Below, piece by piece: positions 1 to 64,000 of a stretch of DNA of 64,000 nucleotides (positions within the stretch are counted from its first letter, which is position 1; each line of letters opens with the position of its first letter). This DNA is from Albimonas pacifica (GTDB lineage Bacteria; Pseudomonadota; Alphaproteobacteria; Rhodobacterales; Rhodobacteraceae). The stretch lies in the NCBI RefSeq assembly GCF_900113695.1, contig NZ_FOQH01000015.1:1-64000 (forward strand), in the 5' to 3' direction. The notes under the pieces are model-generated. The model saw only the letters and a list, made by a program, of their open reading frames with translations, had not been told where the DNA came from and did no database searches. The position numbers and the translations under genes are program-made.

Positions 1-275
1 GAGGCTTTCCGTAAAAAATCCCGTTCCACCACCAGCTCGCCGATCTTCGCGTGCAGCTTCGACAGCTCCGCCTCCCGGTCCGCCGTCGCCGCCTCGGCCT
101 TGCCCGAGAACACCGTCGACATCCCCTCCACGGCCTGCCGCTTCCACGTGTGGATCAGCGTCTGATGCACCCCGTGCTTCGCCACCAACTCGGCCACCGT
201 CAGGTCGCCCTTCAGCGCCTCAAGCGCGACCTTCGCCTTGAACTCCGCGCTGTAGCGCCGCCTCTTCCCCGTCAT
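1..275 (-). CDS. IS3-family transposase OrfA (partial, C-terminus outside window)
   Basis: The visible 91 residues begin MTGKRRRYSAEFKAKVALEA, the classic opening of IS3-family OrfA DNA-binding subunits. A helix-turn-helix follows at about residues 20-45 and a leucine-zipper-like helix containing VERDFLRKA lies at the end. OrfA normally joins OrfB (DDE integrase catalytic domain) by ribosomal frameshifting to make the active transposase. On the coding strand the bases at 18 down to 12 read T TTT TTA in the correct phase for a -1 slippery heptamer, in the zipper where IS3 elements usually shift. The ATG at 275 is the natural start. The gene is cut by the window edge, not necessarily broken. 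Confidence 0.88.
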   Translation of the reverse strand, partial: MTGKRRRYSAEFKAKVALEALKGDLTVAELVAKHGVHQTLIHTWKRQAVEGMSTVFSGKAEAATADREAELSKLHAKIGELVVERDFLRKA

Positions 276-341
276 CCCGTTTGTCCTCGATCCTCGACGA
301 ACCAAGCTTAGCCGCCTGTCCGGATTTCGGGGACCACCTCA
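1..341 (-). mobile_element. IS3-family insertion sequence, one end (other end outside window)
   Basis: The stretch contains the start of an IS3-type transposase OrfA read leftward. Its outer boundary is placed at base 341 because, on the minus strand, the sequence from there begins TGAGGTGGTCCCCGAAATCC, a plausible IS3-type terminal inverted repeat starting with TG. The neighbouring NTPase reading frame loses its own sequence at exactly this point. The element continues beyond base 1, so the second inverted repeat, OrfB and the target duplication cannot be seen. The family call rests on OrfA; the precise end is an inference. Confidence 0.75.
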
Positions 342-1309
342 CGGAACCAGGCCGCAGCTCCGTCGGAGGGAGCGAGCTGAAGTGGACTCTCGGCCTTATA
401 CATGCCGGTTGCATGGTCCTGGGACGGGCTGAGACCGCCCTCCGGCCAGGCTTGGCGCTCGACCAGAAGAAACCGCACCTTGTGCAGGACTTTCCGGTCC
501 GGCCGGGCCAGCGCCTCCATGGCATCGCCGATCAGCCGCTCGATCCCGAGAACGTAGTCGAAGACCACCAGCGTCGGTCCATCAGGCGTCCAGTCCGCCC
601 AGGTCCCGGCCAGCGCAGGCATGTCCGCCGCACGCAGGAAGCCGGAATGCCAGCCGCGCCGATCGGCGCGCCGTATCAAGTCCCAGGCGAGGCGGCTCTT
701 GCCTTGGCCGCCGTCGCCGGCGAGCTGCATCCAACGAAAGTCCGGCGAGGCTCCGTCATCGAGGAATGCGTTCAGGATCTTCACTTCGTCGTCGCGGCCA
801 AGCACGTCGATGATGTCTTGGGAATAGTGGTTGGGGTTGCTAGACGCCGTAGCGATTTTCAGCGGCAGACGCGGACGCTCGAACCGGGGGAGCGATAGCG
901 CACCGGGAAGGGTCGTCTGAACGTCAATGTTGAACGCTGGGTCATCCTCGCGCGGTAGGAACTTAGCCTGAAAGGGACTTCCGAACACGAGCTCATCGAT
1001 TTTCTTGGCTCGGTCCGGGTGAGTCAGATGCAGCCAGTAATAGACCATCACCAGGACGTCTCTGCTCCCCTTTCCTTGGCCCCAGCTTTCGCAGTGCCCT
1101 GGGGTGAATTTGGGGCCGGAATTCAATCCGGGCCTGAACACGTCGTTGTTGATGACCTGCGCCAAACGCTTCATTTTTTCCGGAACAGTGCCATTGCCAA
1201 GCTCAGTCCTGGCAATCTCCTTCAGCTCCTTCGCAACAGCTTTTCTTGCGCGCTCATCAATGCGCGAGGCAACTTTCGCCGTGAAATCATCAAAACCCAC
1301 TTTGCGCAC
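308..1309 (-). pseudogene. STAND-like P-loop NTPase, C-terminus removed by IS3 insertion
   Basis: The GTG start at 1309 is preceded by an AAAGGGG ribosome site. About 120 N-terminal residues have no recognisable domain. They are followed by an NTPase core beginning LGRDDEV, a Walker A loop AGDGGQGKSRLAWDL at about residues 196-210, and a Walker B-like strand TLVVFDYV at about 245-252. Proteins of this type normally continue through the NTPase helical domain into long repeat or sensor regions. Here native sequence ends at base 342 (residue about 322, ...AAAWFR), and the frame then reads 11 codons into the insertion sequence to a stop. The product should be non-functional unless the N-terminal part acts alone. 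The DGPA-repeat gene lies 39 bases upstream in the same direction, suggesting an operon. Base composition is clearly lower in GC than the rest of the window, which fits recent acquisition. Confidence 0.72.
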
Positions 1310-1348
1310 GTGAAACCCCTTTGGCGTGCGGAACGGATTCTGAGTGTT

Positions 1349-2026
1349 TTAGGGTTCCAGCGCCCGGTCAATATCTGCATGCGGCCCCCCGACCTTTTCC
1401 CCATCCCGCCAGTATTCCGTGCTTGTCACCTCCCCGCTTTCCGGGTCCCTATCAACGATGGCAGGGCCCTGAGCGGCATGTCGTTGACCATGCTTCCAAT
1501 GCTCTTCGCGGTAAACGATGCCGGTGGCGCCGTCGCGATGGATGATTGCGGCTTGAGGGCCGTCGCGATGCGGGCTCCCATTCAAGAACCACTCTTCGAC
1601 CGTGACCAGACCAGATATCGGGTCCCGCTCGATGACCATTGGACCGTCCTCGCAATGCAGCAGGCCGTCGAACGCACGGTCCTCCAGAGTCAGAACTCCC
1701 GATACGGGTGAGCGTTTCCAATGCGCGACGAGATGGGTCTTGCCTCGGTTGGTGTGATTATCGCGGCAATAGCGCTCCTCGATCTTTGCGCCGGTGTCAG
1801 GATCCCAGCATTCGACAGCAGGTCCGTCCCTACGGTCCATACGTCCGTGGAGGAAGTAAACCCGCCTGGCTAGCCTGCCGGTGGTGGGGTCGAACTCCTG
1901 CAACGCAGGTCCATCGTCCCGATGCAATTCGCCAGAGGCATCCACCCATTCTTCGCGAACGAGTCGTCCAGTCTCTCGATCTCTCTTGCGGCGAACCTCT
2001 AAAACTTCAACATTGAAATCACTCAT
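1349..2026 (-). CDS. DGPA/MORN-like repeat protein (about seven 29-residue units)
   Basis: The 225-residue protein consists almost wholly of degenerate repeats of about 29 residues. Each contains a TG-x-(V/L)-x-x-E-x-W core, then G-x-x-H-R-x-D-G-P-A and an acidic D-P end. The clearest units start near residues 15, 45, 105, 135, 165 and 195; the third is degenerate. This resembles the YwqK/MORN-variant repeats of bacterial immunity and antitoxin-like proteins, but I cannot assign a precise family. There is no signal peptide or membrane segment. A TTG six bases upstream could serve as start, but the ATG at 2026 is preferred because a strong promoter places the transcript start on it. It lies upstream of, and probably co-transcribed with, the truncated NTPase gene. 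Its role is unknown; a sensor or regulatory partner is an inference from context. Confidence 0.72.
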   Translation of the reverse strand: MSDFNVEVLEVRRKRDRETGRLVREEWVDASGELHRDDGPALQEFDPTTGRLARRVYFLHGRMDRRDGPAVECWDPDTGAKIEERYCRDNHTNRGKTHLVAHWKRSPVSGVLTLEDRAFDGLLHCEDGPMVIERDPISGLVTVEEWFLNGSPHRDGPQAAIIHRDGATGIVYREEHWKHGQRHAAQGPAIVDRDPESGEVTSTEYWRDGEKVGGPHADIDRALEP

Positions 2027-2032
2027 TCTCAA

Positions 2033-2061
2033 CTTATAACAGAAACTTTATGTATTTTCAA
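2033..2061 (-). promoter_or_regulatory. Sigma-70 promoter giving a probable leaderless transcript
   Basis: On the minus strand TTGAAA (2061-2056) is followed by a 17-base spacer and TATAAG (2038-2033). The expected start of transcription, seven bases downstream, coincides with the ATG at 2026, and no Shine-Dalgarno sequence precedes that ATG. The repeat CCAGAAT, present twice about 11 bases apart near 2093-2110, could be an upstream regulatory site but this is weak. Confidence 0.62.
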
Positions 2062-2240
2062 TAACTCCTTTTTTACAATCGCTTATGGGCTCCAGAATGG
2101 TTCCAGAATTTCTCCGGAGCCTCCGGATTAATTCCGGTGGTTGTCCTGAACCACCTCGGGCATCTCCAACGCAGTCCCGATCGGATCTTTCGTCTGAACC
2201 CAGGTGAAGCGCTTCTCCGCCACGCCACGGAGGTGAATTC

Positions 2241-2777
2241 ATGGCGTATCATCCCCCTGTCGCCGACTTCGGTCGGCGTGTTCGGAACGCGTGGCCGGTC
2301 CCCCTGCCGGACGGCCGCATGACCCTCGTCGACCGTCCTCTGGCCCGCGTATGCGAAGACGACGTGTGGTGCGATCCCGAAGCCATGCTGAGGGACCCCG
2401 CCTATGAACAAGGCATCGCCCTGTTCTTCGACGCCCTCGCCCGGGCCGGCTTCTGCGGTCGGTCCGCGACGAGCCGCTTTGACTGGGTGGTCGAGCAGCT
2501 CGGCGAGCGGGCGGCCGGCGACCTCTTCGACTGGAACCGGATCTTCATCGACCGGGAGGCGGTCGCTCGCCGGCCGGAGGAGGAGCGGACGGTCTGCGAC
2601 GCCTTCGGGGTCGACCTGCGCCGGGCGATGAACCGGCTGCGGGCGCGGGCGGAGGCGCCGCGGGGCAAGCGGCTCGACCGGCCGCTGCTGGCGCGGATGT
2701 GCTGGCTGAGCCTGGCGCGGAAGGTCTGGCTCGCCCGCGCCGGCCATCCCGAGTTCCTCGAACCCCTGCAGCCCTGA
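2241..2777 (+). CDS. Hypothetical protein of the mobile element
   Basis: This 178-residue soluble-looking protein starts at an ATG with a GGAGG site at 2229-2233. I do not recognise its family. It is rich in Arg and Trp and contains a central FDWVVEQLGER...DLFDWNR segment and a basic helix (RRAMNRLRAR) that could bind nucleic acid; no signal peptide or transmembrane segment is apparent. It is the first rightward gene of the element, transcribed away from the repeat/NTPase cassette and 142 bases ahead of the membrane-protein module. Its high-GC codon use matches the coupling-protein genes that follow, not the AT-richer cassette to its left. It is probably part of the transfer or maintenance backbone of the element. 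Confidence 0.6.
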   Translation: MAYHPPVADFGRRVRNAWPVPLPDGRMTLVDRPLARVCEDDVWCDPEAMLRDPAYEQGIALFFDALARAGFCGRSATSRFDWVVEQLGERAAGDLFDWNRIFIDREAVARRPEEERTVCDAFGVDLRRAMNRLRARAEAPRGKRLDRPLLARMCWLSLARKVWLARAGHPEFLEPLQP

Positions 2778-2919
2778 AGCGCCGCCCGGCCCGGCTTACC
2801 GCCGGGGCGGGCGAAGCGCGGCGAAGGGCGCTCCGGAATGCGCCCGCGCCACAATCCGCTTCGGGCGAATGACCTGATGCGGCTTTCCGCGGTCCGACAC
2901 CCGATCCTGGAGGTTCGAC

Positions 2920-4131
2920 ATGAGCGAATCCGATCACGACGACTGGAGCCGCCGAGGCGCGGCAGATCCGTTCGCCGGGGAGGTTCCGGCAACCCGCCGC
3001 TTCCGCAAGAAGCCGGCGCTGCACTACACGACCTGGCTCGTCCCGGTGCAGGCTCTGGCTGCCGCCGGGCTGATGGGCCTCGCGGCGCCGGCGCTGCTCG
3101 GGGCGGAGGGGCTGGTCGACCATCTCAAGTGCGGGCTGCTGACCGTCGCCGCCGCCGCGGTGGTCTTCGGCGTCAATCGGACGGCCCTCGACCGCGGCGC
3201 GCCCTATGCGGCGATGGGCAGCCGGCTCGCCATGGGCGCGAGCCTTTCGGCCATGCTGGTCGTGGGCGCGGGAACCGCGACGGCCACTTTCGGCGGGCTG
3301 ACCATCGAGAAGACCGGACAGGTCCGCATGGAGGCCTTCGGCGCCGAGCAGGCGGCCTATGCGGAGGCGCAGGGCCGCGTCGCCCTCGAGGCGGCGCAGG
3401 CGGAGGCCGCGCTTCAGTCGATCATTGAGGAGATCGAGGAGACGGCGCGCTGCGAGAAGGTCTCGAGCTGCGTGAGCCGTTCGTCGCAGACCGGCGAGGG
3501 GCCCGTCCATTTCGCGCTGCACGGCGAGTGGCAGCGCGCCGGCGCGGTCGCGACCCAGCTGCGCGAGGGGCTGATGGCCGCGGACCAGCTGACCGACCAG
3601 CTTGAAGCTCTGAACGTGGACTATGCCCGCGTGGTCGCCGACGAGACGCTGGATCCGAAGACGCGTCGGGGCGAGGCGCAACGCCTCGCCTCGCGGATAT
3701 CGCAGGCGGCGGCGGGCATCGGCCAGGCGGCGCCGGTCGCGCTGCTGCGCGGCTACGCCGAGGAGCTCGAGCGGGGCGTCGCCGTGCCGGGCAACCCGGA
3801 GGCGGCCGCCCGCATCGGGCGGATGATGCAGGGCCATGCCGACGGGTTGAAGGCAGTGCTGGGCGAGATCCGGCCGGTGGAGGCGACGCTTCCCACCTTC
3901 CCCTCCCAGACCGGGGTCGCGGACACGCTGTCGGAGATCGGACGCTTCCTGCCGCTCGCCATCCTGCTGCTGGCGACGGAGATCGCGCTGCCGCTGCTGC
4001 TCTGGACCCTCGCTTTCGTCAGCTTCCGCGACCGGCTGGAGCGGGAGGAGGACGAGGCCGAAGAACCCGCCCCGGCCGCGCCGCGGCGCGGGCGGCCGGC
4101 CGGGTCCCGGCGCGGGGAGGGTTCGGCATGA
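2920..4131 (+). CDS. Membrane protein with periplasmic or cytoplasmic coiled coil (transfer module)
   Basis: The 403-residue protein has three hydrophobic segments near residues 40-60, 65-85 and 98-118. A long Ala/Glu-rich, largely helical region at about 125-335 contains one likely disulphide pair (CEKVSSC). A further membrane segment lies near 342-366, with an acidic then very basic Pro-rich tail. A GGAGG site at 2909-2913 supports the ATG. Its stop overlaps the next start by 4 bases, and it leads a run of five tightly coupled genes ending in the VirD4-like ATPase. I recognise no family. By position it could be an inner-membrane scaffold of a transfer apparatus, which is inference only. Confidence 0.62.
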   Translation: MSESDHDDWSRRGAADPFAGEVPATRRFRKKPALHYTTWLVPVQALAAAGLMGLAAPALLGAEGLVDHLKCGLLTVAAAAVVFGVNRTALDRGAPYAAMGSRLAMGASLSAMLVVGAGTATATFGGLTIEKTGQVRMEAFGAEQAAYAEAQGRVALEAAQAEAALQSIIEEIEETARCEKVSSCVSRSSQTGEGPVHFALHGEWQRAGAVATQLREGLMAADQLTDQLEALNVDYARVVADETLDPKTRRGEAQRLASRISQAAAGIGQAAPVALLRGYAEELERGVAVPGNPEAAARIGRMMQGHADGLKAVLGEIRPVEATLPTFPSQTGVADTLSEIGRFLPLAILLLATEIALPLLLWTLAFVSFRDRLEREEDEAEEPAPAAPRRGRPAGSRRGEGSA

Positions 4132-4658
4132 TCGATCTGGGACGTCTCCCTGTCGACGGCGGTTTTCTTCTCGGCGTCGCGCTCTACGCGGGCGCGAGCC
4201 TGCTCGGCGGCCAGTTGGTCGCCGGGCGCATGGTCGAGCAGGCGGGCTGGCGGCCCGCCTGCGAGGCCCGGATCAAGGCCTCGGTCGTCGCCCGGACCCC
4301 GGCGGCGGAGCGGCCTCGGCCGACCGACTGCGCGGCCAAGCTCGGCTGGCTGCATCCCGACATCGCCCGCCTTTGCCATCAGTTCGGCAATCCCGATCTG
4401 GAAGGGCCGGCGGAGCAGGCCCGGAAGCTCCGGCGCGCGGCGGAGGCGCGCCGCCTGGAGTGGGAGGCAGCGGGCGCAGGCTCGCGCTGCGAATGCGCCG
4501 GCCTCGTCTACGCCCGCGAGGCGATGATCCCCTTCGCGGTCTACGCGGGCTCGGCGCGCCTGATCTCCCTGCCGGAGGTCGAGGCGATGGAGGGTGGCCT
4601 GCGGGCGGCGCTGGATGCGCCCGCCTGCCTGCCCTTTGCGGGGGAGGGGCGGCCATGA
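4128..4658 (+). CDS. Membrane-anchored hypothetical protein (transfer module)
   Basis: The 176-residue protein overlaps the preceding stop by ATGA. One hydrophobic N-terminal segment at about residues 10-30 is followed by a soluble part with five cysteines, including a Cys-x-Cys, which would fit an exported, disulphide-containing domain. A short helical Arg/Glu stretch lies near residues 95-115. No family is recognised. Overlaps on both sides show that it is translated as part of the membrane/coupling-protein unit. Confidence 0.58.
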   Translation: MIDLGRLPVDGGFLLGVALYAGASLLGGQLVAGRMVEQAGWRPACEARIKASVVARTPAAERPRPTDCAAKLGWLHPDIARLCHQFGNPDLEGPAEQARKLRRAAEARRLEWEAAGAGSRCECAGLVYAREAMIPFAVYAGSARLISLPEVEAMEGGLRAALDAPACLPFAGEGRP

Positions 4659-5032
4659 TCTTCGGCTCGGTCAGCGTGTCCTCAAGCACGGTGGAGACGC
4701 ATCGCGACAGCTACCGCCTCGCCGGGATCAGCGTGATCTCGGTCCGGCGGCCGCTGCTGCCCGGCGGGGTGATGCTCGCCAGCGGCGGGAGCGGGTTCGG
4801 CCTCGCCTTCGGCGACCTGCTCCATATCCACGAGGTCGTGCTCCTAGCGCTGGTCATCGCGGGCGGGCTGCTGGCGGGGACCCGGGTGGCGCGGATGCAG
4901 TTCCTGAGCCGCGACCTGCGCGGCTCGGACCTCGCGTGCGTGATCTGGGGCTCGCATGGCCGCCTCGCCCTCGTGCGCCGCGAGATCGTCGCGGCGATCC
5001 AGACGCTGGAGGGAGGAGGGGCCGCGTCGTGA
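4655..5032 (+). CDS. Small membrane protein (DUF6232-like architecture)
   Basis: The ATG at 4655 overlaps the previous stop (ATGA). The 125-residue protein begins with a beta-rich stretch (SVSSSTVETHRDSYRLAGIS) followed by a Gly-rich hydrophobic region and a clear membrane helix around residues 55-80. It ends in a soluble tail with a REIVAAIQ helix. The layout of short strands, a Y-x-L-x-x-I element and a membrane hairpin recalls the DUF6232 small membrane proteins of plasmids, but I cannot confirm the match. It is translationally coupled to both neighbours in the transfer module. Confidence 0.55.
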   Translation: MIFGSVSVSSSTVETHRDSYRLAGISVISVRRPLLPGGVMLASGGSGFGLAFGDLLHIHEVVLLALVIAGGLLAGTRVARMQFLSRDLRGSDLACVIWGSHGRLALVRREIVAAIQTLEGGGAAS

Positions 5033-5289
5033 AGCTATTCACCTTTGCGCTCGGCCTCGCCGCCGCCGTCGTGGCGCTGCCGCAGGCGAGCGAGGCGACG
5101 CTGCCCTGGCTGCTCGCGACCGTGGGCGACGGCTACGGCGCGGGCTCCGCCCGAACTCTGGGCCTCGTCTGGCAGGGGATCCTCGCGGTCCTGATCTTCG
5201 CGGGCGTGCGCTTCGGCGTCTCGCTCGTTGTCTCCGCCCTGTCCCTGGCGGCCGCGCTGCGCCTGCTGCCCCGATCGAGAAGGAGGTGA
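5029..5289 (+). CDS. Small exported or membrane protein (transfer module)
   Basis: This is an 86-residue product with a GTG start overlapping the previous stop (GTGA), preceded by a strong GGGAGGAGGGG site at 5011-5021. Residues 1-22 look like a signal peptide or first membrane helix ending ASEA, and a second hydrophobic helix spans about residues 48-75, followed by a basic end. Size and topology resemble small pilin-like or VirB2/VirB3-like components of conjugation systems, but there is no diagnostic motif, so the assignment stays open. Confidence 0.52.
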   Translation: MKLFTFALGLAAAVVALPQASEATLPWLLATVGDGYGAGSARTLGLVWQGILAVLIFAGVRFGVSLVVSALSLAAALRLLPRSRRR

Positions 5290-5293
5290 GCCC

Positions 5294-6910
5294 ATGAACC
5301 GGGAAGATCGGGAATGGCATCGCCACGGCTCCGCGCGGTTCGCTGAGCGCGCCGACCTGCTGCGCGCGGGCATGCTGACCCAGACGCCGACATCGCTGTT
5401 CCCGGGGTTCTGCGGGGGGAGGCCGATCTGGTGCGATGGCGACGGCGGCCTGCTGATGGTCGCGGGGGCGCGATCGGGGAAGCTGCGGGACATCCTCGCC
5501 TACAACCTGTTCAGCGGCATCTGCAGCCTCGAGACCATTCTCCTGCTCGATCCCAAGGGCGAGCTGGCGGCGATCTCTCAGAACCAGACGCCGGACGGCA
5601 AGCACTGCCGATACTGGAACCCGCTGGCGCTCCACGGGCTGCCGCAGGACCGCGTCAACCCGGTCGGCCATCTGAAGTGGTCGAGCCCGACCCTCTTCTC
5701 CGACATGAAGGTGTTTCAGGAGCAGTTCCTGCCGCGGAGCGGCTCGGCGAACGGGGTGTATTTCGAGCTGAACGCGCGGCGCTGGGGCGAGGCCATCGGC
5801 CTCGCGCTTGTAAAACGCAACGGCGTGCTGACGCTGCCGGACTATTTCCGGGCGATCTCCTCAATCCCCGAGGGCGGGCGGGACTGGCTCGACCTCGCCT
5901 GGGAGATGCACGCCTCCGGCATCGACGCCTGCCGGAGCGTCGAGGCAGAGATCCACGCCGGCCGCGAGGATTCCAGCGGCGGCTTCCGCGGCATCCTCGG
6001 CGAGCTGCAGAAGTCGGTCGCCTGCCTCTCGGATCCGGTGCTGCGCGACTCCGTCTCCCCGCCCTTCGACTTCGACCTCGCCGACCTCTGTCGCAGCGCG
6101 CCGGCGATGCAGGTCTATCTGATGGCCCCGCCCGAGATGATCTCGCCCTGGGCGCCGGTCATCAAGGCGATCTTCACCACCGCCATGGTGCTCAAGTCCC
6201 GCGCCCCGCAGGCGCTGCGGCAGACCTGGATCCTGGACGAATGCGCTCAGCTGAAGGGTTTCGACCTCGTGCCGAAGCTCTTCGCCTATGGCGCGGGCAT
6301 CGGCGTCCGCCCCTGGGCGGTGTTCCAGACCGAGCAGCAGATGAATGCGCTGGGAAAGGACGCCCGCAGCATCATCTGCTCCAGCGCCAGCGTGCAGTCC
6401 TGGTTCGGCCTCCGCGATCTCGAGAGCGCGAAGCGCGTCTCGGAGATGATGGGGGCCGAAACCCTCGACTACGACGACCCCCTTGCGCAGGGCCGCGCCG
6501 GCGTGGAGGCCCGGCGCCTGCTGGGCGACGTCCTCTCGGGCGGGGACGCCTTCCGCGCTGCCCCCCGGCTCGCCCAGCAGATGCACGCCGCCGTCCACCG
6601 CGCCGTGCAGCGGCGCTCGATCCTCACTCCCGACGAGGTCATGCACCTGCCGCCTGACCGCCAGCTGATCTTCGCCGACGGGTTGCCGGGTCCCATCTAT
6701 GCCGGCCGCGCCCCTTACTGGACGCAACGCTGGCTGGCGGGGCGCTACCACCCGAACCCCTACCATCCGCCGCTCGACAGCGTGCTCGTGCAGACCCGCT
6801 TCGGCCCGCGCCGGCGGCCTGTGCTCACCGGGAACGTGCCCGCCGCCTTCGCGGACCTCCCCCAGTATCGCGACGGAACCTGGTCCTGGATCGGAGACGA
6901 GCCGACATGA
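5294..6910 (+). CDS. VirD4/TraG-family type IV coupling ATPase
   Basis: The 538-residue protein starts at an ATG with an AAGGAGGTGA site at 5279-5288. It has the marks of the VirD4/TraG family: a P-loop region near residues 55-63, the LLLDPKGE motif near 84-91, and a Walker B strand WILDECAQL near 311-319 followed by the conserved QTEQQ segment. Such ATPases bring DNA-relaxase complexes to a type IV secretion channel at the inner membrane. Two things are odd. The Walker A reads GARSGKLRD, with Leu where Ser/Thr normally binds the phosphate, and the usual N-terminal transmembrane anchor is absent, possibly supplied by the small membrane proteins encoded just upstream. No relaxase gene is nearby. 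Confidence 0.85.
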   Translation: MNREDREWHRHGSARFAERADLLRAGMLTQTPTSLFPGFCGGRPIWCDGDGGLLMVAGARSGKLRDILAYNLFSGICSLETILLLDPKGELAAISQNQTPDGKHCRYWNPLALHGLPQDRVNPVGHLKWSSPTLFSDMKVFQEQFLPRSGSANGVYFELNARRWGEAIGLALVKRNGVLTLPDYFRAISSIPEGGRDWLDLAWEMHASGIDACRSVEAEIHAGREDSSGGFRGILGELQKSVACLSDPVLRDSVSPPFDFDLADLCRSAPAMQVYLMAPPEMISPWAPVIKAIFTTAMVLKSRAPQALRQTWILDECAQLKGFDLVPKLFAYGAGIGVRPWAVFQTEQQMNALGKDARSIICSSASVQSWFGLRDLESAKRVSEMMGAETLDYDDPLAQGRAGVEARRLLGDVLSGGDAFRAAPRLAQQMHAAVHRAVQRRSILTPDEVMHLPPDRQLIFADGLPGPIYAGRAPYWTQRWLAGRYHPNPYHPPLDSVLVQTRFGPRRRPVLTGNVPAAFADLPQYRDGTWSWIGDEPT

Positions 6911-7311
6911 GCGAGACGAACGAGCGCCTCCGCAACGACGAAGTCCGGAGCTTCGCCGCCGAACGCCGGCACGAACTGCCGGCGCGCGACCTCCCCTTCC
7001 ACGCGGATATCGGCCAGGCGCGGGCGGCGTTCGACCGCGCCCGCGCCGCCGCGACCGGCCGCAGGGCCGAGGCGCGGGATCCGGACGACGGCGCCGGCCA
7101 GGAGCTGAGACGCCCCGCCTTCGGCCTTCCCGACCCCCACCCCTCCTTCGCGCCGCCGAACCGGCGGCGTGGAGACGAGCCCAAGTGGCCGGGCGAAGAT
7201 GAGACTGGTCGGACTTTCAACGACGACGCGCGAGCGAAGTTTCTGCGAAGCCGCGCGGCGACGCGCGAAGTCGAGCTGCGCTCCCGCTGGGAATTCGATC
7301 GTATTCGATAG
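6907..7311 (+). CDS. Charged hypothetical protein downstream of VirD4-like gene
   Basis: This 134-residue protein overlaps the coupling-protein stop by ATGA. It is strongly hydrophilic, about one third Arg/Asp/Glu, with little predicted fold beyond a short helix at about residues 30-50, and it looks partly disordered. No family is recognised. Immediate translational coupling to the VirD4-like ATPase suggests an accessory or adaptor role. The gene ends just before an AT-rich intergenic stretch. Confidence 0.5.
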   Translation: MSETNERLRNDEVRSFAAERRHELPARDLPFHADIGQARAAFDRARAAATGRRAEARDPDDGAGQELRRPAFGLPDPHPSFAPPNRRRGDEPKWPGEDETGRTFNDDARAKFLRSRAATREVELRSRWEFDRIR

Positions 7312-7331
7312 ACGATATTTGCATGAATTGC

Positions 7332-7361
7332 TTGCGATAAGTTCATAAACCGTGATATGTT
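7332..7361 (+). promoter_or_regulatory. Possible promoter for the accessory/recombinase genes
   Basis: The 137-base gap between 7311 and 7449 is unusually AT-rich for this window. It contains TTGCGA (7332-7337) and TATGTT (7356-7361) separated by 18 bases. This is a fair sigma-70-like match and would drive the three genes ending in the recombinase. Confidence 0.35.
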
Positions 7362-7448
7362 CGCGTTACGTTCGCAGTCGATGGCCTCCAGGCCGTCTTT
7401 CGAACGCCTCCCAACCCTCACCCAAAGCCTTCGAAAGGAGACACGCCC

Positions 7449-7841
7449 ATGACCGAAGACCGTTCCACCAACGCCCCGATCCAGACCCTGCGCGACGGGC
7501 GCCTCAAGGCCGCCATCTGGCAGAACGACAGCGACAAGGGACCGTTCCACACCGTCACCCTCACCCGCATCTACGAGGACAGCGCCGGCAGGCTGCAGGA
7601 GAGCGCCTCGTTCGGCGCGAACGAGCTGCTCCGCGTCGCCGAGCTCGCCCGCGAGTCGCATGGCGTGATCCGCAACCTGCGCCGCGACCTGCAGGCCGAT
7701 CGCGAGACCCTGATCGACCGGGACGACGATCATCCCCCCGCGCGCGACTCCCGCGACGCCCGTGGTCGCGAGCCCCGCGCCCCCAGAGACGAACGCCCCG
7801 CCCGGTTCCGCGACCGCCCCGCGCCCGGGCCGCAGCGATGA
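7449..7841 (+). CDS. Conserved mobile-element protein with disordered basic tail
   Basis: The 130-residue protein has a compact first 80 residues ([11 protein letters not shown], then [12 protein letters not shown], then [16 protein letters not shown]). This pattern occurs in many small plasmid, phage and ICE proteins of alphaproteobacteria; I recognise the type but know no tested function. The last 50 residues are Arg/Asp/Pro-rich and probably disordered. An AAAGGAGA site lies 8-15 bases ahead of the ATG. It sits between the coupling-protein module and the recombinase, consistent with an element-maintenance role. Confidence 0.6.
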
Positions 7842-7936
7842 TCCCCTGCGCGGCCGCCCGCAAGCCCTGGGCAGCGGCCGCGTCTTTCCCGCTCGCGCGG
7901 ACAGGGCCCAACGCCAACCCCATCAAAAGGACGACC

Positions 7937-8250
7937 ATGGAGCAACAGGACCGGCCAGCGCCGCCCCCCGCCGCAGCCGACGCGGATCGCATCGACGGCG
8001 ACCGGCTCCTCGCGCGCTACGGCGACCTCCTCGAAGAAGAGAGCGACGCCGCGAGGAAGCGCGAGCTTCTCCTCGCGCTCTGGCGCATCCTTCAGGGCTT
8101 CGTCGACCTGGGCTTCAGCGTGAAGCCCGGCGCGCCGATCGGCCCGGGCGCGACCTTCGGGGTCGACCATGTGCTGCAACACATCCTCGATACGCCCGAG
8201 CCCGACCGGCTCGGCCCCCGCTTCGAGGCCGCCGGCAGGGAGGACCGCGA

Positions 8251-8254
<4 letters not shown>
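7937..8254 (+). CDS. Small hypothetical protein ahead of the recombinase
   Basis: The 105-residue acidic protein starts at an ATG preceded by AAAAGGA. It is mainly helical, with a [20 protein letters not shown] region and a Trp-containing helix ([16 protein letters not shown]). Its stop overlaps the recombinase start (ATGA), so the two are translated together. This makes it a candidate recombination directionality or accessory factor, although nothing in the sequence proves that. No family is recognised. Confidence 0.55.
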
Positions 8255-9854
<1,600 letters not shown>

Positions 9855-9861
<7 letters not shown>

Positions 9862-9883
9862 CGTCCGCCGCGGGGCGGTGCAA
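9855..9883 (-). promoter_or_regulatory. tRNA-Arg promoter
   Basis: On the minus strand TTGCAC (9883-9878) and TATACA (9860-9855) are separated by 17 bases. The -10 box lies 11 bases ahead of the mature tRNA 5' end. The recombinase stop codon at 9859-9861 overlaps this -10 box. Confidence 0.62.
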
Positions 9884-9900
9884 CGCGCGATCTGCGGGGG

Positions 9901-10254
9901 TCAGCCCTTCGGGCGCGAGGCCTTCTCGGCCACGCCCGAGACGCCCTCGCGGCGCTCCAGCTCGGCCAGGACCTCGCCGAAGGGGACGTCGCGCGCGGCC
10001 AGCATCACCAGCAGGTGGTAGAGCGTGTCGGCGGCTTCGGACTTCAGCTCGGCGCGGTCGTTGGCGGCGGCGGCGATCACCGCCTCGACCGCCTCCTCGC
10101 CGAACTTCTGGGCGCACTTGCGCGGACCCTTGGCGAACAGCTTCGCGGTGTGGCTGCTCGCCGGATCGGCCCCCTTGCGCGAGCGGATCACGGCGTCGAG
10201 CCGCGCCAGCACCGACAGGTCCAGGGCAGGGGCGGAGACGGACGCTTTGGGCAT
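9901..10254 (-). CDS. hisE: Phosphoribosyl-ATP pyrophosphatase
   Basis: HisE removes pyrophosphate from phosphoribosyl-ATP in the second step of histidine biosynthesis. The 117-residue product has the MazG-like helical fold with the metal-binding [13 protein letters not shown] helix near residues 50-62 and the [15 protein letters not shown] helix near 68-82, a normal family length. The ATG at 10254 is used. It is the last gene of the minus-strand cluster, 32 bases after hisF, and sits directly next to the tRNA-Arg that anchors the mobile element. Confidence 0.95.
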
Positions 10255-10286
10255 GGCGGGGCTCCTCGCGGGCGCAGGCGGGCGGG

Positions 10287-11045
10287 TCACAGGCGCACGG
10301 GGATGCCGGCCGCGGCCATCGCCGCCTTCGCCTCCCCGATCGTGTGGTGGCCGAAGTGGAAGATCGAGGCGGCGAGCACCGCCGAGGCATGGCCCTCGGT
10401 CACGCCCTCGACCAGGTGCTCGAGCGAGCCGACGCCCCCCGAGGCGATCACGGGGATCGAGACGGCGTCGGCCACCGCGCGCGTCAGGGGCAGGTTGTAG
10501 CCCGCCCGCGTGCCGTCGCGGTCCATCGAGGTCAGCAGGATCTCGCCCGCGCCGCGCCGTTCCATATCGAGGGCGAATTCCACCGCGTCGAGGCCGGTGG
10601 CGGTGCGCCCGCCGTGGGTGAAGATCTCCCACCGGCCGGGGGCGACGGTCTTGGCGTCGATGGCGACCGTGATGCACTGGGCGCCGAATTTCTCGGCGGC
10701 GGCGTCGATCACCTCGGGGGTGTTCACGGCGGCGGTGTTGAAGCTGACCTTGTCGGCGCCGGCCAGCAGCAGGTTGCGCACGTCCTCGACCGTGCGCACG
10801 CCGCCGCCGATGGTGAGCGGCATGAAGCACTGCTCGGCGGTGCGCGCGGCGATGTCGAGGAGGGTGCCGCGGTTCTCGTGGCTGGCGGCGATGTCGAGGA
10901 AGCAAAGCTCGTCCGCGCCGGCGGCGTCGTAGGCGCGCGCGGCCTCCACCGGGTCGCCCGCGTCGACCAGGTCGACGAAGTTCACGCCCTTCACCACGCG
11001 GCCGCCGGCGACGTCGAGGCAGGGGATCACGCGGGTCTTGAGCAT
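10287..11045 (-). CDS. hisF: Imidazole glycerol phosphate synthase, cyclase subunit
   Basis: HisF is the (beta/alpha)8-barrel subunit that uses ammonia channelled from HisH to make imidazole glycerol phosphate and AICAR. The 252 residues begin [15 protein letters not shown], with catalytic Asp11. The second catalytic Asp is in VAIDAKT near residue 130. Phosphate-binding GGGVR and SGGVGS loops are present. Unlike the usual tight hisA-hisF order, a VPLPA-CTERM gene lies between hisA and hisF, so hisF-hisE may have their own promoter. Confidence 0.96.
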
Positions 11046-11078
11046 GGGGAGGTCTCCGGGCGGGCGGCGGCGCGCCTC

Positions 11079-11108
11079 CCTATAGCCCGGCGGGCGGGGG
11101 AACCGAAA
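11079..11108 (-). promoter_or_regulatory. Weak candidate promoter for hisF-hisE
   Basis: On the minus strand TATAGG (11084-11079) has TTTCGG (11108-11103) 18 bases upstream, about 35 bases before the hisF ATG. The -10 is reasonable but the -35 is poor. It would be needed because an unrelated gene with a hairpin separates hisA from hisF. Confidence 0.35.
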
Positions 11109-11138
11109 GGGGGCGGGCGGCCTGCGACGCAGTGCTCC

Positions 11139-11169
11139 GCCCGGCCGCGCAGACCCTGCGCGGCCGGGC
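11139..11169 (-). terminator. Hairpin downstream of the VPLPA-CTERM gene
   Basis: A perfect 14-base-pair stem (11139-11152 with 11156-11169) encloses a 3-base loop, 82 bases after the stop of the exosortase-substrate gene. No T-run follows on the minus strand, so termination is plausible but not typical. Confidence 0.5.
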
Positions 11170-11250
11170 GGCCGCGCCCCTCGGGACGGCCGCGGCGCGG
11201 GCTCCGGGGCGGGGCCCGGCCCCGGCGCCCGGGGGCGGGGCGCCCCTCTC

Positions 11251-11883
11251 TCAGACCGCCGCGCGGTCGGCGTGCGCGGCGGGCGCCGTGCGGCCGCGCC
11301 GGCGCGAGGCCAGGCCCAGCAGGAGCGCGCCCGCCCCCAGCAGCGGCAGCGCCGCGGGCGCCGGGACCGCGGAGGCGCGCAGGGTCAGGGCTCCCATCTC
11401 GCTGGACACGGCGCCGCTGTAGTAGGTGTCGAACGGGAACTCGTTCGGCCGCTGGTCGTTGAAGCCGATCGCCGAGCCGGCGACGTCCCACAGCAGCAGG
11501 GTTTCCGGACCCGTGGGCGCGAGGCCGGCGTAAAGCTCCTGCTCGATCCCCAGGGCGAAGCTGGCGAAGCCCTCGCCGGTCGCGTCGACCACCATCTCGG
11601 CCCAGATCCAGCTCAGCTCCGCCAGGGCGAAGGTCAGCTCGAGCCCGCTCCAGGAGACGACGAAGGACAGGTCGACCAGGTCGGCCGCCGTCAGCGTTGC
11701 GTTGGGGGCGAAGCTCGCGTCCGAGATCGCGATGTAGCCGGTGATCGGCCAGGCGTAGGTTCCATAGCCGCCGCCGTCGTAGATCGTGGGGCCGAGGTAG
11801 TCGAACACCACGCTCGCCGCGGCGGGCGCCGTGCCTGCCGCGCAAAGGGCGGCCGCGAGGGCCGCCATCCTGAAAGACTGCAT
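11251..11883 (-). CDS. VPLPA-CTERM exosortase-sorted secreted protein
   Basis: The 210-residue protein has an N-terminal signal peptide (hydrophobic residues 5-20, cleavage near APAAA-S) and a beta-rich body with many aromatic and acidic residues. It ends in the tripartite sorting signal: [11 protein letters not shown] motif near residues 174-184, a hydrophobic helix, and a SRRRGR cluster. This is the PEP-CTERM/VPLPA-CTERM arrangement recognised by an exosortase and leads to surface or extracellular display; the tail here has an extra Ala-rich run after the arginines. The body matches no enzyme family I know. It is inserted between hisA and hisF, with 179 bases upstream and a hairpin downstream. 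Confidence 0.8.
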
Positions 11884-12062
11884 CGCTGGTCCCGTTTCAA
11901 AAGCGAAAATCGACAGGGCCGTCCTGCCGAATCGCTGCGCCGCAGCCGCTCCCCCGGCAGTTCCCCCTGCGGAAAGAATAGTCACAGCGTGAAACGGTCT
12001 TCCATCATTATCTGCGGGGCGCCGTCGCCGGCCGCCCCGGAGGCCCGCGCCGGCGCCGCCGG

Positions 12063-12785
12063 TCAGGCGGCGAGGATCGCCGCCGCCTCGGCCGGATCCA
12101 GCCGCCCGTCGTAGAGCGCGCGACCCGAGATCACCCCGTCCAGCGGCGCGCCGCAGGCCTTGGCGGCGCGGATGTCGTCCATCGAGGAGACCCCGCCCGA
12201 GACGATCACCGGGATCGAGACCGCGTGCGCCAGCGCCGCCGAGGCGGCGATGTTGGGCCCCTGCATGGCGCCGTCGCGGTCGATGTCGGTGTGGATGATG
12301 GCGGCGACGCCGGCGTCCTCGAAGCGGCGGGCGAGGTCCACGGCGGCGATGTCGGTGGTCTCGGCCCAGCCCTCGACCGCGGCCATGCCGTCGCGGGCGT
12401 CGATGCCGACGGCCACGCGGCCGGGGAAGGCGCGCGCGGCGGCCTTGACGAACGCGGGGTCGCGCACGGCGGCGGTGCCCAGGATCACCCGGGCGACGCC
12501 GCGGGCCAGCCAGGCCTCGACCTGGGCCATGTCGCGGATGCCGCCGCCGAGCTGCGCGGGGATGGCGATTGCGCCCAGGATCTTCTCGACCGCGTCGGCG
12601 TTGGCGGGCCGCCCGGCGAAGGCGCCGTCGAGGTCGACGATGTGCAGCCAGGCGCAGCCCGCGTCCTGGAAAGCGCGCGCCTGCGCGCCGGGATCCTCGT
12701 TGAAGACGGTGGCGCTCTCCATCTCGCCGCGCAGCAGGCGCACGCAGCGGCCCTCCTTCAGGTCGATGGCGGGGTAGAGGATCAT
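12063..12785 (-). CDS. hisA: Phosphoribosyl-formimino-5-aminoimidazole carboxamide ribotide isomerase
   Basis: HisA catalyses the Amadori rearrangement of ProFAR to PRFAR, the HisF-HisH substrate. The 240-residue barrel starts [17 protein letters not shown], with catalytic Asp8. The second catalytic Asp is in VGIDARDG near residue 129, and GGGIRD and SGGVSS phosphate loops are present. Length and motifs are normal for the family. A 394-base interval with a giant palindrome separates it from hisH, and the VPLPA-CTERM gene follows, so the cluster is discontinuous here. Confidence 0.96.
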
Positions 12786-12875
12786 GGCGCCGGTCTCCGG
12801 GATCTGCAGCGGGGCGGGGGCGGCGGAGATTTGGACCGGCCCGCCCCCGAAGGCAAGCCACGAGCCCCGCCGGGA

Positions 12876-13036
12876 GCGCCTGTTCTCCGGAGCCGTCTCT
12901 CGCTGATGCCGATCAGAGCGACTCGGCCGGAGGGGTCAAGGATCGCGAAGCGACCGGCGAAGCCGGCTCGTCCTTGAGCCCTCCGGCCGAGTCGCTCAGG
13001 CATCTTCAGCGAGAGACGGATCCGAGGAACAGGCGC
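12876..13036. repeat. Giant imperfect palindrome between hisH and hisA (MITE/REPIN-like)
   Basis: The interval 12786-13179 contains no gene but holds one extended inverted repeat. Bases 12876-12944 pair with 12969-13036, with a few mismatches and small bulges. Long perfect stretches include GTCTCTCGCTGA and GAGCGACTCGGCCGGAGG. The apex contains a second perfect hairpin, CCGGC-GAA-GCCGG (12954-12966). The whole could fold into a single hairpin of about 160 bases on either strand. There is no T-run, so it is not a simple terminator. A non-autonomous palindromic element is the best guess, with a structured RNA processing site as the alternative. Confidence 0.8.
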
Positions 13037-13179
13037 GGGCCCTGTTCTTGGGTGAGTCAGGAGCCCGCCGGAGGCTCCCGCCCTCCGTGATCTTCCCTGC
13101 TTTCCCCACACGCGCGACGCAGCCAGGCCCGCCCGCAGGGCGCCTGCAGACCGCCCGCGCCGCCGTCAGGCGGCGCGCT

Positions 13180-13818
13180 TCAGGGCTTCCAGGCGAGGAA
13201 GTTGGCGATCAGGCGCAGGCCGGTGGCCTGGCTCTTCTCCGGGTGGAACTGGGTTCCGGCCATGTTGTCCCGGCCGACCATCGCCGTCACCGCGCCGCCG
13301 TGCATCACGTGGGCGAAGCGGGCCCCGGGGTCCTGGGGCGTCATGTGGAACGAGTGCACGAAATAGGCGTGGTCGCCGTCGGAGATCCCCTCCAGCAGCG
13401 GGTGCGGCCGGTCGATGACCAGCTCGTTCCAGCCCATGTGGGGGATCTTCAGGGCGGGGTCGTCGATCTCGATCGCCGCCACGTCGCCGGCGATCCAGCC
13501 GAAGCCGGAGTGCACGCCGAACTCCAGCCCCCGGTCGGCCATCAGCTGCTGGCCGACGCAGATGCCCAGGAACGGGACGCCGGCGGCGACGCGCTCCTCG
13601 ATCGTCTCCCACATGCCGGGGACGGCGCGCAGGCCGGCCGCGCAGTCGCCGAAGGCGCCGACGCCGGGCAGGACGATGCGGTCGGCGCGGCGGACGGCGT
13701 CCGCGTCGGCGGTGACCAGGATCGGGCCGCCGGCGCCGGTCTCGCGCGACATCCGCTCGAAGGACTTCGCGGCCGAGTGCAGGTTGCCGGAGCCGTAGTC
13801 GACGATGGCGGTGCTCAC
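13180..13818 (-). CDS. hisH: Imidazole glycerol phosphate synthase, glutamine amidotransferase subunit
   Basis: HisH hydrolyses glutamine and feeds ammonia to HisF. The 212-residue class I amidotransferase has the nucleophile elbow GICVGQQL near residue 84, the GVGAFGD oxyanion region near 50, and the His/Glu pair in GTQFHPEKS near residues 190-198. It uses a GTG start that overlaps the hisB stop (GTGA), so the two are translationally coupled. The gene is followed by the palindromic repeat. Confidence 0.95.
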
Positions 13819-14402
13819 AGGGCCCCCTTGGTGCTGGGCAGGGCGCCCTTCTGGCGCGGGTCCTCCTCGACCGCCTCGCGCAGGGCGCGGGCGACGGCCT
13901 TGAAGGCGCTCTCGGCGATGTGGTGCGCGTTCTCGCCGTCCAGCTTCGCCACGTTCAGCGTCATGCGGGCGTTCATCGCGAAGGCGGTGAAGAACTCGCG
14001 CACCAGCTCGGTGTCGAAGGTCCCGATCTTCTCGGTCGGGAACTCGACCTTCCACACCAGGAAGGGCCGGCCCGAGAGGTCGAGGGCGGCGCGCACCAGG
14101 CTCTCGTCCATCGGCAGCAGGCAGGACCCGTAGCGGCGGATGCCGCGCTTGTCGCCCACCGCCTGGGCCAGCGCCTGGCCCAGCGCGATGCCCACGTCCT
14201 CGACCGAGTGGTGGTCGTCGATATGCCGGTCGCCCGAACAGCGCACCGTCATGTCGATCAGCGAGTGGCGCGCCAGCTGGTCGAGCATGTGGTCGAAGAA
14301 CCCCACGCCGGTGGCGCAGTCGTGCGCCCCGGTCCCGTCCAGGTTCAGCTCGACCGAGATGTCGGTCTCGTTGGTCTTGCGCGTCAGGCTCGCGGTGCGC
14401 AT
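13815..14402 (-). CDS. hisB: Imidazoleglycerol-phosphate dehydratase
   Basis: HisB converts imidazole glycerol phosphate to imidazole acetol phosphate. The 195-residue monofunctional enzyme carries the two repeated metal-binding motifs: GFFDHML near residue 42 and [14 protein letters not shown] near 68, then the second-half equivalent [13 protein letters not shown] near 165. An in-frame extension upstream of 14402 is Ala/Pro-rich and unlike the family, so the ATG at 14402 is chosen. It is the first gene of the his cluster and is divergent from hslV. Confidence 0.96.
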
Positions 14403-14430
14403 CGGGGCCCCCTTTGCTGCGGACGGCGCC

Positions 14431-14459
14431 GGTATAGCCGCGCCCGGGGCGGTCGGAAA
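14431..14459 (-). promoter_or_regulatory. Candidate hisB promoter
   Basis: On the minus strand TATACC (14436-14431) is spaced 17 bases from TTTCCG (14459-14454), with the expected start of transcription a few bases before the hisB ATG at 14402. It lies in the 218-base divergent interval shared with hslV. Confidence 0.42.
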
Positions 14460-14620
14460 GGCGCCGAAGGCCCGCAGGCTGCGGGGCAGGGCGGGCGAGG
14501 GCGCAGGCGCCCCTTGCGTCATGCCGGGTGGCGCCGCCGGAACGCCCCGCCTATATGGCCGCTCGAACCCTGCAACGCTCCCGGTCCCCCGCGGTCGGGC
14601 GCCCGAGACCCGGAGACCCC

Positions 14621-15178
14621 ATGAGCGCAGACGACTTTCCCGGCTGGCACGGCACCACCATCCTCGCGGTCCGGCGCGGCGGCAAGGTGGTGGTCGCGGG
14701 CGACGGACAGGTCTCGCTCGGCAACACGGTGATCAAGGGCACGGCGCGCAAGGTGCGCCGGATCGAGCCGGGCGGCGCGCCGGTGGTGGTGGGCTTCGCC
14801 GGCTCGACCGCCGACGCCTTCACCCTGCTCGAGCGGCTGGAGACCAAGCTCGAGGCCCAGCCCGGCCAGCTGATGCGCGCCTGCGTGGACCTCGCCAAGG
14901 ACTGGCGCACCGACAAGTACCTGCGCAACCTGGAAGCCATGCTGATCGTCACCGACGGCGCGCAGCTTTTCGTGATCACCGGCGCCGGAGACGTGCTCGA
15001 GCCCGAGCACGACGTCGCCGCCATCGGCTCGGGCGGCAACTTCGCCATGGCCGCCGCGCGCGGCCTGATGGAGACCGACCTCGACGCCGAGACCATCGCC
15101 CGCAAGGCCATGGCCATCGCCGCCGACATCTGCGTCTTCACCAACGGCAAGCTCACGGTCGAGACCCTTGACGGCTGA
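14621..15178 (+). CDS. hslV: ATP-dependent protease peptidase subunit HslV
   Basis: HslV is the proteasome-like threonine peptidase that degrades unfolded and regulatory proteins with HslU. The 185-residue precursor starts [17 protein letters not shown]. Removal of the first residues exposes the catalytic Thr of TTILAV, and Lys/Gly in [17 protein letters not shown] completes the active site. Family length is normal. Its 3' end overlaps the next gene, which lies between hslV and hslU. Confidence 0.96.
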
Positions 15179-16292
15179 TCCCGCGCCCGACGCCCCCGCC
15201 CCCGACGCCGTGACGGACGTCGCCCTCGACGCCGCCGACCTGCGCGCCGCGGTCGGGGCGGGGCTGATCGACGAGCGGCAGGCGGTGCGGCTCGCGGCGC
15301 TCGGCGAATCCCGCCGCGGCCTGCGCGCCCATGTCGGCGACGAGCCGTTCGAGCTGTTCCGTGGCCTCAACGACGTGTTCGTGGCCGCGGGCGTGGCGAT
15401 CCTGGGCATGGGCGGCTGGCTGATGGGCCTCGCCTTCGGGCAGTTCGGCCCGGGGCTGATGGGGGTGATCGGCGCCTGGGCGCTGGCCGAGTATCTCACC
15501 CGCCGCCGCCGCATGACGCTGCCGAGCCTGCTGCTGGCGATCGGCTTCACGGTCTCGGCGGGGATGGTGGCCACGGGGCTCTTCGTGGAGGCCGCGGACC
15601 TCGCGGGGCCGGGGCCGTCGATCCCGACGCTTGCCGCGGTCACCGGCACGGCTCTGGCGGCCGCCATCGTGTTCTTCCTTCGGTTCCGGCTGCCTTTCGC
15701 GCTGTTTCTCGCGGCGCTGGCGGCCTATGCCTCGCTGCTGATCCTGCTGGCGGGCGACGGCGAGGCGGCGGTGCAGGCGATGATCGCGGGCGGAGGGGCG
15801 GCGGCGCTGTTCGACCTCGGCGTCTCCTCGGCCTTCGCCATCGGCACGCTGGTATTCGGGATCGCCTGCTTCGCGCTGGCGCTCAGCTTCGACCTGCGCG
15901 ATCCGCACCGGGTCACGCGGCTGTCGGCCTGCGGGTTCTGGCTGCACCTCGCGGCCGGACCCGCCATCGTCAACACCGTGGCGCTGAGCCTGCTGCGCGA
16001 GCCCACCGCCCTCTCCGGCGCGCTGATGGCGCTGTTTCTCGCGCTGCTCGCGGCGCTGGCGCTGGCGCTGGACCGCCGGTCGCTGCTGCTGGCGGCGGCG
16101 GCCTATCTCGCCTCGATGGTGTGGAGCGTGGTGGACGCGGCCGGCCTCGGCGCCGCCGGCGGGCTGATGCTCCTGGGCGCGCTGATCGTCGGGCTGGGCG
16201 CCGGCTGGATCACGCTTCGCAACGCCCTGATGCGCGCGCTGCCCAGATTCCCCGGCAAGGAGCGTCTGCCCCCCTGGAGCGCCCCCGCCTGA
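15168..16292 (+). CDS. Polytopic membrane protein between hslV and hslU
   Basis: The predicted 374-residue protein starts at a TTG inside the end of hslV (11-base overlap); later starts are possible because the first 60 residues are soluble and Ala/Asp-rich. From about residue 68 there are 9-10 hydrophobic helices with short loops, ending in a basic Pro-containing tail. The layout of a soluble N-terminal helical segment ([16 protein letters not shown]) followed by many helices resembles DUF2157/DUF4401-type predicted membrane proteins. No enzymatic motif is visible. Its position inside the hsl locus suggests co-expression with the protease, but a functional link is not established. Confidence 0.72.
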
Positions 16293-16351
16293 CCCCCTCC
16301 CTTTCCCCCGCGCGCGCCCTCGGCGGCCGCCGCGCGTACCTAAGGACCGAC

Positions 16352-17653
16352 ATGACCGACCTGACCCCCCGCGAGATCGTCTCGGAGCTCGACCGCTTCA
16401 TCATCGGCCAGCAGGAGGCCAAGCGCGCCGTCGCCGTGGCCCTGCGCTCGCGCTGGCGGCGCCGGCAGCTGCCCGCGGACCTGATGCATGAGGTGACGCC
16501 CAAGAACATCCTGATGATCGGCCCCACCGGCGTCGGCAAGACCGAGATCTCGCGCCGCCTCGCGAAGCTGGCGCAGGCGCCCTTCATCAAGGTCGAGGCC
16601 ACCAAGTTCACCGAGGTCGGCTACGTCGGCCGCGACGTCGAGCAGATCATCCGCGATCTGGTCGAGGCCGCCATCGTGATGATCCGCGAACGCCGGCGCG
16701 AGGAGATGAAGACCCGCGCCCACGGCGCGGCCGAGGACCGGGTGCTGGACGCGCTGACCGGATCGGGCAGCCGCGATTCCACCCGCGACATGTTCCGCCG
16801 CAAGCTGCGGGCGGGGGAGCTCGACGACACCGAGATCGAGCTGGAGATGGAGGACACCTCCAACCCCTTCGCGGGCTTCGACATTCCCGGCCAGCAGCCG
16901 GGGCAGATGGCGGACCTCGGCTCGATCTTCGGCAAGGCGCTGGGCGGGCGGACCCGCAAGCGCAAGGTGAAGGTGAAGGACAGCTACGAGCTGCTGATCG
17001 CCGAGGAGGCCGACAAGCTGGTGGATCAGGAGACCGTGACCCGCGACGCCATCGAGGCCGTCGAGCAGTCCGGCATCGTGTTCCTCGACGAGATCGACAA
17101 GGTCTGCGCGCGCGAGGGCGCCAAGGGCGCGGACGTCAGCCGCGAGGGCGTGCAGCGCGACCTGCTGCCCCTGATCGAGGGCACCACCGTCACCACCAAG
17201 CACGGCGCGGTGAAGACCGACCATGTCCTCTTCATCGCCTCGGGCGCCTTTCACGTCTCGAAGCCCTCGGACCTGCTGCCGGAGCTTCAGGGCCGCCTGC
17301 CGATCCGCGTCGAGCTGAAGGCGCTGACCGAGGCGGATTTCGTGCGGATCCTGACCGAGACCGACAACGCCCTCACCCGCCAGTACACGGCCCTGCTGGA
17401 GACCGAGGGCGTGTCGGTGGAATTCTCGCAGGACGGGGTCGCCGCCATCGCCGAGTTCGCGGCGGAGGTGAACCGCTCGGTCGAGAACATCGGCGCGCGG
17501 CGCCTGCACACGGTGCTGGAGCGGGTCTTCGAGGAGCTGAGCTTCGAGGCGCCCGACCGCGGCGGCCAGGCGGTGACCATCGACCGGGCCTATGTCGAGG
17601 ACCGCGTCGGCGCGCTGGCCCATTCCGCCGACATGAGCCGCTACGTCCTCTGA
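16352..17653 (+). CDS. hslU: ATP-dependent protease ATPase subunit HslU
   Basis: HslU is the AAA+ unfoldase of the HslUV protease. The 433-residue protein has Walker A GPTGVGKT near residues 56-63, the [11 protein letters not shown] pore loop near 88-98, an inserted I domain at about 105-240, Walker B VFLDEIDK near 246-253, and a C-terminal sensor-2 helix ([12 protein letters not shown]). It ends SRYVL, the tail that docks into HslV. A TAAGGA site lies 6 bases ahead of the ATG. A membrane-protein gene separates it from hslV. Confidence 0.97.
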
Positions 17654-17953
17654 TCCCCGCCGGGCGCATGCGCTCCGGGGCAGGGGGCGGGGACGGCTCG
17701 CGGGCGTCGCGCCCGGCGCGCGCCCCCGCCCCCGGCCAGCCTCCCGCCCGCCCACCCCGGCCGGCCGGGGGCGGGGGTGCGCGCCTCGCCGCGGAGGGCG
17801 CGCCGCGGGGGCGTCCCGGGGGCGCCCGGGAGGCCCCCTGGGCGAGGTTCCGCAACGGCAGGACCGGCGGGTCCCGATTGCGCCCGGTCCCGGATCGCGA
17901 AACACTGCGCCCCGGCGAGCGGCCGGGGGGCGCCGCCTGACCGGGAGCCTTTC
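17654..17953. other. Intergenic interval, no gene recognised
   Basis: This 300-base, extremely GC-rich gap separates hslU from the glycosyltransferase. It contains the 10-base palindrome GCGCATGCGC near 17661 and several C/G runs. I see no convincing coding frame, T-tailed terminator or promoter. Confidence 0.5.
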
Positions 17954-18673
17954 GTGGACGTCAGCCAGGACTTCGCGCAGATCTTCGAGCGGATCTACGT
18001 GGTCAATCTCGACAGCCGCCCCGACCGCCTGCGCGGGGTCGAGGCGCAGCTCGCCCGCGTGGGGCTGCGCATCGACGGCGGGGTCGTGCGCCGGCTCCCG
18101 GCCGTGCGGCCGGCCGAGAAGGGGGACTGGCCCTCGCTGGGGGCGCTGGGCTGCTACATGAGCCACCTGACGATCCTGCGCGAGGCGCGCGACGACGGGC
18201 TGGGGGCGGTGGCGATCGTCGAGGACGACCTCGACTTCTCGCGCACCTTCCTCGCGCACCCCGGGCCCTATCTCGCCGCGCTGCGCGCCCCCGACTGGCG
18301 CATGTTCCACTGCGGCGCGGTCGAGGAGCCGGCCGGCCGCCGCCCGGTGCGCGCCCTGGCGCCGGGCCCCGACGAGGCGATGCGCTGCACGCATTTCGTG
18401 GCCTTCCGCGCGCCGGTGATCGGCGCGCTGGTCGACCAGCTCGAGCTTTTCGCCACCCGCCCCAACGGCCACCCCGAGGGGGGGCCGATGCACGTGGACG
18501 GCGCCTATCACACCTACCGGATGCGCCATCCCGAGACGCCGCTGCTGACCTTCGACCCGCCGCTGGGGGTGCAGCGCTCCTCGGCCAGCGACATCACCCC
18601 GGCCTGGCACGATCGCCTGCCGATCCTGCGCCGCGGCCTTGCGGTCGCGCGGCGGTTGCGGCAGGCGTTATAG
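17954..18673 (+). CDS. Glycosyltransferase family 25 (LPS-type) protein
   Basis: The 239-residue protein begins at a GTG preceded by GGGAGCC; an in-frame upstream extension is low-complexity and rejected. The diagnostic family 25 features are present: IYVVNLDSRPDRL near residues 16-28, GALGCYMSHLTILREA near 65-80, and the VAIVEDDLDF metal-site motif near 89-98. Members such as LgtB/LpsA transfer hexoses, often galactose, to lipooligosaccharide at the cytoplasmic membrane. The donor and acceptor cannot be told. It stands alone ahead of the P450 gene. Confidence 0.82.
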   Translation: MDVSQDFAQIFERIYVVNLDSRPDRLRGVEAQLARVGLRIDGGVVRRLPAVRPAEKGDWPSLGALGCYMSHLTILREARDDGLGAVAIVEDDLDFSRTFLAHPGPYLAALRAPDWRMFHCGAVEEPAGRRPVRALAPGPDEAMRCTHFVAFRAPVIGALVDQLELFATRPNGHPEGGPMHVDGAYHTYRMRHPETPLLTFDPPLGVQRSSASDITPAWHDRLPILRRGLAVARRLRQAL

Positions 18674-18738
18674 CGCAACCGAGACCCGACCCCCTCGCCG
18701 CCCCGGAGCCGCCGCGCCGGCACGAAAGGACAGAGGCC

Positions 18739-20211
18739 ATGAAGGATCTGGACCCCGCCGGACACGCGGTCACGCCCGCCGAGCGCGCCGCGCTCGAGCG
18801 GCCGCAGCTCTACGTGCCCGCCAGCCCCCCGCCCTCGATGGCGCGGCTGGAGCGCTCGCGCCTGCTGCGCAAGCTCAACACGGTGCGGATGATGTGGAAG
18901 GGCTCGCGCAACCTGCTCGACCTGATCCACCCCGAACTGGCCCAGCGGCGCTGGAACGTGGTGCGCGCGGGCGGCGAGACCATCGTCACCGTCAACGACG
19001 CCGACTTCGCCCGCCACGTGCTGCAGGGCAATCCCGACGCCTACGTGAAGGGGCGGCTCTACGAGATCATCTTCTCGCGCTTCCTGCGCAAGAGCTCGCT
19101 GACCATGGACGGCGAGACCTGGCGCCAGCGCCGCCGGCTGATCTCGCCCGCCTTCAACGCCCGCGCGATCAAGGGGGTCGAGGCCGTCGTCGCCCGCCAT
19201 GTCGAGGCGATGCTGCAGGGGTGGGGCGAGGCCGCGGACGCGGGCCGCGCCGTCGACCTGACCCACGACGTGGGCGAGCTGGCGATGCGCATCGCCATGG
19301 AGGCGTTCTTCTCCGCCGACATGGGCGACGACCCGGCCCGCATCGGCGCGCTGATGGACAAGGTGATCACCGACGCCGGCTCGCCGCCCTTCGCCGACAT
19401 CATGAACCTGCCGGGCTGGTTCCCCCGCCGCTCCCGCCGGAAGGCGATGGGCTGGCTGGCGGAGCTCGACGCCTGGCTCTACCCGCTGATCGACGCGCGC
19501 CTCGCCCGGCGCGAGGCGGGCGAAGAGGAGCCCGAGGCGCCGGACCTGCTCGACATCCTGGTCCACGCGAAGGACGAGGAGACGGGCGCCTTCCTCGACC
19601 GCGCCTCGATCCGCAACGAGGTGCTGACCCTCTTCGCCGCGGGCCACGAGACCACGGCGCTGAGCTTCGCCTGGGGCCTCGACCGTCTGTCGCGCGAGCC
19701 CGAGCGGCAGGAGCGGCTGGCGGCCGCGGCGGCCGAGGCCGAGGCGGAGGCGGGCGGCCCGCTCGACCCCGCCGCGGCCCGCGCGGTCCCGCTGCTGCCG
19801 GCGGCCTACGACGAGATCCTGCGGCTCTACCCGCCGGCCTTCTCGATCGGGCGCCAGGCGGTCGCCGCGGACCGGTTCGAGGACGTCGAGATCGCGCCCG
19901 GCACGCGCATCCAGATCGTGATCGGCATGATCCACCGCAATCCGCGCTACTGGGAGCGGCCGGGCGTCTTCGATCCCGAGCGGTTCCTGCAAGCGAACCG
20001 CGCCGGCCGGCATCCCTTCGCCCACATCCCCTTCGGGGGCGGGCCGCGGATCTGCGTGGGCCTGGCGCTGGCGCGGCTGGAGGGGGTGATGGTGCTGGCC
20101 CGGGCGCTGCCGCGCTTCCGCCTCTCCCCCGACGGTCCGCCGCCCGAGCCGGTCGGCAAGATCACCCTGCGCACCCGCGCGCCGGTCCGCATGCGCGTCG
20201 CGCGCCGCTGA
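18739..20211 (+). CDS. Cytochrome P450
   Basis: The 490-residue soluble P450 shows the WRQRRRLISPAF C-helix near residue 119, the I-helix AGHETTALSF near 299-308, the EILR of the K-helix ExxR pair near 358, the PERF motif near 412, and the heme-binding loop FGGGPRICVG near 431-440 with the axial Cys. This pattern is closest to the CYP102/CYP4-like bacterial fatty-acid or alkane hydroxylases. No ferredoxin or reductase gene is adjacent, so electrons must come from elsewhere. A hairpin follows 3 bases after the stop. Confidence 0.93.
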   Translation: MKDLDPAGHAVTPAERAALERPQLYVPASPPPSMARLERSRLLRKLNTVRMMWKGSRNLLDLIHPELAQRRWNVVRAGGETIVTVNDADFARHVLQGNPDAYVKGRLYEIIFSRFLRKSSLTMDGETWRQRRRLISPAFNARAIKGVEAVVARHVEAMLQGWGEAADAGRAVDLTHDVGELAMRIAMEAFFSADMGDDPARIGALMDKVITDAGSPPFADIMNLPGWFPRRSRRKAMGWLAELDAWLYPLIDARLARREAGEEEPEAPDLLDILVHAKDEETGAFLDRASIRNEVLTLFAAGHETTALSFAWGLDRLSREPERQERLAAAAAEAEAEAGGPLDPAAARAVPLLPAAYDEILRLYPPAFSIGRQAVAADRFEDVEIAPGTRIQIVIGMIHRNPRYWERPGVFDPERFLQANRAGRHPFAHIPFGGGPRICVGLALARLEGVMVLARALPRFRLSPDGPPPEPVGKITLRTRAPVRMRVARR

Positions 20212-20213
20212 AG

Positions 20214-20232
20214 CGGGCGGGCGCCCCGCCCG
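20214..20232 (+). terminator. Hairpin immediately after the P450 gene
   Basis: A perfect 8-base-pair GC stem (20214-20221 with 20225-20232) and 3-base loop begin 3 bases after the stop codon. No T-run follows, so termination is uncertain. Confidence 0.4.
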
Positions 20233-20563
20233 GGCCGCCGGCCGCCCGCCTCCCGCGAGTCGGAGACGGCCGCGCGCCTCCGGCCGCTCGGGCTCGAGCG
20301 CCCGCCGTTCGGGCGCGGGCAGGGGCGCAGGGCCTGCGTGCTTTCTTGACGTCTCCGTCCGGTCGAATGCCCGGCGGGCGCGCAAACGCTCGCCTTTCCG
20401 GCCGGCGCGTGCTTGGGTGTCGGTCTGCAACGCGTCGTCGCGCCCTCGGGCGGCGGCGCCTGGGGCCGGGCGTGAACCCGGTCTTCAGGCATTCCGGGGC
20501 AGGGTGGCGTCGGGTGGGGTCCGGGCGCCGTCCGGACCGAGGCAGCAAGGACTGGGACCAGGA
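20233..20563. other. Intergenic interval, no gene recognised
   Basis: This 331-base region lies between the P450 and the small helical protein. Several short open frames exist but all are Arg/Ala/Pro-rich translations typical of high-GC non-coding DNA. I see no convincing promoter or structured element. Confidence 0.5.
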
Positions 20564-20899
20564 ATGAGCAAGCGATCCACCCGTGCGGCGATGCCGCCGG
20601 GATACGCCGAGATGATGGCGCCCTGGATGCTGATGACCGAGATGTGGCGGTTCCAGTACGAGACCTCCGCGGCCGCGGCCGAGGTGATCCTGCGCCGCAC
20701 GCTGCTCGCCGCCACCGGCGCGATGAGCCTGCAGGAGGCGGTGGGAATGGTGATGGAGAAGCCCGCGGCCTTCTCCAACTCGCTCGAGGCGATGGCCAGG
20801 GCGATGGCCGACGGCGCCGCGCCCCAGGAGGCGCTGCGCGCCGCCGCCGCCCCGATGTCGCGCCGCATGCGCGCCAACGCCGCCCGCCTGCGCGGCTGA
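20564..20899 (+). CDS. Small helical protein (phasin-like appearance)
   Basis: The 111-residue protein is all-helical in appearance and Met/Ala-rich, starting MSKRSTRAAMPPGYAEMMAP, with amphipathic segments (MLMTEMWRFQYETSAAAAEVI) and a basic C-terminus. The start is supported by an ACCAGGA site. It resembles the small granule-associated or phasin-like proteins of alphaproteobacteria in size and composition, but no defining motif is seen. It is monocistronic, with about 245 bases of empty DNA on its right. Confidence 0.55.
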   Translation: MSKRSTRAAMPPGYAEMMAPWMLMTEMWRFQYETSAAAAEVILRRTLLAATGAMSLQEAVGMVMEKPAAFSNSLEAMARAMADGAAPQEALRAAAAPMSRRMRANAARLRG

Positions 20900-21145
20900 C
20901 GCCGCCCGGCGGGAGACCCGGGACGCGGCCGCCCAGGGGCGACCGCGGGACCGGCCCCCCTTCGACGCATCCCCCGCCCGAGACCCGCGCCGCCCGCGCG
21001 ACGGGACGCCTGACGACCGGCGCCGCTTCGCGTCTGCGCGCCTCCAAGACCAATCCACGCAGGCGCCTCGCGCCCGGAACGCCCGACGAGACTCTCGCGC
21101 AGGAGGCTCGCAAGGCCTTGCGGGCGGGGAGCGCGATGCGCGCGC

Positions 21146-21757
21146 TCAGGCCTCGTCGGGGCGATCCTCGGCGCAGAGCGCCGCGAAGCGGCCGCGGGTG
21201 ACGGCGAAGGCGGAGCTGCGGTCCTCGACGTCGGCGACGGCCCGGTAGAGGGCGCGGGGCCCGGGCATCGCGTCCATGTTCATCCACCACAGGAAGTCCC
21301 CGCCCTCCTCCCGCGTCAGCCGCGCGAGGCGCGCGATCAGGGCGCGGGCCACGCCGCGCCGGCGGAAGGCCGGGTCCACGGCGAGGTCCTGCAGGTAGCG
21401 CCCGCGCGCGGCGTAGGCGGTCTCGTAGGCGGGCTGGTGGACGGCGACGCCGGCGGGGGCGCCGTCGATCTCGGCCAGCAGCACCCGCAGGGTCATCGCG
21501 CCCGACAGCACGTCGCGGCGCACGATCTCGGGCGTCATCGCGCCGGGGCCGCCGCTGATCTCCGATCCCAGCAGGTTCATCAGCCGCGCCACCGGTTCGG
21601 CGTCGGCCTCCGTCGCCTCGCGGATCGCCAGGCCGGCGGGCCGGGGGCCGGGGGGCGCGAGGGGCGGATCCTCGGGCCAGGGCGGTCCGTCCGCGGCGCC
21701 GGCGGCGGGCGGGGGGGCGTTCGGGGGGCCGATCGGGGCGTCGGCGCGGTCGGGCAT
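21146..21757 (-). CDS. GNAT-family N-acetyltransferase
   Basis: After a Pro/Ala-rich leader of about 45 residues, the 203-residue protein enters a GNAT fold: IREATEADAEPVARLM near residue 46, then the acetyl-CoA-binding signature DLAVDPAFRRRGVARALI near residues 127-144 with the R-R-x-G-V-A loop. The substrate is unknown. A GAGGAG site precedes the ATG at 21757. It follows leuC on the same strand but is separated from it by a strong hairpin, so it is probably expressed separately or by read-through. Confidence 0.85.
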   Translation of the reverse strand: MPDRADAPIGPPNAPPPAAGAADGPPWPEDPPLAPPGPRPAGLAIREATEADAEPVARLMNLLGSEISGGPGAMTPEIVRRDVLSGAMTLRVLLAEIDGAPAGVAVHQPAYETAYAARGRYLQDLAVDPAFRRRGVARALIARLARLTREEGGDFLWWMNMDAMPGPRALYRAVADVEDRSSAFAVTRGRFAALCAEDRPDEA

Positions 21758-21794
21758 CGGCGGGGCTCCTCGCGACCGGGCGCGGAAACGGAAA

Positions 21795-21830
21795 CGGGCG
21801 GGCCGATCCTTGCGGAGATCGGCCCGCCCG
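21795..21830 (-). terminator. Terminator-like hairpin after leuC
   Basis: A perfect 14-base-pair stem (21795-21808 with 21817-21830) and 8-base loop lie 50 bases after the leuC stop on the minus strand. They are followed by CGTTTCCGTTTCC, a weak T-rich tail. This is a probable intrinsic terminator of leuC. Confidence 0.68.
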
Positions 21831-21879
21831 TGAAGCGGCGGCCAGGTCCGCGTCCCGGCGGGACGCGGGCGCCCTTGCG

Positions 21880-23286
21880 TCAGGACAGCTCGCGCACGTC
21901 CGTCAGGCGGCCGGTCACCGCGGCGGCCGCGGCCATGGCCGGGCTCAGCAGGTGGGTGCGGCCGCCGCGGCCCTGACGGCCCTCGAAGTTGCGGTTCGAG
22001 GTCGAGGCGCAGCGCTCGCCGGGCTTGAGCTGATCGGGGTTCATGCCGAGGCACATCGAGCAGCCGGCCATGCGCCACTCGAAGCCGGCGTCGATCAGCT
22101 TCTGGGCGATCCCCTCCTCCTCGGCCTGGGCGCGCACGAGGCCCGAGCCGGGGACGATCATCGCGCGGATGCCGTCCTTGACCTTGCGGCCCTCCATCAC
22201 CTTGGCGACTTCGCGCAGGTCCTCGATGCGGCCGTTGGTGCAGGACCCGATGAACACCGTGTCGATCTCGATGTCCTTCAGCGCCTGGCCGGGCTTCAGG
22301 CCCATGTACTCCAGCGAGCGGGTCGCGGCCGAGACCTTGCCGCCCTTGAAGCTGTCGGGCGAGGGGACCACGGCCGAGATCGGCAGCACGTCCTCGGGCG
22401 AGGTGCCCCAGGTGACCACGGGCTCGATCTCGGAGGCGTCGAACTCGATGACCTTGTCGTAGTGGGCGCCCTCGTCGGACTTGAGGGTCTTCCAGAACGC
22501 GATCGCCTGCTCCCAGGCGGCGCCCTTCGGCGCGTAGGGGCGGCCCATCACGTACTGGAAGGTCTTCTCGTCGGGCGCGATCAGGCCGGCGCGGGCGCCG
22601 CCCTCGATGGCCATGTTGCAGACCGTCATGCGGCCTTCCATCGAGAGGGACTCGATGGCCTCGCCCGCGTATTCGATGACGTAGCCGGTGCCGCCCGCGG
22701 TGCCGGTCTTGCCGATCACGGTCAGGGTGATGTCCTTGGCGGTGACGCCGAGCGGCAGCGTGCCGTTCACCTTCACCAGCATGTTCTTGGACTTCTTCTG
22801 GATCAGCGTCTGGGTGGCGAGCACGTGCTCGACCTCCGAGGTGCCGATGCCGTGGGCGAGCGCCCCGAAGGCGCCGTGGGTCGCCGTGTGGCTGTCGCCG
22901 CACACGATGGTCATGCCGGGCTGGGTCAGGCCCTGCTCCGGCCCGATGATGTGCACGATGCCCTGGCGGACGTCGTTGACGTCGAAGTAGGTCACGCCGA
23001 AGTCGGCGGCGTTCTTGCGCAGGGTGTCGATCTGCAGCTTCGCCTCGGGGTCCGAGATCTCGCCGGTGGCGCGGCCCACGTCGGTGGGCACGTTGTGGTC
23101 GGGCACGGCCACGGTCAGCTCGGGGCGGCGCACCGGGCGGCCGGCCATGCGCAGACCCTCGAAGGCCTGGGCGGAGGTGACCTCGTGGGTCAGGTGCATG
23201 TCGATGTAGAGGAGGCAGGTGCCGTCCTCGGCCTCGTGCACCACGTGGGCGTCCCAGATCTTGTCGTAGAGGGTCTTGGCGGTCAT
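21880..23286 (-). CDS. leuC: 3-isopropylmalate dehydratase large subunit
   Basis: LeuC with LeuD isomerises 2- to 3-isopropylmalate in leucine biosynthesis using a [4Fe-4S] cluster. The 468-residue protein has the aconitase signatures: [13 protein letters not shown] near residue 132, [11 protein letters not shown] near 349 with the first cluster Cys, and [12 protein letters not shown] near 408-419 with the other two. It starts [14 protein letters not shown], the usual alphaproteobacterial start; the in-frame extension to 23325 is not family-like. leuD is not adjacent on the left. A possible leader peptide and promoter lie upstream. Confidence 0.96.
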
Positions 23287-23362
23287 CGGTCGTCTCCGGA
23301 ATTGGCGTCGGGCTGGGGTCGTCATGCGCGCGTCGGCGCGCGGAACTCTGGCGCGGGGGCGG

Positions 23363-23449
23363 TCAGCCCACGGCGGGGAGTTCGGCGAGGCGGCCGAAGA
23401 AGCGCCACGGCAGGCGGGCGCGGTCGGTCATGACGAGGGGTCCGGACAT
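23363..23449 (-). CDS. Possible 28-residue leader peptide upstream of leuC
   Basis: A short frame begins ATG at 23449, two or three bases after the expected transcription start of the leuC promoter, and ends at 23363, 77 bases before leuC. It contains four Leu codons in 28 residues, plus Arg and Phe pairs. No classical attenuator with a Leu-codon run and T-tailed terminator is evident. Its status as a translated leader is a hypothesis resting on position. Confidence 0.3.
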
Positions 23450-23458
23450 GGCGCGGAA

Positions 23459-23486
23459 ATTATGTCGCGCGTTCGCTGGCCGCAAG
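23459..23486 (-). promoter_or_regulatory. Candidate leuC promoter
   Basis: On the minus strand CATAAT (23464-23459) lies 16 bases after CTTGCG (23486-23481) in an otherwise GC-rich interval. The leuC gene begins about 170 bases downstream. To the right, bases 23487-23763 are extremely GC-rich and contain no recognisable feature. Confidence 0.45.
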
Positions 23487-23763
23487 CGGGGAATCGCAGG
23501 GGACCGACGGGCGGGGCCCGGGCCGGGGCCGGCGGGGCGGCTCTGCCGTCCGCTGCGCGGCCGGGACGCCCGCCCGCCGACCCCGTCGCGGGATCGCCGC
23601 GGCGGGCAGGGCGCGGCGGCGGGGTGGGCGGGCGGGAACGGGGGAGGGGATTCGCCCGCCGGGTCCGGGATCGGAGCGCCCGGGGGACCCGCGAGGGTCG
23701 CCGAGCCCCGTCGCGGCCTCCGCAAGGGCGGCTGCGGCGGGACCGAGGTCGGTCTGCGCGGGT

Positions 23764-24663
23764 TCAGGCCGCCAGGACCACCAGGCCGCCCCAGGGGTCG
23801 CGCAGGGCCGCGAGGCCGTCGCGCGTCTCGGGCGCGAGGCCGGCGGCCTCGGCGCGGGCCAGGAGCGCCTCGCGCGCCGCGGCGTCGCGGGGCACGATCT
23901 CGACCCGGTCGAGGCCGGCCATCCCCTCGGGCCGCCGGCCGGCGCCGCGGCTGTTCCAGACGTTGCCGGCGAGCTGGTGGTGGTAGCCGCCCGAGCCGTA
24001 GAAGCGCGCGCCCGGGTAGTCGGCGGCGACGTCGAAGCCCAGCACGTCGCGATAGAACCCGTCGGCCGTGCGCGTGTCGCCCACCTGCAGGTGGACGTGG
24101 CCCACGATCAGCCCCTCGGGCGCCGCGTCGTAGGCGCCGCCGCCGCCGGTCTGGACCAGCGCCTGCGCGTCGAGCGGCAGGGTCGCCATCTCGACCGCGC
24201 CCGAGGGCGTGCGCCAGGCGGCCTGGGGCCGGTCGGCGTAGACCTCGATGCCGTTGCCCTCGGGGTCGGAGAGGTAGATCGCCTCCGACACGATGTGGTC
24301 CGAGGCGCCCTCCAGCCGCACCCGCGCGGCGGCGGCATGGCCCAGCCAGCGGCCCAGGTCGGCGCGCGAGGGCATCAGGAAGGCGGTGTGGAAGAGCCCC
24401 GCCTGCCGGCGGTCGAGCGGCGCGAGGCGCGCGTCGCCCGAAAGCTCCAGCAGCGGGCGGGGACCGCCCGGCCCCGGCGCGCCGAGCACGGACCACCCCG
24501 CCCCCCGGTCGAGCGTCTCGAGCCCCAGCAGCGCCTGGTAGAAGTCGGAGACGCGGGCGAGGTCGCGCACCCGCAGGCGCACCCGGCCCACGTGCAGCGG
24601 CGCGGCCTGCATGTCGAACATCGCGCCCTCGGCGGCGGAAACGGCGGAAGCGGCTTGGGTCAT
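23764..24663 (-). CDS. Double-VOC-domain protein (extradiol dioxygenase/CatE-YfiE type)
   Basis: The 299-residue protein has two vicinal-oxygen-chelate domains: about residues 25-140 (LHVGRVRLRVRDLARVSDFY) and about 165-290 (GHVHLQVGDTRTADGFYRDV). Metal ligands are suggested by the GHVHL His, the YHHQLAGNVWNSRG His pair and a later Glu. The organisation is that of Bacillus CatE/YfiE-like catechol-2,3-dioxygenases, but the aromatic substrate is unproven. The ATG at 24663 is preferred over longer starts that read through low-complexity DNA. It appears monocistronic. Confidence 0.82.
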   Translation of the reverse strand: MTQAASAVSAAEGAMFDMQAAPLHVGRVRLRVRDLARVSDFYQALLGLETLDRGAGWSVLGAPGPGGPRPLLELSGDARLAPLDRRQAGLFHTAFLMPSRADLGRWLGHAAAARVRLEGASDHIVSEAIYLSDPEGNGIEVYADRPQAAWRTPSGAVEMATLPLDAQALVQTGGGGAYDAAPEGLIVGHVHLQVGDTRTADGFYRDVLGFDVAADYPGARFYGSGGYHHQLAGNVWNSRGAGRRPEGMAGLDRVEIVPRDAAAREALLARAEAAGLAPETRDGLAALRDPWGGLVVLAA

Positions 24664-25014
24664 GGTCGGGCTCCGGGACGGAGGGGGCGTCGCAGGACGG
24701 TCGCGCATCGGCCGCCCGGCATCAAGATGGGCCAATCCGCCGACGGCGATAATATGCCGGAGGTGGAATTTATTGTGGCGGGCGCGGAAACGCCAGGGCC
24801 GGCCGCGCGCCGCCGCCCGGCGCGCGGCGCGCGGAGGCGGCCGCGGCCCGCATCCGTCGCATTCCACCCGCCGATGGTCGCGCCCGTGGCGCGCGCCGGG
24901 CGGCGGCGGTGGTTCCCTTGAGGTCATCCCGCAACGTCCACCGTAATGGTCGAGCGGATGAAGGACCATGGGTTGCCTTCGGCGCTCGGCGCCCTAGGCT
25001 CCCTCACGCCGCGT

Positions 25015-25043
25015 TTGAAATGCAAGCGACTGAATGCAATATT
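25015..25043 (+). promoter_or_regulatory. Promoter for the universal-stress/BCCT unit
   Basis: In the AT-richest part of the 526-base gap 24664-25189, TTGAAA (25015-25020) and AATATT (25038-25043) are spaced by 17 bases. A short inverted repeat, CTGAAT/ATTCAG (25030-25035 and 25041-25046), overlaps the -10 and could be an operator. Bases 24664-25000 contain no recognised gene. Confidence 0.5.
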
Positions 25044-25070
25044 CAGGTCGCGCATCGCGGAGATCGTCGG

Positions 25071-25140
25071 GGGAAGATCCCAGGGTTCATCTTCCCGAGC
25101 GGTCGTCGAGTTCGATGGGCGACGCGGAAACCGCGTCGCC
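25071..25140 (+). promoter_or_regulatory. Structured 5' leader with two consecutive hairpins
   Basis: Downstream of the predicted transcription start, GGGAAGAT (25071-25078) pairs with ATCTTCCC (25089-25096), and GGCGACGCGG (25118-25127) pairs with CCGCGTCGCC (25131-25140) around an AAA loop. The leader of about 140 bases precedes the universal stress gene. Neither hairpin has a T-run. No known riboswitch class is recognised. Confidence 0.5.
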
Positions 25141-25189
25141 TGTTCGAAACGAATCTGGAACCGGGCCCCCGGCCCGGAGGAGGGGAGCC

Positions 25190-25603
25190 GTGTATTCCAG
25201 CATCATGACGCCGGTCGACCTGGGCCATCTCGAGCGGCTGCGGAAGTCGCTCGACGTGGCCGCCGGGCTCGCCCGGCAATACGACGCGCCGATCACCTAT
25301 GTGGCCGTGACCTCGCCGGAGCCCGGCGCGGTCGCCCACAGCCCCGAGGAGTTCGCCGCCAAGCTCGAGCGCTTCGCCCGGAGCGAGGGCGAGAGCCAGG
25401 GCGTGAAGGCCGCCGCCAAGGCCATGGTCAGCCACGACCCCCGGGCCGACCTCGACAAGAAGCTGCTCAAGGCGGTGGACGAGATCGGCGCCGACCTGGT
25501 GGTGATGCAGAGCCACGTGCCCAACCTCGCCGACTACCTCTGGCCGTCGAACGGCGGCTCGATCGCGGCCCATTCGCGGGCCTCGGTCTTCGTCGTGCGG
25601 TGA
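25190..25603 (+). CDS. Universal stress protein (UspA family)
   Basis: The 137-residue protein starts at GTG (MYSSIMTPVDLGHLERL) with a GGAGGAGG site just ahead, matching the usual UspA opening. The C-terminal nucleotide-loop region DLVVMQSH...GSIAAHSRASVFVVR contains an ATP-binding-like GS-x-A-x-H-S-x-x-x-V-x-V-V arrangement. Such proteins bind ATP and are induced by stress. It lies 118 bases ahead of a BCCT transporter in the same direction, a pairing common in marine Rhodobacteraceae, which suggests an osmotic-stress role. Confidence 0.88.
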   Translation: MYSSIMTPVDLGHLERLRKSLDVAAGLARQYDAPITYVAVTSPEPGAVAHSPEEFAAKLERFARSEGESQGVKAAAKAMVSHDPRADLDKKLLKAVDEIGADLVVMQSHVPNLADYLWPSNGGSIAAHSRASVFVVR

Positions 25604-25721
25604 CGCGCCCGCGCGCCGCCCCCGCGCCGCGGCGCGCCGGTCCGGCGCCGGCCGCGACGCACGACCCGAGCCCAGGCGTCCCGGCCCGTCCGCCGACGCC
25701 CAACAGAACAGGAAGCCCCCC

Positions 25722-27359
25722 ATGAGCGACTCATCCGACTCCGAGGCGATCCCCGCCCCGGAAGGCCCCGCGAACCTGATCGAGACCGATTTCGAGATCG
25801 GCCAGGACAACATCCAGCCGAAGATCGGGCCCTTCGGGCTCGACATCCACAACCCGGTGTTCGCGATCTCGGCGCTGGTGGTCATCGCCTTCGTGGTGGT
25901 GACGCTGGCCTTCCAGAACTCGCTGGGGCCGATGTTCAACGACCTGCGCAACTGGCTGACCGCCTCGCTGGACTGGTTCTTCCTGATGGCGGGCAACATC
26001 TTCGTGCTGGTGTGCCTGGGCATCGTGGTCTCGCCGCTCGGCCGGGTGCGGCTGGGCGGCAAGGACGCGACGCCCGATTATTCCTACTTCGGCTGGTTCG
26101 CGATGCTGTTCGCCGCCGGCATGGGCATCGGCCTGATGTTCTTCGGCGTCCTCGAGCCGGTCTACCACATGGCGATTTCCGAGCCGCTGGGCGTGCCCTC
26201 GCCCTTCGCCGAGGACGGCTCGCTGATCCCCGAGAACCTCGACGCCGCGCGCGCGATGGGCATGGCGGCCACCATCTACCACTGGGGCCTGCACCCCTGG
26301 GCGATCTACGCGGTGGTGGCGCTGGCGCTGGCGCTGTTCGCCTTCAACAAGGGCCTGCCGCTGACCATCCGCTCGATGTTCTACCCGATCTTCGGCGAGA
26401 AGGTCTGGGGCTGGCCGGGCCACATCATCGACATCCTGGCGGTGTTCGCGACGCTGTTCGGGCTCGCGACCTCGCTGGGCTTCGGCGCGCAGCAGGCCAA
26501 CGCGGGGCTGGCCTTCGTGTTCGGCATCCCCAACTCGATCGAGGCGCAGGTGGTGCTGATCCTGATCATCACCTCGGTGGCGCTGATCTCGGTGCTGCGC
26601 GGCCTCGACGGGGGGGTGAAGCTGCTCTCCGAGGTCAACATGGTGCTGGCCATGGCGCTGCTGCTGTTCGTGGTGCTGGTGGGGCCGACGCTGTCGATCT
26701 TCTCGGGCTTCGTGGACGGGCTGATCGCCTACGGGCGCGACCTGATCCCGCTGTCCAACCCGGTGGGGCGCGACGACGATTCCTACCGCCAGGGCTGGAC
26801 CGCCTTCTACTGGGCGTGGTGGATCTCCTGGTCGCCGTTCGTGGGCATGTTCATCGCCCGCGTCTCCCGCGGGCGCACGGTGCGCGAGTTCATCGTCTGC
26901 GTGCTGATCATCCCCACCGTCGTCTCGGTGTTCTGGATGTCGGCCTTCGGCGGCACCGCCATCGAGCAGGTGGTCGAGCTGGCGGACAGCCAGGTGAAGG
27001 AGCACGTGATCGACAGCTACAGCCCCGAGCTGTCGCTGTTCGGGATGCTGGCGGACCTGCCGCTGGCCTCGATCACGTCCGTCCTCGCGGTGGTGCTGGT
27101 GATCGTGTTCTTCGTGACCTCGTCGGACTCGGGCTCGCTGGTCATCGACACGATCACCGCGGGCGGCAAGGTCGACGCCCCCGTCTCCCAGCGCGTGTTC
27201 TGGGCGAGCTTCGAGGGGCTGGTCGCCATCGCGCTGCTGGTCGGCGGGGGCCTGGGCGCCCTGCAGGCGATGGCGGTCTCCACCGGCTTCCCCTTCGCCA
27301 TCGTGCTGCTGGTCGGCTGCTGGGCCATCGTGAAGGGTCTGATGGACGAGCCGCGCTGA
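25722..27359 (+). CDS. BCCT-family betaine/choline/carnitine-type transporter
   Basis: The 545-residue protein has an acidic N-terminal tail of about 45 residues and 12 predicted membrane helices. It carries the BCCT signatures: GMGIGLMFFGVLEP near residue 128 with the Gly-rich unwound helix, ATIYHWGLHPWAIY near 186-199 with the Trp aromatic box, and FYWAWWISWSPFVGMFIARVS near 363-383. The Met in GMGIG indicates sodium-coupled betaine-type rather than proton-coupled CaiT-like transport; DMSP and other onium compounds are also possible. It is followed by a strong terminator. Confidence 0.93.
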   Translation: MSDSSDSEAIPAPEGPANLIETDFEIGQDNIQPKIGPFGLDIHNPVFAISALVVIAFVVVTLAFQNSLGPMFNDLRNWLTASLDWFFLMAGNIFVLVCLGIVVSPLGRVRLGGKDATPDYSYFGWFAMLFAAGMGIGLMFFGVLEPVYHMAISEPLGVPSPFAEDGSLIPENLDAARAMGMAATIYHWGLHPWAIYAVVALALALFAFNKGLPLTIRSMFYPIFGEKVWGWPGHIIDILAVFATLFGLATSLGFGAQQANAGLAFVFGIPNSIEAQVVLILIITSVALISVLRGLDGGVKLLSEVNMVLAMALLLFVVLVGPTLSIFSGFVDGLIAYGRDLIPLSNPVGRDDDSYRQGWTAFYWAWWISWSPFVGMFIARVSRGRTVREFIVCVLIIPTVVSVFWMSAFGGTAIEQVVELADSQVKEHVIDSYSPELSLFGMLADLPLASITSVLAVVLVIVFFVTSSDSGSLVIDTITAGGKVDAPVSQRVFWASFEGLVAIALLVGGGLGALQAMAVSTGFPFAIVLLVGCWAIVKGLMDEPR

Positions 27360-27384
27360 GCCGCGCCTCTCCCCGGAAGATCGA

Positions 27385-27413
27385 AGGGCGCCCGCATCGC
27401 GGGCGCCCTTTTT
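27385..27413 (+). terminator. Intrinsic terminator of the BCCT transporter gene
   Basis: An 11-base-pair stem (27385-27395 with 27399-27409), 3-base loop and a run of five T form a classical intrinsic terminator 25 bases after the transporter stop. Confidence 0.92.
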
Positions 27414-27427
27414 CGTTCGGCCCCGCC

Positions 27428-27685
27428 TCAGTCGTCGCGGCCGGGCTCGTCGGGCTCGGCGGAGAGCAGCGCGATCTTGTTGCATTGGGGGTTGCGCAGG
27501 CAGCCCATACAGAAGTCCGGCGCGGGGAAGTCCGGCGCGGGCGGGGCGCCGGGCGCCGCGGGCAGGACGAAGCTCGGCCCCTCCGGCCCCTCCTCCAGCG
27601 CGTAGCCGTGGGGCAGGAGCTGCGCCGCGTAGAAGCGCCTCGCGCGCGGGAGGTCGTCGGCGCCGACCGTGACGCAGGCGATCGT
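27428..27685 (-). pseudogene. VOC-like remnant without a start codon, Cys-rich end
   Basis: The frame encodes 85 residues that begin like a glyoxalase/VOC domain (TIACVTVGADDLPRARRFYAA), but no ATG, GTG or TTG is available at or near that point. The second half of a VOC domain is missing; instead the sequence turns Pro/Ala-rich and ends in a FCMGCLRNPQC cysteine cluster that could bind metal. It follows the GntR gene by about 30 bases on the same strand. It is either a decayed fusion remnant or a gene using a non-standard start. Confidence 0.45.
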
Positions 27686-27714
27686 CGGGGGGCGCCTCCG
27701 CGTACGCGCCGCGC

Positions 27715-28416
27715 TCAGGCCACGCTGGCGGCGAGGTAGAGGGCCACGACGTGCTCGCGCGCGTCCTCGAGGTGTTCGCGCAGCTCCGCCTCCAGCCGGT
27801 CGCCGTCGCGGGCGCGAATCGCCGCGATCAACGGGTCGTGGGTGGCGGCGATCTTCGCGGGGTCGTCGTAGAGCCGCCCGACGATGGCGATTCCGGCGCG
27901 AAGCTGGGTCGCGAGCTGGTCGAAGATCCGCAGGATCTGGCCGTTGCCCCCCAGCTCGCACAGCATCCGGTGGAAGGCGTAGTCCTCGACCACCTGCTCC
28001 TGCGCCGCGCCGGCGCGGCCGAGCCGGTGCAGCGTCTCGATCTGCGCCTCGAGCCGCGCGAGGTCCGCGTCCGTCATCCGCTTCAGCGCCAGGCGCGCGG
28101 CGTGGATCTCCAGACACTCCCGCAGGTCGTAGATGTCGTGCATCTCCTTGCTGTCGTAGGCGTGCACGAAGAAGCCGCGGCGGGGGTGGGAGACGATCAG
28201 CCCCTGGCTCTCCAGCAGCCGCAGCGCCTCGCGGGCCGGCGCGCGGGAGGTGCCGAGCTCGCGCGCCAGCTTCGCCTCGGCCACCTTCTCGCCCGGGCGC
28301 AGCCGGCCGTCGCCGATGGCGCGGACCACCTGGTCGGCGATGCGCGTGACCAGATCGTCGGGCTGCAGCGCCTGGAACTTCGGCGGGTCGGACGGCTCGG
28401 GGAATTTCTCGAACAT
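27715..28416 (-). CDS. GntR-family transcriptional regulator, FCD type
   Basis: The 233-residue protein has an N-terminal winged helix-turn-helix (residues about 25-90, with ELGTSRAPAREALRLLESQGLI, the GntR recognition region) and a helical FCD ligand-binding domain at about 95-225. Metal/ligand residues expected in FCD proteins are present (D-x-x-x-H in DYAFHRML, and the HDPLIAAIRARD segment). It is divergent from the aldolase operon, with a perfect palindrome between them. It probably represses that operon until a carboxylic acid ligand binds. Confidence 0.93.
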   Translation of the reverse strand: MFEKFPEPSDPPKFQALQPDDLVTRIADQVVRAIGDGRLRPGEKVAEAKLARELGTSRAPAREALRLLESQGLIVSHPRRGFFVHAYDSKEMHDIYDLRECLEIHAARLALKRMTDADLARLEAQIETLHRLGRAGAAQEQVVEDYAFHRMLCELGGNGQILRIFDQLATQLRAGIAIVGRLYDDPAKIAATHDPLIAAIRARDGDRLEAELREHLEDAREHVVALYLAASVA

Positions 28417-28555
28417 CTTGGAAACGCTTCCTCTTCCGCCTCCCTGACGGGCTCCTCCGGCGGCGCCCGGCCGCCTTCGACCCCCCGCGTGCGCTGCTGC
28501 GGACGGCGGCCGGCGAGCATCGTGCGAGTCGGATCAGGGAACGCTGAAAAAAAGA

Positions 28556-28569
28556 AACTGTCGACAGTT
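28556..28569. promoter_or_regulatory. Palindromic operator for the GntR regulator
   Basis: AACTGTCGACAGTT is a perfect 14-base palindrome, with a further TGTCGA half-site at 28574-28579. It sits in the AT-rich middle of the 242-base divergent interval between the regulator and the aldolase gene. GntR/FCD proteins commonly bind short palindromes of this size placed this way. Confidence 0.6.
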
Positions 28570-28658
28570 GATTTGTCGAAAAATCTTCATCATCGTGTTT
28601 TGCGACGCAGCAGAGTCGTCCGGACAACAGCGGACGGCAAGCCTTTTCGGAGTCCGCC

Positions 28659-29429
28659 ATGACGATCCAGACCCAGGTGTCCACCGCCCAGCCGGTGGAA
28701 CGGGTTCACCTCGCCGCCGCCTACCGGCTGATCGCCGAGTTCGGCATGGACGACTCGATCTTCACCCACATCTCGGCCAAGGCCCCGGCGTCGGAGGGCA
28801 AGGACGCCTTCCTCATCAACCCCTACGGCCTTCGCTTCGACGAGGTGACCGCCTCCAACCTCGTCACCGTCGACCTCGACGGGAACATCCTGCGCGACGA
28901 CTACGGGCAGGGGATCAACAAGGCGGGCTTCACCATCCACTCGGCCGTGCACATGGCGCGCCCCGACGTGCATTGCGTGCTGCACACCCACACGGTCGCC
29001 GGCGTCGCGATCTCCTCGACCGAGGAGGGGCTGCTGCCGCTGAACCAGTGGTCGCTGGAGTTCTACGACCGCATCGCCTTCCACGACTACGAGGGCATCG
29101 CCCTGAACCTCGAGGAGCGCGAGCGCCTGATCGCCGATCTGGGCTCCAAGATGATCATGATCCTGCGCAACCACGGCCTGATGACCTGCGGGACCTCGGT
29201 CGGGGATGCGTTCAAGGCGATGTACAATTTCGAGCGCGCCTGCCAGGCGCAGCTCGCGATCATGGCCTCGGGGATGAAGCCCCGCTTCGTGCCCCACGAG
29301 CTGGCCGAGTTCACCGCGGGCCAGGGCGAGGCCTGGGCCGCCAAGCACGAGGCCTCGGGCAAGCCCGATCCGGAGTGGGAGGCCTACCTGCGCCTCGCCA
29401 AGAAGCGCTGCCCGGATTTCGATAGCTGA
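28659..29429 (+). CDS. Class II aldolase/adducin-family protein
   Basis: The 256-residue protein has the zinc aldolase pattern: Gly-rich loop and FTHISAK near residues 35-41, catalytic Glu in NKAGFTIHSAVH, the His-x-His metal motif in VLHTHTVAG near residues 108-116, and the later His in LRNHGLMTCG near 170. These enzymes cleave or epimerise hydroxy-keto sugar acids and are related to fuculose aldolase. It is the first gene of the operon opposite the GntR regulator, with the dehydrogenase gene starting 1 base after its stop. The substrate is unknown. Confidence 0.9.
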   Translation: MTIQTQVSTAQPVERVHLAAAYRLIAEFGMDDSIFTHISAKAPASEGKDAFLINPYGLRFDEVTASNLVTVDLDGNILRDDYGQGINKAGFTIHSAVHMARPDVHCVLHTHTVAGVAISSTEEGLLPLNQWSLEFYDRIAFHDYEGIALNLEERERLIADLGSKMIMILRNHGLMTCGTSVGDAFKAMYNFERACQAQLAIMASGMKPRFVPHELAEFTAGQGEAWAAKHEASGKPDPEWEAYLRLAKKRCPDFDS

Positions 29430-29430
29430 G

Positions 29431-30417
29431 ATGAACGCGATCCCGCCCCTCCAGCCGACGCCAGAGGGCGAGGCGGGCGCCGGTCCCGCGATCGGCGTCT
29501 ACCTCTCCAGCCAGCTCGACCTGATGGCGATCTTCGGGGAGGCGACCGACCCGCGCCTCGTCCTGCTCCGCCCGGAGGAGGTCGAGGACCCGGCCGCCGT
29601 GACCTGCGCCCTGTGCTGGCAGGCGCCCGCCGACGGGTTCGCGCGCTATCCCAACCTGAAGGTGGCGGGCTCCATCGCGGCGGGGGTGGACCATATCCTC
29701 GCCTGCCCCTCGCTGCCCGAGGACGTGATCGTCACCCGGGTGCGCGACGACAGCCAGGCCGATCTGATGGCGGGGTTCGCCGCCTTCCACGTGGTCTGGC
29801 ACCACCGGCGGATGGACGATTTCGTCGAGTGGAACCGACAGGGCCGCTGGGTGCGCACCGACCGCCCCGCCGAGCCCTGCGAGACGACCGTGGGCGTGCT
29901 CGGCTACGGCCTGATGGGCCGGGCGGTGGCGCGCGCCGTCTCGGCCATGGGCTTCGCCGTGGTCGCCGCCGCGCGCAACCCCGCGCAGGGCGAGGCGGGC
30001 GTCGAGGTGATCGCGGGCGAGGACGCGCTGGGCCGGGTGGCCGAGCGGTCGCAGATCCTGATCAACGTCCTGCCGCTGACCGAGGCGACCCGCGACGTGC
30101 TCGACGCCGCCCTCTTCGCGCGGATGCCCAAGGGCGCCTGCCTGATCCACATCGGCCGGGGCGAGCAGATGGTGGAGGAGGACCTCCTCGCCGCGCTGGA
30201 CTCCGGCCGGATCGCCGCCGCCTCGGTGGACGTGTTCCGCAAGGAACCGCCGGGCGACGACCATCCGTTCTGGGCGCATCCGCGGGTCTTCGTGACCCCG
30301 CACCGCGCCTCCGACACCTCGCGCCACGCCACCGTGCGCCAGCTCGCCGACGCCATCTCCGCCGTCGCCGAGGGGCGCGAGCCCGCCAACCGCGTCGACC
30401 GCCGCAAAGGCTACTGA
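29431..30417 (+). CDS. D-2-hydroxyacid dehydrogenase (glyoxylate/hydroxypyruvate reductase A type)
   Basis: The 328-residue protein has a Rossmann NAD(P)-binding motif VGVLGYGLMG near residues 152-161, the substrate Arg region LIHIGRGEQMVEEDLLAAL near 237-255, and the His/Glu active pair in DVFRKEPPGDDHPFW and TPHRASDTS. The short N-terminal substrate domain and GYGLMG motif fit the GhrA branch. It would reduce a 2-keto acid or oxidise a D-2-hydroxy acid released by the preceding aldolase. The gene starts immediately after the aldolase stop. Confidence 0.9.
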   Translation: MNAIPPLQPTPEGEAGAGPAIGVYLSSQLDLMAIFGEATDPRLVLLRPEEVEDPAAVTCALCWQAPADGFARYPNLKVAGSIAAGVDHILACPSLPEDVIVTRVRDDSQADLMAGFAAFHVVWHHRRMDDFVEWNRQGRWVRTDRPAEPCETTVGVLGYGLMGRAVARAVSAMGFAVVAAARNPAQGEAGVEVIAGEDALGRVAERSQILINVLPLTEATRDVLDAALFARMPKGACLIHIGRGEQMVEEDLLAALDSGRIAAASVDVFRKEPPGDDHPFWAHPRVFVTPHRASDTSRHATVRQLADAISAVAEGREPANRVDRRKGY

Positions 30418-30502
30418 GCGCGCCCCTTGCCCCCTCCCCCCTCCCGGAGCCGACCCCCATGACCCGACCCGCCGCCGCCGCCGCCCTCCCGGAGCGCCTC
30501 GC

Positions 30503-32142
30503 ATGACCGAGACCGCGGACCGCATCCTGGTGAACGGCAAGATCTGGGCCGGCCTGAACGAGGGGTTCTTCGAGGCGCTGGCGATCAAGGGCGACAAGGT
30601 GCTGGCGACCGGCACGCGCGCCGAGATCGAGGCGATGGCGGGCGACGACACCGAGGTGATCGACCTGGGCGGCAAGCTCGCCACGCCGGGGCTGAACGAC
30701 AACCACATGCACCTGCACATGTACGGCTTCAACATGAAGCAGGTGGACCTGCGGGCGCGGGACGGCGTCCGCTCGGTCGAGGCGCTGCTGGACCGGATCA
30801 AGGAGGCCGCCAAGACCGCCCAGCCCGGCGAGTGGATCGTGGGCCGCGGCTACGACCACGACAAGCTCGCCGAGCAGCGCCACCCTCACCGCCGGGAACT
30901 GGATGCGGCGGCGCCCGACAACCCCGTCTACATCGTGCGCGCCTGCGGGCACGTGGGCGTGGCGTCCTCGAAGGCGCTGCAGCTCGCCGAGATCGGGCAC
31001 AACACCCCCGATCCCTTCGGCGGCGCCATCGGCCGGGCCGAGGGCGAGCTGACCGGCTGGCTCGCCGAGACGGCGCGCGAGCCCGTGCAGAAGGCGATCC
31101 CCTCGGCGACCGTCGACGACATCGTCGAGGCGATCGAGACCGCCGGCCGCGACCTGCTGACCTACGGCATCACCTCCTGCATGGAGGCCGCCATCGGCAT
31201 CCGCGACGACATGGCGGAGATGCGCGCCTACCAGAAGGCCCATGCCGAGGGCCGGCTGCCGGTGCGCGTCGCGGGCGTGCTGATGGGCGACCTCGACCGC
31301 AACGTCGTGGACCAGTGCTACGAGGAAGGGCTGGTGACGGGCGTCGGCGACGACATGTTCCGCATCGCCGGCGTGAAGATCTTCCTCGACGGCTCGGCCG
31401 GCGGGCGCACCGCCCTGATGTCCGAGCCCTACGAGCCGGAGACCGAGGGCGCCCCCGCCAACTACGGCCTGCAGTGCCAGACGGCGCAGCAGACCGAGGA
31501 CTTCGTGATGAAGTATCACAAGTGGGGCTACCAGGTGACGCCCCACGCCATCGGCGACCAGGCCATCGAGCAGATGCTGGTCGCCTACGAGAAGGCCTAC
31601 GCCGCCCATCCCGCCGAGGACCGCCGCCACCGGATCGAGCATTGCGGCTGGCTCTCCCAGTCCCAGATCGACCGCATGGCCGCGATGGGCATCGTGCCGG
31701 CGCCGCAGCCCAGCTTCATCTACTTCTTCGGCAACGGCTACGAGGCGTGCCTGGGCAAGGAGCGTCCGCAGTTCTGCTATCCGATGAAGGCCTTCCTCGA
31801 GGCGGGCGTGCACCCCTCGGCGTCCACCGACTGTCCGGTCTGCGATATCGACCCGTTCGCGAACATCTATGCTATGGTGACCCGCAAAACCGATACGGGC
31901 GTGGTGCTGGGCGAAGATCAGCGCCTGACCATGGCCGAGGCGCTGCACTGCTACACTTACGAGGCCGCCTATGGCGTCCACGCCGAGGAGAGAAAGGGCC
32001 GGCTGATCCCCGGCCAGTACGCCGACGTCGCCGTCTTCTCGAAGGACTTCTTCGAGATCGACCCCGAAGAGATCCTGACCACCGTCTGCGACATGACCCT
32101 GCTGGGCGGCGAGGTGGTCTTCGACAGGGAGGCCCTTCCCGC

Positions 32143-32146
<4 letters not shown>
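30503..32146 (+). CDS. Amidohydrolase family 3 (YtcJ-like)
   Basis: This is a 547-residue metal-dependent hydrolase. It has the N-terminal beta-sandwich strand ILVNGKIWAG, the metal-binding NDNHMHLHMYG near residues 66-76, the KIFLDGSAGGRTALM region with the Lys/Asp, HAIGDQAIEQ near 352, the RIEHCGW His, and a final Asp in HPSASTDCPV. YtcJ-like enzymes hydrolyse C-N or C-O bonds in small amides; the substrate is unknown. Its stop overlaps the permease start (ATGA), tying it to the ABC importer. A GAG-rich site lies ahead of the ATG. Confidence 0.9.
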
Positions 32147-33077
<931 letters not shown>

Positions 33078-33081
<4 letters not shown>

Positions 33082-33998
33082 CCCTGGCCGAAGCCTCCAC
33101 CGCCCCCGCCGCCGCGGCGGCCGCCGCCCCGCCCGAGGACGCCGCCCCTCCGCGCCGCAAGTCCTGGTTCCGCCGGCTCCTGAGGGACAAGGCCGCCGTC
33201 GCGGCGATGACGGTGCTGGGGATCATCATCTTCGGCGCGATCTTCGCGCCGCTGCTGGCGACCCACGACCCCTACGTGAACTCGCGGTCCGTGATGACCC
33301 CGCCGGTCTGGCAGGCGGGCGGCGAGGCCGAGCACCTGCTGGGCACCGACGGGCAGGGCCGGGACATCTTCTCGCGCATCCTCTACGGCTCGCGGCTGAC
33401 GCTGCTGATCGGGCTCGTGTCGGTGGGCATCGGCGGCTTCATCGGCTCGATGATCGGGCTGCTCTCGGCCTTCTACACGCGGCTCGACGCCTGGCTGATG
33501 CGCCTGATGGACATGATGCTGTCGTTCCCCGCGATCCTGCTCGGCCTCGCGCTGGTGGCGGTGATGGGGCAGGGGGCGGTGCCGGTGATCATCGCGCTGG
33601 CGGTCAGCTCGATCCCCGACTGCGCCCGCATCAGCCGCGGCATCGCGGTCGGCGTGATGAAGATGGAGTTCATCGAGGCGGGCCGCGCGGTCGGCCTCTC
33701 GGACCGGGACCTGTTCCGCAAGTACCTGCTGCGCAACTGCATCTCCTCGATCATGATCTTCATCTCGCTCCGCTTCGGGCAGGTGATCCTGATCGGCGCC
33801 GCGCTGAGCTTCCTCGGCCTGGGCGCGCGCCCGCCGATGGCGGAGCTGGGCATGATGGCCTCCCAGGGACGCGACTATCTTCTGTTCGCGCCGCACATCG
33901 CGGTGATCCCCTCGGTGGTCATCTTCATCATCGTCCTTTGCGCGAACGTCGCCGGCGACGCGCTCCGCGACGTGCTCGATCCGCGGCTTCAGGCGTAG
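33078..33998 (+). CDS. Peptide/opine-type ABC transporter permease (DppC-like)
   Basis: The 306-residue partner permease has an Ala/Pro-rich N-terminal tail, an N-terminal OppC region (LLRDKAAVAAMTVLG), the conserved HLLGTDGQGRDIFSRILYGSR stretch near 94-114, and the EAA loop FIEAGRAVGLSDRDLFRKYLLRN near 203-225. It heterodimerises with the preceding DppB-like protein. The binding-protein gene follows after 86 bases. Confidence 0.94.
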
Positions 33999-34084
33999 GC
34001 CGCGGCAACCCCGCATCGCGGACCGGGGCGCAAGACCCCGGCCGCTTTCGCAACCCGAACGTGCCGACAAGGAGGGCCCGTTAG

Positions 34085-35653
34085 ATGACCAAGAAGATCC
34101 TGGGACTGGGGGCGGCGCTGGCCGTCTCGCTCCCGGCGCTGGCGACGGCGCAGACCGTCACCATCGTCCGCGAGCTCGACTCGAACAAGTACGACCCCCC
34201 CGCGATCACCGCGCTGGCCGGGTCCGAGGCGCTGTTCATGATGGGCGATACGCTCGTCGCCCTGAACGAGGACATGCAGACCATCGAGCCGCTTCTGGCC
34301 GAGAGCTGGGAGGTGTCGGAGGACGGCAAGACCTACACCTTCAAGATCAAGGAAGGCGTGACCTTCTGCGACGGCAAGCCGATGACCGCCGAGGACATCG
34401 CCTATTCGATCAACCGCTGGGTCAGCCCCGAGATCAAGTCGGGCGTCGCCTGGCGCGCGGGCGACATCAAGGAGGTGGTCGCCCTCGACGACTACACCCT
34501 GAAGTACGAGCTCAACGCCCCTTACTCCGAGCTGCTCTACCAGCTGGCCCAGTCCTTCGGGACCGTGGTCGACAAGGAGAACGTCGAGGCGCTGGGCGCG
34601 GACTTCGGCGTCACCGGCTTCAACGGCACCGGCCCCTTCTGCTGGGAGAGCTGGGAGCCGCGCAACCAGCTCGTGATGACCCGGCATGAGGGCTACAACT
34701 GGGGCCCGCCGATGTACGGCGAGGGCGGCGCCAAGGTCGAGAAGATCGTGTGGAAGACGGTCCCCGAGGCCGCGACCCGCACCGTCGCCCTGCTGACCGG
34801 GCAGGCGGACGTGTCCTACTACGTGCCCTTCATCGGCATGGAGAAGATGCGCCAGGCCCCGAACATCGAGGTCGTGCGCTCCGACGCTGCGTTCTGGACC
34901 AACTTCATCGGCTTCAAGGTCGACAAGCCCGGCATGAACGACCCGGCGGTCCGCAAGGCGATCAACTTCGCGGTCAACCGCGAGGCGATGGCCGAGGACC
35001 TGTTCTTCGGCGAGGTCGACCCGGCCTACACCTACGTCTCGTCGGGCGCGCTGGACTACAACCCGGCGGTCGAGGAGTTCGTCTTCAAGTACGACCCCGA
35101 GCAGGCCAAGAAGCTGCTTGACGAGGCCGGCTGGACCGTGGGCGCCGACGGCGTGCGCGAGAAGGACGGCGTGAAGCTGGAGCCGACGATCTACTCCTTC
35201 ATCGGCGAGTGGGCGAAGACCTCGGAGATGGTCCAGGCGGACCTTCTGAAGGTGGGCATCAACCTGCAGATCCAGACCTTCGACCCCACCGTCATCTGGG
35301 GCAAGCTGGCGACGCAGGAGTTCGACGTCTTCACCATGGGCTTCCCCTACGTGTCGGCGGGCGACGCGCTGAACCTCTACTTCCGCTCGTCCAACATCCC
35401 CTCGCCGAACCGGATGAACTGGAACGACCCGGAGACGGACGAGCTGCTCAAGACCGCCGCCGCCGCCACCACGGACGCGGCGCGCGCCGAGGCCTACGGC
35501 AAGGTGCTGATGAAGGTGCAGGAGGCGGTCACCTGGCTGCCGATCTACGAGCGCCCGATGCAGATCGCCTACGTCTCGAAGCTGAAGCCGATCAAGCCGC
35601 ACAACATCTACGGCGCCGGCCTCTACAAGGGCCTGCAGCTCGAGTTCAAGTGA
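34085..35653 (+). CDS. ABC transporter substrate-binding protein, family 5
   Basis: The 522-residue periplasmic protein has a signal peptide (KKILGLGAALAVSLPALATA, cleavage near residue 23) and the SBP_bac_5 layout. This includes TYTFKIKEGVTFCDGKPMTAEDIAYSI near residues 80-106, the PNRMNWNDPETDELL region near 440-454 and a C-terminal WLPIYERPMQIAYV strand. It captures the substrate for the DppBCDF importer. A strong AAGGAGGG site lies 7 bases ahead of the ATG, and a GC hairpin follows the stop, allowing higher binding-protein than membrane-protein expression. Confidence 0.93.
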   Translation: MTKKILGLGAALAVSLPALATAQTVTIVRELDSNKYDPPAITALAGSEALFMMGDTLVALNEDMQTIEPLLAESWEVSEDGKTYTFKIKEGVTFCDGKPMTAEDIAYSINRWVSPEIKSGVAWRAGDIKEVVALDDYTLKYELNAPYSELLYQLAQSFGTVVDKENVEALGADFGVTGFNGTGPFCWESWEPRNQLVMTRHEGYNWGPPMYGEGGAKVEKIVWKTVPEAATRTVALLTGQADVSYYVPFIGMEKMRQAPNIEVVRSDAAFWTNFIGFKVDKPGMNDPAVRKAINFAVNREAMAEDLFFGEVDPAYTYVSSGALDYNPAVEEFVFKYDPEQAKKLLDEAGWTVGADGVREKDGVKLEPTIYSFIGEWAKTSEMVQADLLKVGINLQIQTFDPTVIWGKLATQEFDVFTMGFPYVSAGDALNLYFRSSNIPSPNRMNWNDPETDELLKTAAAATTDAARAEAYGKVLMKVQEAVTWLPIYERPMQIAYVSKLKPIKPHNIYGAGLYKGLQLEFK

Positions 35654-35672
35654 GCCCGAGCGCCTGATCCCC

Positions 35673-35698
35673 GCGCCGGCCCCCTCCGGGGCCGGCGC
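35673..35698 (+). terminator. Hairpin after the binding-protein gene (attenuating)
   Basis: An 11-base-pair perfect stem (35673-35683 with 35688-35698) with a 4-base loop lies 20 bases after the stop. No T-run follows, so it probably stabilises the upstream mRNA or causes partial termination before the second amidohydrolase. Confidence 0.5.
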
Positions 35699-35770
35699 AT
35701 CCCCTCCCGAATTTCCGCCCGCGCCGGCCGCTTCGCGCCGCCCGGGCCGCGACCCGAGGTCCGCCCCCAG

Positions 35771-37225
35771 ATGACCGATGCCGCCCCCGTCACCGTGATC
35801 CGCAACGCCGCCTGGATCGTCGCCTGGGACGAGGCCAAGGGCCGCCACGCCTACCTCCACGACGGCGACGTCGCCTTCGCCGGCGACCGCATCGTGCAGG
35901 TCGGCGGCAAGTACGAGGGCGAGGCCGCGGTCGAGCTCGACGGCCGCGACCGCATGGTCGCCCCGGGCCTGGTGAACGTCCACTCGCACCCCTCTTCCGA
36001 GCCGATGAACAAGGGGATGCTGGACGAGCTCGGCTCGAAGCGCCTCTACATGTCCTCGCTCTACGAGTTCATGCCGCTGTTCCGGCCGGACCCCGAGGGG
36101 GTGCAGGACTGCGTGAAGGTGGCGCTCTCGGAACTGCTGATGTCGGGCGTCACCACGCTGGTCGACCTCTCGGTCCCCTACGAGGGCTGGATCGACCTGC
36201 TGGCGCAGAGCGGGATCCGCGCCTACGCCGCGCCCATGTATCGCTCCGCCCGCTGGTACACCAGGAACGGCTACGTCACCGAATACGAGTGGGACGAGGC
36301 CGCCGGCGAAAAGGCGATGGAGGAGGCGATGGCCGTCGTCGACGCCGCCGTCTCGCATCCCTCGGGCCGGCTCTCGGGCATCGTCTCGCCGAGCCAGATC
36401 GACACCTGCACGCCCGAGCTGATCCAGGCCTCCGCCGCCGAGGCCAAGAAGCGCGGGCTGAAGATGACCCTCCACGCCGCGCAGAGCGTGGTGGAGTTCC
36501 ACGAGATCACCCGGCGCCACGGCATGACGCCGATCGAGTGGCTCGACAGCCTCGGCGTGCTCGACGACAACCTGATCATCGGCCACGGCATCTTCCTCAA
36601 CGACCACGCCAACGCCAACTGGCCGCTGGGCAACGACTTCGAGCGGCTGCAGAAATCCGGCGCCGCGGTCGCCCATTGCCCCACCGTCTTCCAGCGCCGC
36701 GGCATCACCATGCGCACGCTGGGCCGCTATCTGCGCGGCGGCATCCCGATGGGGCTGGGCACCGACACCTACCCCCACAACATGATCGAGGAGATGCGCA
36801 ACGCGCTGACCAACTCCCGCGTCATGGCCACCAACGTCTACGACATCCGCACCGCGCAGGTGATCGACATGGCCACCACCGGCGGGGCCGCGATCCTGCG
36901 CAACGACCAGATCGGCCGGCTGGCCCCGGGCCTGAAGGCCGACCTGTTCACCGTCGACATCCGTCACCGCGCCATGCGGCCGGTGCGCGATCCGCTGTCC
37001 TCGCTGGTCTACGTCGCCGCCGAGCGGGCCGTGCGCGACGTCTACGTCGACGGCCGCCAGGTGGTGAAGGACGGCGACTGCGTCGCCTTCGACCTCGATA
37101 AAGCGCTGGACGGGCTGGAAGCCGCCCAGCGGCGGGCCGAGGCGATGTTCCGCCAGCTCGATTTCGCCGGCCGCAGCCACGCCGAGGCGGCCCCCTACGT
37201 CTATGCCAACGAGGGCGCCGAATGA
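35771..37225 (+). CDS. Amidohydrolase (AtzB/TrzN/guanine-deaminase-like)
   Basis: This 484-residue enzyme of the aminohydrolase branch has VRNA-type start strands, the metal-binding VNVHSHPSSEP near residues 73-83, a catalytic His in KMTLHAAQSVVEFHE near 235, the IIGHGIFLN His near 275 and the final Asp in MGLGTDTYPHNM near 336. Such enzymes hydrolyse or deaminate N-heterocycles. Its stop overlaps the ATPase start by ATGA, so it belongs to the importer operon. With the YtcJ-like enzyme it gives two different amide or amine hydrolases beside one uptake system. Confidence 0.88.
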   Translation: MTDAAPVTVIRNAAWIVAWDEAKGRHAYLHDGDVAFAGDRIVQVGGKYEGEAAVELDGRDRMVAPGLVNVHSHPSSEPMNKGMLDELGSKRLYMSSLYEFMPLFRPDPEGVQDCVKVALSELLMSGVTTLVDLSVPYEGWIDLLAQSGIRAYAAPMYRSARWYTRNGYVTEYEWDEAAGEKAMEEAMAVVDAAVSHPSGRLSGIVSPSQIDTCTPELIQASAAEAKKRGLKMTLHAAQSVVEFHEITRRHGMTPIEWLDSLGVLDDNLIIGHGIFLNDHANANWPLGNDFERLQKSGAAVAHCPTVFQRRGITMRTLGRYLRGGIPMGLGTDTYPHNMIEEMRNALTNSRVMATNVYDIRTAQVIDMATTGGAAILRNDQIGRLAPGLKADLFTVDIRHRAMRPVRDPLSSLVYVAAERAVRDVYVDGRQVVKDGDCVAFDLDKALDGLEAAQRRAEAMFRQLDFAGRSHAEAAPYVYANEGAE

Positions 37226-38220
37226 CCGACCCCACCGACGCCCCCCTGCTGGAGGTCCGCGACCTCCAGGTCCATTTCGACACCGAAGGCGGCACCTTCC
37301 GGGCCGTGGACGGCGTGTCGTTCTCCGTCCGCCGCGGCGCCACGCTGGGCATCGTGGGCGAGAGCGGCTGCGGCAAGTCCGTGACCAGCCTCGGGGTCAT
37401 GCGCCTGATCCCCCGCCCGCCGGGCCGCTATGCGGGCGGCGAGGTGCTGTTCGAGGGCAAGGACATCCTCAAGCTCTCCGAGAACGAGATGCGCAAGCTG
37501 CGCGGCGGCCGGATGGGGATGATCTTCCAGGAGCCGATGACCTCGCTGAACCCGGTCTACACGATCGGCGACCAGATCATCGAAAGCCTCCGCGCCCACG
37601 GCTGGAAGGACAAGGCCAAGGCCCGCGCCCGGGCCATCGAGATGCTGGACCTCGTGCGGCTGCCCTCGCCCGAGACCCGGGTCGACGATTTCCCCCACCA
37701 GCTCTCCGGCGGGCAGAGGCAGCGCGTGATGATCGCGCTGGCGCTGGCCAACGACCCGGAACTCCTGATCGCCGACGAGCCCACGACCGCCCTCGACGTC
37801 ACCATCCAGGCGCAGATCCTGGAGCTGATGCGCGACCTGCGCGAGCGGACCGGCTCGGCCATCGTGCTGATCACCCACGACCTCGGCGTGGTGGCCGAGA
37901 CCTGCGACGACGTCGTGGTGATGTATGCGGGCAAGGTGGTCGAGAAGGCGCCCGTCGCCGACCTCTTCGCCTCCGCCCAGCACCCCTACACCCTGGGCCT
38001 GATGGCGGCCGTGCCGCGGCTGGACGCGCGCACCGACCGGCTGGAGACGATCCCCGGCTCGGTGCCGCCGCCCTACCTGCAGCTTCCGGGCTGCCGCTTC
38101 GCCGGGCGCTGCCCGCTCGCCACCGACCACTGCCGCTCGGCCCCTCCGCCCCTCAAGGAGATCGGCCCCGGCCGCGCCGTCGCCTGCTGGCGCGCGCCCA
38201 TCGAGGAGGCCGCCGCATGA
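37222..38220 (+). CDS. Peptide/opine-type ABC transporter ATPase (DppD-like)
   Basis: The 332-residue ATPase has Walker A GESGCGKS near residues 47-54, the Q-loop FQEPMTSLNP, the signature LSGGQRQRVMIALAL near 163-177, Walker B LLIADEPTTALD near 184-195, the switch His in ITHDLG, and the C-terminal oligopeptide-transport domain (CRFAGRCPLATDHC) with its paired cysteines. It overlaps the genes on both sides by 4 bases. Confidence 0.95.
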   Translation: MTDPTDAPLLEVRDLQVHFDTEGGTFRAVDGVSFSVRRGATLGIVGESGCGKSVTSLGVMRLIPRPPGRYAGGEVLFEGKDILKLSENEMRKLRGGRMGMIFQEPMTSLNPVYTIGDQIIESLRAHGWKDKAKARARAIEMLDLVRLPSPETRVDDFPHQLSGGQRQRVMIALALANDPELLIADEPTTALDVTIQAQILELMRDLRERTGSAIVLITHDLGVVAETCDDVVVMYAGKVVEKAPVADLFASAQHPYTLGLMAAVPRLDARTDRLETIPGSVPPPYLQLPGCRFAGRCPLATDHCRSAPPPLKEIGPGRAVACWRAPIEEAAA

Positions 38221-39299
38221 GCACCCCGGTTCTCGAGGTCCGCAACCTGACCAAGCACTTCCCCGTCAAGTCCGGGATCTTCAAGCGCTCCACCGCCGCG
38301 GTGCAGGCGGTGACCGACGTCAGCTTCGCGGTCGGCGCCGGCGAGACGCTGGCGATCGTGGGCGAGAGCGGCTGCGGCAAGTCCACCACCGGCCGCGCGC
38401 TGCTGCGCCTGCTGGAGCCGGACTCGGGCGAGGTGGTGCTCGACGGCGAGGACGTCATCGCCCTCTCGCCCTCCCGCCTGCAGGGCGCGCGGCGGCACAT
38501 GCAGATGGTCTTCCAGGACCCGTTCGGCTCGCTCAACCCGCGCATGACCGTGCGCGAGACGCTGATGGAGCCGATCCTGCTGCACCGCGTCGCCTCCGGG
38601 CCGGCGGCGGACAAGATGGTCTCCGAGTTGCTGAAGACGGTGGGCCTCAACGACTACCACGCCGAGCGCTATCCGCATGAGTTCTCGGGCGGCCAGCGCC
38701 AGCGGATCTGCATCGCGCGGGCGCTGGCGACGCGCCCGCGGCTGATCGTGTGCGACGAGCCGGTCTCGGCGCTGGACGTCTCGGTGCAGGCGCAGATCGT
38801 GAACCTGCTGCAGGACCTGCAGAAGCAGTTCGGCATGGCCTACGTGTTCATCTCCCACGACCTCGCCGTGGTGCGCCATATCGCCAAGCGCGTGGCGGTG
38901 ATGTACCTGGGCCGCATCGTCGAGGAGGCGCCGGCGGAGGAGATCTTCGCCACCCCCCGCCACCCCTACACCCGCGCCCTGATCGAGGCCGCGCCCAAGC
39001 CCGTTCCCGGCGCCGCCGAGGGCCGCGAGATGGTGATGGGCGACGCCCCCTCGGCCCTGCGCCCGCCGTCGGGCTGCGCCTTCCACCCGCGCTGCCCGCT
39101 GGCCCAGGACATCTGCAAGCGCGAGCGGCCGGAGCTGCGCGCCATGCCCTCGGCTTCGGGAACCGCGGCGGCGGCGTGCCACTTCGCCGAGACGGTCGCG
39201 GCGATGCCCGCCGAGTCCACCCGCCCGACGCCCGAGATCCTGGCCCGCCGCCTCGCGGTCCTGGCCGAGGCCCGCGCCGCCCAGGCCGCGGCGGGCTGA
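38217..39299 (+). CDS. Peptide/opine-type ABC transporter ATPase (DppF-like)
   Basis: The 360-residue partner ATPase has the DppF/OppF-type opening LTKHFPVKSGIFKRS, Walker A GESGCGKS near residues 57-64, the Q-loop FQDPFGSLNPR, the signature FSGGQRQRICIARAL near 161-175, Walker B LIVCDEPVSALD and the C-terminal CAFHPRCPLAQDIC cysteines. A 30-residue tail rich in Ala and Arg follows. It is the last gene of the importer operon and a strong palindromic terminator follows. Confidence 0.95.
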   Translation: MSTPVLEVRNLTKHFPVKSGIFKRSTAAVQAVTDVSFAVGAGETLAIVGESGCGKSTTGRALLRLLEPDSGEVVLDGEDVIALSPSRLQGARRHMQMVFQDPFGSLNPRMTVRETLMEPILLHRVASGPAADKMVSELLKTVGLNDYHAERYPHEFSGGQRQRICIARALATRPRLIVCDEPVSALDVSVQAQIVNLLQDLQKQFGMAYVFISHDLAVVRHIAKRVAVMYLGRIVEEAPAEEIFATPRHPYTRALIEAAPKPVPGAAEGREMVMGDAPSALRPPSGCAFHPRCPLAQDICKRERPELRAMPSASGTAAAACHFAETVAAMPAESTRPTPEILARRLAVLAEARAAQAAAG

Positions 39300-39323
39300 G
39301 GCCCGGGCCCTCGCGCGACGACG

Positions 39324-39351
39324 AACGCCCCGGACCGCGGTCCGGGGCGTT
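39324..39351 (+). terminator. Terminator at the end of the first ABC operon
   Basis: A perfect 13-base-pair stem (39324-39336 with 39339-39351) with a 2-base centre starts 25 bases after the ATPase stop, followed by TTCGCGTTCC. The stem is very strong but the T-run is short. Confidence 0.7.
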
Positions 39352-39412
39352 TCGCGTTCCAGGCCCCGCCGGGGGCCGTCCGTTCCCCGTCATGCACGCC
39401 GCCCGCCCCACG

Positions 39413-39439
39413 GGCGCCCCGGGCCTGACCCGGGGCCTC
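39413..39439 (+). repeat. Dispersed 27-base palindromic repeat, copy 1
   Basis: GGCGCCCCGG then a variable centre then CCGGGGCCTC. The same 27-base unit occurs at 39493-39519 and 50989-51015 (inverted) and 57241-57267. All copies are intergenic. Confidence 0.7.
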
Positions 39440-39492
39440 TGGCAGGCGGCCGGGCGCGGCGGTGCAGGGGAGCGCGCTCGGCGAGGGCAGGA

Positions 39493-39519
39493 GAGGCCCC
39501 GGGTCGAGCCCGGGGCGCC
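39493..39519 (-). repeat. Dispersed 27-base palindromic repeat, copy 2
   Basis: This is an inverted copy of the unit at 39413-39439, 53 bases away. Together the two form a convergent pair between the two ABC operons, near the end of the minus-strand ATPase gene, similar to REP doublets. Confidence 0.7.
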
Positions 39520-39539
39520 CCCCCGGTCGCAGCGCCTCC

Positions 39540-41168
39540 TCAGGCCGCGTCGCGGGCGGGGGGCTTGGGGGCGGCCTCCAGCAGCTCGGCGGTGTAGGGG
39601 TCGGCGGGGGCGGTCATCACCTGCTCGGTCGGGCCCTGCTCGACGATCTCGCCGCCCTTCATCACCACCACGTGGTCGCAGAGCAGCCGGACCACGTGCA
39701 GGTCGTGGCTGACGAAGAGATAGCTCATCCCCAGCCGCGCCCGCAGGTCCACCAGCAGGTTCAGCACGATCGCCTGGATCGAGACGTCCAGCGCCGCCGT
39801 CGGCTCGTCCAGCACCAGGAAGTCGGGGTTCACCGCGATCGCCCGCGCGATCCCCACGCGCGCCTTCTGGCCGCCCGAGAGCTGGTGCGGGAAGCGGTCG
39901 AGCAGGGGGCGGGGCAGGCCCACGAGGTCGGCCAGCTCCTCGATCCGCTCGGCCCGGGCGCGGCCGCGCAGGCCCGCCATCGCCCGCAACGGCTCGGCGA
40001 TGGTCTGGCGGGAGGTGTGGCGGGGGTTGAGGCTGTCGGTGGCGTCCTGGAACACCATCTGGATCTTCGCGCGCATCGGGTCCCGCGCGAAGCCGGCCGA
40101 GGGCCGCTTGGCCAGGTCCTCGCCCGCGAACAGGATCTGCCCCGAGGTCGGGTCCAGCAGGCGCACCACCATCGACGACGTGGTGGACTTGCCGCAGCCG
40201 GACTCCCCCACCAGCCCCACCGACTGGCCCGCCTTCACGTCGAAGCTGACGCCCTTGACCGCATGCACCGGGCCGGACTTGCCCGCATAGGTCTTCACCA
40301 GGTCGCGCACCGACAGCAGCGCCTCGTCGGAGATCCTGCGCGGGGGCTCGGGGGTGCGGACCTCGGCCGGCAGCAGCTCGCGGATCGAGGCGCCTTCGCG
40401 CGGCGTCGCGTCCACAAGCTTGCGGGTGTAGGGGTGGCCGGGGCGGGCGAAGAGGCGCACGGGATCCCCGGCCTCGACGATGGCGCCGTCCTTCATCACC
40501 ACGATGCGGTCGCAGTATTGCGCGGCCAGACCGAGGTCGTGGGTGATCAGGATCGAGGACATGGATCGCTCGCGGATCAGCTCCGTGACCAATTCCATCA
40601 CCGCCTTCTGGGTGGTGATGTCGAGGCCGGTGGTCGGCTCGTCCATGATCAGCAGCTTGGGGTCGCAGGCCAGCGCGATGGCGCAGACGATGCGCTGGCA
40701 CATGCCGCCCGAAAGCTCGAACGGATAGGCGTCGTAGCGCGCCTCCGCGTCCCGGATTTTTACAGCTTCCATCGCCTCGATGGCTTTCGCCCGGGCGTTC
40801 TGCGCGTCGGCGCGGGCATGGCGGCGCAGGACGTCCTCGATCTGGTGTCCGACCTTGCGGATCGGGTTCAGGGCGGCGCGCGGGTTCTGGAAGATCATCG
40901 AGATCTCGCGGCCGCGCAGGCCCTGCATCTCGCGTTCCGAGGCGCGCTTGAGGTCGACGCCGGAGTAGACCGCCTCCCCCGCCTTGATCCGCCCGCCGGC
41001 GTCGAGGATGCGCATCAGGGCGTAGGAGGTCACGGACTTGCCCGAGCCGCTCTCGCCGACGATGCCCAGCGTCTCGCCCTCGGCGACCTCGAAGGAGACG
41101 CCGCGCACCGCGTTCACCTCTCCGCGCCTCGTGCGGAAGGAGACGGCCAGGTCCTTGATCGTGAGCAT
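39540..41168 (-). CDS. Fused dual ABC ATPase of a peptide/opine-type importer
   Basis: The 542-residue protein carries two complete ATPase domains. The first (1-255) has GESGSGKS near residue 39, signature LSGGMCQRIVCAIAL and LLIMDEPTTGLD. The second (about 285-530) has GESGCGKS near 325, signature LSGGQKARVGIARAI and LVLDEPTAALD. It is a natural DppD-DppF fusion and so supplies both motor subunits. The second signature, GGQKARVG, is slightly unusual. It is the last gene of the minus-strand operon, starting 2 bases after the DppC-like stop. Confidence 0.94.
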   Translation of the reverse strand: MLTIKDLAVSFRTRRGEVNAVRGVSFEVAEGETLGIVGESGSGKSVTSYALMRILDAGGRIKAGEAVYSGVDLKRASEREMQGLRGREISMIFQNPRAALNPIRKVGHQIEDVLRRHARADAQNARAKAIEAMEAVKIRDAEARYDAYPFELSGGMCQRIVCAIALACDPKLLIMDEPTTGLDITTQKAVMELVTELIRERSMSSILITHDLGLAAQYCDRIVVMKDGAIVEAGDPVRLFARPGHPYTRKLVDATPREGASIRELLPAEVRTPEPPRRISDEALLSVRDLVKTYAGKSGPVHAVKGVSFDVKAGQSVGLVGESGCGKSTTSSMVVRLLDPTSGQILFAGEDLAKRPSAGFARDPMRAKIQMVFQDATDSLNPRHTSRQTIAEPLRAMAGLRGRARAERIEELADLVGLPRPLLDRFPHQLSGGQKARVGIARAIAVNPDFLVLDEPTAALDVSIQAIVLNLLVDLRARLGMSYLFVSHDLHVVRLLCDHVVVMKGGEIVEQGPTEQVMTAPADPYTAELLEAAPKPPARDAA

Positions 41169-41170
41169 GC

Positions 41171-42073
41171 TCAAGTCCTCCGGCGGGGGTCGACCATGTC
41201 GCGCAGACCGTCGCCCAGCAGGTTGAAGGTGAAGACCGCGAACATCAGGCAGAGGCCGGGGAAGATCGCCAGCCACCACTCGCCCGAGACGATGAAGTTC
41301 GCGCCTTCGGCCACCATGATCCCCCACTCGGCCGTCGGGGGGCGCACGCCGAGGCCGATGAAGGAGAGCCCGGCCGCGTTCAGGATCGCCCAGCCGAGGT
41401 TCAGGGAGACCTGCACCATCATCGGGGGCAGGGCGTTGGGGAAGATGTGCATGGCCAGCACCCGCACGTCGGTGTTGCCTGCGAGCTTGGCGGCCAGCGC
41501 GAAGCCGGCCTCGCGGCGGATGTTGACCTCGGCGCGGACCAGGCGGGCGTAGAAGGGGACGTTGATGATGGCCGTGGCGTAGACGATGTTCTCGATCGTG
41601 TTGCCCATCGCGGCGACGATGCCCATCGCCAGCACGAACAGCGGGAAGGCCATGATGGTGTCGAGCACGCGGGAGAGCGCCACGTCGAGCCAGCCGCCCC
41701 AGTAGCCCGCGGCGGCGCCCAGCACCGAGCCGATCACGAAGCTCAGCGCCACTGCGGCGACAGAGATCAGCAGGTCGAGCCGCGTCGCCACGATGGCGCG
41801 GGAGAACACGTCCCGCCCCAGGTTGTCGGTCCCGAACCAGTGCGCGGCCGAGGGGGGCTGCAGCGCCTCGGAAGCGTTGGTCGCCAGCGGGTCGTAGGGG
41901 ACCAGCGCGGGGCCCAGCACCGCCGCGGCCATCAGCACCGCGAACATGGCGAAGGCCAGCAGCGTCACCGGGTTGTCCTTGAGCACGTAGATCACGTGAT
42001 CCAGCGCGCCCTTGCTCTTCGCCGGCGGAGCCTGGGGCTCGGCCACGGTCGGGATCTCGGTCATCGTGTTCAT
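41171..42073 (-). CDS. Peptide/opine-type ABC permease (DppC-like), second system
   Basis: The 300-residue permease has a Pro-rich cytoplasmic start, the WFGTDNLGRDVFSRAI motif near residues 83-98 and the EAA loop (REAGFALAAKLAGNTDVRVLAMHIFPNALPP) near 186-216. It overlaps the DppB-like gene by 4 bases. Confidence 0.93.
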   Translation of the reverse strand: MNTMTEIPTVAEPQAPPAKSKGALDHVIYVLKDNPVTLLAFAMFAVLMAAAVLGPALVPYDPLATNASEALQPPSAAHWFGTDNLGRDVFSRAIVATRLDLLISVAAVALSFVIGSVLGAAAGYWGGWLDVALSRVLDTIMAFPLFVLAMGIVAAMGNTIENIVYATAIINVPFYARLVRAEVNIRREAGFALAAKLAGNTDVRVLAMHIFPNALPPMMVQVSLNLGWAILNAAGLSFIGLGVRPPTAEWGIMVAEGANFIVSGEWWLAIFPGLCLMFAVFTFNLLGDGLRDMVDPRRRT

Positions 42074-43095
42074 TTCGAGTCAAACCCAATGCGCGGATCG
42101 ATCATCGAATAGGCGAGGTCGATCAACAGGTTGAGGGCGACGAAGAGGAGCGCCATGCACAGAACGAAGCCCTGCACGGCGGCGTAGTCCGAGGCGACCA
42201 GCGCCTCGACCGCGTAGGAGCCGATGCCGGGCCAGGCGAAGACCTTCTCCACCAGCACGTTGGCCCCCAGCGTGAAGCTGAAGACCATGCCCAGCGTCGT
42301 GACCACCGGCAGCAGGGCGTTGCGGAAGGCGTAGCCGAAGAGGATCTTGCGCGAGGTCAGACCCGCCGCCCGGGCGGTGCGGATGTAGTCGGACGAGAGC
42401 GCCGAGAGCATCGCCGCCCGCGTCATCCGCGCGATGGGCGCGAGGGTGAAGAGGGCGAGCGTCGCCGCGGGCAGGATCAGCTGCCGCAGGGCCGCGAACC
42501 AGGTCTCGGCGTCGCCCGCCAGCGCGGCGTCGATCAGGAAGAAGCCGGTGACCGAGGGCGGCTCGAGATAGATGAAATCCAGCCGGCCCAGCGGCGAGGG
42601 CGCCCAGCCGGTGAGGTAGTAGAACACGTAGATCAGGGCCACGCCGGTGAAGAAGGTCGGCAGGCTGACCCCGGCCGTGACCAGCAGGCGGCAGGCGTGG
42701 TCGACCCAGCTGCCCGGCCGGGTCGCCGCCAGCACCCCCAGCGGCACGGCGATCCCGCAGGAGACCAGCAGCGCCACCAGCGTCAGCTCCAGCGAGGCGG
42801 GCAGGCGTCGGGCCAGCTCCTCGACCACCGGCTGGCCGGTGGTCAGCGACTGGCCCAGGTCGCCCTGGGCCAGCTGCAGGACATAGAGGCCGAACTGCTC
42901 GGGCATCGAGCGGTCGAGGCCGAGCTTGACGCGCGTCTCCTCGATCGAGGCCGCGTCGGCGGCGTCCCCGGCGAAATAGGCCGCCGGGTCGCCGGGCAGG
43001 GCACGGGTCAGCAGGAAGCTGACCAGCACCACGCCCAGGATCACGGGAAGCGCCTGCGCAAGGCGCGCAAGGACCGCTCGCAGGCGCCGGTTCAT
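42070..43095 (-). CDS. Peptide/opine-type ABC permease (DppB-like), second system
   Basis: The 341-residue permease has the ALPGDPAAYFAGD loop near residue 33, six predicted helices and the EAA loop (YIRTARAAGLTSRKILFGYAFRNALLP) near 239-265. A loop of about 30 residues around 170-200 is longer than in the first system's permease. It begins 4 bases after the binding-protein stop. Confidence 0.93.
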   Translation of the reverse strand: MNRRLRAVLARLAQALPVILGVVLVSFLLTRALPGDPAAYFAGDAADAASIEETRVKLGLDRSMPEQFGLYVLQLAQGDLGQSLTTGQPVVEELARRLPASLELTLVALLVSCGIAVPLGVLAATRPGSWVDHACRLLVTAGVSLPTFFTGVALIYVFYYLTGWAPSPLGRLDFIYLEPPSVTGFFLIDAALAGDAETWFAALRQLILPAATLALFTLAPIARMTRAAMLSALSSDYIRTARAAGLTSRKILFGYAFRNALLPVVTTLGMVFSFTLGANVLVEKVFAWPGIGSYAVEALVASDYAAVQGFVLCMALLFVALNLLIDLAYSMIDPRIGFDSK

Positions 43096-43099
43096 GGGC

Positions 43100-44710
43100 C
43101 TAGCCCTTCGCCAGCTTGCGGGCGTCGAGCTCGCGGTGGAACCAGTACTCGTAGCCCGTGGCCCCGTTCATCGCCACCGACAGCGCCGGCTGGAAGAGGG
43201 GGATGCGGGGCAGGTCCTCGAAGGCGATCTCGAACATCCGCTTCACCTTGGGGGCGTAGTCGGGGTGCTCGACCGGCAGGTCGAGCGTCTCGGCGACCAG
43301 CTGCTCGATCTCGGGGTTGGCGTAGTTCGAGGAGTTGAACAGGTGCCCCTCCTGGTAGGCCCAGAAGAAGTAGTAGCAGGGGTAGTTCAGCCAGCCGCCG
43401 AAGGTCTCCAGCGCCAGCGGCAGGCGTTTCTCGACGAGGCTGGCGGTGCGCCAGTTGGCCCCCGGGATCTTGTCGATGGTCGAGGTGATGCCGAGCTTGG
43501 CGAGCTGCTCCTGGATCAGCAGCGCCGTCGGCTCCATCCAGTCCGACTGCCCGAGGTCGATCGAGAAGGGCACGTCGAAGCCGCCCGCGAAGGCGGATTT
43601 CTCCAGATGCTCCCGCGCCTTGTCGAGGTCGAAGACATAGGGGCTGGGCTGCGGCCAGTCGATGGTCTCGATCCCCGAGCCGCCCCACATCGGAACGCCC
43701 CGGCCATAGGCGGCGGTCTTGAAGATCTCCTCGTAGGGGATGGCGTAGGCGACGGCCTTGCGCACGTCGGGGTCCTGGAAGGGCTCGAAATTATAGTTCA
43801 GCGAGACGACGTAGATCGCGTTCTCGATGGGGGTCGAGTAGACCTCGACCTTGCCGTCGAGCTCGCTCGCGTCCTTGTTGGGGATGTTCCACGACATCTG
43901 CACGTCGCCGCGCTCGATCAGCGCGCGGCGGGTGGCCTGGGAGGGAACCTCGCGCAGCACCACGCGCTTGGCGCCGGGCAGGGGGCCGCCGGTCCACAGG
44001 TCGTTGCGCTCGTAGACCAGCTGCTGGCCGGGGTCCCAGCGCACCACCTTGTAGGCGCCCGAGCCGATGGTGTTCTTGTGCACGAACTCCATCGCCCAGG
44101 GGTCGGCGTCGGTGACGTGCTGCTTGGCGATCTTCGAGTTCAGGATGAAGGGCACCGGCACCGCGAGGTCGGGCAGCGCGAGCTTGGAGGGCTTGTCGAG
44201 GGTGACGGTGAAGGTCGCCTCGTCGACGGCCGCGAACTGGTCGGGGCGCAGCAGGCCGCCGGCGGCCATCTGGGTGGTCGGGAAGCCGCCCACCGAGACG
44301 GCGCGGTCGAAGGACCATTTCACGTCCTGCGCCGTCACCTTCGATCCGTCCTGGAACACGGCCTCGGGCTTGATCCTGAAGGTCAGGACCTTGCCGTCGT
44401 CGGAGACGGTCCAGCTCTCGGCGATCTCGGGGACGATGGTGGAGTAGTCGTAGGACAGCGAGCCGTCGGGCATGGTCTTGGTGCCGAAGCTGACCAGCCG
44501 GTCGTAGCAGTTGACCGCCACCTGGTAGGAGGGGCGGTTGGTCCCGGTGCGGTGCAGGTCGAGGCTGTTGATGGTCTGGCCCATCACCACGACGACCACG
44601 TCGTCGCCCGCGGCCTGCGCCGGCATGAACTTCAGGAACGGCAGCGCCGCCGCGCCCAGGGCGACGGAGCCGCCCTTCAGAAAACCTCGCCGGCTCGTGT
44701 CCAGGCCCAT
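43100..44710 (-). CDS. ABC substrate-binding protein, family 5, Tat-exported
   Basis: The 536-residue precursor begins MGLDTSRRGFLKGG, a twin-arginine signal with hydrophobic core and cleavage near AQA-AG (residue 31), so it is exported folded. It has the SBP_bac_5 pattern (VLTFRIKPEAVFQDGSKVTAQDVKWSF near 95-121). A GGAGAGCGACG site precedes the ATG. Unlike the first ABC system, no hairpin separates it from the permease. It is divergent from the PH-like/LysR pair, and LysR probably controls it. Confidence 0.92.
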   Translation of the reverse strand: MGLDTSRRGFLKGGSVALGAAALPFLKFMPAQAAGDDVVVVVMGQTINSLDLHRTGTNRPSYQVAVNCYDRLVSFGTKTMPDGSLSYDYSTIVPEIAESWTVSDDGKVLTFRIKPEAVFQDGSKVTAQDVKWSFDRAVSVGGFPTTQMAAGGLLRPDQFAAVDEATFTVTLDKPSKLALPDLAVPVPFILNSKIAKQHVTDADPWAMEFVHKNTIGSGAYKVVRWDPGQQLVYERNDLWTGGPLPGAKRVVLREVPSQATRRALIERGDVQMSWNIPNKDASELDGKVEVYSTPIENAIYVVSLNYNFEPFQDPDVRKAVAYAIPYEEIFKTAAYGRGVPMWGGSGIETIDWPQPSPYVFDLDKAREHLEKSAFAGGFDVPFSIDLGQSDWMEPTALLIQEQLAKLGITSTIDKIPGANWRTASLVEKRLPLALETFGGWLNYPCYYFFWAYQEGHLFNSSNYANPEIEQLVAETLDLPVEHPDYAPKVKRMFEIAFEDLPRIPLFQPALSVAMNGATGYEYWFHRELDARKLAKG

Positions 44711-44882
44711 CGTCGCTCTCCTTGTCGGTCGTGAGGGATTCGCGGCCTTCTGCCGGACCGCGCCTTGGACGAAATCGTGCGGGCGAGGAGTGATCGCATC
44801 CATTGCTATTTTCGCAGACATCCGCTTCGATAAATGCAGCGGTCGAAGGCGGGCCGACGAAAGCGAGAGGGAGCGCAGGCGG

Positions 44883-45395
44883 ATGGATGACTGGCAATGG
44901 GCGCTCCATGCCGGCCTCGGCCTGGCGATCGGCGTCGCCGGTTACCGGCGCAGCCGCCGCGCGGCCGAGGCGCCCGCCCGCCTGACCACCGGCGAGCAGG
45001 AGGCGCTGGGGCCGATGCGCGTGCAGGTCCTGAGGCTGTTCTGCGCAGCCTTTTTCGCCCTTGGCGCGATGTTCGCGCTGGCGATGGGCAAGGATCCCTG
45101 GATCGCCGCCGGCTCGATCCTCTTCGCCTTGGGCGGCGTCTGGATTTGGGGCGAGGTGGGCCGCCTCGAGCTGGTCTGGGACGCGCGCGGGTTGCTGCGC
45201 CGCTCGGCCTTGCGGGGCGAGCGGCGCTTCTCCTGGGACGAGCGGGAGGCGGTGCGCGTCGGCAACCTGATCTGGGGCGGCGACCGACTGTTCTTTCGCG
45301 GCGGACGCGGTCTGAGCGTGCCGAACAGCCTGACGAACCACACCGCCCTGTTTTCCCACGCCCGCGCCGTGCTCGCCGCCCGCGAGGCCCCCTGA
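44883..45395 (+). CDS. Small membrane protein with PH-like domain
   Basis: The 170-residue protein has a first helix near residues 5-18, two further hydrophobic segments near 45-85, and a C-terminal beta-rich region (LELVWDARGLLRR...FSWDEREAVRVG) typical of bacterial PH-like domains. The function is unknown. The LysR start overlaps its stop (TGATG), so the two are co-translated; this pairing is unusual and suggests the protein may influence the regulator or the transporter. Confidence 0.62.
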   Translation: MDDWQWALHAGLGLAIGVAGYRRSRRAAEAPARLTTGEQEALGPMRVQVLRLFCAAFFALGAMFALAMGKDPWIAAGSILFALGGVWIWGEVGRLELVWDARGLLRRSALRGERRFSWDEREAVRVGNLIWGGDRLFFRGGRGLSVPNSLTNHTALFSHARAVLAAREAP

Positions 45396-46324
45396 TGCGC
45401 CATTTGCAAACCCTGCGCCTGATCGAGGCGGTGGCGCGCGCCGGCTCGATCCGCAAGGCGGCGGAGGACATGGCGATCACCTCCTCGGCCCTCAATCGGC
45501 GCATCACCGGCTTCGAGGACGAGTTCGGCTATCCGATCTTCGAGCGTCTGCCGCGCGGCGTGCGCCTGAACCCGGCCGGAGAGCTGCTGATCCAGCACAT
45601 CCGCGCCCAGACCTCGGACCTGGAGCGGGTGCGCGGCCAGGTGGCGGACCTCTCGGGGGAACGCCGGGGCCATGTCTCCATCGCCTGCTCGCAGGCGTTG
45701 CAGCCCTATTTCATGCCCGAGCAGATCTCCGCCTACCGGCGCGAGCATCCCGGCGTCAGCTTCTCGGTGCATGTGCGCGACCGCGCCTCGGCCGAGGAGG
45801 ACCTGTCCAACTTCCGCTCCGACCTCGCGCTGGTGGTGGAGCCGGTCTACCTCGCCGAGTTCGAGGTGCTCTTCGCCCTGCAGCAGCCGATCCATGCGGT
45901 GATGGCGGCGGACCATCCGCTGGCCGCGCGGGCGGAGCTGCGGCTGCGCGACTGTCTCGCGGGGCCGCATGTGGTCCCGACCTCGCCCTACGGCGTGCGC
46001 CACCTGCTGGAGATCTCGGTGCGCGGCCGCTCGATGCGGCTCAGCCCCTCGCTGGAGGCCGACAGCTTCGAGTTCATGCGCCACTACGTGCTGCACGAGG
46101 GGGCGGTGGGCTTCCAGATCCCGGTGGGGCTGAAGGACGGGCCGGAGGTGGTCTCGCGCCCGATCTCGGTGCGCGACGTGGCGCCGGCGCACTTGCTGCT
46201 GGGCCAGATGCGCGGGCGCACCCTGCCGGTGGCGCCCGCCCGCTTCGCCCATCAGCTCCAGGCGACGCTGGCCGCGATGGCCGAGGCGACGGGAGCCGGG
46301 GCGACAGGCGCCCCGGTCCGCTGA
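45395..46324 (+). CDS. LysR-family transcriptional regulator
   Basis: The 309-residue regulator has an N-terminal winged helix-turn-helix (residues 1-62, GSIRKAAEDMAITSSALNRRI) and a periplasmic-binding-protein-like effector domain from about 90. It is near-adjacent to a convergent FAH-family gene and divergent, via the PH-like gene, from the second ABC operon, whose uptake genes it most likely regulates. Ser/Asn in the recognition helix make it GbpR/TtdR-like, but the ligand is unknown. Confidence 0.9.
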   Translation: MRHLQTLRLIEAVARAGSIRKAAEDMAITSSALNRRITGFEDEFGYPIFERLPRGVRLNPAGELLIQHIRAQTSDLERVRGQVADLSGERRGHVSIACSQALQPYFMPEQISAYRREHPGVSFSVHVRDRASAEEDLSNFRSDLALVVEPVYLAEFEVLFALQQPIHAVMAADHPLAARAELRLRDCLAGPHVVPTSPYGVRHLLEISVRGRSMRLSPSLEADSFEFMRHYVLHEGAVGFQIPVGLKDGPEVVSRPISVRDVAPAHLLLGQMRGRTLPVAPARFAHQLQATLAAMAEATGAGATGAPVR

Positions 46325-46328
46325 GCCC

Positions 46329-47021
46329 TCAGCCCTTCGCGATGGTCAGGGTGGCCGAGGGCAGGCCCTCGATCTCGGTGGTGCAGACGTCGCCGGGGAC
46401 CAGCGCGCCCACGCCCGCGGGCGTGCCGGTGTAGATCAGGTCGCCCGGCGCGATCTCCATCGAGCGGGAGAGGAACGCGATCACGCCGGCCACGTCCCAG
46501 ATCATGTCGGCGAGCTGCGCCTCCTGCTTCACCTCGCCGTTGACCGACAGGCGGATGAAGCCCGAGGGCCGGCCCATCTCGGCCGCCGGCGCCAGCGGCC
46601 CGCACAGGGCCGAGCGGTCGAAGCCCTTGGCGAAGTCCCAGGGGCGGCGCATGTCCTTGGCCTGGTTCTGCAGGTCGCGCCGGGTCAGGTCGTTGCCCGC
46701 CGCGTAGCCCCAGACGTGGGAGAGGGCGTCGCCCTCGGCGATCTCGAACCCGGCCTTGCCGATGGCGACCACCAGCTCGCCCTCGAAATGCAGGTCCTTG
46801 GTCTCGGGCGGATAGGGGATCACGGCGCCGTCGTCGATCACCGCGTCGCCGGGCTTGGTGAAGAAGAACGGCGGCTCGCGGTCCGGATCGTTGCCGAATT
46901 CGCGGGCGTGGGCGGCGTAGTTGCGGCCCACGCAGAAGATGCGCCGCACCGGGAAGCGGGCGGCGGCGCCCGCGACGGCGACCGTCGGGGTCGGCGGGGC
47001 GGGAAGGACGAGCTCGGTCAT
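46329..47021 (-). CDS. Fumarylacetoacetate hydrolase family protein
   Basis: The 230-residue enzyme has the FAH core: IFCVGRNYAAHAREFG near residues 28-43, metal-binding Glu residues in LHFEGELVVAIGK near 77-89, Asp in GNDLTRRDLQ near 108-117, and the TGTPAGVGAL loop near 198-207. Members hydrolyse C-C bonds of beta-diketo acids, hydrate 2-oxo acids or decarboxylate oxaloacetate. The protein matches the short YcgM-like branch. It converges on the LysR gene with a 4-base gap. It may complete the catabolic pathway of the compound taken up by the neighbouring ABC system, which is inference. Confidence 0.88.
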   Translation of the reverse strand: MTELVLPAPPTPTVAVAGAAARFPVRRIFCVGRNYAAHAREFGNDPDREPPFFFTKPGDAVIDDGAVIPYPPETKDLHFEGELVVAIGKAGFEIAEGDALSHVWGYAAGNDLTRRDLQNQAKDMRRPWDFAKGFDRSALCGPLAPAAEMGRPSGFIRLSVNGEVKQEAQLADMIWDVAGVIAFLSRSMEIAPGDLIYTGTPAGVGALVPGDVCTTEIEGLPSATLTIAKG

Positions 47022-47137
47022 GGGGAGGCTCCGGGGGCAGGTCGGGTCGGCGCGGCCGCCCGGCCGCGCGCGGGGCGCGACAGGCGGCGCCCGTTCGCGA
47101 TAGCCTGCGCGGAGCGTGAGGGGAAGGAGAGATCGCG

Positions 47138-50100
47138 TTGGCCAGTCCGCCGCAACCGGAGCCCGAGGAGATCCTGCGCGCCGCCGTCGAGCGTCCCGGG
47201 GAGGGCACGCTGGGCGACCTCGCCCTCCAGGTCGACCGCGTGCTGGGGGTGCTGGAGAAGCTCGACGAGGCCGAGCTGCGCCGCAGCTACGCGACGCTGG
47301 CGCGCATCGTCGGCGGCGCCGACAAGGGCGAGGCGCCCGACGAGGGCGGCTCGCCGCTGCGCGCGCTCTCTGCGGTGCTGGAGCGGATGCGCATGGCCCC
47401 CGCCCGCCGCCCGCCGCCCGCCAGGTCCTCGTCCGAACCGACGGCGGAGGCGCCGCGCGCGCCTCGCAAGGCGCCCCGCGCCAAGACCGCCGCGCCGCGG
47501 GAGACGCGCGAGACGGCGCCGTCGGAGACGCCGCCCGAGACGACGAAGGCCGCCGCGCCCCCGGATACGGGGCGGTCCGCCGGGGCCCCCGAGACGAGCG
47601 GCTCCGCCGCGGGCCCCGAGACGAGCGGCTCCGCCGCGGCCCCGGAGACCGGTGCGGCGGACGCGCCTCCCGCCATCGACCTCGACCTCTGGTCCGATCT
47701 CCGCGCCAAGCTGCACGACGCGCTCGGCGTGGGCGACCTGCGCGTGGCGGGCCGGCAGCTCGTCATGTTGGGCACGCTGCTGGATTTGGCGGAGGAGTCC
47801 CCCGCCGCCGACGCGCGCACCCTCGCCCGCCTGCGGCGCGAGCGCGACGCGGCCGCCGAGGCGCTCGCCGCCGCCGAGGCCGAGGCGGAGTTTCCCAATC
47901 GCGCGCAGCCTGATCCCGCGGCGGACCCGCCGCCCGACCCCCGCGTGCGCCTGCTCGACGCCCCCGGCCGGGCCGTGGCGCTGCGCGATCTGGCGGAGGC
48001 GCGTGCGGGCGAGGGCGAGCCCCTCCTCGCCCCTCCGGCGCTCGACCTGCTCGAGCGCGCCTCGCGGCTGGCCGAGGCGCTGGAACTGCCGGCGCCCGGC
48101 GCTCCCGACCGCAGCCTCCTCGTCGTCACCCCCGCGGCCCTGCTGGCGGCGCTGCTGGCCGGCGAGCGGGAGGGCGGCGCCGTCGCCGGCCGCCTGCGGG
48201 AGTGGATCGCGGGCCGGCCCGGGGCCGAGGCCGCGCTCGCCCGCGCGACCCGGGCGCCCGAGCCGCCCCGCCGCGGGGGCGAGGCGGTGGCCGACGCGGC
48301 CACGCGCGCCCTGCTGGCGCGCGCGGCGGCGCTGGCGGGCGAGGTGCGCGGCGCCTCCACCGCGCCGGGGCGGGGGGTCCTGCTGGCCGCGCTCTGCCTG
48401 ACGCCGGGCGGGCGGCAGGCCTTCCTCGACCTCGGCCTCGGCGGAGACGATCCGCAGGGGTTCCTCGCGGAGCTGGCGACGGTCCACATCGACCTCCAGC
48501 TCGCCGTCGACGTCGCCCACGACCGGACCGACTGGGCGCGCTGGCTGGAGGCGCACCCGCTGCCGGACCCCGACACGCTGCTCGACGGGCTGAGGCTGCG
48601 CCAGCCCCTGCGCCTGTCGGTGCCCGACTACGCCGCCGACGACGTGGCGCGCCGGCGGGGGACGACGGGCTCGATGCTCGAGGGCGACCGGCTGGGGGTG
48701 GCGGCGGACGCGCGGGCGCTGGCGGACCTGATCTGCCTCGAGGCCGCGCGCCCGCCGCTCGCCATCGGGCTGTTCGGCCCCTGGGGCTCGGGCAAATCCA
48801 CCTTCATGCGCATGATCGAGGAGGCGGCCGAGGCCAACCGCGAGACCGCCCGGCGGATGCGCGAGGGGGGCGAGACGCCGCCCTTCGTCGAGAGCGTGGC
48901 GCATGTGTGGTTCAACGCCTGGCACTACCTCGACGCAAATCTCTGGGCCTCGCTGGTCAGCCACATCTTCCGGGAGCTGCACCGCCTGTCGCAGGGCCTC
49001 TCGGCGGAGGAGGCGGCGCGGATGGACTACCTGGTCCGCAAGCTCGCCTCCGCCGCCCAGGCCGAGACCGCGGCGCGCGAGGGGGTGCGCACCGCCGACG
49101 CCTCGGTGAAGCGGGCGCGGCGGCGGGTGGCGGCGGCGGACCGGCTGCGCGCCTGCCTGCGCCGCAAGCTCGCCGAGGCCGCGCCCCGCGCGCTCGACGA
49201 GCTGCTGGCCGAGGAGACCCGCCGCGGTCTCGCGGCGCTGCAGGCGGCCGGCGTCTCGGCCCCGCTGCAGAGCGTCGAACAGCTCCGGGACCTGCGGCGG
49301 GAGCTGTCGGGCCTGGGCGGGCGGCTGCGGCTGACGGGCGCGGCGATCCTGCGGGGCGGCGCGCGGACCTGGGGCGCGCTGGCGCTGGCGGCGGCGGCGC
49401 TCGCCGCGGGCGGGCTGGGGGCGGCCTGGCTGGGGCAGGGGGGCGCGGGGGCGCCCGCTTGGCTCGCGGCCTTCCTCGCCGAGGCCTCCGGCTGGCTGGG
49501 GGTCACGGGGGCGCTCGCCGCCGCCGTCCTGCCGCATCTGCGGCGCGCCAACGCCGCCATGGACGCGCTCGCCGCGGCCGAGGAGGAGGCGCGCGCCCGG
49601 CTCGCCGAGGCGGAGGCGGAGCGGCGACGGCTGGAGGCGGACCTCGCCCGGCTGGAGGCGGAGCGGCTGCGCGCGCAGGACGATCTCGACGCCCGCAGGC
49701 GCGAGCGGGAGCGGCTGGAGGCGATGCGCCGCGGCGAGCAGCCCGCCGAGCTCCTGGCCCAGTTCATCGAGGAGCGCGCCCGCGCCGAGGGCTACCGCAA
49801 GCACCTGGGCCTTCTCTCCCAGATCCGCGCGGATTTCGAGCTGATGGCCGACCTGCTGGCCCCGCGTACCCCCGCCGTGCGCGCGGACGCGGCGAAGCGG
49901 ATCGAGGCGGACCCCGCCGCGCTCCCCCATATCGGGCGCATCGTGCTCTACATCGACGACCTCGACCGCTGCCGGGACGAGCAGGTGGTGGAGGTGCTGG
50001 AGGCGATCCACCTGCTGCTGGCCTTCGACCTGTTCGTGGTGGTGGTGGGTGTGGACGCGCGCTGGGTCGAGGGGGCGCTGACGCGTTTCTACGCCCAGCA

Positions 50101-50932
50101 GCTCAGCCCCGGGGAGACCGCGGACGGCCGCCCGAGCGTGGCCGACTACCTCGAGAAGATCTTCCAGATCCCCTTCCGCCTGCGGCCGATGGAGCTGGGC
50201 GAGGGCGGCGGCTATTCCCGCCTCGTCGCCGAGCTGGTGGGGCCGGTGCAGGAGACCGGAACCGGGCTCGCCGACGCGATGCCCGACGCGCCCGCGCCGG
50301 GCCCGGCCGGGCCCGCGCCTGCGCCCGCCGAGGACGAGGGCCCCGCGCCGCTGCCCGCCATCGACCTCTCCGCGGTCTGGCCGGCGGAGGAGACGCCCGC
50401 CCAGGTGCTGGAGCGCGTGACCCTCACCCGCCCCGAGCTCGAGGCCATCGAGGCGCTGGGCCCCCTCGTCGGCCGCTCCCCGCGCACGGCCAAGCGGTTC
50501 GTGAACCTCTATCGGCTGTTGAGGTCGCGCAGGCGGGGGGAGGAGCTGGAGGCGTTCCTCGAAGGGCAGCAGGGTCATGCGGCGCCGTTCCGCGGCGCAC
50601 TGTTCTGGCTGGCGCTGGAGACGGGGCTCGACGCCCGGCAGTCCGACCTGCTTCGCGACGCGCTGTCCGGCGACCTGGTGTGGAGCTGGAACGATCTCGT
50701 CCAGGCGCGGAGCTCCGCGCTTCATGACGTACTGGATGACGCAGGGCCCCTCGCCGACGCCCGGATCGCGCTGCGGCGGCGCAAGGCGTTCTGGGACTCG
50801 ATCGAGGGGCTTGAGCGTGAGGGCGTCCTGGTCGAGGGGTTCCAGACCCTCGATGCGCTCTGGCCGGATGCGCGCGCCGAAATCGTCGCCGAGGCCTCGC
50901 GCTATTCCTTCCGCTTCGGCGGAGCGTTCTGA
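47138..50932 (+). CDS. KAP-family membrane P-loop NTPase, very large, with extra N-terminal half
   Basis: A TTG start with a GGAAGGAGA site gives 1264 residues. The NTPase core has Walker A FGPWGSGKSTFM near residues 546-557, the family motif HVWFNAWHY near 587, and Walker B VLYIDDLDRCRDEQVVEVLEAI near 935-956. Two membrane helices near 747-765 and 774-797 are inserted in the P-loop domain, the hallmark of KAP proteins, followed by a coiled coil at 801-865. Before it lies a 540-residue N-terminal half with a Pro/Thr repeat (150-180) and a region near 320-450 (LLVVTPAALLAALLAGE, GVLLAALCLTPGGRQAFLD) that resembles a Clp-N-type helical pair. KAP proteins include the phage-exclusion protein PifA; the function here is untested. 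It is monocistronic, between catabolic clusters. Confidence 0.85.
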   Translation: MASPPQPEPEEILRAAVERPGEGTLGDLALQVDRVLGVLEKLDEAELRRSYATLARIVGGADKGEAPDEGGSPLRALSAVLERMRMAPARRPPPARSSSEPTAEAPRAPRKAPRAKTAAPRETRETAPSETPPETTKAAAPPDTGRSAGAPETSGSAAGPETSGSAAAPETGAADAPPAIDLDLWSDLRAKLHDALGVGDLRVAGRQLVMLGTLLDLAEESPAADARTLARLRRERDAAAEALAAAEAEAEFPNRAQPDPAADPPPDPRVRLLDAPGRAVALRDLAEARAGEGEPLLAPPALDLLERASRLAEALELPAPGAPDRSLLVVTPAALLAALLAGEREGGAVAGRLREWIAGRPGAEAALARATRAPEPPRRGGEAVADAATRALLARAAALAGEVRGASTAPGRGVLLAALCLTPGGRQAFLDLGLGGDDPQGFLAELATVHIDLQLAVDVAHDRTDWARWLEAHPLPDPDTLLDGLRLRQPLRLSVPDYAADDVARRRGTTGSMLEGDRLGVAADARALADLICLEAARPPLAIGLFGPWGSGKSTFMRMIEEAAEANRETARRMREGGETPPFVESVAHVWFNAWHYLDANLWASLVSHIFRELHRLSQGLSAEEAARMDYLVRKLASAAQAETAAREGVRTADASVKRARRRVAAADRLRACLRRKLAEAAPRALDELLAEETRRGLAALQAAGVSAPLQSVEQLRDLRRELSGLGGRLRLTGAAILRGGARTWGALALAAAALAAGGLGAAWLGQGGAGAPAWLAAFLAEASGWLGVTGALAAAVLPHLRRANAAMDALAAAEEEARARLAEAEAERRRLEADLARLEAERLRAQDDLDARRRERERLEAMRRGEQPAELLAQFIEERARAEGYRKHLGLLSQIRADFELMADLLAPRTPAVRADAAKRIEADPAALPHIGRIVLYIDDLDRCRDEQVVEVLEAIHLLLAFDLFVVVVGVDARWVEGALTRFYAQQLSPGETADGRPSVADYLEKIFQIPFRLRPMELGEGGGYSRLVAELVGPVQETGTGLADAMPDAPAPGPAGPAPAPAEDEGPAPLPAIDLSAVWPAEETPAQVLERVTLTRPELEAIEALGPLVGRSPRTAKRFVNLYRLLRSRRRGEELEAFLEGQQGHAAPFRGALFWLALETGLDARQSDLLRDALSGDLVWSWNDLVQARSSALHDVLDDAGPLADARIALRRRKAFWDSIEGLEREGVLVEGFQTLDALWPDARAEIVAEASRYSFRFGGAF
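47587..47640 (+). repeat. Tandem 27-base repeat inside the KAP gene
   Basis: There are two near-identical 27-base units (47587-47613 and 47614-47640, differing by one base), with a partial third. Each encodes PETSGSAAG in the linker of the N-terminal half. In-frame copy-number change would lengthen the linker without breaking the protein. Confidence 0.7.
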
Positions 50933-50988
50933 CCCCGACGCGGCGGTCGATCTCCCCGACGAGACGCGGCGCGCGCGGCGGACCGCGC

Positions 50989-51015
50989 GAGGCCCCGGGT
51001 CGAGCCCGGGGCGCC
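50989..51015 (-). repeat. Dispersed 27-base palindromic repeat, copy 3
   Basis: Same unit as at 39413-39439, in inverted orientation and identical to copy 2, in the gap between the KAP gene and the first TRAP operon. Bases 51016-51209 hold a lower-GC stretch (TTCCTTAATCGTTCAACTAA) that probably includes the TRAP promoter, though no clear -35/-10 pair is seen. Confidence 0.7.
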
Positions 51016-51209
51016 GGCCGGCCGCAGGCGGTTCGCCCGGAAGCCAGGCCGTGGGGGCGCGGGCGAGGTGGAGGGGCGTCCGCAGGAGCGCCAGACATCT
51101 TTCCGCCACGTCGCGCCCGCTCTCGTCGCTTCCGACGATCCGCGCCGTTTCGGGCTTCCTTAATCGTTCAACTAACCGACGCCCTCAATGCGTCGAACGG
51201 GAGGAAACC

Positions 51210-51749
51210 TTGACGTCGCTGCTCGACCTGCTCGACAGGACGGGGCTGTGGCTGTCGCGCATCGGCGCGGCGGGCACGGTCTTCGCCCTCGTCGCGATGA
51301 TGCTGCACATCTGCGCCGACACGCTCGCGCGGTGGCTGTTCCACAGCCCCTTCACCGGCACCCTGGAGATCGTCGAGAACTACTACATGACCTCGGTCGT
51401 GTTCCTCGCGCTCGCCCTCGTGCAGCGCGCGCGCGAGCACATCAAGGTCGAGATCTTCGCCAAGTTCTTCCCCAGGGGGATGCTGCGGGCGACCGACCTG
51501 CTCGCCTCCGGCCTGACCGCGGTGTTCTGCACCGCCTTCGCCGTGGCCGCGATCCAGGAGACCATCGGCCAGACCGAGAAGGGCTCGTTCCGCGACGTGA
51601 TCTTCTTCGACATGCCGATCTGGCCCTCCTACTGGATCATGGCCTTCGGCGGCGTGCTGATCGCCTTCGCCACGATCACCTCCTTCCTCGCCGACATCCT
51701 GCGCCCCCAGGGCGACGACCACCACGAGAACCCCGAGGCCTTCCTGTGA
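51210..51749 (+). CDS. TRAP transporter small permease (DctQ-type), system 1
   Basis: The 179-residue protein has four predicted membrane helices and the DctQ signature region (VENYYMTSVVFLALALVQRAREHIKVEIF near residues 50-78). The start is a TTG with GGGAGGAAA directly ahead; an ATG at 51188 is out of frame. The DctM gene's GTG overlaps its stop (GTGA). The small subunit links the binding protein to the large channel subunit for sodium-driven uptake. Confidence 0.88.
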   Translation: MTSLLDLLDRTGLWLSRIGAAGTVFALVAMMLHICADTLARWLFHSPFTGTLEIVENYYMTSVVFLALALVQRAREHIKVEIFAKFFPRGMLRATDLLASGLTAVFCTAFAVAAIQETIGQTEKGSFRDVIFFDMPIWPSYWIMAFGGVLIAFATITSFLADILRPQGDDHHENPEAFL

Positions 51750-53059
51750 GCGACTCGATCCAGATCGTCCTGACGGCGCTGGGCGCGCTGCTGGTGCTCT
51801 TCGCCATCCGCGTGCCGATCGCGGTGGCGCTGGGCATCGTCTCGTTCCTGGGCATCGCCTACGTGCGCGGCTTCGGCGCCGCCTGGGGCGCGCTGAAGAC
51901 CGCGCCCTACGAGTTCGGCGCCCACTGGTCGCTCTCGGCCGTGCCGATGTTCCTGCTGATGGGCGCGGCCGCGTTCCGCGGCGGGCTGACCTCCTCGCTC
52001 TTCGAGGCGATGCGGGTGTGGTTCGGGCGGCTGCCCGGCGGGCTCGCGATCGCCACCAACATGGCGTCCGCCGTGTTCGCCGCCGCCTCCGGCTCGTCGG
52101 TCGCCTCTTCGGCTGCGATGGCGCGGATCGCGGTGCCGGAGATGCTGAAGTCGAACTACAGCCCCGCGCTCGCCACCGGCGTGGTCGCGGCCTCGGGCAC
52201 GCTGGGGGCGCTGATCCCGCCCTCGATCATCTTCGTGATCTACGGCTGGTACACCCAGACCTCGATCGGGACGCTGCTGATCGCGGGCATCATCCCCGGC
52301 CTGCTGACCGCGGGCTGCTACGGGCTGCTGGTGCTGATCATCGCGCTGTGGAAGCCCGAGATGGCGCCGCGCGACACGCGCGTCTCCTCCCTGGGGGAGA
52401 AGATGCGGGTGCTGGGCTCGATCTGGCCGGTGCCGGTGCTGATCGTGGCGGTGATCGGCTCGATCTACACGGGCGTGGCGACCGCGACCGAGGCGGCGGC
52501 GCTGGGCGCGGTCTCGGCGATCCTGCTCTGCGCGGTGCGGGGCACGCTGACCCGCCAGTCCCTGCGCGAGATGATCGGCGACACGGTCGGCGCGCTGGGC
52601 TCGATCTTCTTCATCGCGCTGGGGGCGTCGCTGCTGACGCGGTTCCTCGCGCTGTCGGGCTTCCCCACGTACATGATGATGATGTCCCAGGGCGCGGATC
52701 TCTCGCCCCTGATGATCATCCTGGCGCTGGTGGTGGTCTACCTGATCCTGGGCGCCTTCCTCGACCCGATCGGCATCATGCTGGTCACGCTGCCGATCCT
52801 GCTGCCGCTGTTCCGGGCGGCCGACCTCGACATGATCTGGATGGGCGTGATCGTGGTGAAGATGATCGAGATCGGCATGCTCACGCCCCCGGTCGGACTG
52901 AACGTCTTCGTGGTCAAGGCGGCGCTGGGCGAGCGGGTGGCGCTGGGCACGATCTTCAAGGGCGTGTCGTGGTTCCTGATGGCCGAGATCGTCATCATGA
53001 CCCTGATCATCGCCTTCCCGGGGCTGACCCTCTGGCTTCCCGAGCTGATGTCCCGCTGA
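51746..53059 (+). CDS. TRAP transporter large permease (DctM-type), system 1
   Basis: The 437-residue protein has about 11-12 membrane helices and the DctM motifs: SAVPMFLLMGAAAFRGGL near residue 55, ATGVVAASGTLGALIPPSI near 142-160, FLDPIGIMLVTLPILLP near 338 and TPPVGLNVFVVKA near 377. It carries the substrate and sodium sites. It starts at GTG, overlapping dctQ; the binding-protein gene follows after 86 bases. Confidence 0.95.
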   Translation: MSDSIQIVLTALGALLVLFAIRVPIAVALGIVSFLGIAYVRGFGAAWGALKTAPYEFGAHWSLSAVPMFLLMGAAAFRGGLTSSLFEAMRVWFGRLPGGLAIATNMASAVFAAASGSSVASSAAMARIAVPEMLKSNYSPALATGVVAASGTLGALIPPSIIFVIYGWYTQTSIGTLLIAGIIPGLLTAGCYGLLVLIIALWKPEMAPRDTRVSSLGEKMRVLGSIWPVPVLIVAVIGSIYTGVATATEAAALGAVSAILLCAVRGTLTRQSLREMIGDTVGALGSIFFIALGASLLTRFLALSGFPTYMMMMSQGADLSPLMIILALVVVYLILGAFLDPIGIMLVTLPILLPLFRAADLDMIWMGVIVVKMIEIGMLTPPVGLNVFVVKAALGERVALGTIFKGVSWFLMAEIVIMTLIIAFPGLTLWLPELMSR

Positions 53060-53145
53060 GGCGGGACGTCCAACAACACCGAGGCGGCGCTTCAGCGCCG
53101 CCCGCCCCCGGACGCATCCGTCCCTCACGAACAGGAGGAAACCTC

Positions 53146-54246
53146 ATGTCCAGAACGACCCTGGCCTCGACCGTCGCCGGTCTCGCGCTTTCCGTCGCCG
53201 CGGCGGCCCCGGCGCTGGCCGCCGACATCGCCTACGCGACCCACATCCCCTCGACCAACGTCACGGTCGAGCCCGCGCTCAAGCCCTGGGCCGAGCGGCT
53301 GGCCGAGCACGACGTGAACGTCAACTTCTTCTGGGGCGGCACCGTCGCCAAGCACGCCGCCATGCCCCCCGCGATCCGCGACGGTCTGGCGGACATGGGC
53401 TTCATGGCGGACCTCTACGGCGCGCAGGACCTGCCGAACTCGGTGCTGGTCACCAACCTGCCGCTGGTGAACCTCGACGCCCGGGTGATGACCGCGGTCG
53501 CCGCCGAGGCCCGGATGATCGGCTGCGAGGGCTGCGAGGAGGAGCTCGCGGGCTTCGGGGCCTTCAACTACAACGTCTTCTCGCTGCCCTCCCAGTACCT
53601 GATGTGCCGCGAGCCGGTGGCCAACCTCGCCCAGCTCGAGGGCAAGAAGGTGCGCGCGACCGGCGTGCTGGGCCGGATGCTCGCCAAGTGGGGCGCGGTG
53701 CCCGTGGCGATGCCCGTCACCGACGGCTACGAGGCGCTGGAGCGCGGGCAGGTCGACTGCACCACCGGCATCGAGACCTTCATGATGGACTACTCCTGGT
53801 GGGACGCCACCAAGTATGTCCTCGACATGCCCCTCGGCCTCTTCGCAGGCGTGCTGACGATGATGTCGGAGGCGAAGTTCGAGAGCCTCTCCGACGAGCA
53901 GCAGCAGGCCCTGCTCGCCGAGCGCTCCCGCATGGCCGCCGACAGCGCCTACGCCTATTTCGACGCCAGCGAGCAGGCCCGCCGGCTGGCCAAGGAGGAG
54001 CACGGCGTGACCTACCTCGAGCCCGAGGCCGACATCCTCGCCGCGCTGGAGGAAGCCCGCATCGCCGAGCGCGACGAGGACCTCGCCCAGTCGCAGAAGC
54101 TGGGCGCCAAGGATCCCGAGGCGCGCATCGCAAACGTCGTCGCGCTGGCCGAGAAGTGGCAGGCGATCGTCGACGAGATCGACGGCGACAAGGAGGCGTT
54201 CATCGAGGCGATGGAGCGCGAGATCTACTCGAAGGTCCAGCCCTGA
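53146..54246 (+). CDS. TRAP transporter substrate-binding protein (DctP-type), system 1
   Basis: The 366-residue periplasmic protein has a signal peptide cleaved near AALA-AD (residue 26) and the DctP fold (GKKVRATGVLGRML near 165 with the conserved Arg that holds the substrate carboxylate, and GQVDCTTGIETFM near 201). A Cys-x-x-Cys pair at 127/130 plus Cys154 also occurs in the two DctP proteins of system 2, a subfamily mark. A CAGGAGGAAACC site precedes the ATG. The gene is last in its operon and a hairpin follows. Confidence 0.93.
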   Translation: MSRTTLASTVAGLALSVAAAAPALAADIAYATHIPSTNVTVEPALKPWAERLAEHDVNVNFFWGGTVAKHAAMPPAIRDGLADMGFMADLYGAQDLPNSVLVTNLPLVNLDARVMTAVAAEARMIGCEGCEEELAGFGAFNYNVFSLPSQYLMCREPVANLAQLEGKKVRATGVLGRMLAKWGAVPVAMPVTDGYEALERGQVDCTTGIETFMMDYSWWDATKYVLDMPLGLFAGVLTMMSEAKFESLSDEQQQALLAERSRMAADSAYAYFDASEQARRLAKEEHGVTYLEPEADILAALEEARIAERDEDLAQSQKLGAKDPEARIANVVALAEKWQAIVDEIDGDKEAFIEAMEREIYSKVQP

Positions 54247-54354
54247 GCCGCCGGCCTGCGGGCCTGACGACCCGGCCCTGACCCGGTCCCTGTCCCGGTC
54301 GGGGCCCGGACCGCGGGCCGGGAGGGGCGCCTCCCCCTCCGGTCCCGGTCCCTG

Positions 54355-54388
54355 CCGCGGCGGCGGGTCCTCCCGACCGCCGCCGCGG
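54355..54388 (+). terminator. Hairpin after the first TRAP operon
   Basis: A 12-base-pair perfect GC stem (54355-54366 with 54377-54388) with a 10-base loop lies 109 bases after the dctP stop. It has no T-run. The rest of the 279-base gap up to 54525 is GC-rich, with other short inverted repeats and no gene. Confidence 0.45.
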
Positions 54389-54525
54389 CGGCCCAGCGCC
54401 CGCCCTGCGCGCGGCTCGAGGCTGGACCTCGGCGCGCGCGCAGGGCAGCTTCGCCTCCTTGGATTCGGTCCCGGTCGCCGCCCGTCGCAGCCGGTCCGCC
54501 GATCCCCGGTCGGAGGCGACGCCCC

Positions 54526-57206
54526 TTGTCCCGCGTCTACATCGGCGGAAAGTTGAGACCCCCTTCGATCACGTCGGACCACCTGTCGCGCCGGCGGCTG
54601 GCGGAGCGGTTCCTGGCCGCCCCCGGCGCCCGCCTGACGGTGCTGCGCGCCCCCTCGGGCTTCGGCAAGACCATGCTGATGGCCGAGTGTCGCGAGGCGC
54701 TGGCCGCCCAGGGGCTGCGCACCGCCTGGCTCGCCCTCGACAACGCCGACAACGACGCCTCCCGTTTCGCCGCCGGCCTGGTGCAGGCGCTGGCCGAGCT
54801 CGGCGTCGAGGCGCCCGAGGGCGAGGGGGCCGAGGGCTGGCTCGCGCTGCTCGACCGGCTGGCGCGCCACGGGTCGGCCTTCGCCCTCTTCCTCGACGAT
54901 TTCGAGTTCATCTCCGACGACGCGGTGCTGTCGCTGGTGCGCGAACTGATCGGCGCCTTCCCGCCCGGCGCGCGGCTGGTCGTCGGCTCCCGCACGCCGC
55001 CCGACCTCGGCCTCGGCCGCCTGCGCGCGCAGGGCCTGCTGCAGGAGTTCGACGCCGGCGACCTGCGCTTTTCCGGCCCCGAGACGGCGGAGTTCCTGAC
55101 CCGCGCCCGCGGCCTGCGGCTGGCGGCCGAGGATCTCGCCCGCCTGCAGGACAAGACCGAGGGCTGGCCCGCCGCCGTGCGCCTCGCCTCCATCGCGCTG
55201 GAGCGGCAGGGGGAGGGGTCGGACTTCGTCGCCCGCTTCTCCGGCTCCGACGGGGCGGTGGCGGAGTATCTGGCCGAGGACGTGCTCGCCGCCCAGCCGG
55301 CGGAGCGGGTGCGCTTCCTGCTGCGAACCTCGATCCTGCGCCGGCTGGACCCGGGCCTGTGCGACGCGTTGCACCCGCCCGGCGGTTCGGCCGCGATCCT
55401 CGAGGCGCTGGCGGCGGGCAACGTGCTGCTGACGCCCGACGACGGGGCGTTCCGCTACCATTCGCTCTTCGCTTCGTTCTTGCGCGCCCAGCTCGCCCGC
55501 CGGATGCCGGAGGAGCTGCCGGACCTGCACCGCGCCGCCGCGCGCTGGTATCTCGCGCAAGGCCGCCCCGCGCCCGCCATCGACCACGCCATCGAGGGGG
55601 GCGACGCCGCCTTCGCCGCCGACCTGCTGGGCAGGCACGCGCGCGGCTTCCTCGAGCAGGGGCGGATGCGGCTGCTGACCCGCTGGTTCGACGCGCTCGA
55701 CCCCGCGGTCTTCGCCGGGCGGCCGGAGCTTCAGCTGGTGCGCGCCTGGGCGCTGTGCTTCACCCGCGGCCCCAGGCGACGGGGGAGCTGCTGGACGCGA
55801 CCGGGGTCGAGGCCGACCCTCATCCCCAGATCGCCGCCGAGGCGCGCGCCGCGCGCATCCTGGTGCTGAGCATCTCCGACGACTACCCCGCCGCCGCGAA
55901 GCTCGCGCGCGCCGCGCTGGAGGGGCCGCGGCTGGAAAGCCGCTACGCCGCCGCGTCGCTGGCGAACTCGCTGGCCACGGTGTTCCTCGGCGTGGACGCC
56001 TTCGACGACGCCCGCCGCGCCCTGCTCGACGCGCGGCGCGAGGTGGGGGGCACCGCCGACCAGGCCGGGTTCAACGCCCTTTTCGCCGACGCGACCGAGG
56101 GGATCATCGACTGGCTGGAGGGGCGGCTGCGCGACGCCGGCGCCCGCTTCCGCCTGGCGCTGGCCGCCGGGCGCGACGACCCGCTCAGCCGCAACGGGGG
56201 CAACGCCTGGGCGGCGCTGCTGCACGCGACCTCGCTTTACGAGCGCAACGACCTGCGCCGGGCGGCGCATCTCTTCCACCTGCACCTGCCGACGGCGCGG
56301 GACCTCGGCCTGGTCGATCACATGATCAACGGCCATGTCGTGCTGTCGCGCATCGCCGACGGCGACGGCGACGTCGAGACCGCGATGGGCCTGCTGGGAG
56401 AGCTGGAGCACCTGGCCGAGCGCCGGGCGCTGCCGCGCGTCGCCGCCTCCGCCCGGCTGGAGCGGGCGCGCCAGCTTGCGGGGCGGGGGCATCTCGACGC
56501 CGCGCGCGAGCAGCTCGAGCGCGCCGAGGACGTCGAGGTCTGGGCCCGCGTCGCTGCCCTGCGCCTGCGCGCCAACGACACCGAGTACATCGAGGTCGGC
56601 CGCGTGCGCCAGGCGCTGCACGAGGGCCGCCCTGCCGAGGCGCTGCCGATCCTGCGCCGCGAGATCGCCGCCGCCGCCGCCTCGGGCCGTCACCGCCGCG
56701 CCCTGCACCTGCGCCTGCTGGCGGGCGCCGCCCATCACGCCGGGGGCGACTACGAGACCGCCGCCGCCTGGCTGGAGCGTCCGCTGGCCGACGCCGCGCG
56801 CGAGGGCGCCATGCGCATGATCCTCGACGAGGGGGAGCCGCTGGCCGAGGCGATCCGCGCGGTGGCCGAGCGCCATGCCGCCCACGGCGCCGGCGCCGCC
56901 GCCCGCGACCCGCATTTCCGCGCCTGGCTCGAGGACCTGACCGCCGCCATGGCTCCCCCGCGCCGCGCCGCGCCCGAGGTCGCCGGCGAGACCCTTCTCT
57001 CCGCCCCGATCGAGGCGCTGACCCGCAAGGAGCGCGAGGTGCTGCGCCTGCTGGCCGAGGGGCTGCCGAACGCGACGATCGCCGCGCGGCTCGGGGTGTC
57101 GGACAGCACGGTGCGCACGCACCTGCGCTCGATCAACTCCAAGCTCGACGCGCGCAACCGCACCCAGGCGGTGGCGGTGGCGCGGCGGATGGGGGTGCTG
57201 GCCTGA
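54526..57206 (+). pseudogene. MalT/LAL-type LuxR-family ATP-dependent regulator, one-base frameshift
   Basis: An intact gene would give about 893 residues in the MalT/LAL order: N-terminal start GGKLRPP, Walker A APSGFGKTMLM near residues 40-50, Walker B FALFLDDFEF near 119-128, helical regulatory repeats, and a C-terminal LuxR helix-turn-helix (ALTRKEREVLRLLAEGLPNAT near 57018-57080). Frame 1 runs from TTG 54526 to about 55773; the rest continues in another frame. The break lies in the GGCCCC run at 55768-55773, where one extra C would restore a continuous protein. Without correction, the first frame stops at 55869 and the DNA-binding domain is lost. It sits between two TRAP/tartrate operons, which it may regulate. 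Sequencing error, phase variation and true decay are all possible. Confidence 0.85.
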
Positions 57207-57240
57207 CGCGGGGCCTGCGGGCGCCCCGGCCCGCACCGGA

Positions 57241-57267
57241 GGCGCCCCGGACCTGATCCGGGGCCTC
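57241..57267 (+). repeat. Dispersed 27-base palindromic repeat, copy 4
   Basis: Copy in the same orientation as that at 39413-39439, with three centre substitutions, between the convergent MalT-like and glycerate kinase genes. Confidence 0.7.
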
Positions 57268-57302
57268 TCCCGTCGTCTGCCACGGGTTCGGGTCTGGGCG
57301 TT

Positions 57303-58562
57303 TCAGACCTCCGGCAGCACCAGCACCGCCCGGAAATCGTTGACGTTGGTCAGCGTCGGCCCGGTCTTCACCAGGTCGCCGAGCGCCTCGAACAGGGTGT
57401 AGCTGTCGTGCCCCGCCAGCATCTTGCGCGGGTCCAGCCCCGCCGCCCGCGCGCGCGCCAGCGTCTCGGGGCCGACCTGCGCGCCGGCCGCGTCCTCGGT
57501 CCCGTCGATGCCGTCGGTGTCGCCAGCCAGCGCGTGGATGCCCGCGCGCCCGTCCAGCGCCACGGCGAGCGCCAGCAGGAACTCGGCGTTGCGCCCGCCG
57601 CGGCCGGGGGGCTCGGCGCCGATGGTCACCGTGGTCTCGCCGCCCGAGAGCAGCACGGCGGGGGCCGGGGCGGGGGTTGCGTGATCGGCGACGGCGCGGG
57701 CGATGCCGGCCATCAGCGTGCCGGCCTCGCGCGCCTCGCCCTCCAGCGCGTCGCCGAGCAGCACGGGCGTCACGCCGGCGGCGCGGGCGACCGCGGCGGC
57801 CGCCTCCAGCGAGGCCTGCGGCGTGGCGATCAGGCGGTAGTCGGGGGTGAAATCGGGCTGCGCCTCGGCCGGCTCCTCCAGCAGCCGGCGGGCCGCGTCG
57901 GGCAGGTCGGGGCCGAGGCGGGCGATCAGGTGCGACAGGTCCTCCGACGCGGTGGGGTCGGGGACCGTGGGACCCGAGGCGATGGCCTCGGGGTCGTCGC
58001 CGGGCACGTCGGAGATCGCCAGCGTCACCAGCCGGGCCGGGGCCGCGGCGCGGGCGAGGCCGCCGCCCTTCACCTTCGAGAGCCTGCGCCGCACCCGGTT
58101 CATGTCGTCGATGGCGAGCCCCGACTTCAGCAGCAGCCGGTTGACCGCGATCTTCTCGTCGAGCGTCAGGGGCTCGCGCGGCAGGGTCATCAGCGCCGAG
58201 CCGCCCCCCGAGATCAGCGCCAGCACCAGGTCGCCCTCCCGGGCGGAGGCGGCGACTTCCATGATCTCGCGCGCCGCCGCCTCGCCGGCGGCGTCGGGAG
58301 TGGGGTGGGCGGCCTCGCGCACGACGATGCGCTCGGTGGGGACGGCGTGGCCGTAGCGGGTGACGACGACGCCCGAGAGGTCGACGTCGGGCCAGGCCGC
58401 CTCCACCGCGCGGGCCATGGCGGCGGCGGACTTGCCGGCGCCGACGACGAGGCAGCGGCCGGAGGGCTTCTCCGGCAGGAAGCCCGCCAGCACCTTCGCG
58501 GGGTCCGCGGCGGCGACGGCGGCGTCGAAGAGGGCGCGCAGCAGGGCGCGGGGCTCGCTCAT
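57303..58562 (-). CDS. ttuD: Glycerate 2-kinase (MOFRL/TtuD type)
   Basis: The 419-residue protein is of the DUF4147/MOFRL glycerate kinase type once called hydroxypyruvate reductase TtuD. Visible features are LVVGAGKSAAAMARA near residue 39, ALISGGGSALMTLP near residue 115 and the MOFRL-domain GGETTVTI, GGRNAEFLLA and DTDGIDGTEDAAG near 310-360. It phosphorylates D-glycerate to 2-phosphoglycerate. It begins 4 bases after the TtuC-like stop, so the two work in sequence on tartrate-derived glycerate. Confidence 0.88.
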   Translation of the reverse strand: MSEPRALLRALFDAAVAAADPAKVLAGFLPEKPSGRCLVVGAGKSAAAMARAVEAAWPDVDLSGVVVTRYGHAVPTERIVVREAAHPTPDAAGEAAAREIMEVAASAREGDLVLALISGGGSALMTLPREPLTLDEKIAVNRLLLKSGLAIDDMNRVRRRLSKVKGGGLARAAAPARLVTLAISDVPGDDPEAIASGPTVPDPTASEDLSHLIARLGPDLPDAARRLLEEPAEAQPDFTPDYRLIATPQASLEAAAAVARAAGVTPVLLGDALEGEAREAGTLMAGIARAVADHATPAPAPAVLLSGGETTVTIGAEPPGRGGRNAEFLLALAVALDGRAGIHALAGDTDGIDGTEDAAGAQVGPETLARARAAGLDPRKMLAGHDSYTLFEALGDLVKTGPTLTNVNDFRAVLVLPEV

Positions 58563-58566
58563 CGCC

Positions 58567-59637
58567 TCAACCCAGAGCGTCGGCGATGGCCTTGCCGCAG
58601 GTCTGCGTGTCCGCCGTGCCGCCGAGGTCGCGGGTGCGCAGCTTGGGCTCGGCCAGCACCCGCTCGATCGCCGCCACGATCTCGGCCGCGGCCTTCGGGT
58701 GGCCGAGGTGGTCGAGCATCATCGCCCCCGCCCAGATCTGGCCCACCGGGTTTGCGACGCCCTGGCCGGCGATGTCGGGCGCCGAGCCATGGACCGGCTC
58801 GAAGAGCGAGGGGAACTTGCCCTCGGGGTTGATGTTGCCCGAGGGCGCGATGCCGATGGTGCCGGTGCAGGCGGGCCCGAGGTCGGAGAGGATGTCGCCG
58901 AAGAGGTTCGAGGCGACCACCACGTCGAAGCGGTCCGGCGACAGCACGAAGCGGGCGGCGAGGATGTCGATGTGCTGCTTGTCCCAGGTCACGTCGGGAT
59001 AGTTCGCGGCCATCGCCTCCACCCGCTCGTCCCACCAGGGCATGGTGATGGCGATGCCGTTGGACTTGGTGGCCGAGGTCAGGGTCTTGCGGGGGCGGCG
59101 GTTCGCCAGTTCGAAGGCGTAGCGCAGGACGCGGTCGACGCCCACGCGGGTCATCACCGTCTCCTGCATGACGATCTCGCGCTCGGTGCCCTCGAACATG
59201 CGGCCGCCGACGGAGGAGTATTCGCCCTCCGTGTTCTCGCGCACGATCCACATGTCGATGTCGCCGGGGCCGCGGCCTGCGAGCGGGCTGGGCACGCCGG
59301 GCATCAGGCGGGCGGGGCGCAGGTTGATGTACTGGTCGTACTCGCGCCGGAACTTCAGCAGCGAGCCCCACAGCGAGATGTGGTCGGGCACCGTCGCGGG
59401 CCAGCCGACCGCCCCGAAGAACAGCGCGTCGGCGCCCGAGAGCCGGTCCTTCCAGTCGTCGGGCATCATCTGGCCGTGCTTCGCGTAGTGGTCGCAGGAG
59501 GCGAAGTCGTGCTCGGCGAAGGCGAAGTCGAGGGAGTGGCGCCTGGCGACCGCCTCCAGCACGCGCAGGCCCTCGGGGACCACCTCCTTGCCGATGCCGT
59601 CGCCGGGGATCACGGCGATCTTCAGGCGGTTGTCCAT
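58567..59637 (-). CDS. ttuC: Tartrate dehydrogenase/decarboxylase (D-malate dehydrogenase family)
   Basis: The 356-residue enzyme belongs to the isocitrate/isopropylmalate dehydrogenase superfamily. It opens IAVIPGDGIGKEVVPEGL and has WIVRENTEGEYSSVGGR near 136-152, the SATKSNGIAITMPWW Lys near 195, and the metal-binding Asp in VVASNLFGDILSDLGP near 225-240. The YDQYINLRPARLMPGV segment and overall length match TtuC/YeaU tartrate-malate dehydrogenases. It would oxidise and decarboxylate tartrate to glycerate or D-malate to pyruvate. It lies downstream of the TRAP operon terminator. Confidence 0.9.
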   Translation of the reverse strand: MDNRLKIAVIPGDGIGKEVVPEGLRVLEAVARRHSLDFAFAEHDFASCDHYAKHGQMMPDDWKDRLSGADALFFGAVGWPATVPDHISLWGSLLKFRREYDQYINLRPARLMPGVPSPLAGRGPGDIDMWIVRENTEGEYSSVGGRMFEGTEREIVMQETVMTRVGVDRVLRYAFELANRRPRKTLTSATKSNGIAITMPWWDERVEAMAANYPDVTWDKQHIDILAARFVLSPDRFDVVVASNLFGDILSDLGPACTGTIGIAPSGNINPEGKFPSLFEPVHGSAPDIAGQGVANPVGQIWAGAMMLDHLGHPKAAAEIVAAIERVLAEPKLRTRDLGGTADTQTCGKAIADALG

Positions 59638-59691
59638 GGCGGTCCCTCCCTTGGGCTTCGTTCGAGGGCGGGAGGATGCGCCGGGGAAGGC

Positions 59692-59725
59692 GCAAAGAAA
59701 AGGGGCCGGCGCGGACGCCGGCCCC
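59692..59725 (-). terminator. Intrinsic terminator of the second TRAP operon
   Basis: On the minus strand a perfect 10-base-pair stem (59725-59716 with 59711-59702) is followed by TTTTCTTT (59701-59694), 20 bases after the dctM stop. It separates the transporter from the downstream ttuC-ttuD pair. Confidence 0.88.
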
Positions 59726-59745
59726 CCGATCCGCGCGCGGCGGGA

Positions 59746-61056
59746 TCAGTGCGCCATCAGGCTCGGCAGCCAGGTCGAGAGCGCCGGGAAGGCGATCAGC
59801 AGGATCATGATCACCAGCTCGCAGGCCAGGAACCAGGCGACGCCCTTGAAGACGGTGGCCAGCCCGACCGAGTCGCCGGCCACCCCCTTCACCACGTAGA
59901 CGTTCAGGCCCACGGGCGGGGTCAGCAGGCCGACCTCGATCATCTTCACCACGATCACGCCGATCCAGATCAGGTCCATGTCCAGCGCGTGGAACGCGGG
60001 CAGGAACACCGGCAGGGTCAGCAGCATGACGCCGATCGGGTCCAGGAACATGCCCAGGATCAGGTAGATCACCGCCAGCGCCATCACCAGCGCCACGGGA
60101 CCGAGGTCCAGGTGGGCGACGGTGTCGGCGATGAAGGTCGGAACGCCCGCCAGCGCCAGGAACCGGGTCAGCATCACCGCGCCGATGGCGAGGAAGAACA
60201 GCGACGAGGTGGTGCGCATCGCATCGCCCACGCTGTCGGCGATCACCTTCCGGGTCAGCCGCCCCTGCGCCGCGCCGATCACGAAGGCGAGGAACGCGCC
60301 CAGCGCGCCCGCCTCGGTCGGGGTGGCGAGGCCCGAGTAGATCGCGCCCACCACGCCCAGCACCAGCAGCGGCATCGGCCAGACCTTGGCCAGCGCGGCG
60401 AGCTTCTCGGCCATCGTCACCTTGATCGCGACCTTGGGGGCCAGCGAGGGGGTGATGATGCAGCGGGTGACGATCATCACCGTGTAGAGGCCCGCGGTCA
60501 TCAGGCCGGGGATGATGCCCGCGATCAGCAGCGAGCCCACCGACTGCTCGGTGAACCAGCCGTAGATCACGAAGGCGATCGAGGGCGGGATCAGCGCGCC
60601 CAGCGTGCCCGAGGCCGCCACCGTGCCGGTGGCCAGCGCCTTGTCGTAGCCGAACTTCAGCATCTCGGGGATCGCGAGACGCCCCACCGCGGCCGAGGTC
60701 GCGACGGACGAGCCGGAGGCGGCCGCGAAGCCCGCGGCGGTGAAGTTGGTGGCGACCGCAAGCCCGCCGGGCAGCTCGTTCAGCCATAGCCGCGCGGCGG
60801 TGTAGAGCGAGCTGGTCAGGCCGGTCTGGTAGGCCGCGGCGCCCATCAGCAGGAACATCGGCACCGCCGACAGCTCCCAGCTCGCGGCGAAGTCATGGGG
60901 CAGGGAGCCCAGGATGCCGAGCGCCGCGCGCTCGTTGCGCAGGAAGATGATGCCCACGAAGGAGACCGAGCCCAGCGCGAAGGCGATCGGCACCCGGGCG
61001 GCCAGCAGAACGAGGATCGCGCCGACCCCGAGGCCGCCGATCATAAGACTGTCCAT
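59746..61056 (-). CDS. TRAP transporter large permease (DctM-type), system 2
   Basis: The 436-residue multi-helix protein has LSAVPMFLLMGAAAYQTGL near 63-81, ATGTVAASGTLGALIPPSIAF near 141-161, FLDPIGVMLLTLPVFLP near 336-352 and TPPVGLNVYVVKG near 376-388. It is similar throughout to the DctM of system 1, indicating a related substrate class. It starts 10 bases after the DctQ stop. Confidence 0.95.
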   Translation of the reverse strand: MDSLMIGGLGVGAILVLLAARVPIAFALGSVSFVGIIFLRNERAALGILGSLPHDFAASWELSAVPMFLLMGAAAYQTGLTSSLYTAARLWLNELPGGLAVATNFTAAGFAAASGSSVATSAAVGRLAIPEMLKFGYDKALATGTVAASGTLGALIPPSIAFVIYGWFTEQSVGSLLIAGIIPGLMTAGLYTVMIVTRCIITPSLAPKVAIKVTMAEKLAALAKVWPMPLLVLGVVGAIYSGLATPTEAGALGAFLAFVIGAAQGRLTRKVIADSVGDAMRTTSSLFFLAIGAVMLTRFLALAGVPTFIADTVAHLDLGPVALVMALAVIYLILGMFLDPIGVMLLTLPVFLPAFHALDMDLIWIGVIVVKMIEVGLLTPPVGLNVYVVKGVAGDSVGLATVFKGVAWFLACELVIMILLIAFPALSTWLPSLMAH

Positions 61057-61066
61057 GTCGCGCTCC

Positions 61067-61633
61067 TCAGTCGGCGAGGGTGATGTGGTCGGGGTCGGAG
61101 ATCGGCCCGTGGGGGTCCGTCTCGGACAGCACGTGCCGGCCGGTCAGCGCCACCGCGACCGAGTCGACCGCGTGCAGGAACAGCCACAGCAGCATCAGCA
61201 CGCCGCCCACCGGCAGGAACCAGCGGGTCGGCCAGACCTGCAGGTCCATGGTCGCCGTCTCCCAGACCTCGCCGCGGCGGGTCATCTTCAGCGCCTCGTC
61301 GATGGCCTCGTTGCACAGGATGCCGACGTAGGCGAGGCCGATCAGGCAGCCGAAGAGCTTCACCCAGCCCAGCGCCCGGGGCCCGAGGTTCTGGGTGAAC
61401 AGCTCGACCTCGAGGTGGTCCTCCTTGCGGGTCACCTGGCCCAGCGGCAGGAACACGAGCGCGACCATGTAGTAGGTCGCCACCGTCTCCAGCGTCATCG
61501 GGATCGGCCAGTTGAAGAGGTACTTGCACACGACGTCCAGGGTGATCTGGAGCATCATCAGAAGCATCACGGCGCCGGCGAGCCAGGCCGTGAGGCCGGC
61601 GCCGAAAGCCGCGATCCTTTCCAGGAGTTTCAT
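61067..61633 (-). CDS. TRAP transporter small permease (DctQ-type), system 2
   Basis: The 188-residue protein has four helices (about 10-30, 50-72, 95-115 and 138-160) and the DctQ signature TYYMVALVFLPLGQVTRKEDHLEVELF near residues 53-79. Its C-terminal tail of about 25 residues is acidic/His-rich and longer than in system 1. A GC hairpin separates it from the second binding-protein gene. Confidence 0.9.
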   Translation of the reverse strand: MKLLERIAAFGAGLTAWLAGAVMLLMMLQITLDVVCKYLFNWPIPMTLETVATYYMVALVFLPLGQVTRKEDHLEVELFTQNLGPRALGWVKLFGCLIGLAYVGILCNEAIDEALKMTRRGEVWETATMDLQVWPTRWFLPVGGVLMLLWLFLHAVDSVAVALTGRHVLSETDPHGPISDPDHITLAD

Positions 61634-61695
61634 TCGGACCTCGAGAGTCTTGGGGGAAGGGTCGGGCCCCGGACGGCGACCCGGAGTCCGGGGGC

Positions 61696-61729
61696 GCCGC
61701 GCCGCCGACGTCTTCGCCGGCGGCGCGGC
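61696..61729 (-). promoter_or_regulatory. GC hairpin between dctP and dctQ, system 2
   Basis: Perfect 12-base-pair stem (61696-61707 with 61718-61729) and 10-base loop, starting 7 bases after the dctP stop on the minus strand. There is no T-run. It probably protects the upstream binding-protein mRNA or lowers read-through to the membrane subunits. Confidence 0.5.
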
Positions 61730-61735
61730 CGGGGA

Positions 61736-62848
61736 TCAGGGCTGGACCTTGGAGAAGATCTCGCGGCGCAGCGCTTCCTCGAAGGTCTTCCTGCCGGCCT
61801 CGTCATGGTCGATTTCGGCGACGATGCCCTGCCACTTCTCGAGGATGGCGCGGAACGAGGCGACGGTCTGCTCGGCGTCCTGGACGCCGTCTTCCTTCGC
61901 CTGGGCGATCACGGCCTCCCACTCGTTGGCGCGCATCTCCTCGAGCTTGTCGAGGAAGGCCTGGTCGGGCTGAACCACCTGGCCGCCCTTCTCCTTGGTC
62001 TCGGCGATGCCGGCGGCGTCGTCGGCGAAGGAGGCCCACTTGATGTCGGCGAGCAGCTGCGGGATCTCGTCGAGGATCACCTGCCGGTTCTCCTCGCCCA
62101 TCGCGTCCCAGGCGTCGAGGTTGACCGACAGCGTCAGCGTCGACACGTAGCCGCCGATCGGCGTCTCGATGATCGAGGTGACGAAGTCCTTGATGTTGTA
62201 GGTGTTGAGGTAGTTCGGCGAGCCGAGCGCGCAGTCGACCTGGCCGCGCTGCATCGCCTCGTACATCTCCGCCACGGTGACCGAGACCGGCACCGCGCCC
62301 ATCGCCGACATCAGGTCGGCCAGGCGGGAGACCGAGCGCACCTTCTTGCCCTTCAGATCCTCGAGCGTCGAGACCGGCGAGGTGCACTGCAGGACGTAGG
62401 GGGTGGTCGAGTACCAGGCCAGGCCGATCTGGCCGTTGTCGGCGAAGTCGTCCTTGCAGCCCTCGCAGCCCAGCAGCTGCCACTCGTTCACCGCCGCGCC
62501 CCAGGCGAGGCTGTCGTCGGCCAGGATGAAGGCCGAGGAGATCACGGAGGAGTGGGGCAGCGCCTTCTTGGTGTAGACGTCGACGATCAGGCCGGAGTCC
62601 AGCACCGCGTCGTCGATCGCGCCCAGCAGCTCCTTCGGGCCGCCCATCGAGCCGCCCCAGAACGACTCGAACTCGACCTCGCCGCCGGTGCGCTCCTTGA
62701 CCCGCTCGAAGAACGGGATCTGGCCGTCGCGCATGGTCACGGCGGTCGGCTGCAGGAACGAGCCGTAGGTGTAGGTCTCGGCCTGGGCCGGGGCCATGGC
62801 GGCCACCGCGGCCGCGCCGCTCATGAGGGCGCCGATCGCAAGTTTCAT
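61736..62848 (-). CDS. TRAP transporter substrate-binding protein (DctP-type), system 2, second copy
   Basis: The 370-residue periplasmic protein has a signal peptide ending AQA-ET near residue 23, GKKVRSVSRLADLM near 167-180 with the conserved Arg, and GQVDCALGSPNYL near 201-213. Cys128/Cys131 form the Cys-x-x-Cys pair and Cys155 is the third conserved Cys. It is clearly a paralogue of the next gene upstream. A GGGAGGACCCCC site precedes the ATG. It is flanked by GC hairpins on both sides. Confidence 0.94.
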   Translation of the reverse strand: MKLAIGALMSGAAAVAAMAPAQAETYTYGSFLQPTAVTMRDGQIPFFERVKERTGGEVEFESFWGGSMGGPKELLGAIDDAVLDSGLIVDVYTKKALPHSSVISSAFILADDSLAWGAAVNEWQLLGCEGCKDDFADNGQIGLAWYSTTPYVLQCTSPVSTLEDLKGKKVRSVSRLADLMSAMGAVPVSVTVAEMYEAMQRGQVDCALGSPNYLNTYNIKDFVTSIIETPIGGYVSTLTLSVNLDAWDAMGEENRQVILDEIPQLLADIKWASFADDAAGIAETKEKGGQVVQPDQAFLDKLEEMRANEWEAVIAQAKEDGVQDAEQTVASFRAILEKWQGIVAEIDHDEAGRKTFEEALRREIFSKVQP

Positions 62849-62889
62849 GGGGGTCCTCCCTTTGGGTCTTCAGCGTTGATTTCGGTGGG

Positions 62890-62926
62890 CCCGCGCCGCC
62901 CCTCGCTCCCACCGGGGCGGCGCGGG
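62890..62926 (-). promoter_or_regulatory. GC hairpin between the two tandem dctP genes
   Basis: Perfect 13-base-pair stem (62890-62902 with 62914-62926) and 11-base loop, 10 bases after the stop of the first dctP on the minus strand. There is no T-run; it is likely an mRNA-stabilising or attenuating element. Confidence 0.5.
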
Positions 62927-62936
62927 ATCTCGGGGA

Positions 62937-64000
62937 TCAGGGCTCGAGCTTCGAGAAGATCTCGCGCTGCAGGGCCTCGGCGTAGGCGACCCTGTCGTCG
63001 CCGGTCTCGGCGACGATGCCGCGCCACTTCTCGACCACCTCGCGGAAGCCGTCGACGACGGCCTGGGCGTCCTCGACGCCGTCGGCCTCGCCCTGGGCGA
63101 TGGCGGCGGCCCACTCGGCCTCGCGCAGCTCCAGCAGCTTCGTGCGGAAGTCGTCGGCGGCGGCCACGTGCTGGGCGCCGTTCTCCTCGACCGTCAGCTT
63201 GACGGCGCTGTCGGCCTCCTCGAGGTAGGCGAAGGTGGTGTCGGCGACCAGCTTGCCCAGTCCGTCGATGAACGCCTGGCGCTGCTCGGGCTCCAGGTCC
63301 TCCCAGGTGTAGGCGTTCATGTTCATCAGGCCCGAGCCGACGTAGGCGCCCAGCGGGTCGGCCACGATCGTCTTCACGAAGTCCTTGATGTTGTAGCCGG
63401 TCAGCCAGGCGGCCGCGCCGACCGAGCAGTCTGCCTGGCCGCGCTGCATCGCCTCGTACATCTCGGCCGAGGTGATCGACACGGGGGTCGCGCCCATGTT
63501 CTGCATCAGCACGCCCATGCGCGAGGTGGCGCGCACCTTCTTGCCGGCGAGATCCGCCAGGCTGCGCACGTCGGAGGTGCACATCAGCACGTAGGGCGAG
63601 GTCGGATACCAGGCGAGCGGCACCACCTCGTTGTCCTCGTAGTCCTTCAGGCAGCCCGGGCAGTGCAGCAGCTGGTACTCGTTCATCGCCGCGCCGTAGA
63701 CCTTCACGTCGTCGGCGACGACGAACAGGCTCGACAGCAGGTTCGAGTGGGGCAGCGCGGTCTTGAGGTAGACGTCCACGATGCCGCCGGAATCGATCAC
63801 GTTGGTCGAGATCGCGCCCAGCAGCTCCTTCGGGCCGCCCATCGCGCCGCCCCAGTAGGTCTCGAAGGTCACCTCGCCGCCGGTCGCCTCGGTGACGGCC
63901 TCGAAATAGGGGGTCACGCCTTCGGTGTTCACCACGTGCACGGACGAGATGTAGTGGGCGTAGCTGATCTCGGCGGCCTGGGCGGAGCCGGCGGCGAGGG
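62937..64000 (-). CDS. TRAP transporter substrate-binding protein (DctP-type), system 2, first copy (partial)
   Basis: About 354 residues are visible; the frame continues to the window edge, where the end of a signal peptide (AAGSAQA-AEISYAHY) is seen, so only about 15 N-terminal residues are missing. The body matches the next DctP gene along its length (GGAMGGPKELLGAIS near the N-terminal third, GKKVRATSRMGVLM with the conserved Arg, and GQADCSVGAAAWL). It has the same Cys-x-x-Cys (HCPGC) plus third Cys (LMCTSD). It is probably the first gene of the system 2 operon. Confidence 0.93.
   Translation of the reverse strand, partial: LAAGSAQAAEISYAHYISSVHVVNTEGVTPYFEAVTEATGGEVTFETYWGGAMGGPKELLGAISTNVIDSGGIVDVYLKTALPHSNLLSSLFVVADDVKVYGAAMNEYQLLHCPGCLKDYEDNEVVPLAWYPTSPYVLMCTSDVRSLADLAGKKVRATSRMGVLMQNMGATPVSITSAEMYEAMQRGQADCSVGAAAWLTGYNIKDFVKTIVADPLGAYVGSGLMNMNAYTWEDLEPEQRQAFIDGLGKLVADTTFAYLEEADSAVKLTVEENGAQHVAAADDFRTKLLELREAEWAAAIAQGEADGVEDAQAVVDGFREVVEKWRGIVAETGDDRVAYAEALQREIFSKLEP

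What the first reader, a model, noticed from the sequence alone, without database searches (positions are those of the whole stretch)
47138..50932. Giant KAP NTPase with a Clp-N-like N-terminal half
At 1264 residues it is long for the KAP family. The NTPase has the inserted membrane hairpin typical of phage-exclusion relatives, but is preceded by about 540 residues including a possible Clp-N-like region and a repetitive linker. Alone between metabolic clusters, it is a good candidate for a single-gene defence or membrane-signalling protein.
Basis: partly seen in the sequence, partly recalled or inferred. Interest (0 to 1): 0.62.

Follow-up and report, generated by a model that had tools for sequence, protein, structure and literature searches.

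The report
KAP membrane ATPase with Clp-N module
This gene encodes a large membrane-associated ATPase of a family used by bacteria against viruses, joined to a fast-changing module related to the substrate-binding part of Clp chaperones; it is probably a one-gene sensor and switch, though its function is untested.

Summary
The ORF is real: 47138-50932 (+), 1264 aa, TTG start behind AAGGAGAG. Taken alone, this protein does not reach significance by Pfam or by a Clp-N profile. The pairing recurs: a Clp-N profile without KAP rows hits 10 of 80 N-termini at E<0.01, reversed 0 of 80. Other relatives carry TIR, trypsin+SLOG, CHAT, WD40, kinase or EVE modules, the style of conflict systems. The gene keeps its place in three Albimonas genomes and has no recurrent partner gene, yet matches strongly in only 2 of 198 genomes of its family. 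The Clp-N-like region diverges fastest (42% identity; NTPase 85%). Best reading: a stand-alone membrane sensor-switch, probably anti-phage; untested. New variant of a known kind.

The parts
47124..47131 (+). AAGGAGAG Shine-Dalgarno-like motif before the TTG start
   Evidence: Read directly; same motif before a GTG start in Albimonas sp. CAU 1670
47138..50932 (+). CDS, 1264-aa KAP NTPase with Clp-N-like N-terminal half
   Evidence: ORF; PF07693 E 5.5e-28
47138..47395 (+). Residues 1-86: predicted helical segment, unassigned
   Evidence: AlphaFold helices between 9 and 86, pLDDT 72-91 by block; 64% identical to L002, no counterpart aligned in L003
47405..47656 (+). Residues 90-173: disordered Ala/Pro/Thr/Glu linker with 27-bp tandem repeat
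   Evidence: pLDDT under 50 nearly throughout; TRF 47550-47649, 3.7 copies
47681..47890 (+). Residues 182-251: predicted three-helix segment, unassigned
   Evidence: AlphaFold, pLDDT 83-92 by block to 250; matches unrelated helical bundles
47930..48592 (+). Residues 265-485: Clp-N-like double-repeat helical domain
   Evidence: Family profile against true Clp-N, hhalign E 7.1e-6 with failing reversed and shuffled controls; first five PDB profile hits are Clp N-domains, three of them ClpA; structural Z up to 11.5
48776..48799 (+). Walker A, GPWGSGKS (residues 547-554)
   Evidence: G, WG and GK columns invariant in the 38 aligned proteins
49004..49177 (+). Residues 623-680: first long helix of the inserted stalk
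   Evidence: AlphaFold
49370..49528 (+). Residues 745-797: membrane segment(s) of the insertion
   Evidence: Hydropathy peaks 1.84 (747-765) and 1.38 (779-797); model confidence low here
49535..49732 (+). Residues 800-865: return helix of the stalk
   Evidence: AlphaFold helix 774-865
49943..49972 (+). Walker B, VLYIDDLDRC (residues 936-945)
   Evidence: IDDLDRC invariant in the 38 aligned proteins
50144..50167 (+). DYLEKIFQ motif (residues 1003-1010)
   Evidence: Invariant in the 38 aligned proteins
50477..50506 (+). SPRTAKRFVN motif (residues 1114-1123), sensor-2-like arginine region
   Evidence: P, R, R and N invariant in the 38 aligned proteins; sensor-2 role inferred

Best explanation
A stand-alone, membrane-anchored AAA+/STAND-like switch, most likely an anti-phage (conflict) protein. 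Shown by sequence and model: a KAP ATPase core whose Walker A and B halves are separated by an insertion with membrane segment(s); before it a Clp-N-like double-repeat domain; before that a disordered linker and short helical parts. Inferred: the Clp-N-like domain is the recognition end. As in Clp/Hsp100 proteins it would bind a peptide, tail or adaptor, here from an invader or from a damaged host protein. Binding would be transmitted to the KAP ATPase, which probably assembles as a ring like RdrA or QatA. The ATP-driven change would act through the stalk and membrane insertion to stop the infected cell, for example by depolarisation as suggested for PifA. Since no catalytic effector domain is recognised in this protein, unlike relatives with TIR, protease or kinase modules, the membrane insertion is the likeliest output.
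For: KAP domain and motifs. Clp-N-like homology with controls. KAP core model resembles RADAR RdrA (Z 16.7 over 347 residues), ORC/Cdc6 (16.7 over 261) and NLR resistosomes (12.8-14.0). Conflict-type modules in the same N-terminal place: EVE (6 of 76), kinase 2, TIR_2 2, WD40, trypsin plus SLOG, CHAT. No recurrent partner gene. Viral-contig relative about 2.5 kb from a portal gene, with a Clp-N-like region by the KAP-derived profile (E 1.7e-10). Clp-N-like part diverges faster than the NTPase within the gene; N-terminus less conserved in 16 of 18 measured pairs, which share members. Literature passages: earlier work suggested that PifA senses T7 proteins and depolarises the membrane (PMC8594841); Tmn is a KAP defence protein with two transmembrane domains (PMC11846954).
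Against: No experiment. In Albimonas the gene sits stably among metabolic genes. The PADLOC neighbour survey was not informative. Fast N-terminal divergence may be relaxed constraint: pN/pS is near 1, not above, and against L003 the insertion also reaches 0.93. By a true Clp-N profile this protein alone scores only E 0.7 and the viral-contig relative E 10. RdrA resemblance is shared with many AAA+ proteins. The stalk and membrane part is modelled at low confidence. QatA is dispensable for Qat defence against some phages (PMC13279940), and the paper that tested PifA found a narrow range and raised the possibility that it did not evolve for immunity (PMC8594841).
Confidence: 0.5

Rival explanations
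1. A membrane-organising or stress-signalling ATPase with a host function, in the manner of Kidins220 as a membrane scaffold (recalled), using the Clp-N-like domain to bind host proteins.
For: Present in the three Albimonas genomes seen, upstream-collinear in all; NTPase half constrained against L002 (pN/pS 0.38-0.45; 0.57-0.93 against L003); no adjacent defence gene among eight ORFs scanned.
Against: Strong match in only 2 of 198 genomes of the family; relatives combine with conflict modules and occur in a viral contig; Clp-N-like part 42% and 39% identical to its Albimonas homologues.
Confidence: 0.25
2. A Clp-like protein-remodelling machine: the Clp-N-like domain captures substrates and a KAP ring at the membrane unfolds or extracts them.
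For: Clp-N is a substrate or adaptor platform in ClpA/B/C (recalled); AAA+-like ring relatives.
Against: No Clp-type AAA core over its cut-off in Pfam; pore loops and a ClpP-binding loop were not looked for; KAP belongs to another branch of P-loop NTPases (recalled); 42% identity of the domain between close species would be unusual for a housekeeping substrate binder.
Confidence: 0.12
3. A decayed or domesticated element: the NTPase is kept by chance and the N-terminal half is drifting.
For: pN/pS 0.91-0.96 in the Clp-N-like region; linker expansion with tandem repeat.
Against: Open frame in all three Albimonas genomes seen and motifs kept; predicted well-folded N-terminal domain; start and ribosome-binding motif conserved with L002.
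Confidence: 0.08

Closest known systems
Tmn (KAP defence system, E. coli; PMC11846954, passages seen)
   Same: KAP NTPase with two transmembrane domains; mechanism called unexplored there
   Different: No Tmn sequence or model could be compared here; whether Tmn has a Clp-N-like half is unknown to me
PifA of the F plasmid (PADLOC PDLC02361; PMC8594841, passages seen)
   Same: KAP-type P-loop motifs; weak profile match, best over residues 515-569
   Different: Only 43.4 bits in total; a Clp-N-like half in PifA was not looked for
QatA (NF041923; PMC13279940, passages seen)
   Same: KAP NTPase of an anti-phage operon; best NCBIfam match (87.7 bits)
   Different: Far under the cut-off of 600; no QatB, QatC or QatD among eight neighbouring ORFs scanned with Pfam; QatA's extra domain is C-terminal
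RdrA of RADAR
   Same: Structural resemblance of the ATPase core, Z 16.7 over 347 residues
   Different: Resemblance no higher in Z than that of ORC/Cdc6; no deaminase among the eight neighbouring ORFs scanned
Clp/Hsp100 N-domains (ClpA, ClpB, ClpC, ClpV, Hsp104)
   Same: Double Clp-N repeat, by family profile and fold
   Different: Fused to KAP rather than to a Clp AAA+ core; this protein gives no Pfam Clp_N match
ClpN repeats fused to vWA in MoxR-vWA FtsH ternary conflict systems (PMC7159879, passage seen)
   Same: Clp-N used as a module of a conflict-system protein
   Different: Different NTPase partner, multi-gene system, described as rare variants
KAP displacing STAND in bDLD3/EAD10 counter-invader systems (PMC8195603, passage seen)
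   Same: KAP used as the modular NTPase of a counter-invader system
   Different: Other adaptor domains; 'Clp-N' does not occur in that main text

Membership tests
KAP P-loop NTPase family (PF07693) | Score over the curated cut-off | tested here: met
   98.5 bits against 20
KAP P-loop NTPase family (PF07693) | Walker A and Walker B motifs intact | tested here: met
   GPWGSGKS and VLYIDDLDRC; core columns invariant in the 38 aligned proteins
KAP P-loop NTPase family (PF07693) | Transmembrane segments inserted between Walker A and Walker B | tested here: met
   One clear peak (1.84) and one weaker (1.38) in this protein; 78 of 78 proteins with both motifs, this one included, have at least one peak of 1.6
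Clp_N (PF02861) | Pfam cut-off reached by this protein | tested here: not met
   No match up to E 10; the own-genome PF02861 search finds three places in two other genes. One relative, L022, passes the cut-off, 20.9 against 20.7 bits
Clp_N (PF02861) | Significant match of this protein alone to a true Clp-N profile | tested here: not met
   E 0.7, rank 31 of 80; L003 E 0.089, L002 E 3.2. The three Albimonas rows alone by hhalign: E 0.0076, probability 5%
Clp_N (homology at family level) | Profile alignment over both repeats in register | tested here: met
   20-row alignment: hhalign score 42.75, E 7.1e-6, probability 84%; reversed 13.8; 40 column shuffles at most 11.1; without Albimonas rows E 1.3e-5
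Clp_N (homology at family level) | Clp N-domain fold | tested here: met
   44 of 50 VIA-align rows are Clp/Hsp100-type N-domains or relatives by title (SMAX1 and three malarial entries placed by recall), Z 7.9-11.5; Foldseek ranks the Hsp104 N-domain first but only at E 0.6, none under 0.001
QatA (qatABCD) | NCBIfam equivalog cut-off | tested here: not met
   87.7 bits against 600
QatA (qatABCD) | qatB, qatC and qatD beside the gene | tested here: not met
   Eight neighbouring ORFs by Pfam: SBP_bac_5, LysR, FAA hydrolase, DctQ, DctM, MOFRL, an AAA match and one without a match
PifA | PADLOC profile match over the protein | tested here: inconclusive
   E 4.5e-12, best stretch residues 515-569 only; no cut-off given
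Tmn | Similarity to Tmn sequences | not testable with these tools
   No Tmn sequence or named model came up; accessions quoted in the paper were not looked up
Anti-phage defence system | Protection from phage in vivo | not testable with these tools
   Bench assay needed
Anti-phage defence system | Association with defence or mobile genes | tested here: inconclusive
   One viral-contig relative near a portal gene, HsdR beside L015; no recurrent neighbour; PADLOC neighbour survey uninformative

The most novel reading that the evidence does not exclude
Clp-N-like plus KAP is the recurring core of an undescribed class of one-gene membrane immune receptors. An unfoldase-type peptide-binding domain, diversified by an arms race, recognises phage proteins and gates an ATPase ring at the inner membrane. 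Extra N-terminal modules (TIR, protease, kinase, nucleotide sensor, modified-base reader) are plugged in front of it as effector or second sensor.
Probability: 0.25. Interest if true: 0.75.

Novelty: new variant of a known kind. Interest (0 to 1): 0.52.

Why it matters
How KAP NTPases such as Tmn detect phages and what they do at the membrane is unresolved in the passages read. A subfamily in which the NTPase is coupled to a recognisable peptide-binding module, and in which that module diverges faster than the rest, offers a concrete hypothesis for the sensing end: domain swaps between the three Albimonas homologues should move phage specificity. It would also extend Clp-N from chaperones to a membrane immune switch.

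Tried and rejected
Considered and rejected. (1) QatA orthologue: score far under the cut-off and no qat genes among eight ORFs scanned. (2) Chance Clp-N resemblance of an Ala-rich helical region: the family alignment scores 42.75 where reversed gives 13.8 and the best of 40 shuffles 11.1; a true Clp-N profile without KAP rows hits 10 of 80 N-termini at E<0.01 against 0 of 80 reversed. The window protein is not among those 10 (E 0.7), so the case rests on its relatives and its fold. (3) A hidden partner gene: no recurrent neighbour. Clp-N as a separate neighbouring gene: of 137 neighbours the best scores E 0.071, reversed 0.099, with the KAP-derived profile, and 0.58 against 0.052 reversed with the true one. 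(4) Recent horizontal arrival in this genome: made unlikely by synteny in three Albimonas genomes.

Led nowhere or weak. PADLOC on 137 nearest ORFs (of 142 eligible) and 137 distant ones (of 197): 139 families against 26 at E<=1e-8, but no family with more than 2 members in the 25 shown of either set, and the near list is filled by overlapping GajB models matched by the same number of members (2); my longest-ORF caller also picked wrong-frame ORFs in GC-rich loci, so no enrichment is claimed. Promoter and terminator scan: nothing. PDB search with the single sequence: nothing relevant. A Tmn comparison could not be made. No solved KAP structure was named in the fold lists. In one search unrelated bundles reach Z 10.3 on the neighbouring three-helix segment (residues 166-261), so Z alone does not decide. 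The original KAP paper and the 2020 defence screen are not held. Nine paper searches listed no paper that I could see to pair Clp-N with KAP; this was judged from titles, counts and abstract starts of capped lists, and covers open-licence PMC papers only.

Errors found and corrected. One search took the wrong frame for L002 and L018 (seen). L018 has an in-frame stop; its N-terminal piece is still in A1 and among the 80 N-termini, and it is absent from the motif, rate and tree counts. L037 failed my Walker pattern. The LysR rows are in a wrong frame and are discarded. L002 was entered four residues short. One search failed on a frame error and was redone. The dctP-like reference gave no match; its frame or start may be wrong.
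Full report
Observation. AAGGAGAG lies six bases upstream, and the same motif and start region recur before GTG in Albimonas sp. CAU 1670, L002. The genome (68 contigs, 6.02 Mb; genus Albimonas by inference) has this single KAP match at E<=0.001.

NTPase half. Pfam gives KAP_NTPase at 98.5 bits. QatA (NCBIfam 87.7 bits against a cut-off of 600) and PADLOC QatA, PDC-S20 and PifA follow as distant relatives. In the 38 aligned proteins, this one included, the core of GxWGxGK, IDDLDRC, DYLEKIFQ and PR...R..N is invariant. Between Walker A and B lie about 390 residues. Of 80 proteins, 78 had both motifs by my patterns; all 78 have at least one hydrophobic peak of 1.6 or more there and 36 have two or more; this protein has one strong (1.84) and one below that line (1.38). 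AlphaFold of residues 251-1264 (mean pLDDT 78) draws the insertion as a long antiparallel helical stalk with the membrane segments between its arms, at low confidence there. Foldseek finds nothing under E 0.001; its first two hits are RdrA chains of RADAR at E 0.017-0.022. VIA-align gives RdrA Z 16.7 over 347 residues, ORC/Cdc6 Z 16.7 over 261, and NLR resistosomes 12.8-14.0. The core is thus AAA+/STAND-like, but RdrA is not singled out.

Clp-N-like half. Pfam finds no Clp_N in this protein up to E 10, the own-genome PF02861 search sees only three places in two other genes, and by a true Clp-N profile this protein alone scores E 0.7, rank 31 of 80. Four lines at family level find it. (a) A profile of nine proteins over the region puts five Clp N-domains first among 177,635 PDB sequences, each only at E 0.07-0.21 and three of them near-copies of E. 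coli ClpA. (b) Among ten relatives scanned, L022 passes the Pfam Clp_N cut-off (20.9 against 20.7) and two others score below it. (c) hhalign of 20 proteins with 13 true Clp N-domains gives E 7.1e-6 over both repeats in register; reversed alignment 13.8, best of 40 shuffles 11.1, real 42.75; without the three Albimonas rows E 1.3e-5, with those three alone only E 0.0076. (d) The AlphaFold model of residues 1-555 (22-row alignment, mean pLDDT 73) places Clp-type N-domains in 8 of Foldseek's first 12 rows (two of them, SMAX1 and a malarial chaperone, by recall), rank 1 Hsp104 but at E 0.6. VIA-align lists 44 of 50 rows as Clp/Hsp100-type N-domains or relatives over model residues about 285-465, best Z 11.5, rmsd 4.3, 156 residues. 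The tool warns that Z under 13 can be generic for helical folds, and unrelated bundles reach 10.3 on the neighbouring three-helix segment in the same list; the uniformity of the matches at 285-465 and lines a-c argue against that here.

How common the pairing is. The true Clp-N profile, which has no KAP rows, hits 10 of 80 N-termini at E<0.01 and 22 at E<0.1, against 0 and 0 of 80 reversed. The KAP-derived profile hits 40 of 80 at E<0.01 (20 of them its training rows) against 0 reversed. Other modules in the same N-terminal place, at E<=0.01 and from a list cut at 25 of 75 families: EVE 6, GcrA 3, kinase 2, TIR_2 2 of 76; in ten members looked at singly, L071 trypsin plus SLOG, L080 CHAT, L032 WD40, L064 TIR_2 just under its cut-off; L028 TIR with a Clp-N-like region behind it. 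The 79 loci were found by short conserved peptides and come from the best 80 of 131 confirmed stretches, so they are not an unbiased census.

Context and descent. DNA and gene order from about 39.5 to 61 kb are collinear with L002. Upstream genes are also collinear in A. donghaensis, L003, where the TRAP genes that follow here were not found in the stretch held and a GntR gene follows instead. Neighbours are a peptide-binding protein, LysR, FAA hydrolase, DctQ, DctM and a MOFRL protein. In 198 genomes of the same bacterial family, 37 have some KAP match; with the NTPase part of this protein as query 12 match at E<=0.001, but only this genome and G081 (E 1.1e-28) strongly over both halves. G081's N-terminus scores only weakly for Clp-N (E about 0.04 with either profile). 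In the tree of 78 NTPase parts the Albimonas proteins sit in a supported 14-row clade of alphaproteobacteria plus one unclassified proteobacterial MAG; the tree needs 24 phylum changes where 12 is the least possible, which is no proof of transfer. Among viral contigs 17 relatives were found. The best, L145, lies about 2.5 kb from a portal gene (phrog_12, E 1.2e-87); its N-terminus scores E 1.7e-10 with the KAP-derived profile (reversed 0.04) but only E 10 with the true Clp-N profile. Phage records gave none, plasmids 7.

Rates. Against L002: Clp-N-like region 42% identity, pN/pS 0.96; NTPase first part 85%, 0.38; insertion 80%, 0.44; second part 78%, 0.45; C-terminus 61%, 0.49; five neighbours 87-94%, 0.15-0.36. 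Against L003 the contrast is smaller: Clp-N-like 39%, 0.91; NTPase parts 57% (0.73) and 69% (0.57); insertion 50% (0.93); three neighbours 71-87%, 0.31-0.53 (LysR rows discarded as wrong-frame). In 16 of 18 measurable pairs of relatives (of 23 pairs), which share members, the N-terminus is less conserved than the NTPase, for example 57% against 95% in Myxococcus; two pairs show no difference. These are descriptive ratios in DNA of 74-80% GC and do not tell positive from relaxed selection.

Mechanism. Shown: architecture, homologies, conservation. Inferred: peptide or adaptor binding by the Clp-N-like domain, ring assembly (QatA was reported as heptamer or octamer, passage of PMC13279940), and a membrane output (earlier work suggested depolarisation by PifA; the same paper doubts that PifA evolved for immunity; passages of PMC8594841). 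Passages of PMC11846954 describe Tmn as a KAP protein with two transmembrane domains whose mechanism is unexplored. Passages of PMC7159879 and PMC8195603 report ClpN repeats in one conflict system and KAP replacing STAND in another; PMC10907252 and PMC10853773 mention KAP among conflict or defence genes (passages). Nine paper searches listed no Clp-N plus KAP pairing that I could see (capped lists, open-licence papers). That Clp-N binds substrates and adaptors is recalled.

Verdict. The defence interpretation is plausible but undemonstrated. A new variant of a known kind.

Noticed in passing
L145:4279-7203 and 9680-10924: Viral contig (IMG/VR) with a KAP gene about 2.5 kb upstream of a portal gene; its N-terminus is Clp-N-like by the KAP-derived profile only. 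A probable prophage-borne member.
   Followed up: partly
L071:6099-9926: KAP protein with trypsin-like peptidase and SLOG nucleotide-sensor domains in front (Polyangiaceae MAG).
   Followed up: partly
L080:8201-12250: KAP protein with a CHAT (caspase-like) domain in front and a Clp-N-like signal (Acidobacteriota MAG).
   Followed up: partly
L023, L026, L049: Three Myxococcus KAP proteins with NTPase parts 92-95% identical but N-termini only 56-57% identical, each preceded by a member of one family of about 914 aa.
   Followed up: partly
L063:8081-9727: KAP protein with a short N-terminus preceded by a PLD-like gene; L024 has a PD-(D/E)XK gene and L015 an HsdR gene as nearest upstream ORF.
   Followed up: no
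window 54459-57206: MalT/LuxR-type regulator region read in two overlapping frames (54526-55869 with AAA matches under their cut-offs, and 54459-57206), which may mean a frameshift in the gene or the assembly.
   Followed up: no
L018:9401-12112: EVE-like (by eye) plus KAP gene (Phycisphaeraceae MAG) interrupted by one in-frame stop.
   Followed up: no
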